A DNA stretch of 64,000 nt from Caenorhabditis remanei (taxonomy: Eukaryota > Nematoda > Chromadorea > Rhabditida > Rhabditidae), in the NCBI RefSeq assembly GCF_010183535.1, contig NC_071332.1, positions 18,972,001 through 19,036,000 of the forward strand. Reading direction: 5' to 3'. Below, piece after piece: positions 1 through 64,000 of the stretch (its first letter is position 1; the number at the start of each line of letters is the position of its first letter). Position numbers and translations under genes: made by a program. The notes beneath the pieces were generated by a model. The model was not told where the DNA came from, searched no databases, and saw only the letters and a program-made list of their open reading frames with translations.

Positions 1-1145
1 AAAAAAATTTTTCCCATTTCTAACCGAAATTTCATGTGGTCCCCCCTTATGAAAAATCGAAAAAAAAATTTTGTCCAAAAAACAGACCAAAACTATTTTT
101 TTCAAACAAGAACACGTTTAAAAACTTTTTCCCGAAGTTTCAACTCTTTGCTCACAGTTTTGAAGAAGTTATGAGTGTTTGAAGTTTCAAAACATTGAAA
201 ATTAATGATTTTTGATGAAATTTTGTGAAAAGGAAAGTTGACTAGACGGCACGATAATCTTTAGAAAATCAACAATGCATCATCAAAATACAAAATTTCT
301 TTTATGTTTTCTTAAAATATATGTCTTGCTAGAATTCTGACCTCTTATCTTACAGACCCTTTTTGTATACTGAAAAAAGCATTCAAATCAAAATTTCTCT
401 CGTAAATGGGGGGTACCCCCCTAATTTTTTTGCATAACAATAATGTACATCTTTTGCACTTTTCAACGGGAAAAAAATGAATAATCCCGTTAAATTTTTT
501 TAGAACGGTTTGAAATTTTCGAAAATTTGAGTTGGTGTCAGTTTTTGGAAAATTTCACACTCAAAAAAATTTTTTTTGAACAAATTCAATTTTTATTCTT
601 AAAGCACTTGAAATTTGCTACATTTATGTCATAAACCTTTTTTTTCAATAACACTTCTAGACAGAGAAAAAATATGATTTTTTTTAAATTTCGAAAAAAA
701 ACTTTTTTTTCGAAAAATCTCAATTTCTCAAAAACCAGGTCACGTCACAGGAAAACCCGTTATGGCTCATATATTCTTCGCAAAACTCATCAAATGAGCA
801 AAAAAATCGGTACTTTAGGGGGGGCAATCAAAGTACATTCCATGTTAGTTTCTTTTTTATTTTCAGTTATATTGAAACTCCGCCCTTTCCCGGACCACGC
901 CCACTTCCAGAAATGACTTTTTTTCGAGTTTTCTAGAAACTAGCTGAAAGTTGTGGTAAATGGGCGTGGCCTAAAAGTGGGCGGAGCTTAATTTCACGCG
1001 ATTTTTATTCGAAACTACGTCTTTTTCTAGACCACACCCACTTCTAAACATCATATTTGCTCGAAAACAACAATAAATGTCATGATGATGCAATAATGAG
1101 CGTGGCTTTAAAGTGGGCGGAGCTAAATCTCTGAAAATCAAACTT
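1..1145. other. Intergenic, AT-rich, no gene seen
   Basis: No convincing exon was found on either strand. The region is dominated by long A and T runs. Between about 890 and 1130 there are repeated pieces of the form cgcccacttc / gtgggcggagct in both orientations, a dispersed-repeat signature. I looked on the minus strand for the missing second half of the F-box and the FTH exon of the gene that starts at 1815 and did not find them. Confidence 0.5.
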
Positions 1146-1815
1146 ACTGATCTCTCAACTCGGTGTAATTCAATATTTTATTGAGAGCATCGACTGGAAG
1201 TTGAGAGAAAGTCGTTGGGCGTGGATGCTTGCTGAAAAATTGATAAATTAAAAAATCGATAGGCCACGCCCCTTTTTGGCGAGAAATGTCTTGATTTTTC
1301 GAGTTTTTGATAGAAATTTCGCGCTAAATCTGTAAAATTGACCGAATCCTTACGAGATATCGTAGAACAAATCGCGTTTTCCGTTGTAGAACCAGTAGTA
1401 CCAGAAATCGAAAGTCGGATACGAAATTCGGATATTTCCGACGATTTCCAACACTTTTCTGTACGATCGATCGATTGAAACGCCATTGATGACGTCATTG
1501 AGAATGCACGTACGCATCGAAAACTTGTTTGTCATCAGGAAGTCGCGGAGATTGCTGAAAAAAAGATTTGTGCTTTTTTTTGCAATTTTTGTAAAAATTT
1601 ATTGTTAAATTGATGAAAATTACATTCTATTGATGGTCTCATCCCAATTCGTTTGAACTTTTTTGACAAAAATCGATTGATAATCGTCGAAAGAGATCAT
1701 GTCGTTGCCGAGCATTTGGCGCATTGTCTCATAGGAGCTTTCGGCGGTTTTCCAGTTCAAAATGTCATACAAAACGCATGTTTCAATTACCGCCGACTGT
1801 TCTTCGGCTGACATT
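1146..1815 (-). pseudogene. Truncated FBXA gene: HTH - HTH - half F-box
   Basis: Three exons on the minus strand. Exon 1 (about 1624-1815) opens with ATG and encodes a Mos1-type HTH around LNWKTAESSYETM. Exon 2 (about 1355-1557) is a second HTH ending in FYNGKRDLFYDIS. Exon 3 (about 1146-1224) starts KHPRPTTFSQLPVDAL and holds the N-terminal half of an F-box, followed by a good GTAAGT donor. In the neighbours this intron leads to an exon with the rest of the F-box and the FTH domain; no such exon is visible down to position 1. The gene is therefore either 3'-truncated or split by a long intron leaving the window. Truncation is more likely, because the sequence after exon 3 is repeat-like. Confidence 0.6.
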
Positions 1816-2332
1816 CTGAAAATTTCAGAAAAATTGAGTAAATTTAAGCTGAGAAACGCTGAAAATATGGGAAAAAGGACGAATGATTGCGTAACAGAGC
1901 ATGCTCGTAACTTCCGGCACATTGTACGCAATGAACTTTTTCGCGTACCGTACTCCAAGAGAAAAATAAATGAGCGGCGCAAAGGAAACTTTGATGAATC
2001 CGGAGATAATTTCGAACAAAAATGTCATAACGAAGGAAAAATTAACAAATTAAGTTTTATTACGACAATAATTCACAATAAGGAACAAATTTAACCACAA
2101 TTACACCTTGATATAGGCGTTTTTGCCCGTTTTGAGCGAGAAGAAATAGAAAAATTCTACAACACTATTTGAATAACCTGATAGCGAAACGCACAATGCT
2201 CCATGTAAAAATAACGATTCTGAAAGCGAATTCAACGCATTACGATTAATAATCGAGAAGATAACTTTTTAAAAAGTTTATAACATTAACATCAAAACAC
2301 AAAGCATGAAAGAATAATAAATGCCTCAAAAC
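1816..2332. other. Intergenic, duplicated FBXA 5' flank
   Basis: No gene. The piece at about 1890-1935, with cttccggcacattgtacgca, resembles the segment upstream of the genes starting at 3855 and 5568, so it is probably a copy of the same 5' flanking DNA. A second flank-like segment (gcgaattcaacgcattac) lies near 2228-2245. Confidence 0.45.
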
Positions 2333-3855
2333 CTAAAGTTTTCGAATAGAAATTTTGTTTACACTGTGACCAATTGAAAACTGAATAACAAGATTTGAAT
2401 TAGGAATATAATAAGATTCTGGAGCAGTAGATGGTCGAAGAGTCAGTGCATTCTTAATTCTCTCAATATCCAAATAATCCGTAGTTTCAATTTTACACGA
2501 CTCGAAGTTGAGAGATTTTGAGAGATTCTGTAAAAATGAGTAGAGAAATGCGAAAAAAGAGGGAATTACCACGCAGAGCCGATCGTTCATTGAAATTGTT
2601 TGTACATCGAAAGTTGAGAAATGAATGAAATGCTCAGCCGACAGAGTGATAAAACCACGGAGTTTGAGGTGTTTCGCCAGTTTCTACTGATCCGTTTTAA
2701 CTATTCGATTCATTTCACTCATCAAACACGAGTGGTTGAGTTCCAGTTTTTTCAGGGTTCCCGGTTTGAAACATTGTAAAATTCGTTTAACATGTTTCTC
2801 GAGTGCTGACTTGATCGTGCATTGTTCTGCGTGGATTTTGGAATTCAATGAATCGATCATCTTCAGAAAAAGCATGTAATAGTTCCGAGTTGATGCATTC
2901 ACATCCATTACATGATTCCAATGATGGAGAGAAGAATTCGAATCGAATCGGAATGATTTCAATCGGAGTTTCGGATTTTTCAGAAGAGCTTCTAGGTCTC
3001 GAAACACACGTTTTTCGATCAGATACAACGAGCAATGACGAAAATTTGTCAGTTCAATGGGACAAGAATCCACCAGAATCTCATTATTCGCCTCGATTTG
3101 AATGTAATCATCTCTGACAATGATCTCAATATCAGTGCATGGAGGTGGCCGTTTATCGACAATTGTTCGGAGTGAATGAGAGACAATTCGGAGATTCAGA
3201 CTGAAAAATTACAATTTTGATGGGGAAAAAATCAATAATTAGTGACTCACTATGACTTCAAGTCACATCTATCCACGATTTCGGTGATTACATCTTCTGG
3301 CAAGTTGGAGAATGTAAGGCCAACATCATTATAAGTATACGGATGGGTTGCATTGAAATATTTTGAACGTTCAGTCATGATGAGGGAGTGTCGATGCCTG
3401 AAATCTTGAACATTGTTATAATTTTTTGGATATATTCTTACGCTTCGAAGTGATAGTGGTCATAACGATTGTGGTGAACACCCTTGACAACTTTACCGTT
3501 TCCGAATGCTTCACATAGATCTCTATATGAGTTTTCAGTCGATCTTCCATCAATGACGTCAGCGAGAATGCATACTTTTAAGTTTCCAACACGGTAAGTT
3601 CTGAAAAGTGTTTAGCTTTGTGGAAATTCGACTAAAAAACAATGGATACCTTCCATCTATCGCAGAATTGTAGTTCTCTTTGAGATATCGATTGAACCAA
3701 TACTCATAATTTTCGTAAGAAATCGCTTCTTTTTCCAAAACTTTACACAGTTTTTCATAGATTTTATATGATTTATCGGTAGTTTTCCATTGATGAATAT
3801 CGTAGACAATGAGATCTCGGAGATCGGCTGGAGAATTCAGCGGCGAATCGGCCAT
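2333..3855 (-). pseudogene. FBXA gene with one nonsense codon in the FTH domain
   Basis: Five exons: about 3650-3855 (HTH 1, starts MADSPLNSPADL), 3442-3600 (HTH 2), 3251-3397 (F-box start, LPEDVITEIVDRCDL), 2569-3200 (rest of F-box plus FTH core, LLKNPKLRLKSFRF) and 2333-2526 (FTH end, IPNSNLVIQFS). Exon lengths sum to 1338 nt, an exact 446 codons, so splicing frame is preserved. However, the codon at 2684-2686 is TAG where paralogues have TGG in the conserved motif MDQWKQAKH; here it reads TDQ-stop-KLAKH. Translation would stop before the last third of FTH. Everything after the stop is still open, which suggests a recent inactivation, an allele, or an assembly error. Confidence 0.75.
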
Positions 3856-4064
3856 TTTCAGTAAGAATCTGGAAAAACACGTCGGATCAAGTTGTGCGTA
3901 ATTTCTGGCGCATTGTACGCAACCAACGGTGTGCCTTTCGCTCTCCGTAGTCGTGATAAAAAAGTATTTGAGAGAGCGAATTGAACGCATTCGGATAGGA
4001 AATACAGATGAGAAAATCAACAAAAAAGGAACTTTATAACAAAAAAATCAACAGAAAATAACAA

Positions 4065-5568
4065 TTATACGGAGCATTTTCTCAATTTCAATAGTCTTGA
4101 GCCGAATAAAAACTCAACTACAAGATTTGAATTGGGAATTGAATATATTCCTGGAGAAGTGGTTTGTTGAAGGTTTAGTGCTTCCTTGATTGCTTCTGTA
4201 TCCAATCTTTCTCGAGTTCTCATAGTATACGATTCGAAATTGATTGATCTGGACAAACCCTGAAAATAAGAAGTGTCGGGTTAAAATAAAGATTATAAAT
4301 TGGGATTACATCGCACAGTTGAACCAGATCCTCTACTGAAAATGCTTCAAACGTTTCGATAGTTGTGAAATGAATAAAATGTTCGACAGATGACAGGTTG
4401 AATCCATAGAGTCTTAGGTGTTTCGCTTGTTTCCATTGGTCCATACTGACGATTCGATTGATACTATCTCTTCGAAGTTGTCTGCCTCTAATAACTATTT
4501 TCTGAAGAGTTCCGGGCTTGAGACATTGTAAAAATCCAACCAATTCTTCCTCGGTTTCAGTCAAAATCGAGCATTCCTCCACTTGAAGTTTGTGATCCAA
4601 CGAGCTGAGTAAATCAAAAAAGCGTGTGTTGTCGCGTCGGGAAAGGGAAATCGGTCCGATACCAAGTACTGGATCATCGATAATGACCGTTTCAATATGG
4701 AATTTTTTCAGTCGGAGTCTCGGATTTCGCAATAAAAATCCCAGTTCTCTGAAAGTCTGTTTTTGACGAAGAGACCATTTGTGCTTTATTGAGATGTTAA
4801 TGCCATATTTTCCAAAATATAAGAAAATTTCAGTGTACGGAGGAGCCCTCTGATCAACGATGGTTCGAAGTCCGTATGAAACGTTTCGGAGATCGTAACT
4901 GTAAAAGTGAGAGTTTATTCTATTCGTTTCTCACGATTATAAAAACTTACTGAGTTTTCAATTCACATTTTCCAATAATTTCAATTATCACGTCTTCTGG
5001 TAGATCGGAGAATGTGACACGAGTAAATAGGTGTCCATTTTCAAATCTTTTGAACCAATAATCGTTATCTTCCTTATCGATTTTAAGATATTCAAACGCT
5101 TCATACAAATCATTCAACGATTTTTTGGCAGTTTTTCCATTGATTACGTCAGAGAGGATGCATCCACGAATGTCTGGTATTGGGAGATCTCTGAAAAGAG
5201 AGATTTTGAATTTGATATGTTTCCATAAAAGATGATAGGCGTAATTTTCATCTAATGGGGTTATTCATCTCCGGAATAAAAACGTTTTTTTCCGGAGGTG
5301 AATAACCCCATAAATTTAGTATATTAACGAGTATTGTTTTATTTTCTGAAAATTTCGCAAACCTTTTTCTGTTCTTCGAATAGTAAGCTTCTTTGGAATG
5401 AATATTGAACCAATTTTCATAATCTTCATATGAAACTGATTGTGTTCCAAATGCTTCACACAGTTTCTTATAATTCAAATATGATTTTTCGGGAGTTTTC
5501 CATTGAGAATTATCATAACGGTTGAGTGCACGAATATCGATTGGATGATCCGAGAGCGAAGTGGCCAT
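4065..5568 (-). CDS. FBXA protein: HTH - HTH - F-box - FTH, intact
   Basis: Four exons: 5363-5568 (HTH 1, ATG at 5568, MATSLSDHPIDIRAL), 4952-5191 (HTH 2 running straight into the F-box, FSDLPEDVIIEIIGKCEL), 4312-4899 (F-box end DLRNVSYGLRTIVDQ, then the FTH core with LLRNPRLRLKKF and QCLKPGTLQKI) and 4065-4260 (FTH end, IPNSNLVVEF). The exons sum to exactly 410 codons (409 aa). By family knowledge the F-box binds an SKP1-related SKR protein in an SCF ligase, and FTH is the probable substrate-binding part. The HTH modules resemble the N-terminal DNA-binding helix-turn-helix of Mos1 transposase. The first intron contains a small hairpin repeat. Close paralogue of the broken copy downstream at 5985-7535. 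Confidence 0.8.
5256..5310. repeat. Short inverted repeat in FBXA intron 1
   Basis: tggggttattcatctccgga (5256-5275) is mirrored by tccggaggtgaataacccca (5291-5310): 19 of 20 bases pair across a 15-nt loop. It lies in the intron between the HTH 1 and HTH 2 exons of the gene starting at 5568. Confidence 0.75.
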
Positions 5569-5710
5569 TTTGTCGGGAAATCTGAAAGATGTAATATAGA
5601 AACCACACAGAACCGGGGAGGGACGATTCGGCGAGAAAGGGGCGGAGTTGGAATAAAAATTGTTTTCTTTACTCTAATTTTATGAGGAAAATTAACATGA
5701 ACAATTTTTC

Positions 5711-5782
5711 CCTTTCTAAAAAATTATCGTGGGCCATGAAATTTCGGTAATCAGTTGGGCAACTCAGCAGCGAATCGAGCAT
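5711..5782 (-). pseudogene. Relic of an FBXA first exon
   Basis: On the minus strand a TTTCAG acceptor is followed by ATG and the peptide MLDSLLSCPTDYRNFMAHDN. This aligns with the start of the intact first exon at 3855 (MADSPLNSPADLRDLIVYDI), then loses similarity before the second half of the HTH. The upstream DNA (5800-5985) also matches the 5' flank at 3870-4020, including gagagagcgaattgaacgca. So a promoter plus the first ~24 codons were duplicated and nothing else. No downstream exon belongs to it. Confidence 0.55.
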
Positions 5783-5984
5783 TTTCTGAAACAAACTGGA
5801 AAACATACGCTGGATCAAGTTGCGCGTAACTTCCGGTGCATTGGACGCAACCAACGGTGTGCTCACCGTAGTCATGATTAAAAAGTAATTGAGAGAGCGA
5901 ATTGAACGCATTAGGATTAAAAAATGAGGTAAAAAACCAACAAAAAAGTAAGTTTATAACAAGAAAGTCAACAGAAAATAACAA

Positions 5985-7535
5985 TTATACGGAGCATTTT
6001 CTCAATTTCAACACTCTTGATCCCCATGAAAACTCAACGACAAGATTTGAATTAGGAATCGAATAAACTTCTGGAGAAGTGGTTTGTTGGAGATTCAGTG
6101 CTTCCTTGATTGCGTCTGTATCCAATCTTTCTCGAGTTTTCATAGTATACGATTCGAAATTGATTGATTCGGACAAACCCTGAAAATAAGAAGTTTCGAG
6201 TTTTTCCAAAAAATATATATAGGTATTACGTTGCATAGTTGAACCAGATCCTCCATAGAAAACGGTTCAAACTCCGTTTCGATAGTTGTGAAATGAAGCA
6301 AATGCTCGATCGATGGCAGGTTGAATCCATAAAGTTCCAGGTGTTCCGCTTGCTTCCATTGATCCATTCTAACGATTCGATTGATACTATGACTCCGAAG
6401 ACCTTTTCTAATAACTATTTTCTGAAGAATTCCGGGCTTGAGACATTGTAAAACTCCAATAGTTTCTTCCTCGTTCTCAGTATCAATCGAACAATTTTCC
6501 ACGTGAATTTTGTGATCCAATGAGTTAAGAAGATCAAAAAATCGTTTCTTCGAACTTCGGAAGGATGAATTCGTTTTGAAACCAGGGAGCACAGGGCTTG
6601 ACACCGTTTTGATATACAATTTTTCTAATCGTAGTTTCGGATTTCGCAATAAAAAGGTAGTTCTCTGAACACCTGGCGTTGATTCATACCGCGCGGATCT
6701 AGCAAATGTAAGAAGTCGTGCGAAATACCAATTCCATAATCTATAAAAACCGTATAAAGTTTAGTACATGCAGGTCTCTTCTGGTCAACGACGGTTCGAA
6801 GTCCATATGAAACGTTTCGGAGATTCAAACTGCAAAAAATTGAATTTGGTAGAGTTTTCTTCGATAAATATTGTCGCGACAAAAAAGTTCCGACATTTTT
6901 TACCGACGCGTGTTTGCGGTCATAGTGCTAAATTATTAAATTTTGCATTGAGTCCGCAAACACGCGTCGGTAAAAAATGTCGGAACTTTTTTATTTCGAT
7001 AATAACGGCCTACAGAGTCTTCAAATCACATTTTTCCACAATCTCCGAAACGACATCAATCGGCAAGTCGGAGAATTGGAGTGGTGTCGAGGGATGACTG
7101 AAAATTGGAACGATTACTCGATGTTTCATTTTCAGAGTGTAAAACTCACCGTGTATACTTATAACGTTTGTACCAGTAGCCATGATCTTCCTTATTGATT
7201 TTAACGAATCAAAACGCTTCACACAAATCATTCAAAGATTTTTCAGCACGCTTTCCATAGACTACATCAGATAGAATGCAGCAACGAATATCTGTCACCG
7301 GCAGTTCGCTGAAAAATATATATTATCAGAAAAATGTTTCATTGTCAAAAACCTTTTATTTCTAGCGGAATAATAGGCTTCTTTGAGATATTCATTGAAG
7401 TAATACTCATAGTCTTCATAAGAAATCGCCACATTTCCTGATGTTTCACACAGTTTCTCATAACTATTATATGATTTTTCGGCTGTTTTCCATTGAGAAT
7501 TATCGTAAAGGATAAGTGCACGAATATCGATTGGA
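5985..7535 (-). pseudogene. FBXA pseudogene (no start, nonsense, frameshift)
   Basis: Close relative of the gene at 4065-5568 with the same domain order. The HTH 1 exon (about 7372-7535) has no ATG in frame; a TAA lies just upstream of IPKNLPIDIRAL. The HTH 2 exon (about 7151-7310) reads NDLCEAF then TGA. A separate exon (about 7013-7118) carries the F-box start LPIDVVSEIVEKCDL. The large exon (about 6237-6832) has a one-base deletion near 6655, where the intact paralogue reads RELGFLLRNPRLRL and here the frame shifts at RELPF. The last exon (5985-6180) is open. Three independent lesions make this a dead gene. A 39-bp perfect inverted repeat sits in one intron. Confidence 0.85.
6881..6992. 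repeat. Perfect 39-bp inverted repeat (foldback element)
   Basis: Arms 6881-6919 and 6954-6992 are perfect reverse complements (they include gttccgacattttttaccga and gcgtgtttgcgg) with a 34-nt loop. It sits in the intron between the F-box-start exon and the FTH exon of the pseudogene at 5985-7535. Perfect arms imply recent insertion or gene conversion between arms; a miniature foldback transposon is likely. Confidence 0.8.
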
Positions 7536-7750
7536 AGATTCTTCGGTATTTAACTTTTCGGAAAGCAAACAACAATGAAGTTGTTATAATTGCATGCAAA
7601 GGAACTTCAATTTCCAAAACTTGTTTCTACAAACAAATATATTTAAATATACTGAAAGTGAAATGAACGCATTACGTTATCAAATTTGAAGATAAACAAG
7701 AACAGTTTTATAACAATAGAATCAACAGTGATTCAAATAACAAAGGAAAT

Positions 7751-9293
7751 TCAGATTTTAGTGATTTGGATAGTAATTAAAGGTAGGAATTCAACAAGTA
7801 GATTCGAATTTGGAATCGAAAACACTTCAGGAGATTCAGTTTGTTGAAGATTCAGCACATCTTTGACTGTTTCCGCATTCAATATTTCCAAACGGCAACT
7901 CTTGAAGTTGATGAATGTAGAAACTGCCTGAAAATGTAAAATCACAATTTTTCAAGTATGTATACCACTAACATCGATCAATTCGACAACTTCTTCATCA
8001 GAAAACAGTTCAATAGAAACATCGAATGAAGTGAAATGAGACAAGTGTTCGATCGGAATGAACAAGTTGTCGATGACCAAGTGTTTCGCTTGTTTCCACT
8101 GTTCCATCCCATATAATTGATCGATATTCATATGACCGAGTTGCCTAGCCAACGTCAATTTCTCCAGTACACCAGGTTTCAAATGCTTTACGACATCTGG
8201 TACACAGGTCGCATAAGGGGTTCGAAACGAGAAATGCTTCACGTGGAGTTGGAGATTCAATGAGTTGAGAAGATTGAGAAGTATTTTATACATCTTCTTC
8301 TTCACCTCTTCCCAATGGACAATGTAAAGAATGTCCAATTGAAGTTTCGAATTGTTAAGTATTAATTTCAGATAATTGAGAATCATTATTGTGTCTTCCG
8401 TTTCGAACTCCTCCTCTTCAACATATCCCAATGATTCCTTATCGTTCAACATGAATTGAATGGAATCATCTGCAACTTCGACAGATATACTAGTAAACGC
8501 AGGTTTAGAGCTATCGACAATGGCTCGGAGACGACGTGACACGTTTCGAAGTGACATGCTGCAAGAATTATTAAATAGTCTCATTTTGTATGTGTGAAAG
8601 CTTACTATGATCTGAAATGATCACATTTTCCTACGATTTCAGCGATTATTTCATTTGGAAGATCGGAGAAAGTGACACGAGTGAAGAAATGGTGTCCGTT
8701 GCCAAACCGTTTGTACCAGTACCCATGATCTTCCTTATCGATTTTCAATTCTTAAAACGCTTCACACAAATCATTCAATGACTTTTCAGCAGATTTTCCA
8801 TTGATGACATCGGAAAGAATGCATCCGCGTATGTCTGGTTTTGAGGTATCACTGAAAATAGAAAAATTCATAAAATTCTGGCGGAAAAGATTCGGAAACC
8901 TTTTAATTACGCTGAAGCGCTCGCGGTAATATTCAATTCCCGATTTTTTGAGATATTGGAGAGTGTACAAAGGAACAATCAGATAATCTCTGGACACGAT
9001 TGCTGTTCCGCTGAAAAAAATGACCCGAGTGTAATTTTTTCTCGAAAAAACTTGATGAAATAAAATAGAAAGTATAAAAACCTCGCATCATTTTCCCTTC
9101 TCGCCAGGTACTCTTCCTTGTGATATTGATTGAACCAGTACTCATAATCATCATATGAAATCGCTTTTTCTCCAATCCTGTTACACAATTTCTCATAACT
9201 TTCATAAGATGTTCCAGCGGCTTTCCATTGATAATTGTCATAGAGAACAAGTGCACGAAGATCGATGGGAGACTCCGGAAGTGGTCGATTCAT
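7751..9293 (-). pseudogene. FBXA gene with one nonsense codon in HTH 2
   Basis: Four exons: 9082-9293 (HTH 1, MNRPLPESPIDLRAL, ATG at 9293), 8606-8851 (HTH 2 plus F-box start, SDLPNEIIAEIVGKC), 7973-8558 (F-box end plus FTH core, LILNNSKLQLDIL and KHLKPGVLEKL) and 7751-7927 (FTH end, IPNSNLLVEF). They sum to exactly 407 codons, so the reading frame is kept throughout, but the codon at 8752-8754 is TAA, in LCEAF-stop-ELKIDKEDHGYW. The same spot is hit by TGA in the neighbouring pseudogene. A protein stopping there would be a double HTH without an F-box. FTH divergence from neighbours is high (about half the residues). Confidence 0.7.
8899..9011 (-). pseudogene. Relic of a duplicated HTH exon inside an intron
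   Basis: Between the first and second exons of the gene at 7751-9293 the minus strand reads, after a TTTTTTTCAG acceptor, a peptide ending LQYLKKSGIEYYRERFSVIKR followed by a GT donor. It resembles the C-terminal half of HTH 1 exons (EYWFNQYLKEEYY..R). It looks like a partial tandem duplicate of exon 1 that has decayed. It could be an alternatively used exon, but it does not preserve the tryptophan core. Confidence 0.4.
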
Positions 9294-9439
9294 TTTTTGA
9301 AATCGTCTGTAAAAATATAGTCTGTGAAATTCGAATCACAGTTGCCAGAAAGTAATAGAACCGAGTGGAACGCAGGAGGAATAACAATTTAAAACGAAAA
9401 AACAAAATCAACTTTATCAGAAATGACAACAAAACAACA

Positions 9440-9993
9440 GAAACTTAACAAAACAATTTCAATAACGTTGAAATCCATCGATTCCATAGAAATCCGAAAT
9501 GTTTCGTCACATGCAGCTTTTTTCCCTCCACCACCAGAATTGAATCAGTTGTATCCGATTGAGAGAATGTTGACTCGTAAATACTCATTGCTGGAGTCAG
9601 ACATGATCTTCCTTATCGATTTTATTATCTTTGAATGCATCACACAAATCTTCAATCGATTTTTCAGCTGACTTTCCATTGGTGATATTAGAAAGAATGC
9701 ATCTACGAATGTCAGGAATCGAGAGACCTCTGGAAAAGGAAAACATGAAAATTTTGTTATTTTTCTCAATAAAAATCAAGCACAAACCTTCCGTCTTTAG
9801 TAGAATTGTAGCTTTCTTCAACGTATTTATTGAAGAAAGACTCATATTCTTCATAAGAAATCGCTTCTTTTCCCAACACTTCACACAACTTTTCATAATT
9901 TTCATATGATTTTTCTGTAGTTTTCCATTGATGAATATCATAGAGAATGAGTGCACGAAGATCGATTGGAGAATTCGGAGGTATATCGGTCAT
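9440..9993 (-). pseudogene. Chimera: FBXA double HTH joined to a BTB fragment
   Basis: Exon 1 (about 9788-9993, ATG at 9993) is an intact HTH 1 (MTDIPPNSPIDLRALILYDI). Exon 2 starts as HTH 2 (GLSIPDIRRCILSNI) and stays colinear with paralogues up to KIDKEDH. There the sequence switches, at the ATG at 9602-9604, into the start of a BTB gene (ctccagcaatgagtatttac..., paralogous to MSETPAMSIYEST) out of frame, giving an immediate stop. The BTB part runs only to about LHVTKH and is then followed by DNA matching the 3' end of the BTB gene at 11796. So an internally deleted BTB gene has been spliced onto an FBXA gene by recombination. Confidence 0.65.
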
Positions 9994-10018
9994 CTGTGAG
10001 ATTAATTATCGCCGATAT

Positions 10019-10049
10019 AACGCTGTCCGATAATTTATCGGACAGCGTT
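10019..10049. repeat. Short perfect hairpin in FBXA 5' flank
   Basis: aacgctgtccgata and tatcggacagcgtt are perfect reverse complements separated by 3 nt, about 25 bp upstream of the ATG at 9993. In a eukaryote this is not a terminator; it could be a transposon footprint or an RNA hairpin in the 5' leader. Confidence 0.6.
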
Positions 10050-10205
10050 TCCAATGAGTAAAATAAACATGAAAATAACAAAATGCGGGTCATACGCATT
10101 ACAGATATTAATAGAAGAAACGGTTTTTCTTCAAGAAACAACACAAAAAAAAACAATTCAACAACAAAGTTAACAACAAAAAAACCAACAACAATTGAAA
10201 AAAAT

Positions 10206-11585
10206 TTAATTTTTGTAGATTTTAAAAGATTCCGAACCGAATCGATTCAAAACATGAAAAAACAAATTTGAATTTGGAATTGAGTAAACTTCTGGAGAGG
10301 CAGTTGGCTGAAGATTCAGAACTCTCTTCACTTCTTCCGTATCGTATCTCGTCTGATTTACTATTTGGATACGTTCCAGGTTGATCGATTTGGATACACT
10401 CTGAAATTCAATTATATGAAGTTTGTCAGAAAATATAAAAATTACATCGCAAAGGTTGACGATATCTGTCAAAGAAATAGAGTCAAAATACGCTTCAATA
10501 GTTGAAAAATGAAGAAAATGTTCCATCGGTGGCAATCCGTCTCCAAATACACGCAATTCGAGATGTTTCGCCTGTTTCCATTGATCCATTTCGGAAATTT
10601 CGTTGATATAGTTTTGTTCAAATCCTTGGGAAATACTCATTAGTTCGAGTGTTCCCGGTTTCAAACACCGTAAAACGTTCATCAAGTCCTTTGGTTCTTC
10701 AGCGAAAATCGTGCAGTTCTCCACGTGAATTTTACGATACAATGAATTGAGTAGCTTGATTACGGCATCAGTATACAAAAAAGCGCCTTCAAACCAGAAA
10801 CGAGAATTGGTATAAAACGTGAAATTTTTCAGACGAAGTTTCGGATTTCTCAGTAAAGGTTCCAATACTCCGAGTACACGTGTTTTAATCACTTCCAATG
10901 GAAGACGGGACAAAACATCACATTCCCATTCAACGATAAGTGCACCATCCACAATGACGTCTGGGCAACCAAACACTGTATTATCGAACTCGATGTGAGT
11001 ACAAGGAGGCGCCTGCTGATCTATAATGGCTCGAAGTCGATATGAAACGTTGCGAAGATTCAAACTGAAAACTAAAACGTTTAAAAGTTTTCCCTTCATA
11101 ATTCGCTCACTATGATTGGATATCACATCTATCAATAATTTCAGAGATCACATCTTCTGGGAAATCGGAGAATGTTACACGAGTAAATGACTGTCCATTT
11201 TCAAAGCGTTTGAACCAATAATCATGATCTTCCTTATCGATTTCATGATTTTTGAATGCTTCAGACAAATCATCGATTGACTTTTCAGCAGATTTTCTAT
11301 TGATGACATCAGTAAGAATGCATCCACGAATGTCTGGTATTGGGAGATCTCTGAAAATTAAAAAAAATATATATTTAATTCAGAACTATTTTCTTACCTA
11401 TCTTTTTCTTTGGAATATTGTTTGAACCAATACTTATAGTCTTTAAATGCAATCGCTCCTTTTCCCATTATTTCACACATTTTCTCATAACTTTCGTATG
11501 ATTTTTTGGCTCCTCTCCATTGATAATTGTCATAGAGAATAAGTGCACGAAGATCGATTGGAGACTCCGGAGGCGGTCGATCCAT
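10206..11585 (-). CDS. FBXA protein: HTH - HTH - F-box - FTH, intact
   Basis: Exons 11398-11585 (HTH 1, MDRPPPESPIDLRAL), 11111-11350 (HTH 2 plus F-box start FSDFPEDVISEIIDRCDI), 10446-11064 (SLNLRNVSYRLRAIIDQ, then FTH core with LLRNPKLRLKNF, RCLKPGTLELM and MDQWKQAKHLEL) and 10206-10400 (FTH end, IPNSNLFFHV). The sum is exactly 414 codons (413 aa). Two introns are themselves open in frame, so an unspliced reading exists across the FTH part, but the conserved GT-AG sites argue for splicing. The upstream DNA carries the cluster's shared element at about 11638-11665. No lesions seen. Confidence 0.8.
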
Positions 11586-11637
11586 TTTATGAAATTTTCT
11601 GTAAAAAGTTAATTTGTGAAATTCGAATCACAGCTGT

Positions 11638-11668
11638 CAGAAAGTAATAGAAGCGAGCGGTACGCAGC
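11638..11668 (-). promoter_or_regulatory. Shared 5' element of the left FBXA cluster
   Basis: agaaagtaatagaagcgagc followed by ggtacgcag occurs about 55-80 bp upstream of the ATG at 11585. Near-identical copies lie at about the same distance upstream of the starts at 9293, 13005, 17015 and 19512. It may be a promoter or leader element; common ancestry of the duplicates is an equally good explanation for its conservation. Confidence 0.35.
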
Positions 11669-11795
11669 AGAAATGACAAAGTAAAAAGAATAAAACAAAA
11701 TCAACTTTATCAGAAAGAACAACAAAAAACAGAAACTTAACAAAACAATTTCAATAACGTCGAAATCCGTCATGTACCGTCTGAAATTGTCCTAA

Positions 11796-12487
11796 TTATT
11801 GTCTCCAACGCGACTCAGTCATCTTCCTCCAACCCACAGTGTCTTGAGCAGGAAGATTATTATTATAGCCGATTGTATTCAATTCGATTTGTCGATCCAA
11901 AATTTTCGCTTTCATATTCGCTGAAAATCCCAAAAATTGTTTCAACGGCACGAGATCCTCTTTCGTTTTGTACAGTTTCAGAGCATGGGAAAGCAGATTT
12001 TCTAGCTCGTATTTTCCAGCCAATTCGAGTTTTTTATTCGCATCAAAATCAGTAGAAATTATGAAATATTCCACGTGATATTTAGCGGCTGGCAGCAAGA
12101 ATCGATCGGCAAGTTCGAGAAGTTTCTCGGCGTTTTGCTCTGAACGAAAGGAATTTTTCAGTTTAAAAAATTTATGTTTAGTACCTGTCGGCTTGATTGG
12201 ATACGGATGAACAAGACTTAGAAGTGTGACAAAGTCTTCGAATTTAACGTCGTGAATCGGGATTTCCTGCATCGATTTTTCTTTAAAATCTCCGTTGAAA
12301 AGAGTGTTGAAATAGTCGGAATGACATGAGAGAAGCTGGAAAATAATGTAATTTGATTTGAAAAAATAATCGAATTTACCGTTTTATTAGCATGCAATTT
12401 CTTTCCCTGGACGACAAGAATCGCATCCGTTTTGTCCGTTTGAGCAAATACCGATTCGTAGATATTGATTGCAGGAGTTACTGACAT
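11796..12487 (-). CDS. BTB-domain protein (BTB plus short BACK-like region)
   Basis: Three exons: 12380-12487 (MSVTPAINIYESVFAQTD, ILVVQGKKLHANK), 12185-12335 (LLSCHSDYFNTLFNGDF, IHDVKFEDFVTLLSL) and 11796-12139 (EQNAEKLLELADRFLLPAAK and a helical tail). They sum to exactly 201 codons (200 aa). The fold is a BTB/POZ domain followed by the first helices of a BACK region; there is no MATH domain in front, unlike the nematode BATH family. By family knowledge such proteins recruit CUL-3. The first two exons are closely similar to those of the three BTB/FBXA fusions nearby, so this gene represents the unfused donor type. Confidence 0.75.
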
Positions 12488-12801
12488 TTTCTCTGCAAAA
12501 TATTTATAAATTTTGAAACGGAAACACGGAATTCAAGTTTAAAACTCGTTTTTGCTGAAAATTTTTCTCGATGAGCAATCGCGGTGTTTGCGTACTTTAA
12601 AAACTACAGTACTATAAACACCATATTTTCGGCAATTTTCAATTGCTAGTCTGAAAACCGCAACAAATTGCTTTAAAAGTAGTAAGTGGTACAGTAAATT
12701 TCAATTTTTTCAAATTTCTGAGAGACCACATAAAGAAGCGAACCGGATCTCTGTAAATATACATTTTATCTGGCAAAATGTATTCCAACAGTCACAAACC
12801 C
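12488..12801. other. Intergenic with dispersed repeat
   Basis: No gene. Around 12580-12615 the sequence gcggtgtttgcgtactttaa plus aaactacagtac matches a dispersed motif that also appears upstream of genes in the right-hand array (ctacggtagtttttaaagta). Confidence 0.45.
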
Positions 12802-13005
12802 TCAGTTTCTAAACAAAAAGATGGCTTCTTCATAGTATTTATTAAACCATAACTCGTACTCTTCATAAGAAATCGTTATTTTTCCTAATAATTCGCACAA
12901 TTTCTCATAATTTTCATATGATTTTCCAGCAGTTTTCATTCGATAATTGTCATAGAGAATGAGTGCACGAATATCGATTGGAGAATCCGGAGGTGGTCGA
13001 TTCAT
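12802..13005 (-). pseudogene. Orphan FBXA first exon (HTH 1 only)
   Basis: ATG at 13005 opens an intact HTH 1 (MNRPPPDSPIDIRALILYDN ... ISYEEYELWFNKYYEEA) ending FLFRN and a stop. The shared upstream element lies at about 13057-13085. No HTH 2, F-box or FTH exon follows; the BTB gene starting at 12487 comes next. It could be expressed as a 67-residue HTH peptide, but it is most simply a leftover exon whose partners were lost when the BTB gene moved in. Confidence 0.6.
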
Positions 13006-13227
13006 TTTATGAAAATTTATGTAAAAAGTTAATCTGTGAAGTTCGAATTACAGGTTTCAGAAAGTAATAGAAGCGAGCGAAACGCGGCAGGAATATCTAT
13101 TTAAAGAGAACGAACCAAAATCAACTTTATCAGAATTTTAACAAAAAACAGAGGCTTAACAGTAAATTTTAAAACATAATGCCTAGAAACAACAACATAA
13201 GTTTTATAATATCAAAAAATCCACAAA

Positions 13228-15115
13228 TCAATACATTCTAAAATTAGCTTTAAAGATTTCAATGCTAGATGTGGAAAGGCGAAAGACAAGATTGGGATAC
13301 AGTTCTGATTTAAGACGCGGGGCTGAAGAATGATTATATTGAAGGCGCAGTGCGTTCTTGACAGCTTCCTGATCATATCTTACAACTGTTACTCTACAGT
13401 ACTCGAAATTTGCCGAATTGGAAAGCACCTGTGAATGAAATACTTATAAATGCTTTCCGATTCTATTTAACTAACACTTGTCAAATTCATCACGTCTTCC
13501 ATCGAAAGCGATTTAATATTGATTAAAAACCTGTCGAAATGGAAGAAATGCTCGATCGATGTGTCTAGAAGTTTCCCGCTCAAAAAAATTTCAGCATTTC
13601 TCCATTGTTCCGTTTCAACCAATTCATGAATAGTCGAGAGCTCTTCGTCGTCTTCGTTTTCGAACACCAACAGAGATTTGAGTGTTCCAGGTTTGACACA
13701 TTTCACCACAGTAATGATATCCTTGTCCGTCAGAAAATGAATGTGAAATTCTTTCACGTGGATTTTATGACTCAAAGAGTTGAGAAGATCGCGAAACATT
13801 TGATTGTTTTTATTATGCGTATCATCGGAAAATACAAGTTGAACATAGTCCAATTGAAGTTTAGGATTTTTCAGCAATATTTCCAAATAGTTGAACGCCA
13901 CTTTCTGGTAATCGTTGTCCTTAAACTTGTAGAAATGATCAGGGAAATCTGAAGGAGGGTCCACGTCGTTAAGATCAGTAAAAATCACTGGCACTTCATT
14001 GTTCAGATTCAAGGAGATCTGGTTTTCTTCACATTCGACTATGATATGTGTAATTGGTGGTTTTGTGTGATCGACAATGCTTCGGAGGCTATGTGACACG
14101 TTTCGGAGTTGAAAACTGAAAAATTAAGAAAATTATATCATCAATTGGAATATATGAATGCTTACTATGACGTCAAATCACACGTTCCCGCGATTTCAGA
14201 GATCACATCTTCTGGCAAATTAGAGAATGTAACTTGACTGAATAAGTGTCCATTTTTGAATCGTTTGTACCAATAACCATGATCTTCCTTATCGATTTTA
14301 TGATTTTTGAATACATCACACAAGTCATTCATTGATTTTTGAGCAGTTTTTCCATTGATGACATCTGATAGAATGCAACAACGAATGTCTGGAATCGGGA
14401 GATCATCTCTGAAGATAAATAATTGTAAACATCATCCACAAACATGATTTCTTACCTTTCTTTTTGTTTATAAAACATTTGGAACCAATATTTATATTCT
14501 TCATATGAAATCGCTTCTTTTCCCATTGCTTTACACAGCTTTTCATATTTTTTATACGATGTTTCAGCGGATTCCCACAGACGAAGATTATAGAGAACGA
14601 ATGCAGATAGATCGATTGGAGAATCCATGAATTTGCATTTGTCAGCAATTCGAATCTTGTTCATTTTTTCCATTTTGCACATTTTCATAAATAGTTCCAA
14701 CGAATACTTGGCAGATGGAATGAGGAATCGTTCGGCAAGTTCCAGAAGTTTCTCGGCGTTTTCTTCTGGAAAAATGAGTTTTTTTGGTTTAATAATTTTA
14801 ATATTATACCTGTCGGCTTGATGGGACATGGATAAAGAAGACTTAAAGTCGCTGCGAAATCTTCGAATTTGACATCTTTGATTGGGATTTCCTGCATCGA
14901 TTTTTCTTTAAATTCTCCATTGAAAAGCGTCTTAAAGTACTCGGAATGGAATGAGAGAACCTGAAAATAGTGCAACATTTCATTTTTTAAATCGAAATGA
15001 AACGTACCGCTTTATTAACATGCAACTTCTTTCCCTCCACCACCAGAATTGCATCAGTTTTGTCCGATTTAGCAAATGTCGACTCGTAGATACTCATTGC
15101 TGGAGTCACAAACAT
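13228..15115 (-). CDS. BTB/FBXA fusion: BTB - BACK start - HTH - HTH - F-box - FTH
   Basis: Six exons: 15008-15115 and 14810-14960 (BTB: MFVTPAMSIYEST, LSFHSEYFKTLFNGEF), 14456-14765 (BACK helices EENAEKLLELAERFLIPSAK, then directly MDSPIDLSAFVLYN and HTH 1), 14166-14408 (HTH 2 and F-box start, SNLPEDVISEIAGTCDL), 13476-14115 (F-box end QLRNVSHSLRSIVD and FTH core) and 13228-13428 (FTH end). All introns are GT-AG and the exons sum to exactly 551 codons (550 aa). The BTB-to-HTH join lies inside one exon, so it does not depend on a splicing guess. Known biology: BTB binds CUL-3, F-box binds SKR/CUL-1. Having both in one protein is unusual. The internal ATG at the join (about 14627-14629) is an alternative start, but the paralogue at 25262 has AAG there. 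Confidence 0.75.
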
Positions 15116-15634
15116 TTTTCGCTGAAAAAATGATTGAATCCATGTTTTCTGTGAATTCTCCTATCAACACGTGTAATTTTCGTAAAATAAATGCACACAA
15201 ATATACTCAACGCGGAAAGAACGCATTATATTGATAAAGTCAATAACAAAAAAACAAAACAGTTCTATTGTACTCACTCCTGAAATATTGTACTCAAAAA
15301 CAGGTTTCTATGAGCCTTTCCTTGAAGTACTTACAGTTTTCATACAAATTCAAGATTTTTGCCTCCGAAAAACTGATTTTTCAGACAGTTTTCTTGAAAA
15401 TTCTATTTTTGAATTATTCGGTTTTTTCGGTACGAAATTTTCAAAAAAATAAGTTTTTCGAAAATTGTTCGGAAAAGTTTTTCGCACAGCCCTGGTTCCG
15501 GCGCCGAGTAGGTAATTGTCGACAAGAAATAATAATTTTAAGAAGCGAAGCAAACGCTTGAGAACATAACGACAAAAAACAATCGAATACATTTCACAGC
15601 AACAAAATATCAATAAACCAAACATCAGTTACAT
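15116..15634. other. Intergenic, part of a segmental duplication
   Basis: No gene. About 15425-15634 is a copy of about 20485-20696, including cgcacagccctggttccggc and the gaagcgaagcaaacgc piece; a third, shorter copy is at about 22860-22990. Confidence 0.55.
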
Positions 15635-17015
15635 TTAAATATCAGCTATTTCAATAGAATTTGGGTAAAGATAGAATAAAAGATTTGGAAAGAGTTCTGA
15701 GAAACAGCCCTGATGAAGACGTAGCGCGTTCATGACAGCTTCCTGATCGTATCTTTTAACTTTTACTCGACAGCTCTCAAAATTGGGCGAATTGGAAAGA
15801 GCCTGAAAATCAATAATTTAGAAGTACTTTCAGATTTCATTCAACTGACGTGTGACAGATTCAGTACGTCTTCAATCGACAACGACACAATATTGATATA
15901 AAACTCGTCGAAATGGAAGAAGTGTTCGATCGATGTGTCTAGAAGATTCTCGTACGAGAACAACTTAGCTTGTTTCCATTGTTCCATCTCGACCAATTCA
16001 TCAATATTCGACAGCTCTCCGCCTTTGCACCCGAACACTATCAATCGTTCGAGTATTCCAGGTTTCATACATTTTACCACAGTAGTGATATCTTCGTACT
16101 TTGGAACAGAAAGGAAAAAGTGTTCCACGTGGATTTTATGGCTCAATGAGGTGAGAAGATCACGAAAGATTGGAAAGCTTTTCTTTGAGATATCATTGCG
16201 AATTTCAACTTGAAGAAAGTTCAATTGAAGTTTCGGATTTTTCAGTAACATCTCCAAATAGTTGAATGCCATCTTAGTGTAGTCATCGTCCTCAAACTTG
16301 TACAAATGTTTAAAATATACTTTAGAAAGATCCACACTTTTACGATCAGTAAAATATACTAATATTTGATTGTTTAGCTTGAAAGATACGTGGTTTCCTC
16401 CACATTCTACTATGATATGTGTAATTGGTGGTTTTGTGTGATCGACAATGCTTCGAAGGCCATGTGACACGTTTCGGAGTTGAAAACTGAAAAAAATTGA
16501 TAACTATTTCCATTAATTGGATTTTATAATTGCTTACAATGACACCAAATCACATTTCTCCACAATTTCAGTGATCAAATCTTCCGGCAAATTGGAAAAT
16601 GTAACTTGATTGAATAAGTCACCGTTTTCAAATCTTTTGAACCAATAGTCATGATCTTCTTTATCGATTTTATGGTCTTTGAATGTTTTACACAAGTTAT
16701 CGATTGATTTTTCTGCAGTTTTTCCATTGATGACATCAGAAAGGATGCATCCACGAATGTCTGGTTTTGGGAGATCATCTCTAAAAGAAAAGTGAAATAT
16801 CTCACCCCACAAAACAAGTTTTCTTACCTTTCTCTTTGTTTGGAATACTTTTTGAACCAATATTTATATTCTTCATATGAAATCGCTTCTTTTCCCATTG
16901 CTTCACACAGCTTTTCATAGTTTTTATATGAAGTTCCAGCGGATTTCATTTGATAATTGTCATAGAGAATAAGTGCACGAAGATCGATTGGAGAATCCGG
17001 AGGTGGTCGATTCAT
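15635..17015 (-). CDS. FBXA protein: HTH - HTH - F-box - FTH, intact
   Basis: Exons 16828-17015 (HTH 1, MNRPPPDSPIDLRALILYDN), 16538-16780 (HTH 2, PKPDIRGCILSDVINGKTA, then FSNLPEDLITEIVEKCDL), 15850-16486 (QLRNVSHGLRSIVDH, FTH core with LLKNPKLQLNFLQ and KCMKPGILERL) and 15635-15802 (FTH end, ALSNSPNFESCRVKV). The sum is 412 codons (411 aa). The donor of intron 3 is GTCAGT, shared by three paralogues, which supports its use. Near-identical twin at 20697-22076; the HTH 2/F-box exons of the pair look almost unchanged, whereas the FTH exon has accumulated replacements. Confidence 0.8.
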
Positions 17016-17246
17016 TTTATGAAATGTTCTGTAAAAAATTAATTTGTTAATTTCAAATCACAGGTGCCAGAAAGTAATAGAAGCGAGTGGAACGCAACAG
17101 AAATATCTATTTAAAGATAAAAAAAACTAAACTATATTTATTAGAAATGATAACGAAAAACAAAAGTTTAACAAAAGATGTTAGAACATAATGCCAAGAA
17201 ACAACAATATAAGTTTTATAGAAACAAAAAATCAACAGATGAAACA

Positions 17247-19512
17247 TCAGTGGGGATCTGAATAGTCAATGTTTCGAATCAAGAACTCTGATATGTAAAA
17301 TTGAATGACAAGATTTGGATAGAGTTCTGACAAATTGTTCTGGTCAAGACGAAGCGCATTCTTGACAGCTTCCTGATCGTATTTTTTAACTTTTATTTGA
17401 CAGATCTTGAAATCTGAATTATTGGAGAGAGCCTGAAAATCAATAATTTAGATTTACTTTCAGATTGTATTCAACTGACGTGTGCCAGATTCAGTGCGTC
17501 TTCAATCGAAAGCGAGATAATATTGATATAAAACTCGTTGAAATGGAAGAAGTGTTCGATCGATGTGTCTAGAAGTTGTACGATATCAAGGAATTTAGCT
17601 TGTTTCCATTGTTTCATCTCCACCAATTTATCAATACTCGGGAGTTCTTCTTCGTCTTCGGGGTATCCGCCCACCGTCAAATCTACGAGTGTTCCCGGTT
17701 TAATACATTTCAGCATAGTAATGATATCCTCGTCATTTTCAAAACTAATGGCAAAATCTTTCACGTGGATTTTATGACTCAATGAGCTGAGAAGATCGCG
17801 AAACATTTGATTGCTTTTGTTATGCTTGTTCTTGGAAAATCCAACTTCAAAATGGTTCAATTGAAGTTTCGGATTTTTCAGCACCATCTCCAAATTGTAG
17901 AATGCCACTTTCTGGTAATCGTTGTCCTTAAACTTGTAGAAATGATCAGGGAAATCACAAGGAGGGTCCACGCCGTTAAGATCAGTAAAAATCACTGGCA
18001 CTTCATTGTTCAGATTCAAGGAGATCTGGTTTTCTTCACATTCGAATGCGATAAGTACGAGTGGTGGTTTTGAGTAATCGAGAATGCTTCGGAAGCCATG
18101 TGACACTCTTCGGAGTTGAAGACTGAAAAAATTAAGATAATTATATCATCAATTGGAATATATGAATGCTTACTATGACGTCAAATCACACGTTCCCGCG
18201 ATTTCAGAGATCACATCTTCCGGCAAATTAGAGAATGTAACTTGACTGAATAAGTGTCCGTTTTTGAATCGTTTGTACCAATAACCATGATCTTCCTTAT
18301 CGATTTTATGATTTTTGAATACATCACACAAGTCATTCATTGATTTTTGAGCAGTTTTCCCATTGATGCCATCTGATAGAATGCATCCACGAATGTCTGG
18401 AATCGGGAGATCATCTCTGAAGATACATAATTGTAAAAATCATCCACAAAACATGATTTCTTACCTTTCTTTTTGTTTGTAATACACTTGGAACCAATAT
18501 TTATATTCTTCATATGAAATCGCTTCTTTTCCCATTGCTTTACACAGCTTTTCATATTTTTTATACGATGTTTCAGCGGATTCCCACAGACGAAGATTAT
18601 AGAGAACGAATGCAGATAGATCGATTGGAGAATCCATGAATTTGCATTTGTCAGCAATTCGAATCTTGTTCATTTTTTCCATTTTGCACATTTTCATAAA
18701 TAGTTCCAACGAATACTTGGCAGATGGAATGAGGAATCGATCGGCAAGTTCCAGAAGTTTCTCGGCGTTTTCTTCTGGAAAAATGAGTTTTTTTCCAGTT
18801 TAATAAATTTAATTTTGTACCCGTCGGCTTGATCGGATATGGATAAAGAAGACTTAAAGTCGCTGCGAAATCTTCGAAATAGACATCTTTAATTGGGATT
18901 TCTTGCATCGATTTTTCCTTGAATTCCCCATCGAAAAGCGTCTTGAAATAGTCGGAATGGAATGACAGAACCTGAAAATAGTATAATGTTTAGGCGCTAA
19001 GTTAGTTGGGGGGGGGGGGGGGGGCCACTCAAATTTTCGAAATTTTAGGCAATTTTTTTGACTGAAGGTGTGTGGCTGGAGGCGTGGGAGAGGCACTTTT
19101 TGCTACCGAACCTTTCTCTTAGGCTAGTTAGGTTTCTTAGAAATTCGGAAAAAAAAATTGACAAAAACTATTAATTTGTCAATTTTTGTCGTTTTTGTCA
19201 CTTTTTTCCGAATTTTTAAGAAACCTAAGCCTAAGAGAATGGTGAAAAATGGTCCCCCACAAGAATCACACAGATTTTGTAAACTTTGTTCATCTTTCAG
19301 CACACTGATTCGGAGTCCCCACAAAAATTGTTTTTGAGTGCCCCCCCCCCCCCCCCAACTAACTTAGCGCCAATATTTATTTGTTAACTCGAAACAAAAC
19401 TAACCGCTTTATTAACATGCAACTTCTTTCCCTCAACAATCAGAATTGCATCAGTTTTGTCCGATTTAGCAAATGTCGACTCGTAAATACTCATTACTGG
19501 AGTTTCAGACAT
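17247..19512 (-). CDS. BTB/FBXA fusion (second copy), intact
   Basis: Same six-exon plan as the gene at 13228-15115: 19405-19512 and 18821-18971 (BTB; MSETPVMSIYEST), 18465-18774 (BACK helices plus HTH 1, one continuous exon), 18174-18416 (HTH 2 and F-box start), 17480-18122 (F-box end QLRRVSHGFRSILDY and FTH core with VLKNPKLQLNHF and KCIKPGTLVDL) and 17247-17432 (FTH end). Total exactly 547 codons (546 aa). The HTH exons are almost identical to the first copy, while the FTH exon differs at many residues. The intron between the BTB exons is enlarged by a 379-bp inverted-repeat element. No stop or frameshift seen. Confidence 0.75.
18993..19371. mobile_element. Foldback/MITE element with G-run and C-run ends
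   Basis: Ends are ggcgctaagttagttgg plus a long G run (from 18993), and a long C run plus ccaactaacttagcgcc (to 19371). Inside is a second nested palindrome (about 19125-19235) around aggtttcttagaaattcgg and its complement. It sits in the first intron of the BTB/FBXA fusion, so splicing probably removes it. A decayed relative of its right part lies at about 62790-62880. No clear target-site duplication was found. Confidence 0.75.
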
Positions 19513-19700
19513 TTTTCTCTGAAATAATGATTGAATTTTCCAAAAAAAAAGGAGATTGTAGTCGCGTTACAGGTCTCAGAAAGTAATAGAAGCGGATAGA
19601 ACGCAAAAGAAGCAACAAAAATCAAACAAAAAACTTTCTTTTTTTTCAAAATACAACAAGAAAACCAACAGAAATTAAGAAATTTCATAAACAATTTTAG

Positions 19701-20336
19701 TTAATCGTAGCCAACAAGAGTAAAATAATAACTCAAAAGGTCTAACTTTGCCTTATCAGATAAAAGATTGTAGACAGCGTGTCTTTTGATTCCTTTGAAC
19801 TGACTACATGAAGTGAATTGCCTGATTCCATAATACATCAGATCCTGGAGTTTGTATTTGTCACCGATTCGAATCTTGTCCATTTTATCCTTACTGCTTG
19901 TTTTCACGTATAGTTCCAATGTATATTTGACTGATGGAATAAGAAATCGATCAGCAATTTCCAGAAGTCGCTCCACGTTTTCATCTGGAAAAATGGGGGT
20001 TTTCCAGTTTTGACATCATGATTTTATACCTGTCGGCTTGATTGGAGATGGATAAAGAAGACTCAAAGTCGCTGCGAAATCTTCGAATTTGACATCTCTG
20101 ATTGGGATTTCTGGCATCGATTTTTCTTTGAATTCTCCATTGAACAGAGTGTTGAAGTAGTCGGAATGGAATGAGAGAACCTGAAAATCGAACTTTTTAA
20201 ATTTAGATTTTAAATGAAACTAACCGCTTTGCTAAGTAACATGCAATTTCTTTCCCTCAACCACCAGAATTGCATCAGTTTTGTCCGATTTAGCAAATGT
20301 TGACTCGTAGATACTCATTGCTGGAGTTTCCGACAT
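19701..20336 (-). pseudogene. BTB gene with frameshifting insertion in exon 1
   Basis: Exons: 20225-20336 (MSETPAMSIYEST, ILVVEGKKLHV), 20030-20180 (LSFHSDYFNTLFNGEF) and 19701-19984 (DENVERLLEIADRFLIPSVK and a helical tail ending TLVGYD). Exon 1 is 112 nt where five relatives have 108: four extra bases create HV-T-stop and break the frame. If a GTTACT donor 16 bases earlier were used, the frame would be restored (177 codons) at the cost of the residues VNKA, which lie in a core BTB helix. It is therefore either a very young pseudogene or a rescued splice variant. The tail after DKYKLQD is the unfused version of the sequence at the BTB/FBXA joins. Confidence 0.6.
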
Positions 20337-20696
20337 TTTTCGCTGAAAAATTATTGAATCCATGTTTTCTGTGAATTCTCCAACTATCAACAAGTGCAAA
20401 TTTTCGTCAATTAAACACAAATATACTTAAAGCGGATAGAACACATTATATTGATGAATTCAATAACAAATACAAAACAATTTTTTTTCGGTACGAAATT
20501 TTCAAAAAAATATGTTTTTCGAAAATTGTTCGAAAAAGTTTTTCGCACAGCCCTGGTTCCGGCGCCGAGTAGGTAATTGCCAACAAGAAATAATAATTTT
20601 AAGAAGCGAAGCAAACGCTTTGAGAACATAATGTCAAAGAACAATCGAGTACATTTTATAGCAACAAAATATCAATAAATTAAACATTAGTTACAT
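20337..20696. other. Intergenic, duplicated flank
   Basis: No gene. From about 20485 it is colinear with the 3' flank of the gene at 15635-17015, about 5.06 kb away. 20420-20460 resembles 15205-15240 (gaacgcattatattgat). Confidence 0.5.
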
Positions 20697-22076
20697 TTAA
20701 ATATCAGCAATTTCAATAGAATATGGGGAAAGATAGAATAAAAGATTTGGAAAGAGTTCTGAGAAGCAACCCTGATCAAGACGAAGCGCGTTCATAACAG
20801 CTTCCTGATCGTATCTTTTAACTTTTACTCGACAGCTCTCAAAATTGGGCGAATTGGAAAGAGCCTGAAAATCAATAATTTAGAAGTACTTTCAGATTTC
20901 ATTCAACTGACGTGGGACAGATTCAGTACGTCTTCAATCGACATCGACACAATATTGATATAAAACTCGTCGAAATGGAAGAAGTGCTCGATCGATGTGT
21001 GTAGAAGATTCTCGTACGAGAACAACTTAGCTTGTTTCCATTGTTCCGTTCCAATCAATTCATCAATATTCGACAGCTCTCCGTCGTTGTATCCGTACAC
21101 TATCAATCGTTCGAGTGTTCCAGGTTTCATACATTTTACCACAGTAGTGATATCTTCGTACTTTGGAACAGAAAGGAAAAAGTGTTCCACGTGGATTTTA
21201 TGGCTCAATGAGGTGAGAAGATCACGAAAGATTGGAAAGCTTTTCTTTGAGATATCATTGCGAATTTCAATTTGAAGAAAGTTCAATTGAAGTTTCGGAT
21301 TTTTCAGTAACATTTCCAAATAGTTGAATGCGATCTTAGTGTAGTCATCGCTCTCATACTTGCACAAATGTTTAAAATATACTTTAGAAAGATCCACGCC
21401 TTTACGATCAGTAAAATATACTAATATTTGATTGTTCAGCTTGAAAGAGACGTGGTTTCCTCCACATTCGACTATGATATGTGTAATTGGTGGTTTCGAG
21501 TGTTCGACAATGCTTCGGAGGCTATGTGACACGTTTCGGAGTTGAAAACTGAAAAAATTGATAACTATTTCCATTAATTGGATTTTATAATTGCATACAA
21601 TGACACCAAATCACATTTCTCCACAATTTCAGTGATCAAATCTTCCGGCAAATTGGAAAATGTAACTTGATTGAATAAGTCACCGTTTTCAAATCTTTTG
21701 AACCAATAGTCATGATCTTCTTTATCGATTTTATGGTCTTTGAATGTTTTACACAAGTTATCGATTGATTTTTCTGCAGTTTTTCCATTGATGACATCAG
21801 AAAGGATGCATCCACGAATGTCTGGTTTTGGGAGATCATCTCTAAAAGAAAAGTGAAATATCTCACCCCACAAAACAAGTTTTCTTACCTTTCTCTTTTT
21901 TTGGAATATTTTTCGAACCAATATTTATATTCTTCATATGAAATCGCTTCTTTTCCCATTGCTTCACTCAGCTTTTCATAGTTTTTATATGAAGTTCCAG
22001 CGGATTTCATTTGATAATTGTCATAGAGAATAAGTGCACGAAGATCGATTGGAGAATCCGGAGGCGGTCGATTCAT
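20697..22076 (-). CDS. FBXA protein: HTH - HTH - F-box - FTH, intact
   Basis: Twin of the gene at 15635-17015, displaced by about 5060 bp. Exons: about 21889-22076 (HTH 1), 21599-21842 (HTH 2 and F-box start), 20910-21548 (QLRNVSHSLRSIVEHSK and FTH core) and 20697-20865 (FTH end, ending SIEIADI). The HTH 2/F-box exon appears identical in protein sequence to the twin. FTH replacements include KFEDDDYTKM to KYESDDYTKI and FGCKGGEL to YGYNDGEL. Expected role is the same as the twin; substrate range may differ because the changes cluster in the probable substrate-binding part. Confidence 0.8.
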
Positions 22077-22117
22077 TTTATGAAATGTTCTGTAAAAGAT
22101 AATCTGTGAAAATCGAA

Positions 22118-22594
22118 CAGTGATGGGCGCGAGTGAAGCTGAGCTTCACTCCAAAATCCACGGAGGGAGGAAAAATGTCTGCGTCTCTCGTTGTCGGCAA
22201 TGGTGGGGCGCGCTCTCTCGCACTCTCTTCCCCCGCGCTGTGGCCGCTGCCGCCACGGAGGGAGTCACTAATTTCACTCCCCGCCCCCCACCAGGGTTGG
22301 GAAATTCCGGGCCGGGCCGACTGAGAAATTTTCCTCGGCCCGGTCGGCCCGGCTCCTGTAGAAATTTGAAATTTTTTGAAAAATCTTGAATTTTTTTTGC
22401 AAAAAAGTGTATTTTTCGACTGTGTTTTAGAATATCGGTAAAAACATTAGCGTACGAAAAATTTTGAGAATTTTGACTTTTTTAAATGAAAATTTTGCAG
22501 AAATTTGTGAAAAAATGGTGCACATTTTTTGAATCCGGGCCGGGCCGGAAGAATTTTTTGTCAGCCCGGAGTTTCCCAACCCTGCCCCCCACTG
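22118..22594. mobile_element. GC-rich inverted-repeat element (outer, interrupted)
   Basis: The left end cagtgatgggcgcgagtgaa (22118) is imperfectly mirrored by ttcactccccgccccccact plus g around 22273-22594, once the nested element at 22292-22584 is removed. Internal cgagtgaagctgagcttcac is itself palindromic. The CAGTG ends suggest a hAT-like non-autonomous element. No target duplication recognised. Confidence 0.5.
22292..22584. mobile_element. hAT-like MITE with 8-bp target duplication
   Basis: Terminal inverted repeats cagggttgggaaattccggg (left) and gtttcccaaccctg (right end). The element is flanked on both sides by the direct repeat CCCCCCAC (22284-22291 and 22585-22592). CAGGG termini with an 8-bp duplication are the hallmark of hAT transposons. 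At 293 bp with no coding potential it is non-autonomous. It is nested in the older element at 22118-22594. Confidence 0.85.
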
Positions 22595-22857
22595 AACAGT
22601 CGAAAAATGATAACTTTAAAAAGATTTCCGAGAAAAATATTCAAAATTCGCAGCTTCCCGCCATTCGGTGTTTGCGGACTTTGTCGTCGCTTACCGTACT
22701 CCAAACAGTTTTTTTAAAAAAGTATTGAGCGATTCCAACGCTTTCGGAATAAGTGAAAATACACAAGTTAATTTAAAAAAACAACAACATTTCATTAAAA
22801 ACTATTAGTAATCTTAACAGCCGACACAATAAAGAAGAATTCAATAAAAATATTCGA
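22595..22857 (-). pseudogene. Duplicated 3' end and flank of an FBXA gene
   Basis: 22595-22857 closely matches 25367-25627: the intergenic gtttgcggactttgtcgtcg piece, then the last codons of the final exon of the gene at 25563-28530 (minus strand, IFIEFFFIVSAVKITN). Only the exon's end is present, so it is a relic. Confidence 0.6.
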
Positions 22858-23024
22858 ATTTTTGAAATTTTCAAAAAATAAAGTTTTTCGCACAGCCCTG
22901 GTTCCAGCGCCGAGTAAGTAATTGCCAACAAGAAATAATAATTTTAAGAAGCGAAGCAAACGCTTTGAGAACATAATGTCAAAGAACAATCGAGTACATT
23001 TTATAGCAACAAAATATCATTAAA

Positions 23025-25262
23025 TCAAACATCAGTTACATTCAAATATATTTCAATACAATTTGGGGAAAGATAGAAGACAAGATTTGGATAGAGTTCT
23101 GAGCAATTATACTGATCAATGCGCAGCGCTTTCTCGACAGCTTCCTGGTCGTATCTTTTAACATTTACTTGACAGATCTTGAAATCGGGTGAATTGGAGA
23201 CAGCCTGAAAATCAATAATTTAGAAGTAATTTCACATAGTTGTCAAGGCCCGGGCCGGCCCGGCAAGGCCCGAAGGCCCGGGCCGGGCCGGGCCGGGCCG
23301 GGCCGGGCCGGGCCGGGCCGGTAGAAAATTTTCAAGGCCCGGCCCGGCCCGAAGGCCCGGCTTCAAAAAACGACCCTTTTTTTTCCAATTTTTTTTTCCA
23401 ATTTTTTTCAATTTTTCATCGGAAATGTGACCATTTTTGACTATTTTTCAGAATTTCTTCTAATTCTGACTGATAGTCGAAAATGTGACTTTTTCGCAAA
23501 AAAATTCAAAAAAATTCAAAAAATTTGAAAAAATTTGAAAATTTGACTTTCGCGCCAATTTGCCCGGGCCTTCGGGCCGGGCCTTGACAACTATGTAATT
23601 TCAGATTTCATTCAACTGACGTGTGACAGATTCATCACGTCTTCAGTCGACAACGACACAATATTGATGTGAAACTCGTTGAAATGGAAGAAGTGCTCGA
23701 TCGATGTGTGTAGAAGTTGATCGCTCGAAAAGATTTTAGCTTGTTTCCATTGTTCCATCTCGACCAATTCATCAATAGTCGAGAGTTCTCCGCCTTTGCA
23801 TCCGAACACTATCAATCGTTCGAGTGTTCCAGGTTTCACACATTTCAGCACAGCAATTATATCCTCGTCCTTTTGATCATCAAAGAAAATGTGTTCCACG
23901 TGGATTTTATGACTCAATGAGCTGAGAAGATCACGAAACATTTGATTGCTTTTATTATGCGTATCATTGGAAATTCCAACCCGAAAATTGTTCAATTGAA
24001 GTTTCGGATTTTTCAGCACCACTTCCAAATAGTTGAATGCCACCTTCGCGTAATCGTCGTCCACAAACTTGTAGAAATGTTCACCAAAATATGAAGAAGG
24101 GTTCACGCCGTTAATATCAGTATAACAGACTGTTACTTTACAGTTTAGATCGAAGGTGACGTGGTTTTCTCCAAAACGAACTGCGATAAATGTAAGTGGT
24201 GGTTTTGAGTGATCGAGAATGCTTCGGAGGCCACGGGACACTTTTCGGAGTTGAAGACTGAAAAAAATAAGATAATTACTTCATCATTAATTGCAATTTA
24301 TAATTGCTTACTATGACTTAATATCACATCTCTACACAATTTCAGTTATCACGTCTTCCGGCAAATCGGAGAATGTAATTGGATTGAACAGGTGTCCATT
24401 TTCAAATCGTTTGTACCAATAACCATGATCTTCCTCATCAATTTTAGGATGTTTGAATGCATCAAACAAGTCATCAATCGATTTTTCAGCTGGTTTCCCA
24501 TTGATGCCATCTGATAGAATGCATCCACGAATGTCTGGAATCGGGAGATCATCTCTGAAATTACAGAATTCTAAAATATCATCCACAAAACATGTTTTCT
24601 TACCTTTCTTTTTGTTTGGAATACTTTTTGAACCAATATTTATAGTCTTCAAATGAAAACGTTGGTATTCTCATTGCTTCACACAACTTTTCATAATTTT
24701 CATATGATTTTTCGGCAGTTTTCCATTGAGAGCTATCATAGAGAATGAGTGCACGAATATCGATTGGAGAATCCTTGAATTTGAATTTGTCGGCATTTCG
24801 AATCTTGTCGATTTCATCCATAAAGCACGTTTTCACGAATTGTTCCAATGTATATTTGACTGATGGAATAAGAAATCGATCAGCAATTACTAGAAGTCGC
24901 TCCACGTTTTCATCTGGAAAAATGAGTCTTTTTTCAGTTTTGACATCATGATTTTATACCTGTCGGCTTGATTGGAGATGGATAAAGAAGACTCAAAGTC
25001 GCTGCGAAATCCTCGAAATTGACATCTTTGATAGGAATTTCTGTCATCGATTTTTCTTTGAAATCTCCATTGAAAAGCGTTTTGAAGTAGTCGGAATGGA
25101 ATGAGAGAACCTGAAAATCGAACTTTTTAAATTTCCATTTGAAATAGAGCCTACCGTTTTATTAACATGCATTTTCTTTCCCTCCACCACCAGAATTGCA
25201 TCAGTTTCATCCGAATGAGCGAATAGTGACTCGTAGATACTAATCGATGAAGTTTCCGACAT
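23025..25262 (-). pseudogene. BTB/FBXA fusion (third copy) with nonsense codon in F-box
   Basis: Six exons as in the other two fusions: 25155-25262, 24960-25110 (BTB, MSETSSISIYESLFAHSDET), 24604-24913 (BACK helices, DKFKFKDSPIDIRAL, HTH 1), 24312-24554 (HTH 2 and F-box start), 23621-24257 (F-box end, FTH core) and 23025-23204 (FTH end). They sum to exactly 543 codons, but codon 24332-24334 is TAG (ITEIV-stop-RCDIKS, where relatives have GAG or GAT). The join has AAG instead of ATG, so no internal start is available and the HTHs can only be made as part of a BTB fusion. The last intron contains a GC-rich foldback element. If expressed, the product would be BTB-HTH-HTH with a broken F-box. Confidence 0.75.
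23235..23595. mobile_element. GC-rich foldback element in FBXA intron
   Basis: Ends catagttgtcaaggcccgg and ccgggccttgacaactatg are reverse complements; next to the left end are tandem ggcccgg / ccgggccgg units. TA dinucleotides just inside both ends could be a Tc1/mariner-type TA target site. The middle is AT-rich and includes agaatttcttctaattctga. Copies: 56421-56724 and a degenerate one near 51118-51330. It is inside the last intron of the fusion pseudogene. Confidence 0.75.
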
Positions 25263-25562
25263 TTTGCGCTGAAAAATGATCGAATTTTCAGGATAAAGTG
25301 TTGAATTTAAGCTAAAAATCAAGTTTTAACAGTGAAGAGGTGGAAATTTATAATTTTTGTTAATGGGAACAATCGAAAAATGATGACTTTAAAAAGATTT
25401 CCGAGAAAATATTCAAAATTTGCAGCTTCCCGTCATTCGGTGTTTGCGGACTTTGTCGTCGCTTACCGTACTCCAAATAGTTTTTTTTACAAATATTGAG
25501 CGATTCCAACGCTTTCGGAATAAGTAAAAATACACAACTTATAATAAAAAAACAAAATTTCA
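25263..25562. other. Intergenic, source of the 22.6-22.86 kb copy
   Basis: No gene. Contains the promoter-proximal sequence of the fusion gene starting at 25262, then about 25367-25562, which is duplicated at 22595-22790. Confidence 0.5.
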
Positions 25563-28530
25563 TTAAAAACCATTAGTAATCTTAACAGCCGACACAATAA
25601 AGAAGAATTCAATAAAAATATTCGAATGAGGAATTGAGAATTTCACTGAAGACGGCAAATAACTTCGGTATACTTCTGGCCGAAGAGCTAGTTGGAGAAA
25701 TTGGAAGTCCATTGGTAGACGAGATTGAATGTAGCATGATTCGAAATTTGGAGATTTGGAGAGAGCCTGGAAACGGGATTGTTGGAATAGGGGGATTTTG
25801 GGGAAAAATTGTAGAAAATTCGGTTCAAAATCATTCAAAAACCGCAAAAATTCCAATTTTCAGCTTTTTCATACTGAATTATAGTCAAAAATTTGACTAA
25901 AAATTCAAAAAAATCTGAAAAAATAAGAATTTTGGCGTCGGCTTTGACAACTATGGAAACAGACGGGGAACATTCCGATGGCCTAGGAATCCAAATTCAA
26001 AAAATTCGGTCGTAAGTTTTTCGGGCTGAAAATGCTAGTTTTTCTAGTTTCTAGCGGCCAAAAAGTGTCTGAAAGTTTTAAAAAAGCCTTCAAAAATGTA
26101 AATTTTGCATAAAATCGGGGCTTTTCGACATTTTCAAAGCAAAAATCATTTTTGCAACCCATCCCATTCTTACAACTGCGCCCCACCGCAAACGAGAGAG
26201 TATCGGCGAGAGAGATTTCCAGTTTTTGACCCATTTTTTCTATTTTGTTAACAATTTCCAAAAAAATTCATTAAAAATGCGAGAATTGGTCAAAAACTGT
26301 GAAAATCTGTGTCGGCGGTAGAGAAAAACTCTGCGTCTCTCGCCGAAACTCCCTCGTTTGCGTTGGGGCGTAGTTGTAAGAGAGATTATTTTACACTTAC
26401 ATCAACTAACTCCACCACATCATTGACTGAAATCGAGTCAACAGAAATCTCAAATGTCTTAAAATGAAAGAAATGCTGAATCTCTGATTCCATAAGCCTA
26501 ATTCTCTTGGCCATCCTCAACTGTTCCGCCTGTTTCCACTGCTCCGTCTGAGCCAAGTCTCTAATTATCCAAAGATGATCTCCTCGATCCAAAATCTCAA
26601 TTCGTCTATCCTCTTCCAGTGACAAATACTTGAGTGCTCCAGGCTTCAAACATTCCAAAATTTGCATCGCATCTATCTCATAATCCACATAAATCGAGCA
26701 GTTCTCCACGTGGATTTTGTGACCTAGAGAACGAAGAGCAATGAATAAATCCACCTGATTTTCCATAAGTTCTTGACTGAATCTTGGAAATCCGTAGTGA
26801 AATCGATGATTGGCATCTGAAGATGCGCTGATTCGTAGAGAATTCAATTTCAATTTCGAATTTCCCAATGCGAATTTCAAATCGCTGTGACCAGTCCGCG
26901 CGTACTCCTCATATGGATATATCAAGATTGGAAAATGAAGATAATTTAAGACGGAATGATTCGAATAGACTAGAATTCGAAAATTGTAATCGAGAATGAT
27001 GTAGTTGGCACTGCAAGTGACTTGGATGTCAGTGTATGCAGGTTTTGAACGGTCGACGACACTTCGTAGATCACGGGATACTTTTCGGAGGATCAGACTG
27101 CAAAAACACGGAGATTTGAAGGGAACTTGGCGCCAAAATTCGAATTTTTAAAAATTTTTTGTATGTTTTTCGCGAAAAAGTCAAATATCCGACTGTCATT
27201 CAGAATTAGAAGAAATTCCGAAAAATCATCAACAATTTTTCATATTTTTGATTAAAAGTTGAAAGAAATTTGACAGCCTGGGTGTCAATACAAAAATTTG
27301 AAAATTTAATTTTTTTCGAAATTTTTTTGCAAAAGAGTCGAATTTTCGACTAAATTTTTATCAAAAAAGGTCAAAAATCCTATGAAAGCTTGAGTTTTAT
27401 CGGTATTTAAAACATAGTCGAAAATTTGACTTTTTCGCAGAAAAAATTTCGAAAAAAGGCAATTTTTAGAATAGAAAATGTCAACATTTTTGATGATTTT
27501 GCAAAATTTCTTCTAATTCTGAATGATAGTCGACAATTTGACTTTTTCGCAAAAAAAATTCAAAAAAATTGAATATTTGGAGCCAATTATCCTGGTTTGA
27601 TAAGTATGAAAAATTGTTTTTTTCTTCAATTTTTCTGCAAAATAATCCGCCTTACTTCGTCTTCAAATCACATTTCTCCACTATTTTCGATATCACATCG
27701 ATCGGCAAATCGGTGAATGTAGGGAATGAAAATCTGAAAAAAAGAACTGAATAATTTCTAATAAAAAATCAATAAAATCTCACCTTTTATCAATAAATCG
27801 TTCATACCAACATCCATGCTCTTTTTCATCAATAGAAAATATCTCAATTAACTCATTATACGAATTTTCTACAGATTTTCCATCGATTACATCAGAAAGA
27901 ACGCAGGTTCGAATATCTGGTGAGAGGAAGTGTCTGGAAACTCAAAATTGAAAAATTTGAAGAAAAAAAATCGATTTATTAGTTCGGCACAGTTTTTACA
28001 ACTGCGCTCCACCGAAATGCCGTTCAAAAATGTCTCTTTTTCTCTGAGTCTCTCAATCTCGCACATAATTTTCCTCGATTTCGGTAGAGCGCGGTTGTAA
28101 GAAGGGTGCCGTGCTGATACCTTCTGTTCAACTCCGAGCCATAGAACTCTCTAAAATATTTGAAAATCCATTTTTGAGAATTATATTCCTTCTCCCATTC
28201 CAAATGTAAAATCGGGCGATTTGAGTAAAAATTTTCATTATTTATAACATCAGCAGAAGTCCCAACCACTTCAGAATTATCACTGAAAACTCTTCAATTT
28301 TTGTTAATTTACTCTCAAAAATCGATATTTTACCTATTTTTCTGATTAATTTCTTTGGTACAATAATTGAACCAATATTCGTAGTCTTGATAAGAAATTG
28401 CTCCTTTTCCCATCACTTCACACAACTTTTTATAATCATTGAATGATTTTTCGACAGTTTTCCATCGAGAAACATTATAGACAATGAGTGTAAGAACATC
28501 ACCCGCTGGTACGTTGGGAATGTTGGTCAT
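25563..28530 (-). CDS. Divergent FBXA protein with three HTH-like exons
   Basis: Six exons: 28334-28530 (HTH 1, MTNIPNVPAGDVLTLIVYNV), 28121-28282 (a diverged HTH-like unit around YNSQKWIFKYFREFYGSELN), 27784-27933 (HTH, PDIRTCVLSDVIDGKSVENS), 27656-27733 (F-box start, FTDLPIDVISKIVEKCDL), 26401-27097 (LILRKVSRDLRSVVD, FTH core with ALGNSKLKLNSLRI and ECLKPGALKYL) and 25563-25766 (FTH end). Total is exactly 496 codons (495 aa), all GT-AG. It is the most divergent gene of the left cluster. Introns are enlarged by repeats: a foldback element at 26169-26380, another at 27987-28112, and AT-rich decayed repeat DNA at 27110-27640. The middle HTH-like unit is my inference; its tryptophan and aromatic spacing match, but identity is low. 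Confidence 0.7.
26169..26380. repeat. Inverted-repeat element, cttacaactgcgc family
   Basis: cttacaactgcgccccaccg at the left end is mirrored by gcgttggggcgtagttgtaag at the right, and inside cgagagagtatcggcgagag mirrors ctctcgccgaaactccctcg. It lies in the last intron of the gene at 25563-28530. Other members are at 27987-28112, 45958-46073 and near 48530-48605. Confidence 0.7.
27987..28112. repeat. Inverted-repeat element, cttacaactgcgc family
   Basis: Left ggcacagtttttacaactgc and right gcggttgtaagaagggtgcc are imperfect reverse complements. It sits in the intron between the second and third exons of the gene at 25563-28530, immediately before the second exon's 3' end. Confidence 0.65.
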
Positions 28531-28879
28531 TTTCTGAAAAATTCGGTTTATTTGCTGTGAAAAACCAAAAAAAAGAGCGAAAAATACACAGAAGTTGCAC
28601 TTACACCAAATCAAAGGTTTTTTTGGTGGAAATTGTGAAAAATAGCTGTAAATTTGCAAAAATTCAATTAAAAATACGTGTTGAAAGAAGAAAAACTAGA
28701 AAAAAACTTTGAAAACAACTCAAAATCCGAGTTTTTAAGGGACAGAAATCACTAAAATAATTTGAATTCGTCTGCGCGTCAAATGACGCACATTGTACGC
28801 AATACACCCATTCTGCGTACTTTCGCGACTACAGTAGGAAATTAAGAATAAAATGTGCTGGACGGGTGCTGAAATTATG
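28531..28879. other. Intergenic between FBXA gene and transposon
   Basis: No gene. Includes 28770-28850 with a dispersed motif (cattgtacgcaatacaccca, tgcgtactttcgcgactaca). The transposon's left target duplication ATTATG is at 28874-28879. Confidence 0.5.
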
Positions 28880-28920
28880 CACGTTGAGACCAAGCTTACC
28901 TATGCAGACGCGCTCTATTG
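28880..28920 (+). repeat. Transposon left terminal inverted repeat
   Basis: 41 bp, beginning cacgttgagaccaagcttac and ending cgcgctctattg. It matches the right end at 40 of 41 positions (a/c difference at repeat position 13). Confidence 0.95.
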
Positions 28921-28936
28921 CTAAGGGGGGTACACA

Positions 28937-28990
28937 TTGTCGTAGCGGTGAACATTAGACTTACAGCTTGTCGTAGCGGTGAACATTAGA
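28937..28990 (+). repeat. Subterminal 23-bp direct repeat of the transposon
   Basis: The sequence beginning ttgtcgtagcggtgaacatt and ending aga occurs twice (28937-28959 and 28968-28990), 8 bp apart, just inside the left inverted repeat. I did not see it near the right end. It is a plausible transposase-binding site. Confidence 0.8.
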
Positions 28991-29141
28991 ATATTTTATT
29001 TTCCGTTTGTTCAATTTTTCTCGTTTTATTTCTCGATTATTGCAAGTATTTTGATGAAATTTCGTTGTTTTTTCGTAAAATAAAAATTATATATGCTAAG
29101 ATTAATGTTATTATTGCTAAAATTTAATTGATTGTTTTCAG

Positions 29142-29409
29142 AAAAGTATTATAACGACGGATATCAACGATATTTACAAGTCAATTGATGAACGAGCTGT
29201 AAAGGTTATTTTTTCCTGAATATTGTTCTAAAAAGTCACATTCCCGTAGGCAAATAAGAATTTATTTCAGACCGAAAAAGAGGAACAACGGGAAATGGGA
29301 CGAGACAAAGAAATTGCAATGGATAAGGGCCAATGGAGGGAAGAAAGAAGAAGAAAGGGAAACGAGCAAAAGAGGTTGGTCAGCATGTGGAAAAAACATG
29401 GCAGTTGAA
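29142..29409 (+). CDS. Possible small transposon gene, plus strand
   Basis: Two putative exons, about 29142-29205 (after TTTTCAG; KSIITTDINDIYKSIDERAV) and about 29271-29409 (after TTTCAG; TEKEEQREMGRDKEIAMDKG..., ending WKKHGS and a stop), are joined in frame by a GT-AG intron. The product would be short, highly charged and helical. No start codon was identified and it converges on, and slightly overlaps, the 3' end of the transposase gene. It may be a second transposon protein, or chance. Confidence 0.3.
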
Positions 29410-31969
29410 AAGAAGAGAGCGAAAAACGAAGTTTACACGTCTCGACTCGTCTCGATCAGTTCTAAAGCGCTGCTTCAACCGATTCACAATTGCGTGTATC
29501 CCCTCAATGCACTGTTCGCTGATTCGTGCTAAAGTCTTGTGGGTTTTGACGAAATCAGCAGTGTGTTCGAGGAGTACGTGCAATTTTGGAGTGACATTGA
29601 GGTGACCGGCGAACTGTTGGAGATGAGTCCAGATGTTGTCCTGAAAGTTAAGAATTAGGGAAATGCGATTAAGTTATTCCTTACAATAGCAATCTCCATA
29701 GACTCAATTTCATCATCGCTCATTTCACGGGACACGCACAGCTTTTGGAACTTTCCCAGGTTTATTAGAAAACCTTTGATGTGAGAGAGTTGGGGAGTTT
29801 GTTCTAATATAGAGCAATACTCTTCAACTGCTGCCTCGTCAAGAAGTTTCAGAGTATGGTTTCCGGAAAAATCTTGTTTGTGTGCTGAAATATCAGCACC
29901 AAGACTTGTCCAGATTTTTTCCAATCTTTTGCGGGTATCTCCGTTTCCTTTCCACACTTCTAGCCTCTTTTCGTACTTATTGCGAACTTGCTCCGATTGC
30001 TCGAAAAGTCTAATTCTTTCTAATTTCAGCATGTCTACAAGTTTCTCGGACGACTCGAGGATCTTCGGTGGAGTGAGGCCAACACAGTCGAAGCATTGGA
30101 CGAAGGACCCCGGTCGCTGAATTTCCTCGACTTCGTCTATTGTCCACGCGCCGGCGCAAACATAATGGTGAGTTTTTTGGCAACCATTACATTTAACTGT
30201 ATTGGCATTGAAAAAAGTAGCACAATCCATAGCAGAGTCTTTGTATACACATAATTTGGAAGCACACTCTCCATCATCCAATCCCGAATCATCGATTTTA
30301 TTAAGAAGAATGTTTTCATAAGATTTGTGAACACATTCCATTGAGTTGAGATGTGTATCACACTCTATGACTCGTTTCTCTGCTCCTTCTACTTCTGCTT
30401 TCCCTTCTTTTTTGAGCTTCATAGAAGATTTGGGTAGAGGGGTGGACTCAGCAGCATCTTGGTCGTCGGCCAGTTGCTTAATGATGTTGAATCCATATGT
30501 TTGAGCTAGGCCCATAACAATATGGAGACTGGAGGGTACAATTCTTTCTAGGGGGACTCGTTTAAATATGAACGAGGAGCATTCTTTTACACTTTTTCTT
30601 GATGTGCCGCTTTTTAAACTGTCCAGGGCGTAACCAATTTCTGTGCGAGGTCTGCAATTTTCTCCTCGCTTATAGTTACTGATTTTTTGTCGCCCCGGAC
30701 TGTAGCAGTACATGCAACTGCACGTAGCAGATGCACCTTGATGTCCTATCATTTCATATATAAACTTCATGTCCCCCACCAGAAATTGCTGAACTGGAAT
30801 TCTGACGATTTCGTCACCAATTTTCACCTCAACATCAACCAATTGATTCAGTTCTTCAATTGCTGACCCCAAATATTCCAGTACTTTCTCGGCTGTTTCC
30901 TCATCATTATAGATTCCAATAGGAAGGAGATTGTTTGCACTGTTAGGGGTGGAAGTGTTGCCGATGGCAATACACAATTTAACTTCATCACCTCCTTTGT
31001 CTCCTAAAAACTAGTTATAGAACAAATACGTAAGTTTTCAGTTACCCAGAATTGCAACCCATATCCCGTCTTTTGTGCTTTCGTCAAATTCCAACTTCTC
31101 ACTATCGAACATTTGTTGAACTCTGTCGTTCACAGCCTGCTGCACATTGTTTAAATAGGCATATGTCACTTTTTTCACAACTCCGTTCCCATTTGACAAT
31201 TCCTTTTGTTTGACAGTGAAAAGCTCTTTGGATCCTACTCTTTCCTCAACTTCTTTAATGCTTCTCAATGAGGGGAAAGGGTCATACATATTGAAATTCT
31301 TCAGCCACTTCTTCAAACCGCAGAGTTGACTTCTGGTGAAATTCAGGTTATGATACATCTGGAATCCCTCGTAAGCCGTGAATTTGAATTTCTGGAGTTG
31401 TTGCTTATCAAGGGAATCACAGACGTGGCGGTAGAAGAATTTTGAGGTTGTCTGACCTAAATAAAAACTGTAACTAAACCGGTTTTGTGTCAGTGAGCAC
31501 CTGCGATCGTTCCCAGAGCTGTAATTCCCTTTCCAACCCTGTCCGACATTACTGTCGCATTTCGAAGGGAGTCATATTCTTTCACGGGAACCGGTTTGTA
31601 TCTCTTTTCTTTGTCTTTTCCGGATTTTTCAACCTTTTCTTTGTAATTCTTCAGATGCATCCGATGCTGAACTACTTCCTTTTTCAATCTCTCAACCTCT
31701 TTCTCACTTAATTTGTACAACTTCTGAAGATTGGATATCTTCTCATCGCTTATAACCTTCTCGGATTGAGCGATCTGAATGATTCACCTTATTTTCCCTT
31801 CAATTTTCTATCTTCAAATTACCCTCAGCTTCATCCTATACTCTTCTCTTTCTTGTACCACCAAATTGATATTGTTCTGATATATCATTTTGGCTTCAGA
31901 CAGATGACGTTCTGCATCGTCTTTTTCTTTGATCAATTTCTGGATAACTTCTCCGATACTTTGCTCCAT
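29380..31969 (-). CDS. Transposase (RNase H-like fold suspected), with PHD-like finger
   Basis: Five exons: 31823-31969 (ATG, MEQSIGEVIQKLIKEKDDAE), 31501-31774, 31046-31456, 29685-31003 and 29380-29640; together exactly 804 codons (803 aa), all GT-AG. The N-terminus is a charged coiled coil (residues about 1-100). A first acidic residue may be in VAILGDKGGDEVKL (about 275-285). The motif VGDMKFIYEMIGHQGASATC with CSCMYC (about 365-390) places a Cys-x2-Cys next to an Asp. A PHD-like cluster follows (KCNGCQKTHHYVC ... VQCFDC, about 540-585). The C-terminal stretch PKLHVLLEHTADF ... SEQCIEGIHAIVNRL offers a candidate last Glu. Catalytic assignments are inference. Confidence 0.75.
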
Positions 31970-32493
31970 CTCAGTTCTGTTGTTAAAAAACTATACTTTC
32001 TAGATCAAATTCGGTTTATAATAATTTCTCTGAAGAAGCTTCTACAGATGTTATAGTCTTCCGTTATCAATAACACGTGCGACATAATTTAGATAATTTA
32101 TTGATATCAATATATTTTTCTGATAAATTTCAATAATCTTCTGATTGTTACAGGCTCGACAACTTCCGCCTCTCTTCTCTTTCGTCTTGACGCTTGGGAC
32201 ACCTCGGGGACGATGGAACGGACACTTCGAATGGATGGAACGGACTCCTACAATTTTTTAGGTCATTTTTCCACCTGAATTGTTTCATTTTTGATCAAGC
32301 TTTTCCCGTAGGGCATGTCTCTCTTTTCAGCACTTCTACAACGCTTCCCGTCGACATTCTCTACTAACTTCATGCTGCCTCAAAATGGACGCTCAACGCC
32401 CATTTATTTCTTCTTTGCTTGTTAATTCAAAAATAAACGATAGCTTTGTAATTAATTATGTAATTTATTAATTTTATTATTACAATCATACAA

Positions 32494-32897
32494 CTAAAAA
32501 TTTAAAATCCCGGCCGCTCTGCGTTGTTCCGCTGCTTCTGCGCTGCTTTCGAAACCCGCTGCTTTCTTTATCATGCGATTGATGAGACCTGAAAAATTAT
32601 TTTTCTTCTTCCATGCCGCTCTACAATAAGAATCTGCGCCTTCCTGCTACTTTCTCACTTACATGCTCTTTCTTCGCTATCCTTGAACTTTCCTTCCCTC
32701 TCAACATCTCGATCGCCCTCATTCCTTGTCGCTGCCCCTCCTTCTTCGAACTTGTTGTTAATGTCCAGTCTCATCGTTGGGAAAGCTGAAAAAATTAATT
32801 TGCCTACGGTTTAAGTAATTTTTACGGAACAATATGATAAAAAATGAACCTTTTTCCTCTTTGTTACGTTCTCCTAGCTCTGCAATTGCCGCTTTGT
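32494..32897 (-). CDS. Possible second transposon gene, minus strand
   Basis: Three consecutive exons with good splice sites stay in one frame: 32850-32897 (KAAIAELGERNKEEK), 32663-32785 (FPTMRLDINNKFEEGG ... KFKDSEERA) and 32494-32588 (CLINRMIKKAAGFESSAEAA ... GILNF, stop). The product is small, charged and helical with no recognised domain. The start codon is not resolved: the first exon begins in mid-codon, so a further upstream exon is needed, or translation starts at the Met in FPTMRL. It is transcribed in the same direction as the transposase and lies between it and the right inverted repeat. Confidence 0.35.
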
Positions 32898-33047
32898 CTG
32901 AAAATATTCATATTTCAACCACCTGAAATATTAATTTTGCTATTTTTGCCAAAATTTATCTTCTTCCGCGTAAAAATTGCTTGCTAAACTTGGAATTGTG
33001 AAAAATCTTCATTTTCGAGTGAAATAATTTAGGAACACGCAGTTTCT

Positions 33048-33088
33048 CAATAGAGCGCGTCTGCATAGGTAAGCTGGGTCTCAACGTG
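33048..33088 (-). repeat. Transposon right terminal inverted repeat
   Basis: Reads caatagagcgcgtctgcata on the plus strand and ends gggtctcaacgtg, the complement of the left end. The target duplication ATTATG follows at 33089-33094. Confidence 0.95.
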
Positions 33089-33239
33089 ATTATGTGTTTA
33101 GGTAATCAAAGGGGTTTTTAATGATTTAAAATTTATGATAATGCAAACTTCAGACATGGAAATCATGAAAAACCCAGTTAAAGGAAGCGAAATATGAAAA
33201 AAGATAAGGAAATAGTAAACATTTTAAAAAGTTATAAAA

Positions 33240-34482
33240 TCATAGCCGCTTAAGGTGAACCATCGTCCCGCTCAAATCCAATTTCCAAAACTTATCAGAA
33301 TTCGCGATTGGAATTTTGAAGATGCATGATCCGGGTCTTGTTTCCATACCATTCCACAATGGTCTCCCTCCACCTCTGATAGCTTTTATCAATTCATCAG
33401 AATCATGGTTTTTAACTGAAAATGATTCAAAAACTGTCGAAGTTTGAAGGATCTGAAATTTCACTTATAAATATGCTAAATGAAAAAGATATTATGACAA
33501 ACATACTCCAATATATCTGATGGTGGTTTCAGCATTAATAAAACGACCATAATTGACAAGTGTCAATCCACGACAATTGAGAAAGCACTCAATCGGAAAG
33601 TTGTCTTCATATTGCACATAAATTTTAAGCATTTTGGCTTCTCGGCATTGAATTATTTGACCCAATCGACTCATTCTTTTTTTTATTTCTTCATCGCTGT
33701 CCCACACGTGAATCTCTATTTCTTTAAGAGTTCCAGGCTTCAGATATGGAAGAATCATAGTATCTTCCGTCCCATTTCGAATATAAAATTCTAGTTTTTC
33801 CACATGTAATTGATGATTTAATGACACGAAAGCTTGATGAAAATGGGGCATTCTCTCTGACTTAACATAGATGTATAGGGATTTCAACCGCAGTTTTGGG
33901 TTACGTAATGAAATTGAGAGATCGCGGATAGCTAGCTCAACACGATCCACATTCTTTACGACTGCAGGGTTACGGTGAGGCTGAATGGAATATCGAAAGA
34001 CCGAGCAGTCCTTGTCTCCTCGATATTGCACTACATCATTTTCGTACTTTATCTCGACGGGACCATCAAAAGTAGAGTCAAAACGAATTTCGTCGATTTT
34101 GTTATACATCGTATCAACGCATGTTTGCAGTCTTGTACACACTTTTCTCACAATTAATCTCTCGATTGGACTCGCTTTCGCAAAGATTGACCAGAGCATC
34201 TCCATAGGCAGTTCCAACAACGCAGGCTGTCTTGGATCCACACTGAAAACGTTTTTGTGAGAATCAGTTTGTTAGAATTACTTACCTCCTATCATAATTC
34301 ACATCTAGTTCTCGGTGAAGAGCTCGATAATACCAAAACTCGTAATCCACATAGTTCATTACATCTTCTCCAAATCTTTTACACAAGTTTTTATAAGCTT
34401 CGAACACTGGCACCTTGCCAAGTGCCTCGTAAGTTATGAATCGACGAAGAGCAATCGGGTTTCTGGCAAGTGTCTCTGCCAT
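33240..34482 (-). CDS. FBXA protein, single HTH - F-box - FTH
   Basis: Three exons: 34286-34482 (HTH, MAETLARNPIALRRFITYEA ... LDVNYDRR), 33507-34242 (LLELPMEMLWSIFAKASPIE, F-box and FTH core uninterrupted, LRNPKLRLKSLYI, PYLKPGTLKEI) and 33240-33452 (FTH end, IPIANSDKFWKLDL). Total exactly 382 codons (381 aa). Unlike the genes to the left it has one HTH, and the F-box is not split by an intron. It is one half of an inverted duplicate; the partner is at 34800-36037. The 3' end lies only ~150 bp from the transposon. Confidence 0.85.
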
Positions 34483-34799
34483 TGAGTACTACAAGTACTG
34501 GAAGTACTGCTCAAGGAGCAGACAGAAACGGAGAGAATATCGATTTGTACTACACACAAGAAGAGGGTGGAGAGTAGAGGAGTTGGAGGAACAAGGCGTC
34601 AACTGTTAGGTAATGTGTACATACATATATTCCCAGCAGTCTATTTGTTCTTTTTCTACTTCCCAGTAACCAATCTTACCCTAGAATGTTCTGGACCTCC
34701 AACAGCACACCCCTTACTTTACATCATCTTCTGGTGTGTAGCACAAATCGATATTCCCCCTGTTTCTGTTGTCTCCTCCACCCTAACGTTCTGTACCCA
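34483..34799. promoter_or_regulatory. Shared bidirectional 5' region of the head-to-head FBXA pair
   Basis: The 317 bp between two divergent start codons are partly palindromic: gaatatcgatttgtactaca on the left mirrors tgtgtagcacaaatcgatat on the right, along with agacagaaac / gtttctgttgtct. So the inverted duplication includes the proximal promoter of each gene. Middle ~130 bp are unique. Confidence 0.6.
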
Positions 34800-36037
34800 A
34801 TGGCTGAAATTCTCGCCAGAAATCCAATTGCTCTCCGGCGGTTCATAGTTTATGAGGTGCTTGGCAAGGTGCCAGTGTTCGAAGCATACAATAACTTTTG
34901 TAAAAGATTTGGAGAGGATGTAATGAACTATGTGGATTATGAGTTTTGGTATTATCGAGCTCTTCATGGAGAACTAGATGTGAATTATGATAAGAGGTAA
35001 GTGATTTTATTAAAATGTTTCTCACATAAACGTTTTCAGTGTGACTCCAAGACAGCCTGCGTTGCTGGAATTGCCTATGGAGATGCTCTGGTCAATCTTC
35101 GAGAAAGCGAGTCCAATCGAGAGGCTTATCGTGAGAAAGGTGTGTACAAGACTGCAAACATGCATTGATACGATGTACAACAAAATCGACGGAATTCGTT
35201 ATAACTCTGCTTATGGTCCCGTCGAAATAAAGTACGAAGAGGAAGTAGTGAGATATCAAGGGAACACTGACTGCTCGGTCTATCGACTTTTCCGTCAGCC
35301 ACTCCATAGACCTGCGGTCGTAAAGAATGTGGATCAAGTTGAGCTAGCTATCCGTGATCTCTCAATTCCATTCCGTAACCCAAACCTTCGATTGAAATCC
35401 CTAGACATCCATGTTGATTTCGATAGAATGCCCCGTTTTCAACAAGTTTTCGAGTCATTGAATCATCAATTACACGTGGAAAAACTAACGTTTCGCACTT
35501 GGAAAAGGATGGAAGAGACTATGATTCTTCCATTTCTGAAGTCTCGGACTCTTAAAAAAATAACGATTTACATGTGGGAGAGCGATGAACCAATGAGAGA
35601 AAAAATGGGTCGATTGGGCCAAATAACTCAATGCCGAGAAGCCGAAATGCTTAAAATCCATGGGAAATATGGAGAAAACTTTCCGATTGATTGCTTTCTC
35701 AATTGCCATGGATTGACACTTTCCGACTACCGTAGTTTTATTAGAGCTGAAACCACTATCAAATTTATTGGGGTATGTTTCATAATTTCTATTTCATTTA
35801 GAATCTTTTAAAGTCTTATTCCAGGTCCTTCAAACTTCGACAGTTTTGGAATCATTTTTAGTTGAGAAAAAAGATTCTGAAGAATTGCTGAAAGCTATCA
35901 GAGATGGAGGCAGACCATTGTGGAATGGTGTGGAAACAAGACTCGGATCTTGCATCTTCAAAATTCCAATCGCGAATTCTGATAAGTTTTGGAAATTGGA
36001 TTTGAGCGGCAAGATGGTTCACCTCGAGCGACAATGA
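34800..36037 (+). CDS. FBXA protein, single HTH - F-box - FTH
   Basis: Mirror copy of the gene at 33240-34482. Exons 34800-34996 (MAEILARNPIALRRFIVYEV), 35040-35772 (LLELPMEMLWSIFEKASPIE, FTH core with FRNPNLRLKSLDI) and 35825-36037 (IPIANSDKFWKLDL); exactly 381 codons (380 aa). The F-box and the FTH end are nearly unchanged between the twins; the central FTH segment (residues about 100-260) carries most differences, for example YVKSERMPHFHQ versus HVDFDRMPRFQQ. Confidence 0.85.
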
Positions 36038-36711
36038 TGTTATATATTTTTTCAGAGTTTCTTTATCACTTTTTGCGTAATTCGTCTCCGTTAATTCTAT
36101 TTTTCATTATTTACAAGTCTGAAATTTGCATTATTATAAATTTTAAATCATCAAATACCTCTTCGATCACCTGAATATATGTACATGGAAGATCTTAGGC
36201 TATAGGGGGACGTGACCGAAATTCAAGAATGCCAACTCACGCGAACAAATTGTCGTAAATTCCTCACTCATAACTTCTAAATTCTAATTATAACCTTTCA
36301 TGGTTCAAATAACAATCTGATATCACCCTTCCACTTGACTGGATCAGAGCTGCCTCTCGTGAATATGAGAATAACAATTTCCTGACTCTTGCCTCACACC
36401 CACGGACACACCCCTTTCCTCTAGCTCCCTGACACCCCTATATATGCCCTCCTTTCTGTGCTTTTTCTTATTTTTCACCCCTTCATCAGCTGCTCGCCCT
36501 TCTGCGTGAGTCCTAAATTGTTTCTAATGTTTCTCAAATAAATAAATGATACCGCTGAAGCAAGGCATTTCACAAACATTCCCAGGGAACCCTCTGAATT
36601 ATTCAGGAACAGATTATTATAAGGACTGTTGGTCTTGCAACAAACGCGTTTACCTCTATTCTACTGTGTAGGCCAGTCATTCTGATCGATTTCGTTCCCC
36701 ACTTTTTCTCC
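36038..36711. other. Intergenic, no feature recognised
   Basis: 3' flank of the preceding gene and 5' flank of the next. AATAAA-like signals near 36539-36547. No exon, repeat pair or RNA gene recognised. Confidence 0.45.
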
Positions 36712-38135
36712 ATGGTTTCCCTCATCCTCAACGACCCAAAATACATTCGAGTCTGTATTTATTACGAAGTCCTTGGCAACATCCCAGTCTGTGAAGCATA
36801 TAAGAATTTGTGTAAGAGAGTTGGAAATATTGATTATGTGGAGTTTGAATTCTGGTACATGCGTTTCGTAAGAGGAGAAATTGATTTGGATTATGATAGG
36901 AGGTAAGTGTGCGTCTTTTTTCTTTAAAATTTCAGAAATTTCAGTCTTGAACCAGCTACCCGTGGACTTTTAAACATGCCTTCCGACATCATGCTGAAAA
37001 TAATCAATAGTCTGACTGCGATGGAGCGACTTGTCTTCCGAAAGACATCCCGTGACATCCTGTCAATTGTTGACACCTGTAAATTAAACTTCAACGACAT
37101 CATGGTACTGTTTCGTAAAGATAAAGCTACTCTGAATCTATACGACTCCAATGAGAGACAATATTTCCAATTCCGTGGAGCAACTTGTTCGAATACAAAG
37201 ATTGAAGAGAGATCCTGTGAAATATCTAATAGATTCGTAGAGAAAACCATGAGGAATGCGAATCCAGTGGACTTGGCGATGAGTACTTTGATGGTGATTT
37301 TGAAGAATACAAAAGTCGAGTTGGAGGATCTAAAGATTAAAAACGATTCGAATCGATTTGACGAGTTGGAAGAAATGTTGAATGGGCTAACACATCGACT
37401 TCGTGTCAAAAACTTTACAATTTTAACGCAGTATTCAAAGGAGGAGATGATGGTGTTACCGTATTTGAAGCCAGGAACACTTGAATGTCTTTCTATAGAG
37501 ATGTTAGATCATCATGTTGAATTGTCAGTGGATAAAAGAATTGAGAGAATGAATAAATTGGTGGCGATGGATCAATGGAAAATGGCAAAGTATAGAAATA
37601 TTAGTACAATGAAGCCAGTTGGGTTTCCGATTAGAAGTCTACTCGACTGTGAGTGGTTTAATCTGAAACTGGACTGTAAAGAATGTGATGCAAACACTGT
37701 TGTGGAGATTTTGAAGGTTTGTAGTTTGTAGTCTTCCACATAATATAATCTAGTCTTTGTCTATTTCAGCCCCTTTTCACATCGACTGTTCTCCAGAAAT
37801 TCCAGCTCTCTACACAGTTCCATATGAATCCAGAAGAAATATTCAGAAAACTGGGACTAAAACAAAGGGATAGTGGAAATGATAAAAGTATCCGCTATAT
37901 TTCAATCCCGAATTCTGGAGATTATTACGAGTTCAGTGTTGATTTATTCGTTTCGAAGCTTTCCGTTTGTATTCTCAGAAGAACAGCGAGAGATGGAGAT
38001 AGGATGCAGGAGATTGGAGAAGAGGAGGAGGAATCGGAGGTTGAAAATGAATCGGAGAGTGAATCGGAAAGAGAGAATGAGGAAGAAGAGGCAACAGCGG
38101 TTACAGGAGGTGATGATACTGAGAATGAAGATTGA
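36712..38135 (+). CDS. FBXA protein with acidic C-terminal tail
   Basis: Three exons: 36712-36902 (HTH, VCIYYEVLGNIPVCEAYKNL ... DLDYDRR), 36945-37716 (F-box MPSDIMLKIINSLTAMERLV, FTH core with ILKNTKVELEDLKI and PYLKPGTLECL) and 37770-38135 (FTH end IPNSGDYYEFS, then the tail). Exactly 443 codons (442 aa). After the usual FTH end, about 45 residues of mostly Glu, Ser, Asn and Asp follow (EEEEESEVENESESESEREN). The tail is in the same exon and frame and no other gene in the window has it. It could be a disordered interaction or stability element, or a former 3' UTR captured by loss of a stop codon. Confidence 0.85.
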
Positions 38136-38466
38136 TTATTTTGAAATTATGTTTATTGGAACTTGAAAATATAAATGAAAGTATTATTACATGAATATCT
38201 AAAGAAATGGTTTGTAAAAGTTTGTCATTTCCAATTTTCACAGGGTACATAGCTGAAACTGACGGCAGTAAGACAAAGTTAATTAGTTGTATTGAAGGTA
38301 TAACTACTCCTTGATCATTAAAATCTATTATATGGCACCAGTGGACCTTGAAAAATTCCGCAATTCCGACTTCCGTGTGTCGAATTGAGCTGTCGTCAGT
38401 ACAAACATGTTGTCAACTGTAAATATGGGAGTTTGGTTTACATACCCAATAAAAATTGAAAATAGG

Positions 38467-38722
38467 TACAGTACCGTGCAGTAAGATATACAATTTGGCC
38501 TGTTTCAGTTGAAAATGATAAACTTGGAGAGGGTGACCGGTATCACTGATTGCCCGACTAAGTAAATTAAGTATAAACCATACAGAACAAAAGTAGAGCT
38601 TCATTTTCGTAATCGTATGGTTAATACATAATTTACATTGTGGGACAATCAGTGATACCGTAACACCCTCTCAAAGTTTGTCATTTTCAACTGAAACAGG
38701 TCAAATAGGACGCGGTACTGTA
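38467..38722. repeat. 256-bp inverted-repeat element
   Basis: tacagtaccgtgcagtaaga and ctgtttcagttgaaaatgat at the left are mirrored by gtcattttcaactgaaacag and gcggtactgta at the right, with gagggtg..ccggtatcact / caatcagtgataccg at the inner ends. Arms are ~95 bp with small indels, spacer ~80 bp. Probable MITE. The rest of 38136-39087 holds no gene that I can see. Confidence 0.75.
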
Positions 38723-39087
38723 TCTGAGTGGCGTCATACTAGAATTTTTGAAAAACATATTCCAATTGTTTTATTGGATTACAAGACATACATGAAATAT
38801 AAATATATAAAACGCTTTTTCAAAAGTTTTTTCAGTAAACTCGAGTGGTGTAGCCGGGAGAAAACGCGCCGAAGGCGCGTCAGCCTAAGCTGGTAAAATG
38901 TAATTAAAACCGTGACACTACAAAAACTGATCAGTTCAAAATGTTTACTATAAAAACGTGCACGTAAACTTTCCAATTTTTTGTTCCCATTTTTTCTATG
39001 AAAGGTCATCTTGATAAGAACCCCTTATAAGGGACACACGGCCACAACAAAATCAATTCAAACCGATTCCACTCTCCTCCACTCAAG

Positions 39088-39980
39088 ATGACAACCAAAT
39101 CTATCTTGCTCTGTGCGAGTTTACTGGGAATCGCTTTTCTCGTCGTATCGGCTGATGACTCTGAAGAAATCAGAACGCTCACGCAGTTACCGAAAGAAGA
39201 GTGCGATAATTTTGTGAAGAATCTCAATGACAAAAAACGTGAAATGATCAAAGAATTGAATCTTGCTGATGGCTATGAATTGGTGAGTTGGAACTCATGA
39301 GAACATGACTACCTATTTCATTGAAATATCACAAATTTCAGGCGTGGGATCCGGAAATCGTTAAAAAGATTAGCGAGGAGTTGGCAATAAGCGATGTTAT
39401 CTTTAACAGCAAAAGTGGAAGCTGGTTTTTAGCAGATACTTTTGACAAGTTAATTCAAGTATCCGCCAAGGAGTTGGCAAGTTGGGATTATGTTGATCCG
39501 TCGTCGATGAACAACATTGAAAGCCTTTTATCTCCAATTCATAGAAAAATTGGTTGCGTGGGATTGACAACAAACAACTATAGAATTTATTGTTTCCTAA
39601 CACCAGGGTTAGTATTGCTCATATTTTTTCTTATATGAAATAATTATTGTTTTTAGGTATCTCATAAAAGATCCCGCGGGTGGTATGCACCATACTTATG
39701 TCCAAAGTTACAAAGGAGTTCCCGGTACAAAATGTGCCGATGGTTACGCAAATCATGATGGATTGTGTGCACTGATTGGTTCGTTCACTACGGAGAAACC
39801 ATTGTAAGCACTGGATAACAATTCGAATTGATTGAACCTTGTAAATTTCCTAATATTTTCAGCACTAAACCTCCTGGAATTGATGTGACCGATGCGACCG
39901 ATGTGACCTCTGGATCGTCTTCTACTTGTTTCCGCATCGGATTTTTGCTCTTCGTCGTTTCCTACTACTCGTCGTACTGA
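39088..39980 (+). CDS. Secreted CAP/SCP-like protein, divergent
   Basis: Four exons (39088-39282, 39342-39607, 39657-39803, 39863-39980), exactly 242 codons (241 aa). Residues 1-22 (MTTKSILLCASLLGIAFLVV) are a clear signal peptide. The segment SLLSPIHRKIGCV ... YRIYCFLTPG resembles the CAP-domain region with the conserved Gly-Cys and the following Tyr-x-Cys strand, and GTKCADGYANHDGLCAL is a small cysteine loop seen at the end of nematode CAP-like proteins; the histidines and glutamates of classical CAP sites are not evident. The C-terminus (FRIGFLLFVVSYYSSY) is hydrophobic and could be a membrane or GPI signal after a Thr/Ser-rich linker. It is the only clearly non-adaptor host gene here. 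Family assignment is by eye. Confidence 0.6.
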
Positions 39981-40428
39981 TCACCTGAATTTTTTCGATT
40001 TAAGAATAAATATTTGTCTATAACTCAATTTTTTGAAAATTTTCTTCCGACTTCCGCCTTCATAGCAAAACGTTACACTTCCGACTTCCGTTTTGAAAAA
40101 TTACTCCCGCACAGCTCTGGCCCAGACCAGAATTAAATGGAATTCCGACTTCCGATTTTTGAATAATAATTTTTTTTATTTGGTCTTTTTTATACTTACC
40201 GGATATGACATACCCACTCAAGTGGTAGATCAAATACAAAAAACACTCATTGAGGTCTCTAATTTGCATTTCTAGACCTGCAACTATTCGGGTTAGCAGT
40301 TTAGGTCAAACCTTTTTGACCTTCATTTTCTTCATTTCCTCTCATTTTCGATCGATCATTTCTCTTTCCATTTTCTCTTTATGCCCGTCCCAACCTCCAG
40401 TCATTTCCAGGTCCCACCTCATCATATA
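39981..40428. other. Intergenic with dispersed repeats
   Basis: AATAAA polyadenylation signal near 40002-40008 for the secreted-protein gene. 40045-40170 contains repeated ttccgacttccg units and a gcacagctctggcccagacc piece. A TTTCCAG acceptor at 40408-40414 lies just before the next start codon. Confidence 0.5.
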
Positions 40429-42538
40429 ATGAATCGACAAGTGGCTCAAAGAGCACATCAATTTCTTCGCAAGAACCGCAACACCGCCAAAATTTTCATA
40501 TTTTTCGAGGCCGTCAGAGGTGTGCCGCCTCATGAAGCCTACATGAACACGTGCCGAATGTTTGGCTCCTCCGATTACATCACTTATCAGGAATTCGAGT
40601 TTTGGTTCATGAGATTCTCGAGTGGGGAGTTTGCAATGGCTTGTGATAGGAGGTGGGTTGATTGGGAGGAGAATACACAATTGAAAATTTGAATTTTTAG
40701 TGAGGAGGACCCTAAACATCGAACATTGATGCAGTTGCCGATGGAGATTCTGGATAAGATTGCGAAGGAGTTGGATCTAATGGATAGGTAGGTACTGTAG
40801 GGTACTGTATCTTGGGGATGTTTGGGAACCGAGACATTTGGCAACCTTGACATTTTGACACCAAACGTATCGGTTCTTAAACGTCTAAATTTGAGAATTC
40901 CCGGAGTCATTTTGCGGCGCAGAGAAAGGGGCGTGTCTCGGCTCCTCCCACTTTTGCAATTCGCCGGACATTCTATAAAAAATATTGCGAAATTGTCTTT
41001 TCGACCGAAAAAAAAAAACAAAAAACGACGGGTTTTTTTTATGAAAAAATCGAATTATCTAAACCGTGCCGCACTTTTCGTCAGAGTGTGCGGCAAGTTG
41101 CCAGAGTAGGAGGAGTCAATTTTGGCCCGTAACTCGTTTCGAACAGAGTTTTATGAGGTGAAAAATAAACTAAAATGTAGATCTCGGCAAGTTCTATGTC
41201 TGTGACATAATACGAGGCAGATGGGAAGTCGGGACGGGATAAAGTGCCAAAAACCTGAAAACGGACAAAAAAGCCATTCTAGTTCCTCCAACAAATAGCC
41301 ATCCGGTTCATATTATATCAAAAACAGAGAACTTGCCAAAATCTACATTTTGGTATACTTTTCAGCTCATAAAACTCAATTTGAAAAGCGAGTTACGCCC
41401 CGGTGAGGTTGACAAGTATGGTTAGACGGTCTTTCATTTTATGACACCTTATCTTTGCAGAATGGTCCTCCAAAAAGTGAATCGATTCTTCCGTCACTTC
41501 ATTGGCACCTGGAACCCCGGATTCTCCTACATCTCCCTTATAATCGATAAGGACTCCTCCACCCTCTGGCTAGACAACTATCATATACAATACAGAGATG
41601 GCCAAGATGGATTCGGAATGGCATCTATGTGTAGAGTGGTGTCGAGTGAAGGGAGACGAGCGAAGAATGTACAAGACTGTAGTCATGTGGAGTTGGCGGT
41701 TCGGGATATGTTACGGATAGCCGAGCATCCGAAGACGAAGTTGGAGAAGTTGTTGGTCGACTTTCGAATTTCAAACCGACAATTTGTGAACCGAGGTGTT
41801 GAAGCACTGTTCCTCTCTAAAAACTTCAATCAAATCCATACGAAAGCAGTCGAAATTGTGACACATTCTGAAATGGGAGAGATGGCAATTCTTCCCAAAT
41901 TGAAACCTGAGCCACTCAGTGTCATCACGCTGGATATGAATGGATGTATACGTGATGGACATACAAATGGTGAGGAGCAAGTGGCGAGATTCACGGCAAT
42001 TAGCGAGTTGGATCAATGCAAACAGGCGGATTTAATTGAGTTGAAAACAGAGAGATTGAAGTCGGAGGATTTTCCGATTGAACGATTTGGGGATTTCAAG
42101 GCGGTCTCGTTGCATTTCAAGAATCCGAACAATCCATTCCAGATTTCCGACTTTTTGAGATGGAGAAGGGTGAGTAGGGTCGCGGAAACGCGCTCCTCGT
42201 TGTGGACCTTAGGCCTTGTACTACTGCTCTCCTTCAAGGTCGTTAGGAATCTGGTTTCAAAACGTCCTGGTTTTGAAATATCTCGGTTTTTCCAGATTCT
42301 CCTCCTCCCAACAACCAAATTACCGTGGTTCGAAGTGAAGTCATCCGGTAATATCTCTCGGAATACGTTCGTCAGAAAACTTGGAAAAAGTGCTATTGAA
42401 GTAGAGGGTCGAGAGGGCGTCCGACATTGCAAGATTCCAAAAACCAACGATTATCTGGAAGTAGATTTCAGTCGTTTCGGGTGCAGAAATGCTCGAATTG
42501 TTATGACGAAGAAGAGTTATGATGATGTGAGTAATTAG
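40429..42538 (+). CDS. FBXA protein, single HTH - F-box - FTH, divergent
   Basis: Exons 40429-40652 (HTH, MNRQVAQRAHQFLRKNRN ... EFEFWFMRFSSGEF), 40701-40787 (F-box start, LMQLPMEILDKIAKELDL), 41461-42169 (MVLQKVNRFFRHFIG, FTH core with KTKLEKLLVDF and PKLKPEPLSVI) and 42296-42538 (FTH end, IPKTNDYLEVDF). Exactly 421 codons (420 aa). I chose the ATG at 40429 because a TTTCCAG spliced-leader-type acceptor ends at 40414; an in-frame ATG at 40381 would add 16 residues that no relative has. The second intron (40788-41460) is long and contains an inverted-repeat element and a gggcgtgtctcggctcctcc repeat. Confidence 0.75.
41130..41410. repeat. Inverted-repeat element in FBXA intron
   Basis: ttatgaggtgaaaaataaac and aaaatgtagatctcggcaag at the left mirror cttgccaaaatctacatttt and atacttttcagctcataaaa at the right. 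A related element occupies the equivalent intron of the gene at 43822-45233 (about 44635-44860), so either the same family inserted twice or it predates the duplication. Confidence 0.65.
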
Positions 42539-43451
42539 AAGTAATATTGACTATTTTGAATAGTATTTTTGATTTTATTCGGATAAATTTCATTGAATTT
42601 TACTATTTTGAGTTGCATACCTCGTAAACTTTTGTTGATAGTAAAAGTCGGAAACGGAATTCCTACTTTTTTTGCTTCTGACTTCCGACTTAGCAAAGTA
42701 TATAGCAAAGTACCCCACAGCAGAGTTACTGTAACTACAGAAGACGCCGGAAATGTTTACAATCGCTCCAGTTTTGAACGCAAACGTACAGGTCACAGTA
42801 ATCTGTTAGCACCATGCCAAACTTTATTTTCGGGGATTTTGCGGATCTCTTGAAAACAATGAGTTGCTGGACAGGTACAAATCTCAAATAGTTCTGAGAT
42901 ATCTGTGGCGCACGCGACGCAACCGCAGTGCCTCTCCACAACCCCGGGAATCATAAATTCAAAGTAAGACAACCAAAGTTAGCTGTAGAAGCATAATGTT
43001 GGAGTCAGTTCTAGCTTGTTATAGTCAGTGTATCCTATGAACTGACTGAGAATACTTTGTATCAATGAAACCTGGTTACAATCCTTCACGTCAAAAAGTA
43101 AGAATCCTGGGAGATAATTAATTTGATTTATTATCGAACAATTGAATAGAATAATTGGACAATCAAAAAATTATATGTAAAAGAATAATGATGGAATGTA
43201 GTTTGTGATTACAGGAACTGAAAATTCCGCCCAAATTTCAGTTCGATTGCAATTTACTTCTTCAATTCTCAACCCTGGTGATTTTGATATCTCTCGAATG
43301 CAACATGATCTCAAAGTACTGCTGACTATTTGGAATGGGAATATGATAGAAGAACGAGTTGATTTCAATTGCATCAAATTCTCTTTCCAGTAAACACATA
43401 ATCCATTCCCACGGAACAGATGGACAGCTCAGTTGGACACATTGTTGGACT
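42539..43451. other. Intergenic, no gene recognised
   Basis: Contains ttccgacttccg-type dispersed repeats near 42640-42690. A short open frame at 43205-43393 has no family resemblance and no exon context, so I do not call it. Confidence 0.45.
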
Positions 43452-43826
43452 TGTGAGGTGAGTATAGTCTGAAAGTAGAGTATGAACTACATATCATAGC
43501 AGAAATACGAAACATACCTTGACCATCCGCAGAATCAAGATCTCTTTGCTATTGCTACATGTACCTCGGTTGGGTATATGTCTTCCAGTCTGTGTGCACC
43601 GGGACCAAGACCTCTGGTGGGGTCTAGGTGGCGGTCTTTTCATTTACATTACATAACAGAACACAATTAGAATAAAGGTATTTATTAGGGTGCACATAAA
43701 TGAGGATTAAATATAAAAGAGTAAATATAAAAGGAACGAAGAAAGGGATGGGACCGAGGAGGTGGTCTCTCGGTCACCATCCATGATCGGTGCGCGGAGC
43801 CCGACTGGCTAGTCGGCGTCCTCACA
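43452..43826 (-). mobile_element. Candidate solo LTR
   Basis: 375 bp bounded by TGTGAGG and CCTCACA, the TG...CA form of LTR ends. Read on the minus strand it has TATA-like ttttatattta (around 43700-43735) followed by AATAAA (around 43680). No flanking 5-bp duplication is visible (GGACT versus TTTCT), so it may be a rearranged or partial copy. It replaces the end of the FBXA gene at 43822-45233. Confidence 0.45.
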
Positions 43827-45233
43827 TTTCTCTGCGCCCTTCCATTTCTCTGCGCCCTCTAAAGGGGCGTGCCCTATTTCTTGCTCTTCTTACCGTTCGC
43901 TCCCTGGCACTGTGCTCCAACCTGAGATTGAACTTCGGACAATCCATCAATAATTCAAATGGAAAATCAATCTTCGAGTGGCAATGCAAAGTTCGATTCT
44001 CTGCTTTCTTCCATACCTCCGTCTCCATAATCTTCCGAATTCTCTCCTTGTTATCCTCTTCTGATTTCAATTCGACTTTCCAGTCTTTCATCTCAATTTC
44101 CAATTCTTCAATAGTCACCGGGTCGATGTATGGTAAAATCATACTCTCTTCATTAGAGTAATGTGTGATAATCTTAACTTTCTTCACACGAATTTTCCGT
44201 TTCAGACACTTCAATCTTGTCTCGAATTCCTCAAAGTTGCCCAATGACTTGTTCTCAATGGAAATCTCTTCCAGCACTTGTTTCTGATTCTTGAGTGCAA
44301 AAAACATATTGTACATAGCCATTTCCCAGTGAATCGCCTTGGGGACTATCTTATCCCGATGTCTATGAACACGAACGAGACAGTCATCATCCTTAAGCTC
44401 CTCGAGCATACTCCATGTCGCCTTCGAATCATATAGAACCGAAAAATGTTCGAATTCCGCAACTCTATCTGATCGACGTAAATCCAACTTCTGGTTTCTG
44501 TCATCCAACCAGAGTCTTGTTCTTTCTGATTCAAATCTGACTAAGATTTTTATGAAATTTGATGGTGTCGTGTCGATGAAAGTTCGAAGGCTTCCGAACA
44601 CTTTTCGCAAGCGCATTCTAGAAAAATAGAAGTTAGATACTCAGTTTTCTGAGCTGAAAAGTATACCAAACTGTAGATCTCGGTGAGATCTATGGCTGTA
44701 ATTCTACTAGAGACCAGTCGTTTATGTGCCGCGGAACAGTAACGCCTAGTCATTTGGCCCGTTGTAGGTCACAGCTATAGAACTCGCTGAGATCTACATT
44801 TTGATCCACTTTTCAGATCAGAAAACTCAGTTGGAAGCTAGTTACGAGCCAGACGGCCCGTGTCGGCAAGTATGAGCGAGATCTATAAAATTAGACTTAC
44901 TTTTCACGAATGTTGAGACCGCCTGCAATTTGCTCCATAATCTCTAGCGGCATATCCATCAGTGACCGAGTTTTCGGGTCTTGGCTGAAATTTTTTGATT
45001 TAAAAAAAAAGTTATGCTGGAGAAACGTTAACCTACCTCCTATCGTAATCCATACTATAATCTCCCCTGAGAAATCTCATGTACCAAAACTCATAGTCTT
45101 GATAGCTCATTGCATCCTCTCCAACTTTTCTGGCATACTTTTGATAGGCACGGAAAACCGGAACATGGTGGATAGTTTCTAAGATAAGAAGATCACGAAA
45201 TTGACGGGGACTGTATTGGAGAATGTGGGTCAT
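43822..45233 (-). pseudogene. FBXA gene, 3' end lost to LTR-like insertion
   Basis: Exon 1 (about 45036-45233, ATG at 45233 right after a TTTCAG acceptor) is an HTH (MTHILQYSPRQFRDLLILET). Exon 2 (about 44902-44984) is the F-box start (SQDPKTRSLMDMPLEIMEQI). Exon 3 (43822-44619) has the F-box end (MRLRKVFGSLRTFID) and FTH core (ALKNQKQVLEEISIENKSL, PYIDPVTIEELEIE). At CPKFNLRLEHS similarity to the two tandem paralogues stops; the frame runs into foreign sequence (ARERTVRRARN..., basic) and a stop at 43822. The final FTH exon (normally VLQCAKIGFATG) is absent. It may still be translated as a C-terminally altered protein. Confidence 0.7.
44635..44860. repeat. Inverted-repeat element in FBXA intron
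   Basis: cagttttctgagctgaaaag and tgtagatctcggtgagatct on one side, agaactcgctgagatctaca and cacttttcagatcagaaaac on the other. Same family and same relative intron as the element at 41130-41410. Confidence 0.65.
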
Positions 45234-46569
45234 AGCTGAAATGAATAACATTTTTTACACAAAATGATATGGAATGAGAGAAAGGATATTAAATCAATGA
45301 GTAATGCGCGGGGGGTCGTCTGCAGACCTAACCAAATATTGAATAACAAGGTTCTGTTCATAAAAGAAAAGGAAAAATGAGTGAAAGTGGAGATTGTCTG
45401 AGGTGTGTCTGCACAGTATATTGAGTGACATGGAGATCGTTGCGAGACCCATTGCGGCGTGCGTCTACGCTGTGCAATAGGGCACATCTACTACGATGAG
45501 AATTGGTTCGCACGTAAATACAACAAAAGAGATGCTCACTGCATAAATAGCTCACGGCTAATTGCCACGTCATCATTCTATGTAGAAAGGTGTCCGTGCT
45601 GTCCACTTGTCACATCATGTGACAAGCTATCCGTCATGTGTGTCCGCCCGACAAACATAAAAAGTCCTAAAGCCTCATCAGCCAATAGAAGTATGCCACG
45701 TCACCAATACAATATTGCACACAAGGCGATTGAAATAAGTGGAACCGTGCTCTAATGCAACGACGGACGAAATCGAGAGAGGTGGCAGCGGGGCGCAACT
45801 AATTTCTCCACCCTTCTCAATGAAATTTCGTTAAAAAATGTTTTTTTCTGCGTTCATATTTGAGAATAAGTTCACGAAAATGATAGCGGGCTGTTTTGGA
45901 GGACGTAGTACATTTTGGAAACAGAGAATAAATGACAAGGTTCAATTAGCATCACAGTGTTCTTACAACTGCGCTCTACTGCAACCAAGGGAAATAAGGT
46001 GGGGAATTGAGAGACGCAGAGAAATAAAGGCAAGGGCGTTTCGATGCCGCGCAGTAGTAAGAACTGTACTGCGCTAACATAAAGAAAAAAGGAAAATGTG
46101 TTGAGTGAAGGGAAGATCGTTTGAGGTGTGTCTGCGCAGTGTATTGAGTGACATAAAGATCGTTGCAAGACCCATTGCGGTGTGCGTCAACGCAGTGCAA
46201 TATTGCGCATCTGCTAAGATGTCGGTTGGTTCTCACGTAAAAGGCTAACTACCACGTCATCATCCTATGCAACCTTACACACGTAATCTCCGTTCAGTCC
46301 GATTACCACATCATGTATGTTCAAACACCTTCGACAAACATGAAAGGTTCTAGAGCCTTGTCAGCCAATGACCAAAGACCAACCCACGAGAGCGTTCCGA
46401 GACCCGCCTTGGCTTACAAGCCAGGGGGTCAAATATCAAAAAATGAAAGTCACTTTGCGGCTACTTCGTTAAAATAAAGTATACTTTATTATTGAACAAT
46501 ATTTGATATTGAAAAAAAAACAGATGAACAGGAGAAAAAAGAATTATAACCTTGAATAACTGAAGACAA
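45234..46569 (-). promoter_or_regulatory. Repetitive 5' flank of FBXA genes with CCACGTCA boxes
   Basis: No coding exon. Two copies of a ~350-bp unit (about 45360-45720 and 46085-46440), each with gagtgacat.gagatcgttg and a downstream CCACGTCA box (45565-45572, 45696-45703, 46252-46259). The boxes read TGACGTGG on the coding strand of the adjacent gene. A cttacaactgcgc foldback element (45958-46073) separates the copies. Confidence 0.5.
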
Positions 46570-47924
46570 TCATTGAATCCTTGTGATAACAAAAGTCGAG
46601 AAATCGTCTTCCCGTCGTGGTGTAATCTCAAAAAACTCCCGACCATTCTCCGGAATACGATGCGTCCAGTCTCGCACTGATACACCTGTGGCAAATCCAA
46701 TTTTGGCACATTGCAAGACGGGTGAGGTGATGAGTTCCTGAAAATTCTTACTATAAGAATTGAGCCACACAGCTAATGTGAGAACTCAAAAAATACAAAC
46801 CTCAACAATGTTCAAAAACTCATTAACCCCATTATACTGATGGAATCGAAGAGTAAACTTCGGGCAATCCATCAATGTAACAATTGGGAATACAGTTTTT
46901 GAGTGACAGTACAATATTGGGGTCTCTGCTCTCTTCCATTGATCAGACTCCACAATTGTTCGAATTCTCTTTTCTTCTCCAACTTGCATACCAACTTTCG
47001 AATCTACCATTTCCACTTCCACTCTCTCGATAGTCTCCGGATCGATGTACGGTAGAATCATTGTTTCCTCATTAGAGTAATTCGTGACAATCTTCAACTT
47101 TTTCACACGAATTTTTTGGGTTAGAGCCCTCAATTTTGGCTCGAATTCCTCAAAGTTATCGAATGACTTATTCTCAATCACGAGCTCTTCCAACACTTGT
47201 TTCGGATTCTTCAAGGCAAACGCCACATCATTCATAGCCATTTCCCAGTGTTTCGCATTTGAAACTATCTTATTCCAACATCCACCTCTAAGCAGACAGT
47301 CTCCGTCTTCAAGTTCGATATAACTACGATCTGACTTGGACATGAATGTAACCGAGTGAATATCGAACTCCTGATCTTTCCGTTCTTGAAGTCTACCGTA
47401 GCCGACTAATGGTAACATGTGTCGGACGCGTGTTCTATCATCTAACCATAATCTGGTTTTTTCCGATTCAAATATTACTCGAATTTTTTGGAAAGTAGAT
47501 GGTTTCATGTCGATGATAGTGCGAAGTTTTCGGCACACTTTTCGGAATACCATTCTGAAAATCAACTTGACTCACATGGCGACAAGGAACACTTACCTCT
47601 GTCTGATATCCAATTCATCTGTGATTTGTTCTATTATCTCTAGCGGCATTTGCATCAACGACCGGGGTTTCGGGTCCTGGCTATAAGTTTTAAAATTAGA
47701 AGGTATGCTGGAGGGAAGTTAACCTACCTCCTATCGTAATCCATATCATACTCTCCCCTGAGAAATCTCATGTACCAAAACTCAAAGTCTTGATAACTCA
47801 TTGAATCTTGTCCAACTTTACGGGAAAAGTTTTGATATGCACGAAAAACCGGAATCTGGTCGAGAGCTTCATAGAGAATGAGAGATCGAAATATATGGGG
47901 ACTGTTTTGAAGAATGTGGGACAT
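46570..47924 (-). CDS. FBXA protein, single HTH - F-box - FTH, intact
   Basis: Exons 47728-47924 (HTH, MSHILQNSPHIFRSLILYEA ... MDYDRR), 47597-47680 (F-box start, RSLMQMPLEIIEQITDELDI), 46801-47554 (MVFRKVCRKLRTIID, FTH core with ALKNPKQVLEELVI and PYIDPETIERVEVE) and 46570-46737 (FTH end, LQCAKIGFATGVSV ... DDFSTFVITRIQ). Exactly 401 codons (400 aa). The acceptor of exon 2 is CTTATAG rather than TTTCAG. A tandem twin follows at 49166-50572; the pair differ mainly in the first half of exon 3 and in the last exon, where this copy lacks about 13 residues. Confidence 0.85.
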
Positions 47925-49165
47925 AACTGAAATGAATAAGAGGTTTCTACACGCAAGGATATGGAATGGAAGAAAGGATATGAAATTATTGAGTAATGCG
48001 CGGGGGTCTTCTGCAGACCAAACCAAATATCAATTGCTGCCAATCTCAAGGACAAGATCTCGGTGGGCCATCTGCCACGTCATCATTTCTCGTCTCCATG
48101 TAACAAGAGAGGCCCTCAACAAATATTGAGGGTCCCCACTGGCTCATCTGCCCACGTCTACTTGCCACGTCACTTTTTACTTGGCCTTGCTCACAAAAAC
48201 ACAAGTAGAAAGGTTCCGTGCAGTCCGATTGTCACATCATGTCTATTCAAGGACTCTCTACAAACATGAAAGGTCCTAGAGTCTTATCAGCGAATAAAAG
48301 TATGCCACGTCACCAATACAATCTTGCACACAAGGCAATTGAAATAAGTGGAACCGTGCTCTAATACGACAACTGAATAAAGGAAGAAATTGGGGCGCAC
48401 CTAATGTCGCCCGTTCTAAATCTCTTTTCTGCGTTTATTTTTGAGAATAAGTTCACTAAATTGATTTTGAGGACGTGAGGCCTTTTGGAAACAGAGAACG
48501 CAATAAATGACAATGTTCTATTACTGAAACCAAGGGAAATAAGGTGGAAAATTGAGAGACGCAGAGACATAGGGCGTTTCGGTGGGGCGCAGGTGTAAGA
48601 ACTCTACTGTGCTAATATAAAGAAAAAAGGAAAATGTGTTGAGTGAAGTGAAGATTGTCTGAGGTGTGTCTGCACAGTATATTGAGTGACATGAAGATTG
48701 TTGCGAGACCCATTGTGGTGTGCGTCAACGCTGCGCAATAGAGCGCATCTGCTACGATGTCGGTTAGTTCTCTCGTAAATACAACAAGAGAGTCTCCACT
48801 GTTTCATTATCCCACGGCTACTTGCCACGTCAATTTTCCACGTAGCCTTGCCCACACAAACACAAGTAGAAAGGTGACCGTACAATCCGCTTGCCACATC
48901 ATGTGTCTGCCCATTCAATCGACTCTCGAGGAAGGTCTCCACTGCCTCATTAGCAAATAGAAATTTGCCACGTCACCAACCCACGAGAGCGTTTCGAGAC
49001 CAGCTTTGGCTGAGTGATCGGCTCTTGATTACATTCCGAATATTAAAAGAAACGAAAAATTATTTTCTGCTATTGTGTTTTTTCATCATAAAACAATAAA
49101 TTATATTGGAAAAATGTTGTTGAACTAAAAAAACAATAATTATAACCTTCAATAATTGATGACTG
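47925..49165 (-). promoter_or_regulatory. Repetitive 5' flank with five CCACGTCA boxes
   Basis: No coding exon. Boxes at 48075-48082, 48165-48172, 48305-48312, 48825-48832 and 48968-48975, all in one orientation (TGACGTGG on the gene's strand). Contains further copies of the ~350-bp unit seen at 45.4 and 46.1 kb (about 48620-48980) and of the piece directly upstream of the start (gcgcgggggtcttctgcaga). A remnant of the foldback family is at about 48530-48605. Confidence 0.5.
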
Positions 49166-50572
49166 TCATTGAATTCTGGTGATAACAAAAGTCGAGAAGT
49201 CATCTACCGATTCTTGTGTAAAAAACTCCTGACTATTCGAAATTGGAACACGATGATGCATCCAGCCAATCTCAATCCCACCAATTGTGGCGATTACTTT
49301 AGCTCGGTCTGGCACTGATATACCTGTGGCAAATCCAATTTTGGCACACTGCAAGACGGGTGAGGTGAGGAGTGCCTGAAAAATTTGATTTTATGAATTC
49401 AGCCACACTGTTAATAGTAAGGTAAAAACTCAAGAAACACCCACCTGAACAATTTTCAAAAACTTATTAAACCCATTATACTGATGGAAACGAAGAGTAA
49501 ACCTCGGGCAATCCATCAATGTACCAATTGGGAAAACAGTTCTTGAGTGACAGTACAATATTGGGGTCTCTGCTCTCTTCCATTGATCATACTCCACAAT
49601 TGTTCGAATTCTCTTTTCTTTTCCTACTCTCATTCCAACTTTCGAATCTACCATTTCCACTTCCACTCTCTCGATAGTCTCCGGATCGATGTACGGTAGA
49701 ATCATTGTTTCCTCATTAGAGTAATTCGTGACAATCTTCAACTTTTTCACACGAATTTTTTGGGTTAGACCCCTCAATTTTGGCTCGAATTCCTCAAAGT
49801 TATCCAATGACTTATTCTCAATCACGAGCTCTTCCAACACTTGATTCGGATTCTTCAAGGCAAACGTTACATCATTCATAGCCATTTCCCAGTGTTTTGC
49901 ATTTGATACTATCTTATTCCGAAATCCACACCTAACCAGACAGTCGCCGTCTTCAAGTTCGATATACCTACGATCTGATTTGGACATGAATTTAACCGAG
50001 TGTCTATCAAACTCCTGATCGTTCCGTTCTTGAAGTCTACCGTAGCCGACTAATGGTAACATGTGTGGGTCGCGTGTTCCATCATCTAACCATAATCTGG
50101 TTTTATCCGATTCAAATATAACTCGGATTTTTTGGAAAGTAGATGGTTTCATGTCAATGATGGTGCGAAGATTTCGGCACACTTTTCGGAATACCATTCT
50201 GAAAATCTCTCAACTTTATTCCCAAGACGACAAAGGACACTTACCTCTGTCTGATATCTAATTCATCTGTGATTAGCTCCATTATCTCTAGCGGCAGTTG
50301 CATCAACGATCGGGGGTTTGGGTCCTGGCTGGAACTTTTCAAATCTGAACTTGTGCTGGAGGGAAGTTAACCTACCTTCTATCGTAATTCATGTCATACT
50401 CTCCCCTGAGAAATCTCATGTACCAAAATTCAAAGTCTTGATAACTCATTGAATCCTGTCCAATTTTACGGGCAAAGTTTTGATAGGCAAGGAAAACCGG
50501 AGCCTGGTCGAGTGCTTCATAGAGAATGAATGGTCGAAGTAGGTGGGTACTGTTTTGGAAACTGTGGGCCAT
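49166..50572 (-). CDS. FBXA protein, single HTH - F-box - FTH, intact
   Basis: Twin of the gene at 46570-47924. Exons about 50376-50572 (HTH, MAHSFQNSTHLLRPFILYEA), 50245-50330 (RSLMQLPLEIMELITDELDI), 49446-50200 (MVFRKVCRNLRTIID, FTH core with ALKNPNQVLEELVI) and 49166-49374 (LQCAKIGFATGISV ... DDFSTFVITRIQ). The last exon has an extra stretch (RAKVIATIGGIEIGWMHHR) relative to the twin. TTTCAG lies 3 bases before the ATG, fitting spliced-leader addition. Confidence 0.85.
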
Positions 50573-51117
50573 ATCTGAAATGAATAAGAGGTTTCTACAC
50601 GCAAGGATATGGAATAGGAGAAAGGATATGAAGTCATTGAGTAATGCGCGGGGGTCGTCTGCAGACCAAACCAAATATTGGATATCTCCCACTGCCAATC
50701 TCAAGGACAAGATCTCGGTGGGCCGTCTGCCACGTCATCATTTCTCGCCGTCTCCATTTAACAAGAGAGGCCCTCAACAAAAATTGAAGGTCCCCACTGC
50801 CTCATCTGCCCACGTCTACTTGCCACGTCACTTTTTACTTGGCCTTGTACATACAAACACAAGTAGAAAGGTTCCGTGCAGTCCGATTGTCACATCATGT
50901 GTGAAACAAGGAAGGTCCCACATTAACAAAGTATGCCACGTCACCAACACAATCTCGCGCACGAAGCAATGGAAATAAGTGAAACCGTGATCTATTTGGA
51001 ATCTGGTAAAGTATTGAAAACCAGAGAAAAAAAGAACAATTGTGAAGATTCGAACAGATTTCGAAAAGAACTTATATGAATAAGGATAGAACGAAACATG
51101 ACAGACTGAAAATTTTT
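50573..51117 (-). promoter_or_regulatory. 5' flank with three CCACGTCA boxes
   Basis: Copy of the flank at 47925-48400: gcgcgggggtcgtctgcaga near the start, then boxes at 50730-50737, 50823-50830 and 50936-50943, same orientation as before. Similarity to the other flanks ends near 50990. Confidence 0.5.
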
Positions 51118-51340
51118 ATTTTGACAAGGCCCGGCCAAAAAATTGCGGCCAAAATTTAAGTCCCGTAAGTTGGCGGCAAAGTCAAAAAATCATAAATTTT
51201 TGAACATTTTTCGCGAATCACTCAGAATTAGAAAAAATTCTGAAAAATCAACAGAAATAGTCACATTTTCGATGAGAAATTGAAAAAATTTTAGAAAAAA
51301 TTTGAAAAAAAGGATCATTTACAACCATGAAAAAATAAAT
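51118..51340. repeat. Degenerate copy of the GC-rich foldback element
   Basis: acaaggcccggcc at the left and an internal AT-rich part (attagaaaaaattctgaaaa, cacattttcgatgagaaatt) match the elements at 23235-23595 and 56421-56724. The right end is not recognisable. Confidence 0.55.
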
Positions 51341-51377
51341 TATTTCCATTCAATTTTTCAGTTTCCAGCCCCAAAAA

Positions 51378-52593
51378 ATGGCTGACGTCTTTATTAACAA
51401 CCCAAAAAATCTCCGTATCTGTATTCTCTACAATGTTATCAAAGGAAAGAAACCGTTCGAAGCATATCGCAAGTTAATGAAAAAGTTGGGCAACGATTTC
51501 ATGGATTATCCAGAATTCGAGTTTTGGTACTTGAGATTTGTTCAGGGAAAATACGATTTGGATTATGATAGAAGATAGATCATATATGAATTATAATCAG
51601 AAAATAGATATTTTCAGTTCCGATCCGAAAACTCGTTCGATCACCTACTTGCCACTCGAAGTTTTCAATAAAATTGGCAAATACTTGAAGTTCGAAGACA
51701 GGTAACCAAGAAAAATAAAATTCGAAGTTTCATTCTACAAACAAAATTTTAGACTGCAACTCCGTGATGTGTCCAAGGATTTTCGCGATCACGTTGATAA
51801 CTGGGATCCAAAAGTGGACATTCTTTGGTATACCAATGATGATGAATGGGCTCTCTATCTAGAGTCAAGATCCAATCCGTATACTGCATGAAATTTTGGA
51901 ACAAATCATAAGAACAATTCTGGTTTCTCCCGGAATCCTACGTATTTCATGATGAATATGCTGAAACACCCGAAAGTCCAATTGAAGGAATTGGAGATTA
52001 TTGATGAAGATGACAATTGGAAGAAATTGATCAGAGAACTGGACGAATCGAACCGGAAACTTCGCGTGAAGGAGGTCATATTTCCAGACTACAACCATTT
52101 ATTAAACATTGATTTGCACTTTATGATTCCCGGAGTACTCGAAGAGATCCACCTGTACTTTGGGGATTCCAATCGCGAAAAAATCTCAAAAGCTATTGAA
52201 TCGGAGCAATGTCAAGCAGCTAAAATGGTGTATATTAGAAGTTGGACCGACATTACTAGATTTCCATTGGATGTTCTGTACAATTGCCCTCGATTCAATC
52301 TGCAACTCGATGGATCAGCAGACGATTTGAGAGCCAATTTCCTCAAGGTTAGCTTCTTTTTATGCTAAAAAAAAACAAAAAGAATTTGAAATTCAATGAA
52401 AAGTCTACAAGAATGTGTTATCTACGCTGAGAGAGAAATCATGAAATATTTCAATGAATCGGAGGCTATGGTTCCGGACCGTCCATTGCTTCGTCGTTAC
52501 CCTATTCCGGAAACTAACGAATTCTACGAACTCGAATATCGAGTCGATTGCATCTATTCAGAGAAGTACGTTTGCCTCGAAAGAAAACAATAA
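51378..52593 (+). pseudogene. FBXA pseudogene (lost donor, nonsense, lost acceptor)
   Basis: The HTH exon (51378 on, MADVFINNPKNLRICILYNV ... DLDYDRR) should end at a GT donor, but the sequence is AGAAG-ATAGATC, so the frame stops at once. The F-box-start exon (about 51617-51702, SITYLPLEVFNKIGKYLKFE) is open. The FTH exon has TGA at 51889-51891 (NPYTA-stop) and then stays open (MLKHPKVQLKELEI, FMIPGVLEEIHLYF). The last exon (ending 52593, RRYPIPETNEFYELEY ... LERKQ) lacks its TTTTCAG acceptor owing to a deletion near 52395. Three lesions make loss of full-length product near certain; the isolated 66-residue HTH could still be made. Confidence 0.85.
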
Positions 52594-53193
52594 TTTCTTC
52601 TTTTTTATGTTCAATTTACCTGTTAACCCATTACAAATTTGTTGTTATTTTGTTCTCCTTGTTGTTACTGTTATGAATTCTGTTTTTATTTCCTTTTTTC
52701 CCACTTAAAAAAAACGTTAAAAGCTTATAGTTACCTCAATTTTCCGTTGTTTTTCTTCTAAAAACTTGCAAAATCTTCTCAGTATTGAGATTCTAACTTG
52801 ATATTTTCATAAAATTAGAAAAATTCCACTAGAAAAAGCCACAAGAATGATGCAATTCCTCTTTTTGTTTTGTTTGACTACGGTAGTTTTTAAAGTACGC
52901 AATGCGGACAATGTACCATATCTTACGCGCAACCATTGTCATCATTTTTTGAACTCTCAAGCTTCGATTTTCCTTGTCGGAGAGTCGTTTTTTCATGGTT
53001 TTGCCTAATAAATCACAGTATTTAAGCTTTAAATATCATAAATTATTTATTCGCAGCGTGAAATGTCCAAAATACACATCAATTGGATAGTTTCTAGATA
53101 TTCGAAAACCTCAATAAATGTCTTCCGCCTATTTCATTCATCGCTTATATTTTCAGTCTTATAATTTCAGTATTTTTCAGTCAAACCCACAAA
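52594..53193. other. Intergenic with duplicated 5' segment
   Basis: Polyadenylation-side sequence, then about 52845-52965, a segment (ttgactacggtagtttttaa, tcttacgcgcaaccattgtc) repeated upstream of the genes at 57157 and 61221. No gene called. Confidence 0.5.
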
Positions 53194-54500
53194 ATGACTG
53201 AGGTCATCGGGAGAAATCAATTGGCCACTCGTAGACGTATTCTTGACGAATACAGAAAAGTTCAGAAACAAATCGCAAGAAATCCGGAATTATGGAGAAA
53301 ATTGAGTTTTGATGCTCACAAAGAGTTGTGTGAAGTTCTGGGAGATGACTTCATTGACTATCCGGAGTTTGACTTCTGGTTCTCAAGATTCGTTCGAGGA
53401 AATTTTGAATTGGATTATGATAGACGGTTTTTGTAGCTTTTTCGTTAATTAAAAATAATTGCTTTTTCAGTTCCGATCCGAAAACCCGCTCGTTCACCGA
53501 CTTGCCATTAGACGTTTTTGAAAAAGTTGGCGAATACTTGGAGTTAGAAGACAGGTAAGCGAAACAGTAGAAATTAGCAACAAATCAATTATTCAGAATG
53601 GAACTCCGAAATGTGTGCAAGGATATTCGAGCTCACGTCGACAACTGGAATCCGAAAATAACCGAGGTTTGGTTACTATGCGAGTTATTGGAAAATCTAG
53701 CAGACGTCGAGACCCGATCCGTTTGGTGCAGCCGAATTCAAATTAATTGAAATAGACAGATACAGTTCTGGTTCATACCGGAATCCAATTTCTTTCTTGA
53801 CGAATATGCTGAAACACCCGAAACTCCGATTAGAGAAATTGCTGATGATCAACAAGATGACTATTGGAAGAAATTTATCAGAGAACTGGACGAATCCAAT
53901 CAGAAACTTCATGTGAAGAAGGTCGAATTTCGATATAACCATTCAGCAAAAAATAATTGGCTCTTTATGCTTCCCGGAGTACTCGAAAAGATCATACTCA
54001 TCGATCCAACCCGAGGTTCTGTATGAAATTATTGAATCGGAGCAGTGTCGAGCAGCTAAAATGTTGTATATCCAGAGTTGGGATGTCACTTCTAGATTTC
54101 CATTGGATGCTCTTTACAATTGTCCTCGATTCACTCTGCTACTCGGTGGAGCGCCTGCTTGCAGTTTGAAAGCGCCATTTCTCAAGGTTAACTTCTTTTT
54201 GAATTCAACGAAGAGTCTCTAATTCTCTCGTTATTTCAGAGACTCATGAAATATGGTGAAGTACAAACATGCGTTCTCTACAATTCCAACTATCTTGCCG
54301 GTCCTAGGCTAACCTTGAAGTATTTAAATGAACCAGAGGCTATGGTTCCGAACTTCCCGTTGCTTCGTCGTTACCCGATTCCGGAAACCAATGAATTCTA
54401 CGAACTCGAGTATCAAGAGGACCGCGAATGTCGAGAGGAACTCGGACATCGAGGTCGTTGGAGTCATAAGGAGTTCGTTCGCCTCGAGAGAAAGCAATAA
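53194..54500 (+). pseudogene. FBXA pseudogene (frameshifts in FTH)
   Basis: Exon 1 (53194-53427, longer HTH form: MTEVIGRNQLATRRRILDEY ... FELDYDRR) and exon 2 (about 53471-53556, SFTDLPLDVFEKVGEYLELE) are fine. Exon 3 starts well (MELRNVCKDIRAHVDNWNPK) but hits stops within ~50 codons, and near 53835 has a one-base deletion compared with the intact gene at 57157 (KLLMINKM versus KLEIDQQD); another break lies near 53990. The final exon (about 54241-54500) is open (LLRRYPIPETNEFYELEYQ) with a small insert rich in Glu and Arg. FTH is destroyed. Confidence 0.8.
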
Positions 54501-54661
54501 TAATTCTTCTTCTGTTTCTAATTCATTTTATCTGTTGAATCACTGTCAATTTATTTTTATTTTGTTGATTTTGTTATGAATTCTGTGTCTGTTTATTTTT
54601 TCCACGTAAAAATACGTTTAAAACGTTGAAATCCTTATATTGTGAAATCTTCTCTCAAAGA

Positions 54662-54861
54662 GGCCCACGAATCGGGGAAATACAATTCGGAGAGAAAGGG
54701 GCGGAGCCGCGAAAAAACTGTGCGGCAGTTGCAAAAAAGATTGCTCATGGTAATTTTTCCTCTTAAAACTACAATTTTTTCGCGACTCCGCCCCTTTCTT
54801 CCCAAATTATATTTCCCCGAATTGTATTTCCCCGATTTGTTTCTCCCCGATTTGTGGGACC
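54662..54861. repeat. 200-bp inverted-repeat element
   Basis: ggcccacgaatcggggaaat and gaaaggggcggagccgcgaa on the left mirror ttcgcgactccgcccctttc and atttccccgatttg ... gtgggacc on the right. Probable MITE in the 5' flank of the gene at 55001. Right arm contains an extra repeat of tttccccga. Confidence 0.7.
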
Positions 54862-55000
54862 TTTTTATTGGGTCGGAGACTCGCTTTTTCCCGGTTTTGC
54901 GGATATTTCATCTTAAATTCATTGACTTCCCTATATTTTTGTCCATTTCGAAACGTTTCAGCAAACCAATTTCACTATTTTTCAGTAATAACATCACAAA

Positions 55001-56266
55001 ATGGCCGATGTTACCGGGAGAGTTCCATGGGCTATTCGTAGACGTATTCTCGAAGAATACAGAAAAGTGGAGACAAAAATCGCAACAAACCCGAAATTGT
55101 GGAGATCAGTGGCATTTAGAGCTCACAAAAGAATATATGAAAACATGGGAGGGGACTTCGTGAATTATCCGGAATTCGAATTCTGGTTCTCGAGATTTCT
55201 TCAAGGAAATTTCAATTTGCATCATGATAGAAGGTATGCGCATGAAATACAAACAATATTCACAGTTTATCAATTTCAGATCCGATCCAAAAGCCCGCTC
55301 GTTTACCGACTTGCCACTAGACGTTTTTGAAAACATTGGCGAATACTTGGAGTTAGAAGACAGGTAATTATTAAAAATTAATATTCGAAATTCGATTCAA
55401 TTAGCCAATTTTCCAGAATGCGACTCCGTGATGTGTGCAAGGATGTTCGATTTCAAGTTGACAATTGGGATCTGAAAGTGGACGAGATTTCCTATAGCGA
55501 TCGAAATGATTGGAGAGCCTTTAACAGATCCAGTCCTGGTTTCTATCGGGATCCTATTTCTTTTGTGACGAGTGTTCTGAAGCTTCCAAATCTCCAATTG
55601 GAGAAATTGTCGATTTATATACAGGATGGATGTTGGAAGGAATTGATCAGAGAACTGGATAGATCGAATCGAAAACTTCATGTGAAGAAGGTCAAATTTG
55701 TTTCTTTATACAATTCATCAAAATTTGATGTGCACTTTATGGTTCCGAAAGTACTGGAAGAGATCACACTGTACATCAAGAATCCAAAATACGAAGGAAT
55801 GTATGAAATGATTGAATCGGAGCAATGTAAATCAGCTAAAATGGTGCATATTTATACTCCGACTGTCACTTCTAAATTTCCATTGGAAGCTCTTTACAAT
55901 TGCCCACGATTCACTCTTAAACTCGGTGGAAAACCTGCTTTGAATTTGAAAGCGGCATTTCTCAAGGTTAGTTTCTTTTTGAATTCAACGAAGAATCTCC
56001 TATTCTCTCAACGGTGTCATTTTCAGAATCTCATGAAAAAAGGCGAAGTACGAGAATGCGTTCTCTACGCTGAGAGTGGAATCATGGACTATTTCAGAGA
56101 ACCGTTTAAAAAAATGGGGGCTCCGACCTCCAGAATGATGATTCCGGTCATCCGGTCGCGTCATCGTCGTTTCCCGATTCCGGGAACAAACGAATTCTAC
56201 GAACTCGAATCTAAACTCGGATTCACTCATCTAACGGAGACTGTTCGTCTCGAAAGGAAACAATAA
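55001..56266 (+). CDS. FBXA protein, long HTH - F-box - FTH, intact
   Basis: Exons 55001-55233 (HTH with a longer loop, MADVTGRVPWAIRRRILEEY ... FLQGNFNLHHDRR), 55280-55363 (F-box start, SFTDLPLDVFENIGEYLELE), 55417-55966 (MRLRDVCKDVRFQVDNWDLK, FTH core with LKLPNLQLEKLSIY and FMVPKVLEEITLYI) and 56027-56266 (FTH end, RRFPIPGTNEFYELES ... LERKQ). Exactly 369 codons (368 aa). This array's HTH has ~15 extra residues between the first and second helices (KVETKIATNPKLWRSV), unlike the left clusters. No lesions. Confidence 0.85.
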
Positions 56267-56420
56267 TTTCCTCTTTTGTTTCTAATTCATTTTTCCTGTC
56301 AACCCACTGTCAATTTGTTATTATTGTGTTCTCCTTACTGTTGTTGTTATAAATTCTCGTTTTCAATAACGTTTTCCCACTTAAAACCGTTAAAAGCGTT
56401 GAGATTCCTCAATTTTCCCC

Positions 56421-56724
56421 ATAGTTGTTAAGGCCCGGTAGAAAATTTTCAAGGCCCGGCCCGAAGGCCCGGCTTCAAAAAATGACCCTTTTTTTCCAAT
56501 TTTTTTTCGAAATTTTTTCAATTTTTCATCGGAAATGTGACATTTTTTGACTATTTTTCAGAATTTCTTCTAATTCTGACTGATAGTCGAAAATTTGACT
56601 TTTTCGCGAAAAAATTCAAAAAAATTTGAAAAAAATTGAAAATTTGACGAGTAACGGGCCCTTTTCTTTTTCGCTTTTTCGCTGACAAGGCCCGGCCCGG
56701 CCCGAGCCAGGCCTTGACAACTAC
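56421..56724. mobile_element. GC-rich foldback element, second copy
   Basis: Ends atagttgttaaggcccggt and ccaggccttgacaacta match the element at 23235-23595, and the AT-rich centre (agaatttcttctaattctga, ctgatagtcgaaaatttgac) is closely similar. This copy lacks the long GGCCGGG tandem run. Confidence 0.75.
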
Positions 56725-56766
56725 GATTTTCCCTTGTTTTTTCTTTTGCGAAACTCGTAAAATCTT

Positions 56767-56875
56767 CTCAGAACCAGTGTGAGGTATTCGGAAGAGTTCG
56801 GTAAATTTACAGAAAAATTTACCGAAAACTGCATTTACCAGTAATTGTTCACAGAATACCTCACACTGCTCTGAG
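56767..56875. repeat. 109-bp MITE-like palindrome
   Basis: ctcagaaccagtgtgaggta plus ttc on the left mirrors gaatacctcacactgctctg plus ag on the right, with a second nested pair (ggtaaatttacag / aaatttaccg) inside. Confidence 0.7.
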
Positions 56876-57156
56876 CTGAAATTCCAACTCTTTCAAAGCA
56901 AAATCTGGAAAATTCAACCAGAAAAAGCCTCAACAATAATGCAATTCCTCTTTTTGTTTTATTTGACTACGGTAGTTTTCAAAGTACGCAATGCGAACAA
57001 TGTACGATATATTACGCGCAAACATTGTCATCATTTTTTGGTTTCACCTTAAATGTTCTGATTTTACTCTCAAAATTTTAAAGGATTATCGAGTTTTCGT
57101 TATTTCGAACGTTTCAGCCTACTAATTTATCCATTTTTCAGTTGCAAACCAACAAA

Positions 57157-58441
57157 ATGGACGAGGTCATCGATACTGATTCATTGGCTACTCGTAGACT
57201 CATCCTCGAAGAATTCGAGAAAGTACAGGAACACATTGCAACAAACCCGGAATTATGGAGAAAATTGAGTTTCGAAGGTCACGAAAAGTTGTGTAAAGTG
57301 ATGGGAGCTGATTTCATTGACTATCCGGAATTCGAATTCTGGTTCTTGAGATTCGTTCAAGGAAATTTAGAATTGGATTATGATAGAAGGTACGCAAATA
57401 GAATAGAAACAATATTCACAGTTTTTCGGTTTCAGTTCCGATCCGAAAACCCGCTCATTCACCGACTTACCATTGGAAATTTTTGAAAACGTTGGCGAAT
57501 ACTTGGAGTTGCATGACAGGTAACCGAACAAAATTAATTTCGATGTTCGATTTAGCAAATAAATTTTCCAGATTGAAACTCCGTGATGTGTGCAAGGATT
57601 TTCGAGCTCATGTTGATAACTGGGATCTGAAAGTGGCCATGCTTTGGTATCTCTCTGCGAATCATTGGCAGTTTCATCAGTCAGGACGCGAACCTTATCG
57701 CCCATGGTCGCGCTCACGCAGTATTGAACTAGATGAAGATTACAGATTCAGTCCTAGGAATCCAATTTCTTTCGTGATGAATGTGCTGAAACACCCGAAA
57801 CTTCGATTGGAGAAATTGGAGATTGATCAACAAGATGACTATTGGAAGGAATTCATCAAAGAACTGGATGAATCAAATCAGAAACTTCATGTGAAGAAGG
57901 TGGAATTTGGATATAACCATTTATCAAAAATTGATTTACACTTTATGGTTCCCGGAGTTCTTGAAGAGATCAAGCTGTTCATCGAGAATCCAAAACGCAA
58001 AGAAATCATTGAAATTGTTGAATCGGAGCAATGTCAATCAGCTAAAATGGTCCATATTAAGAGTCCGACTGTCACTTCTAGATTTCCATTGGATGCTCTA
58101 TACAACTGTCCACGATTCAGTCTGCAACTCGATGGATCAGCAGACGGTTTGAAAGCGGCATTTCTCAAAGTAAGCTTCTTTTTGATGCAATGTAACGGAA
58201 AGAATTTGAAATTCAACAAAAAAGTCTCCAATTCTTTCGTTATTTTCAGAAACTCATGAAGAAAGGCAAAGTGGAAAAATGCGTTCTCTACGCTGATAGC
58301 CAAATCATGAAGTATTTCAATGAACCGAAGGCTATGGTTCCGAACTTTCCGTCGCTTCGTCGTTACCCGATTCCTGAAACTAACGATTTCTACGAAATCG
58401 AATATCAAGGAGATGCCGTTCGCCTCGAAAGAAAACAATAA
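57157..58441 (+). CDS. FBXA protein, long HTH - F-box - FTH, intact
   Basis: Exons 57157-57389 (MDEVIDTDSLATRRLILEEF ... LELDYDRR), 57436-57519 (SFTDLPLEIFENVGEYLELH), 57572-58169 (LKLRDVCKDFRAHVDNWDLK, an extended loop with GREPYRPWSRSRSIELDED, then LKHPKLRLEKLEI and FMVPGVLEEIKLFI) and 58250-58441 (RRYPIPETNDFYEIEYQ). Exactly 369 codons (368 aa). A TTTTTCAG acceptor 17 bases before the ATG fits spliced-leader addition. Upstream, at about 56937-57035, is the array's repeated 5' segment. Confidence 0.85.
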
Positions 58442-58627
58442 TTCTTCTTTTGTTTCTAATTCAATTTATCTGTTAACTTGTTGTCAATTTGTTGTTATTT
58501 GTTCTTGTTGTTACTGCTATGAATTATCTTCTAATTCGTTCTTTAAATGCTAAAATGGACGTTAAAACCGTTGAGATTCCTCAATTTTCCATTCTTCTCC
58601 AAAATTCGTGTAAAATCCTCTCAGAAA

Positions 58628-58825
58628 ATGTCGGACACTCCGAAACTCGATCAAAAAATGATCCGATCCTTTATTCTCTACGAATTTCTTCAAAAACGAA
58701 AAATCAATGATGGATTCCATAATTTGTGTAAAACAGTCAATGAATTAATTTTCTACTTTATTTCTCGTCCTTTTCTAAACATAACGGTTATTAATTTAAA
58801 TAATTTCCAGAAATCTTTACGATGA
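58628..58825 (+). pseudogene. Orphan HTH exon relic
   Basis: After a CTCTCAG acceptor, ATG opens MSDTPKLDQKMIRSFILYEF ... FHNLCKTVNEL, the first half of an HTH. It then runs into AT-rich sequence and stops at 58825. No WF..RF motif, F-box or FTH follows. A more decayed copy of the same piece is at 62677-62745. Probably a leftover of a deleted gene between its two neighbours. Confidence 0.55.
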
Positions 58826-58917
58826 CGTTGAACACGTTGATTGCATATTTTATAAAAATATTTTACCAATTTCAGATCAAAAACCGCAAAATTTTCCAGA
58901 AAATTCCTCATATCAAA

Positions 58918-60189
58918 ATGGCCGAATTCATCAAGAACAATCCGAAAGTGTTTCGAACTTGTATTTTTTATGAATTCTCAGATCGAAAACCAATTTTCGA
59001 AAGTTATAAGGAGTTGCGAAAGAGATTGGATAACGACGTCGATTATCAAGAATTCGAGTTTTGGTACATGAGATTTTCTCATGGAAAATTCGATTTGGAT
59101 TATGATAGAAGGTTATTTTGAGTTTTCTGAAGAGAATTCACTGAAATTATTTCAGTTTCGATCCAAAAACCCGCTCGTTCATCGATTTGCCACCAAATGT
59201 AATGGAAAGAATCGGACGGTATTTGGATTTGAGAAATAGGTGATCTAATAATCGATTCTAGTAATTCTTTAACTATATTTTTGAGATTCAATCTCCGAAT
59301 TGCAGCAACTGAAGAAATCAGATGTATGATCGATAGTTGGGATCCAAAAGTCACTGAAATCGAGTACATTCACTACATGAAACCTCAATATTCTCGTGTT
59401 TTAATGAAAAATAAGATATCATCACCGTTTGAATCAAGATTATACGAATATTCTAGGTAAAATTGCAGTTTTCGAGTTTAAAAAGAGGTAAAATTTGTGT
59501 TTTCAGACTCGAACGGGACAATTTAATGAGTGTGTTGAAGAACCCAAAACTGCGATTAGATAAATTGAAAATTCGTTGTTACGATGAGAAATGGAGAGGA
59601 ATTATTGAGGAATTGAGTCAATCGAATCATAAATTATTCGTGAAAAAGTATGAAATGACTAATAAATCATCGAAAGGATCAATCACTTTGGATTTCCTGG
59701 AGCCGTCTGCACTTGAAGAAGTCAACCTGTATTTCTGTGATTCAGCCGAAAAAATGAGTGAAATTGTGAAATCTGAGAATTGTCAAGGACTGAAAATGCT
59801 CACAATCAAGAATTCCTTTCCGATGACCGTGCTTCCATTCGAATCATTCTATAATTGTCCACGATTCACTCTCATTTTTTATAGCAAGATTTGCGAGGAA
59901 AAGCTGGTGGAATTTGTCAAGGTTCATACTTAAATTTTAACAAAAATCAATAAAAAATGTGTATGCAATTCAGAATCTCATGAACACCGCCCATCTGGAG
60001 ATTTGTCATCTGAAAGTTGCTCCGAATAAGAACAAATTCGAAACTCAACGAATCGGCCAGTTGTTGAATAGAGATGACACATATATCAGACATCGACCGA
60101 ATCTTCGTCGTTACCCGATTCCAAAATCCCGGGAATTCTATGAAATCGAGTTCGGAGAGACGAATATTCGTGTCGAGAGAAAGAAATGA
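58918..60189 (+). CDS. FBXA protein, single HTH - F-box - FTH, divergent, intact
   Basis: Exons 58918-59111 (HTH without the extra loop, MAEFIKNNPKVFRTCIFYEF ... FDLDYDRR), 59156-59239 (SFIDLPPNVMERIGRYLDLR), 59286-59456 (FNLRIAATEEIRCMIDSWDP), 59507-59921 (FTH core, VLKNPKLRLDKLKI, FLEPSALEEVNLYF) and 59974-60189 (RRYPIPKSREFYEIEF). Exactly 360 codons (359 aa). It has one extra intron in FTH compared with its neighbours, and exon 3 uses a TTTTTGAG acceptor. It groups with the pseudogene at 51378 in HTH form. Confidence 0.8.
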
Positions 60190-60600
60190 ATTCTAATTGT
60201 TAATTTAATGAGTTTCTGTTATAAAATCAGTTGTTTTTCTTAACTTTTCTTTAATTTTTTCTTGTTTCAACGTTTGAAACGACTTCTGTTATCTTTATTC
60301 TCTTTTCAGCTTGTTTTCAGATTTTTTTCGTCTTGAAAACGTGTTTTTGTTTAGTTTTTTTGTTGATAAAGTTGTTGTAAATTATATCTTTCGAATTCAC
60401 CTTTGAGGAATTTTCATGAAAATTGAGATTCTGATTTAATTTTTCTTAAAATTAGGAAAATTCAACTTGAAAAAGCCTCAAGAATGATGCAATTCCTTTA
60501 TGTTTTTTGTTTGACTACGGTTGTTTTCAAAATACGCAATGCGGACAATGTATCATATCTTACGCGCAACCATTGTCATCATTTTTTGAGCTCTCCAACC

Positions 60601-61061
60601 GAGGCCGTACCGAACGGGGAGAAACAAGCGAGTGAGAGAAACGAAACCGGGAGAAACGAAACCGGGAGAAACGAAACGGGGAGAAACGAAACCGGGAGAA
60701 ATGGCGGCGCGGCGTTTTTCGGGCTGTAAATGTGATGAAATTGTGCATAAAAATATAAGTATCGTTCCTAAATGTTGTCAGATGAAAAATGACAAAAAAG
60801 GCGGTAATCAACAAAATATGAGTTGAAAGCGATAAATACCACTGTCTTCGTTAGAATGTTTGTATCACATGAAATGTGTGAATTTAACTTTAAAATTATT
60901 ATTCTTAAACATTGCGCACAGTTTAAGGACATGTACTGCCCGAAAATCGTCGCGCCGCCATTTCTCCCGGTTTCGTTTCTCCCCGTTTCGTTTCTCCCCG
61001 TTTCGTTTCTCCCGCTTTCGTTTCTCTCACTCGCTCGTTTCTCCCCGTTCGGTATGGTCTC
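60601..61061. mobile_element. Foldback MITE with minisatellite arms and 8-bp target duplication
   Basis: Arms of ~125 bp (60601-60728 and 60935-61061) are reverse complements: gaggccgtaccgaacgggga on the left, ccccgttcggtatggtctc on the right. Each arm contains about four to five tandem copies of a ~14-bp unit (gggagaaacgaaac). Flanked by CTCCAACC on both sides (60593-60600 and 61062-61069). The ~206-bp centre is AT-rich and non-coding. It has landed in the repeated 5' segment upstream of the gene at 61221. Confidence 0.88.
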
Positions 61062-61220
61062 CTCCAACCTCGCGTTTCTTTCCGATTTTACCTTAAATGC
61101 ATCGACTTTCCGCTCCAAATTTTTGAAATTTTAAATGATTATCGAGTAATTCGTTTATTTCGAAACGTCTCCGCTGATTTTCAGTCGTTTAATTTCATTA
61201 TTTTCAGTCAAACTCACAAA

Positions 61221-62515
61221 ATGGCCGCCGAACTCACCGAGAGAGAAGCTACTCGTCGACTTATCCTTGAAGAATTTGAGAAAGTGCAGACACAAATCGC
61301 AGCAAAGCCGGAATCGTGGAGAAAATTGAGTTTTGAAGCTCACAAAAAGATATGTGAATCCCTGGGAGATGACTTCATCAACTATCCGGAATTCGAATTC
61401 TGGTTTTCAAGATTCGCTCGAGGAGATTTCGAATTGGATTATGATAGAAGGTTTTGTAGATTTTTCGTTAATAAAAAATGACTTTGTTTTTTTTTCAGTA
61501 CCGATCCGAAAACCCGTTCGTTCACCGAGATGCCACTAGATGTTTTCAAAAACGTTGGCGAATACTTGAAGTTCGAAGAGAGGTAAGCGAGAAATTCAAA
61601 TTAGAAATTTCATTTAACAAACCAATTTTTCAGAATGCAACTCCGAAATGTATGCAAAGATATTCGAGCTCACGTCGATAACTGGAATCCGAAAGTGACT
61701 AAGATTACCTATACCGATGCGAATGATTGGAAAGTCTGGCAGACGTCAAGAACTTCTGCGTTTTCTGGCAGTAAAAAAGAAAAATTTTCTGCAGCCGATT
61801 TCGAAACAAATAAAAAGAACAGATCCAGTCCTGGTTTTTCTCGGAATCCTATTTCCTTCCTGATGAATATGCTGAAACACCCGAAACTTCAATTGAAGGA
61901 ATTGACGATTTATAAAGAAGATGACTGTTGGAAGAAATTGATCAGAGAACTGGACGAATCAAATCGGAAACTTCATGTGAAGGAGATTGAATTCCACTCA
62001 ACTAACCGGGAGAGTTCATACGGAATCGATACACATTATTTTATTCCGGGAGTGCTTGAGGAGATCGCCTTATTCTTAGAAAAACCATCATTCGAATTAA
62101 TGAATGAATTTGTTGAATCGGATCAATGTCAGGCTGCGAAAGAGGTGTCTATTCGAAGTAAAGCCTGCACTTCGAAATTTCCTCTGAAAGCTCTTTACAA
62201 TTGCCCACGATTCTCTCTGGAACTCGGTGGAGGACCAGCAGACAGATTGAAGTCCAAATTCATCAAGGTTGGTTTCTTTTTAATATTAAAAAATCAGAAA
62301 GAATTTGAGATTTCATTACGAGTCGTCTACAAATTGTGAATCACATGTATTTCGCTGATTATTTCCGTCCAACTCCATTCTTAAAGTACTTCAATGAAGA
62401 AAATACAATGGTTCCGGATAACCCGTTGAACCGTCGTTACCCGATTCCGGAAACCAACGAGTTCTACGAACTCGAATATCGTTTTTCACGTGTTTTCCTC
62501 ACCAGAAAACAATAA
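61221..62515 (+). pseudogene. FBXA gene with damaged final exon
   Basis: Exons about 61221-61451 (MAAELTEREATRRLILEEF ... FELDYDRR), 61499-61582 (SFTEMPLDVFKNVGEYLKFE) and 61634-62269 (MQLRNVCKDIRAHVDNWNPK, FTH core with MLKHPKLQLKELTI and FIPGVLEEIALFLE) are open and in frame. The final exon (to 62515, RRYPIPETNEFYELEY) has lost its first ~10 codons and the TTTTCAG acceptor, as in the pseudogene at 51378. If intron 3 is retained, translation would end at 62339 with an FTH domain lacking its last ~60 residues. It may still be functional as a shortened protein. Confidence 0.6.
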
Positions 62516-62676
62516 TTTTTTCAAATCTATTTCACCTGTCAAACTCCTTGTCAATTTGTTGTTACCATTATGAATTCTGTTTTTTATTCTTTTCATCCCA
62601 CTTAAAAAAAACGTTCAAAGCGTTGAGATTTTCAATTTTCCTTTCTTCCGAAAAACTAATAAAATCCGCTCAGAAA

Positions 62677-62880
62677 AATGCCGGACGCCCCGAAATTTGC
62701 CCCAAAAATGATTCGATCCTTTATTTTTTACGCTCAAAATGCTTGATTTACTGCAAAAAAACTCATGTAATTTCTCATTTTTTAATGACCAGCCTGTGTA
62801 AACTTTGTTTCTCTTTCAGCACTCTGATTCCGAGTCCCCAAAAACATTTTTTGATTGCCCCCAACTACCTTAACGCATTT
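62677..62880 (+). pseudogene. Relic HTH start fused to MITE remnant
   Basis: 62677-62745 reads MPDAPKFAPKMIRSFIFYAQN, a decayed copy of the orphan exon at 58628. From about 62790 the sequence (cctgtgtaaactttgtttct, gcactctgattccgagtccc, ttgcccccaactacctta) matches the right part of the element at 18993-19371. Confidence 0.55.
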
Positions 62881-63086
62881 TTTTAATATTTTTCTCCATA
62901 AAATTGTTTAAAATCCCTTGTTTTTCACTCAATGTTGCGTTAATTTCGCTTCTGATTTCTCTCCGGTTTCTGTAGCTCGCAAAGTACGCAGAGTGTTTGT
63001 GGATTTTGCATCACAACTGGCTATTGTCTAGATATTTTCTTTTTCACTCGTATGATTTCCTTATTTTTCAGTAAGAAACCCACAAA

Positions 63087-64000
63087 ATGACCGATGTCCC
63101 CGAAAGAGACCCATTGACTGTTCGCGGACGTATTCTCAAAGAATTCAGAAAAGTGGAGACACAAATCGCTACAAACCCGGAATCATGGAAAAAAATTAGT
63201 TTCGAAGCTCACAAAGAGTTGTGTACAGTACTGGGAGCGAACTTCGTGGAATATCCCGAATTCGAATTCTGGTTCTCAAGATTTCTTCAAGGAAATTTCG
63301 ATTGGGGTTGTGATAGAAGGTACGCAAATAGAATATATACAATATTCATAGTCAGCAATTTCAGTTCCGATTCGAAAGCTCACTCGTTTACTGACTTGCC
63401 ATTGGATGTTTTTGAAAAAGTTGGCGAATACTTGGAGTTACATGACAGGTAACCGGAAAATTCGAATCAGAAATTTCATTCAACAAATCAATATTTCAGA
63501 TTCCAACTCCGAAATGTGTGCAAGGATATTCGTGCTCACGTCGATAACTGGGATCCAAAAGTGACCAAGATTTACTATAACAATGCGAATACCTGGGATC
63601 TCCATCTAAAGTCAAGATCCAAACCGTATAGTGCATGCATTTTCGGACTGAATGAAAAAAACAGATTCTCTCCAGGTTTTTACCGGAATCCTATTTCCTT
63701 CGTAATGAATATACTGAGGCTTCCGAAACTAAAATTGGAGACATTAGCGATTTATCAACAAGATGTTTATTGGATAAAATTGATTGAAGAGCTGGACGAA
63801 TCAAATCGGAAACTTCATGTCAAGAAATTCAGTATATTTCATATTTACAATTCATTAAAAATGAATTTGCATTTTATGATTCCCGGAGTGCTGGAAGAGA
63901 TCTCACTCATCGATGAAAAACGCGAGATCGTCTATGACATTGTTGAATCGGAGCAATGCCAGTCAGCTAAATTGGTGTATATCAATAGTTGGGATGTCAA
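63087..64000 (+). CDS. FBXA protein, cut by the window edge
   Basis: Exons 63087-63319 (MTDVPERDPLTVRGRILKEF ... FDWGCDRR), about 63366-63449 (SFTDLPLDVFEKVGEYLELH) and 63500 to beyond 64000 (FQLRNVCKDIRAHVDNWDPK, FTH core with LRLPKLKLETLAIY and FMIPGVLEEISLI). All open so far. The final FTH exon would lie outside. DYDRR at the end of the HTH is GCDRR here. The unit-like spacing to the previous gene (about 1.9 kb) fits the tandem array. Confidence 0.8.

Follow-up and report, generated by a model that had tools for sequence, protein, structure and literature searches.

Described families closest to the locus

CUL-1 and CUL-3 ligase adaptors are normally separate proteins. On the CUL-1 side, the A2 family of Caenorhabditis F-box proteins, with FBXA-215 as an example, consists of a Tc1/mariner helix-turn-helix (HTH), an F-box and an FTH domain (PMC12062965, covered in part, as are the other papers cited here by PMC number). 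The A2 HTH has been proposed to be a protein-binding platform, and binding to SKP1-type proteins has been reported for C. elegans F-box proteins (PMC12062965). HTH-F-box-FTH by itself is thus a known family (PMC12062965), and a five-species Caenorhabditis survey counted 1426 F-box genes in C. remanei (PMC8665587). On the CUL-3 side, KLHL3 and SPOP bind CUL3 partly through the 3-box; in KLHL3, alpha7 and the alpha7/alpha8 loop form part of the interface, ~80% of which is contributed by the BTB domain, and SPOP without its BACK region binds CUL3 far more weakly (PMC3616122). F-box and BTB also meet in one pathway in FBXO22 and FBXL17, F-box proteins for which a BTB dimer serves as the degron; there, however, the two domains act in trans, as receptor and substrate (PMC11185555).

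The first-pass annotation of the locus presented below knew of no described family with the order BTB-HTH-F-box-FTH, and a literature search covering titles and abstract openings of mostly open-access papers found none. In the parts of the text covered, PMC12062965 mentions BTB in connection with BTB-integrase proteins, as an interaction domain, in the methods and in one reference, and no fusion; the main text of the five-species survey does not contain the word "BTB" (PMC8665587). Similarly, in the parts covered, the BTB survey PMC1257465 has no BTB-F-box class, and PMC10015627 and PMC4209131 mention both domains but not such a fusion.

Structure of gene A

The window, i.e., the whole stretch of 64,000 nucleotides analysed, corresponds to C5:18972001-19036000 of the C. 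remanei genome. The gene that drew attention to it, gene A, is organised as follows:

13228..15115, minus strand: gene A, six exons encoding BTB-HTH-HTH-F-box-FTH in 551 codons (stop included)
15008..15115, minus strand: exon 1, BTB start
14810..14960, minus strand: exon 2, BTB core with the phi-x-E motif (F53-K54-E55)
14456..14765, minus strand: exon 3 (join exon), BTB end, 3-box helix alpha7, then HTH 1
14611..14643, minus strand: the join itself, 33 nt, with a GGAT common to both parent gene types
14166..14408, minus strand: exon 4, HTH 2 and F-box start
13476..14115, minus strand: exon 5, F-box end and FTH
13228..13428, minus strand: exon 6, C-terminus of FTH

The coding length is 1653 nt and all five introns, 44-50 nt long, are of the GT...AG type, so that the six-exon, 551-codon model first proposed was reproduced exon by exon. 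A Pfam search returned the domains in the claimed order, each above its cut-off: BTB at residues 13-113 (88.8 bits, cut-off 20.5), HTH_48 in two stretches (64.7, cut-off 24.1), F-box at residues 251-289 (27.4, cut-off 20.5) and FTH at residues 374-510 (92.4, cut-off 22). The Pfam scan of the protein gave no BACK domain, and MATH is absent from the seven Pfam families reported with E up to 1. The "BACK helices" of the earlier description are therefore overstated, since a single helix derived from the BTB parent follows the BTB domain.

GCK72_021183, a public C. remanei model, corresponds to gene A. It is identical across 88% of the six-exon model and has the same BTB-HTH-F-box join, but ends two codons beyond exon 5, without exon 6. 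A last exon matching exon 6 is present in CRE_09862, CRE_13704, CRE_18284 and CRE_09863.

Copies of the fusion

Two further fused genes with this domain order are located in the window:

17247..19512, minus strand: gene B, second fused gene with an open frame (547 codons, stop included); insert in intron 1
23025..25262, minus strand: gene C, third fused gene, its frame interrupted by a TAG within the F-box; insert in intron 5

The genome was searched with two join-exon queries of 104 residues each, which gave 95 and 115 matches. With both queries the same seven places were matched end to end (at least 103 residues, at least 58% identity, no stop), a number that is a lower bound because only the best candidates were scored. 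The window contains three of them, and three more, the fusions A', B' and C' of a second cluster, lie at C5:18.405-18.416 Mb, 0.58 Mb from the window copies. The seventh, X4, is on another contig, with its join exon at C4:24,888,484-24,888,795. The remaining matches are mostly half-length, covering residues ~47-104 (HTH) or 1-48 (BTB), and those longer than 80 residues do not exceed 42% identity. The claim that the BTB-to-HTH join of gene A is inside a single exon (14456-14765), hence no splicing guess, holds, and at all seven loci the join lies within one exon. A 33-nt pattern of the join has three matches in the window against 0 expected, which is no independent test because the pattern was written from the matched copies themselves.

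Six of the seven fused gene models, built exon by exon, are open from start to stop, the exception being gene C, whose counterparts C' and CRE_18284 do not have the stop in the F-box. The portion of gene C ahead of its stop gives no Pfam F-box match; F-box and FTH score above the Pfam cut-offs also in gene B, CRE_09862, CRE_13704 and CRE_18284. The insert in intron 1 of gene B (18980-19395) has terminal G and C runs and brings the intron to 433 nt versus ~45 nt, and that in intron 5 of gene C (23230-23600) is rich in GGGCC repeats (416 nt versus ~47 nt).

At the protein level, a search with 131 residues flanking the join (CRE_09862, residues 85-215) returned 20 proteins; four, all from C. remanei, cover the query completely, and the next best covers 73%. 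Besides GCK72_021183, the annotated predicted C. remanei proteins with the join of gene A are CRE_09862, CRE_13704 and CRE_18284. The CRE_ tags presumably denote strain PB4641 and the GCK72 tags strain PX506. A single-case artefact is ruled out by the seven genome places together with the three CRE_ proteins. What had been annotated as "a gene" with both BTB and F-box is thus confirmed as a joined gene, but the singular undersells the finding, because seven loci carry the join.

In a protein search, 83 matches were obtained at E <= 1e-3, scored among the best 7992 candidates by shared words, and nine of them carry BTB, HTH_48, F-box and FTH in a precomputed domain column. P0011, P0012, P0013, P0016 and P0023 were set apart from this fusion, their layouts being different by eye: in P0011, P0012 and P0016 a longer BTB protein and a linker are followed by what is likely the original HTH start, in P0013 the BTB is at the C-terminus, and P0023, from C. 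tropicalis, resembles three consecutive genes. All five may be merged gene models; P0012 (GCK72_021209) and P0016 (CRE_11435), one per annotation set, may represent either a second real fusion or merged models.

Gene A is almost certainly a real joined gene. That the fused protein is made is likely, although the public models are predictions. Separate expression of the BTB exons and the HTH/F-box exons, with the long frame unused, appears highly improbable. A Met is found at the join in A, B, A', B', CRE_09862 and CRE_13704, and public models resembling mergers of neighbouring genes do exist (CRE_19721, GCK72_021042), but in C, C', X4 and CRE_18284 the join has no Met, in every one of the seven loci it lies inside one exon, and joined proteins occur in both C. 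remanei annotation sets.

The two parents and the cluster

The neighbourhood of the fused genes contains unfused genes of both parent types:

19701..20336, minus strand: gene D, BTB-only parent type, exon 1 seemingly broken
15635..17015, minus strand: gene F1 (GCK72_021184), unfused A2, HTH-HTH-F-box-FTH
20697..22076, minus strand: gene F2, unfused A2
11796..12487, minus strand: gene E, BTB-only, directly upstream of the A2 gene G; start, stop and frames seen
10206..11585, minus strand: gene G, A2, directly downstream of E; frames seen

The order in the window, 5' to 3', is C (fused), F2 (A2), D (BTB), B (fused), F1 (A2), A (fused), an HTH fragment, E (BTB) and G (A2). The HTH fragment, at window 13005-12802 between genes A and E, is a lone A2-type HTH-1 exon, the rest of the gene being missing. 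The cluster is duplicated at C5:18.402-18.420 Mb (L009, L010), in the same order as in window 12836-26500. Long collinear stretches of the two clusters are ~84-96% identical, and the second one represents either a segmental duplication or two haplotypes separated in the assembly. An open frame of 451 residues at window 31010-29655, minus strand, unlike the surrounding F-box genes, is possibly a mobile-element gene.

Similarity of gene D to gene A stops at the common GGAT, where similarity to A2 starts. The fused part from the BTB parent thus comprises the BTB domain and the first 3-box helix, joined in frame within one exon to an HTH-F-box-FTH body of the same order as in A2, of which F1 and F2, each with two HTH stretches, are ordinary members. 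The fused genes differ from the A2 family in having a BTB, together with its leader, at the N-terminus and in lacking the A2 start, the first residues of MNRPPPDSPID (as in F1) being missing, whereas the published architecture starts with the HTH (PMC12062965). The mariner-type HTH is kept before the F-box, although not at the extreme N-terminus, because the BTB precedes it. At all seven fused loci the leader is of the BTB type, TTTCAG or similar followed by GCGAAAA or a close variant and ATG, and that of F1 and F2 is ACAGAACATTTCATAAA.

C. remanei BTB-only proteins (CRE_09861, CRE_09858, D) share the BTB head with the fusions, and D also the leader type. CRE_09861, of 180 residues, is 95% identical to D across 144, but runs about 50 residues beyond the join point and has no F-box. 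By tag number it adjoins the fused CRE_09862 and the A2-type CRE_09863, each on a contig of 14,006 bases. The two close unfused BTB copies found in this genome, D and D', are both apparently broken: in exon 1 of D there is a 4-nt insertion (by eye) and an in-frame stop. D' (L009 ~9344-9137) has a ~200-bp insert near the join-equivalent point, with ends resembling short inverted repeats. As annotated, CRE_09861 is an unbroken unfused BTB gene, and the absence of any intact unfused relative is ruled out by CRE_09861 and CRE_09858.

The fusion appears to have arisen when a BTB-only gene and the A2-type F-box gene downstream of it came to share one reading frame, with gene conversion later. The starting layout would have been a tandem array in which a BTB gene was closely followed, on the same strand, by an A2 gene; deletion or unequal exchange at the short common sequence would then have taken out the end of the BTB gene, the spacer between the two genes and the start of the A2 gene, while the BTB-type 5' leader was retained. 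The layout of genes E and G, whose join-equivalent codons are ~447 bp apart, resembles, we infer, the state before fusion; one deletion there would yield such a fusion. The resulting family is small and apparently young.

Probable exchange of BTB heads among FTH types

In a tree of 97 BTB rows, in which CRE_09861 and the second-cluster genes were left out, the BTBs of A, B, C, CRE_09862, CRE_13704 and CRE_18284 together with D form one clade (100/99), within which CRE_13704 is placed with C and CRE_18284, D being attached to this trio only weakly. In the HTH/F-box tree A, B, CRE_09862 and CRE_13704 are together (100/99) and C with CRE_18284 apart; a single clade for all fused genes is not rejected (AU p 0.119), and the fusion may have arisen once or twice. 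CRE_13704 accordingly stands with C in the BTB tree and with A and B in the HTH/F-box tree. In the FTH tree gene A groups with the unfused CRE_09863 (91/93) and then with F1/F2 (96/90), B with CRE_09862 and CRE_13704 (97/99), and C with CRE_18284 (100/99).

Since the BTB, HTH/F-box and FTH groupings differ, related fused heads are found on three well separated FTH types, or four if X4/CRE_13704 is split from B. Genes A and B are most alike across exons 3-4 (similarity 0.93-1.00), similarity of A to D peaks in the leader and exon 1, exon 5 of gene A is a mosaic, and X4 has, by eye, a C-like front and a CRE_13704-like FTH. The simplest cause of this shuffling would be gene conversion, which would have moved the BTB head onto at least three FTH types.

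Selection on the individual domains

Omega was calculated jointly for three pairs of open fused genes that have no member in common (A-A', B-B', X4-C'). In the BTB, 76.0 synonymous changes stand against 49.0 nonsynonymous ones, for an omega of 0.14 (p 3.6e-21); the values for HTH 1 and HTH 2 are 0.83 and 0.42 (p 0.022 for the latter). For the F-box omega is 0.92, a weak estimate because it is based on only ~24 changes, and for FTH 0.86, neither being distinguishable from 1. Codon likelihoods for the six open genes are in line with these values: -1062.2 with omega free versus -1102.3 with omega nominally 1 for the BTB, -453.5 versus -456.9 for HTH 2, and a difference within 0.1 for HTH 1, F-box and FTH.

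Because dS is unequal, the low BTB dN/dS does not demonstrate that the fused BTB is under selection. In the same pairs the BTB dS far exceeds that of the FTH (A-A' 0.28 versus 0.019, B-B' 0.31 versus 0.064, X4-C' 0.97 versus 0.31), which points to imported BTB sequence. The BTB end has a separate history, most simply conversion from unfused BTB genes, and its constraint may, partly or wholly, have been imported from unfused donors. In matched fused pairs the FTH omega is 0.47 (B-B'), 0.31 (C-C') and 0.93 (A-A', on 14 changes), and in the unfused pairs F1-F1' and F2-F2' it is 0.21 and 0.37, on small counts.

These values bear on two alternatives. According to the first, the fusions are by-products of birth and death in a fast tandem array, perhaps translated but without selected function. 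Gene C carries a stop, the F-box and FTH omegas are near 1 in the pooled pairs, the BTB constraint signal may be imported, and F-box gene turnover in C. remanei is high (PMC8665587). Against this stand the six of seven frames that are open across diverged copies, the three further annotated proteins, the FTH omegas of B-B' and C-C', and the fact that most fused copies are intact while the unfused D and D' are both broken; such drift is regarded as unlikely. The second alternative, a CUL-3 adaptor with a working BTB and a vestigial F-box, would accord with the strong BTB constraint as compared with the F-box omega. Nevertheless, the F-box scores above the Pfam cut-off in A, B, CRE_09862, CRE_13704 and CRE_18284, its omega estimate is weak and the BTB constraint may come from elsewhere, which makes this alternative improbable.

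The BTB head and CUL-3

The fused proteins share with the CUL3 adaptors SPOP, KLHL3, KEAP1 and KBTBD2 the BTB fold, the position of phi-x-E (in SPOP and KLHL3) and the first 3-box helix. They differ from them in the cut 3-box, in having no BACK, MATH or Kelch match and in the added F-box and FTH. The phi-x-E of gene A aligns with M83-S84-E85 of KLHL3 and reads F-K-E in six of the seven loci, and F-K-D in C' and in CRE_09862. The 3-box is incomplete: the BTB-derived sequence stops after alpha7, and the next helix is supplied by HTH 1.

For the structure model, rows covering the BTB were added, the small number of rows there having left an earlier model poor in this region (block pLDDT 28-61). 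The phi-x-E residues sit in the sole weakly modelled BTB stretch (51-60); residues 191-270, i.e., HTH 2 and the F-box start, are also weak (block pLDDT 47-72). In a fold search BTB matches dominate, so that it says little about the other parts of the protein; the matches include CUL3-bound BTBs, but BTBs that are not CUL3 adaptors match nearly as well. Sequence and model of gene A are compatible with CUL-3 docking. The BTB may well dimerise; CUL-3 binding by the fused protein is a tentative prediction, and binding of both cullins a doubtful one.

An SCF-only receptor, in which the BTB would be a mere dimerisation head, CUL-3 binding having been lost with the cut 3-box, could account for several of these features. 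The second 3-box helix is replaced by the first helix of HTH 1, the interface of KLHL3 takes in alpha7 and the alpha7/alpha8 loop (PMC3616122), the BTB fold is retained according to both Pfam and the model, and C. elegans A2 proteins interact with SKR-1 (PMC12062965). On the other hand, F-K-E is retained in all loci but one, and most of the KLHL3 binding surface is BTB (PMC3616122), so this possibility is considered rather unlikely. Also doubtful is a dual-cullin dimer, in which the BTB would dock CUL-3 and the F-box CUL-1 on the same substrate, the head being exchanged among FTHs by conversion.

The explanation that we tentatively prefer, at somewhat less than even chances, is broader: a fused BTB-A2 family encoding a dimeric receptor that would bring CUL-1, and perhaps also CUL-3, to one set of substrates. 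The BTB would dimerise the F-box receptor and offer a CUL-3 surface (phi-x-E, alpha7), the F-box would offer a surface for SKP1-type proteins, and the FTH, perhaps with the HTH, would bind the substrate. If CUL-3 docks on the BTB, two ligases would meet on one receptor; if it does not, the protein would be an SCF receptor that has acquired a new head for dimerisation.

Significance of the fused family

The fused sequences are not new, because the proteins are already in public databases under general names; what is new is their reading as a fusion. A family that joins both adaptor kinds in one chain, with several open copies, offers a test of whether two cullin ligases share one receptor, and lets one ask whether a head swap moves a receptor between ligases. 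It also suggests a route by which new receptors may arise, through fusion of neighbours in nematode ligase-adaptor arrays.
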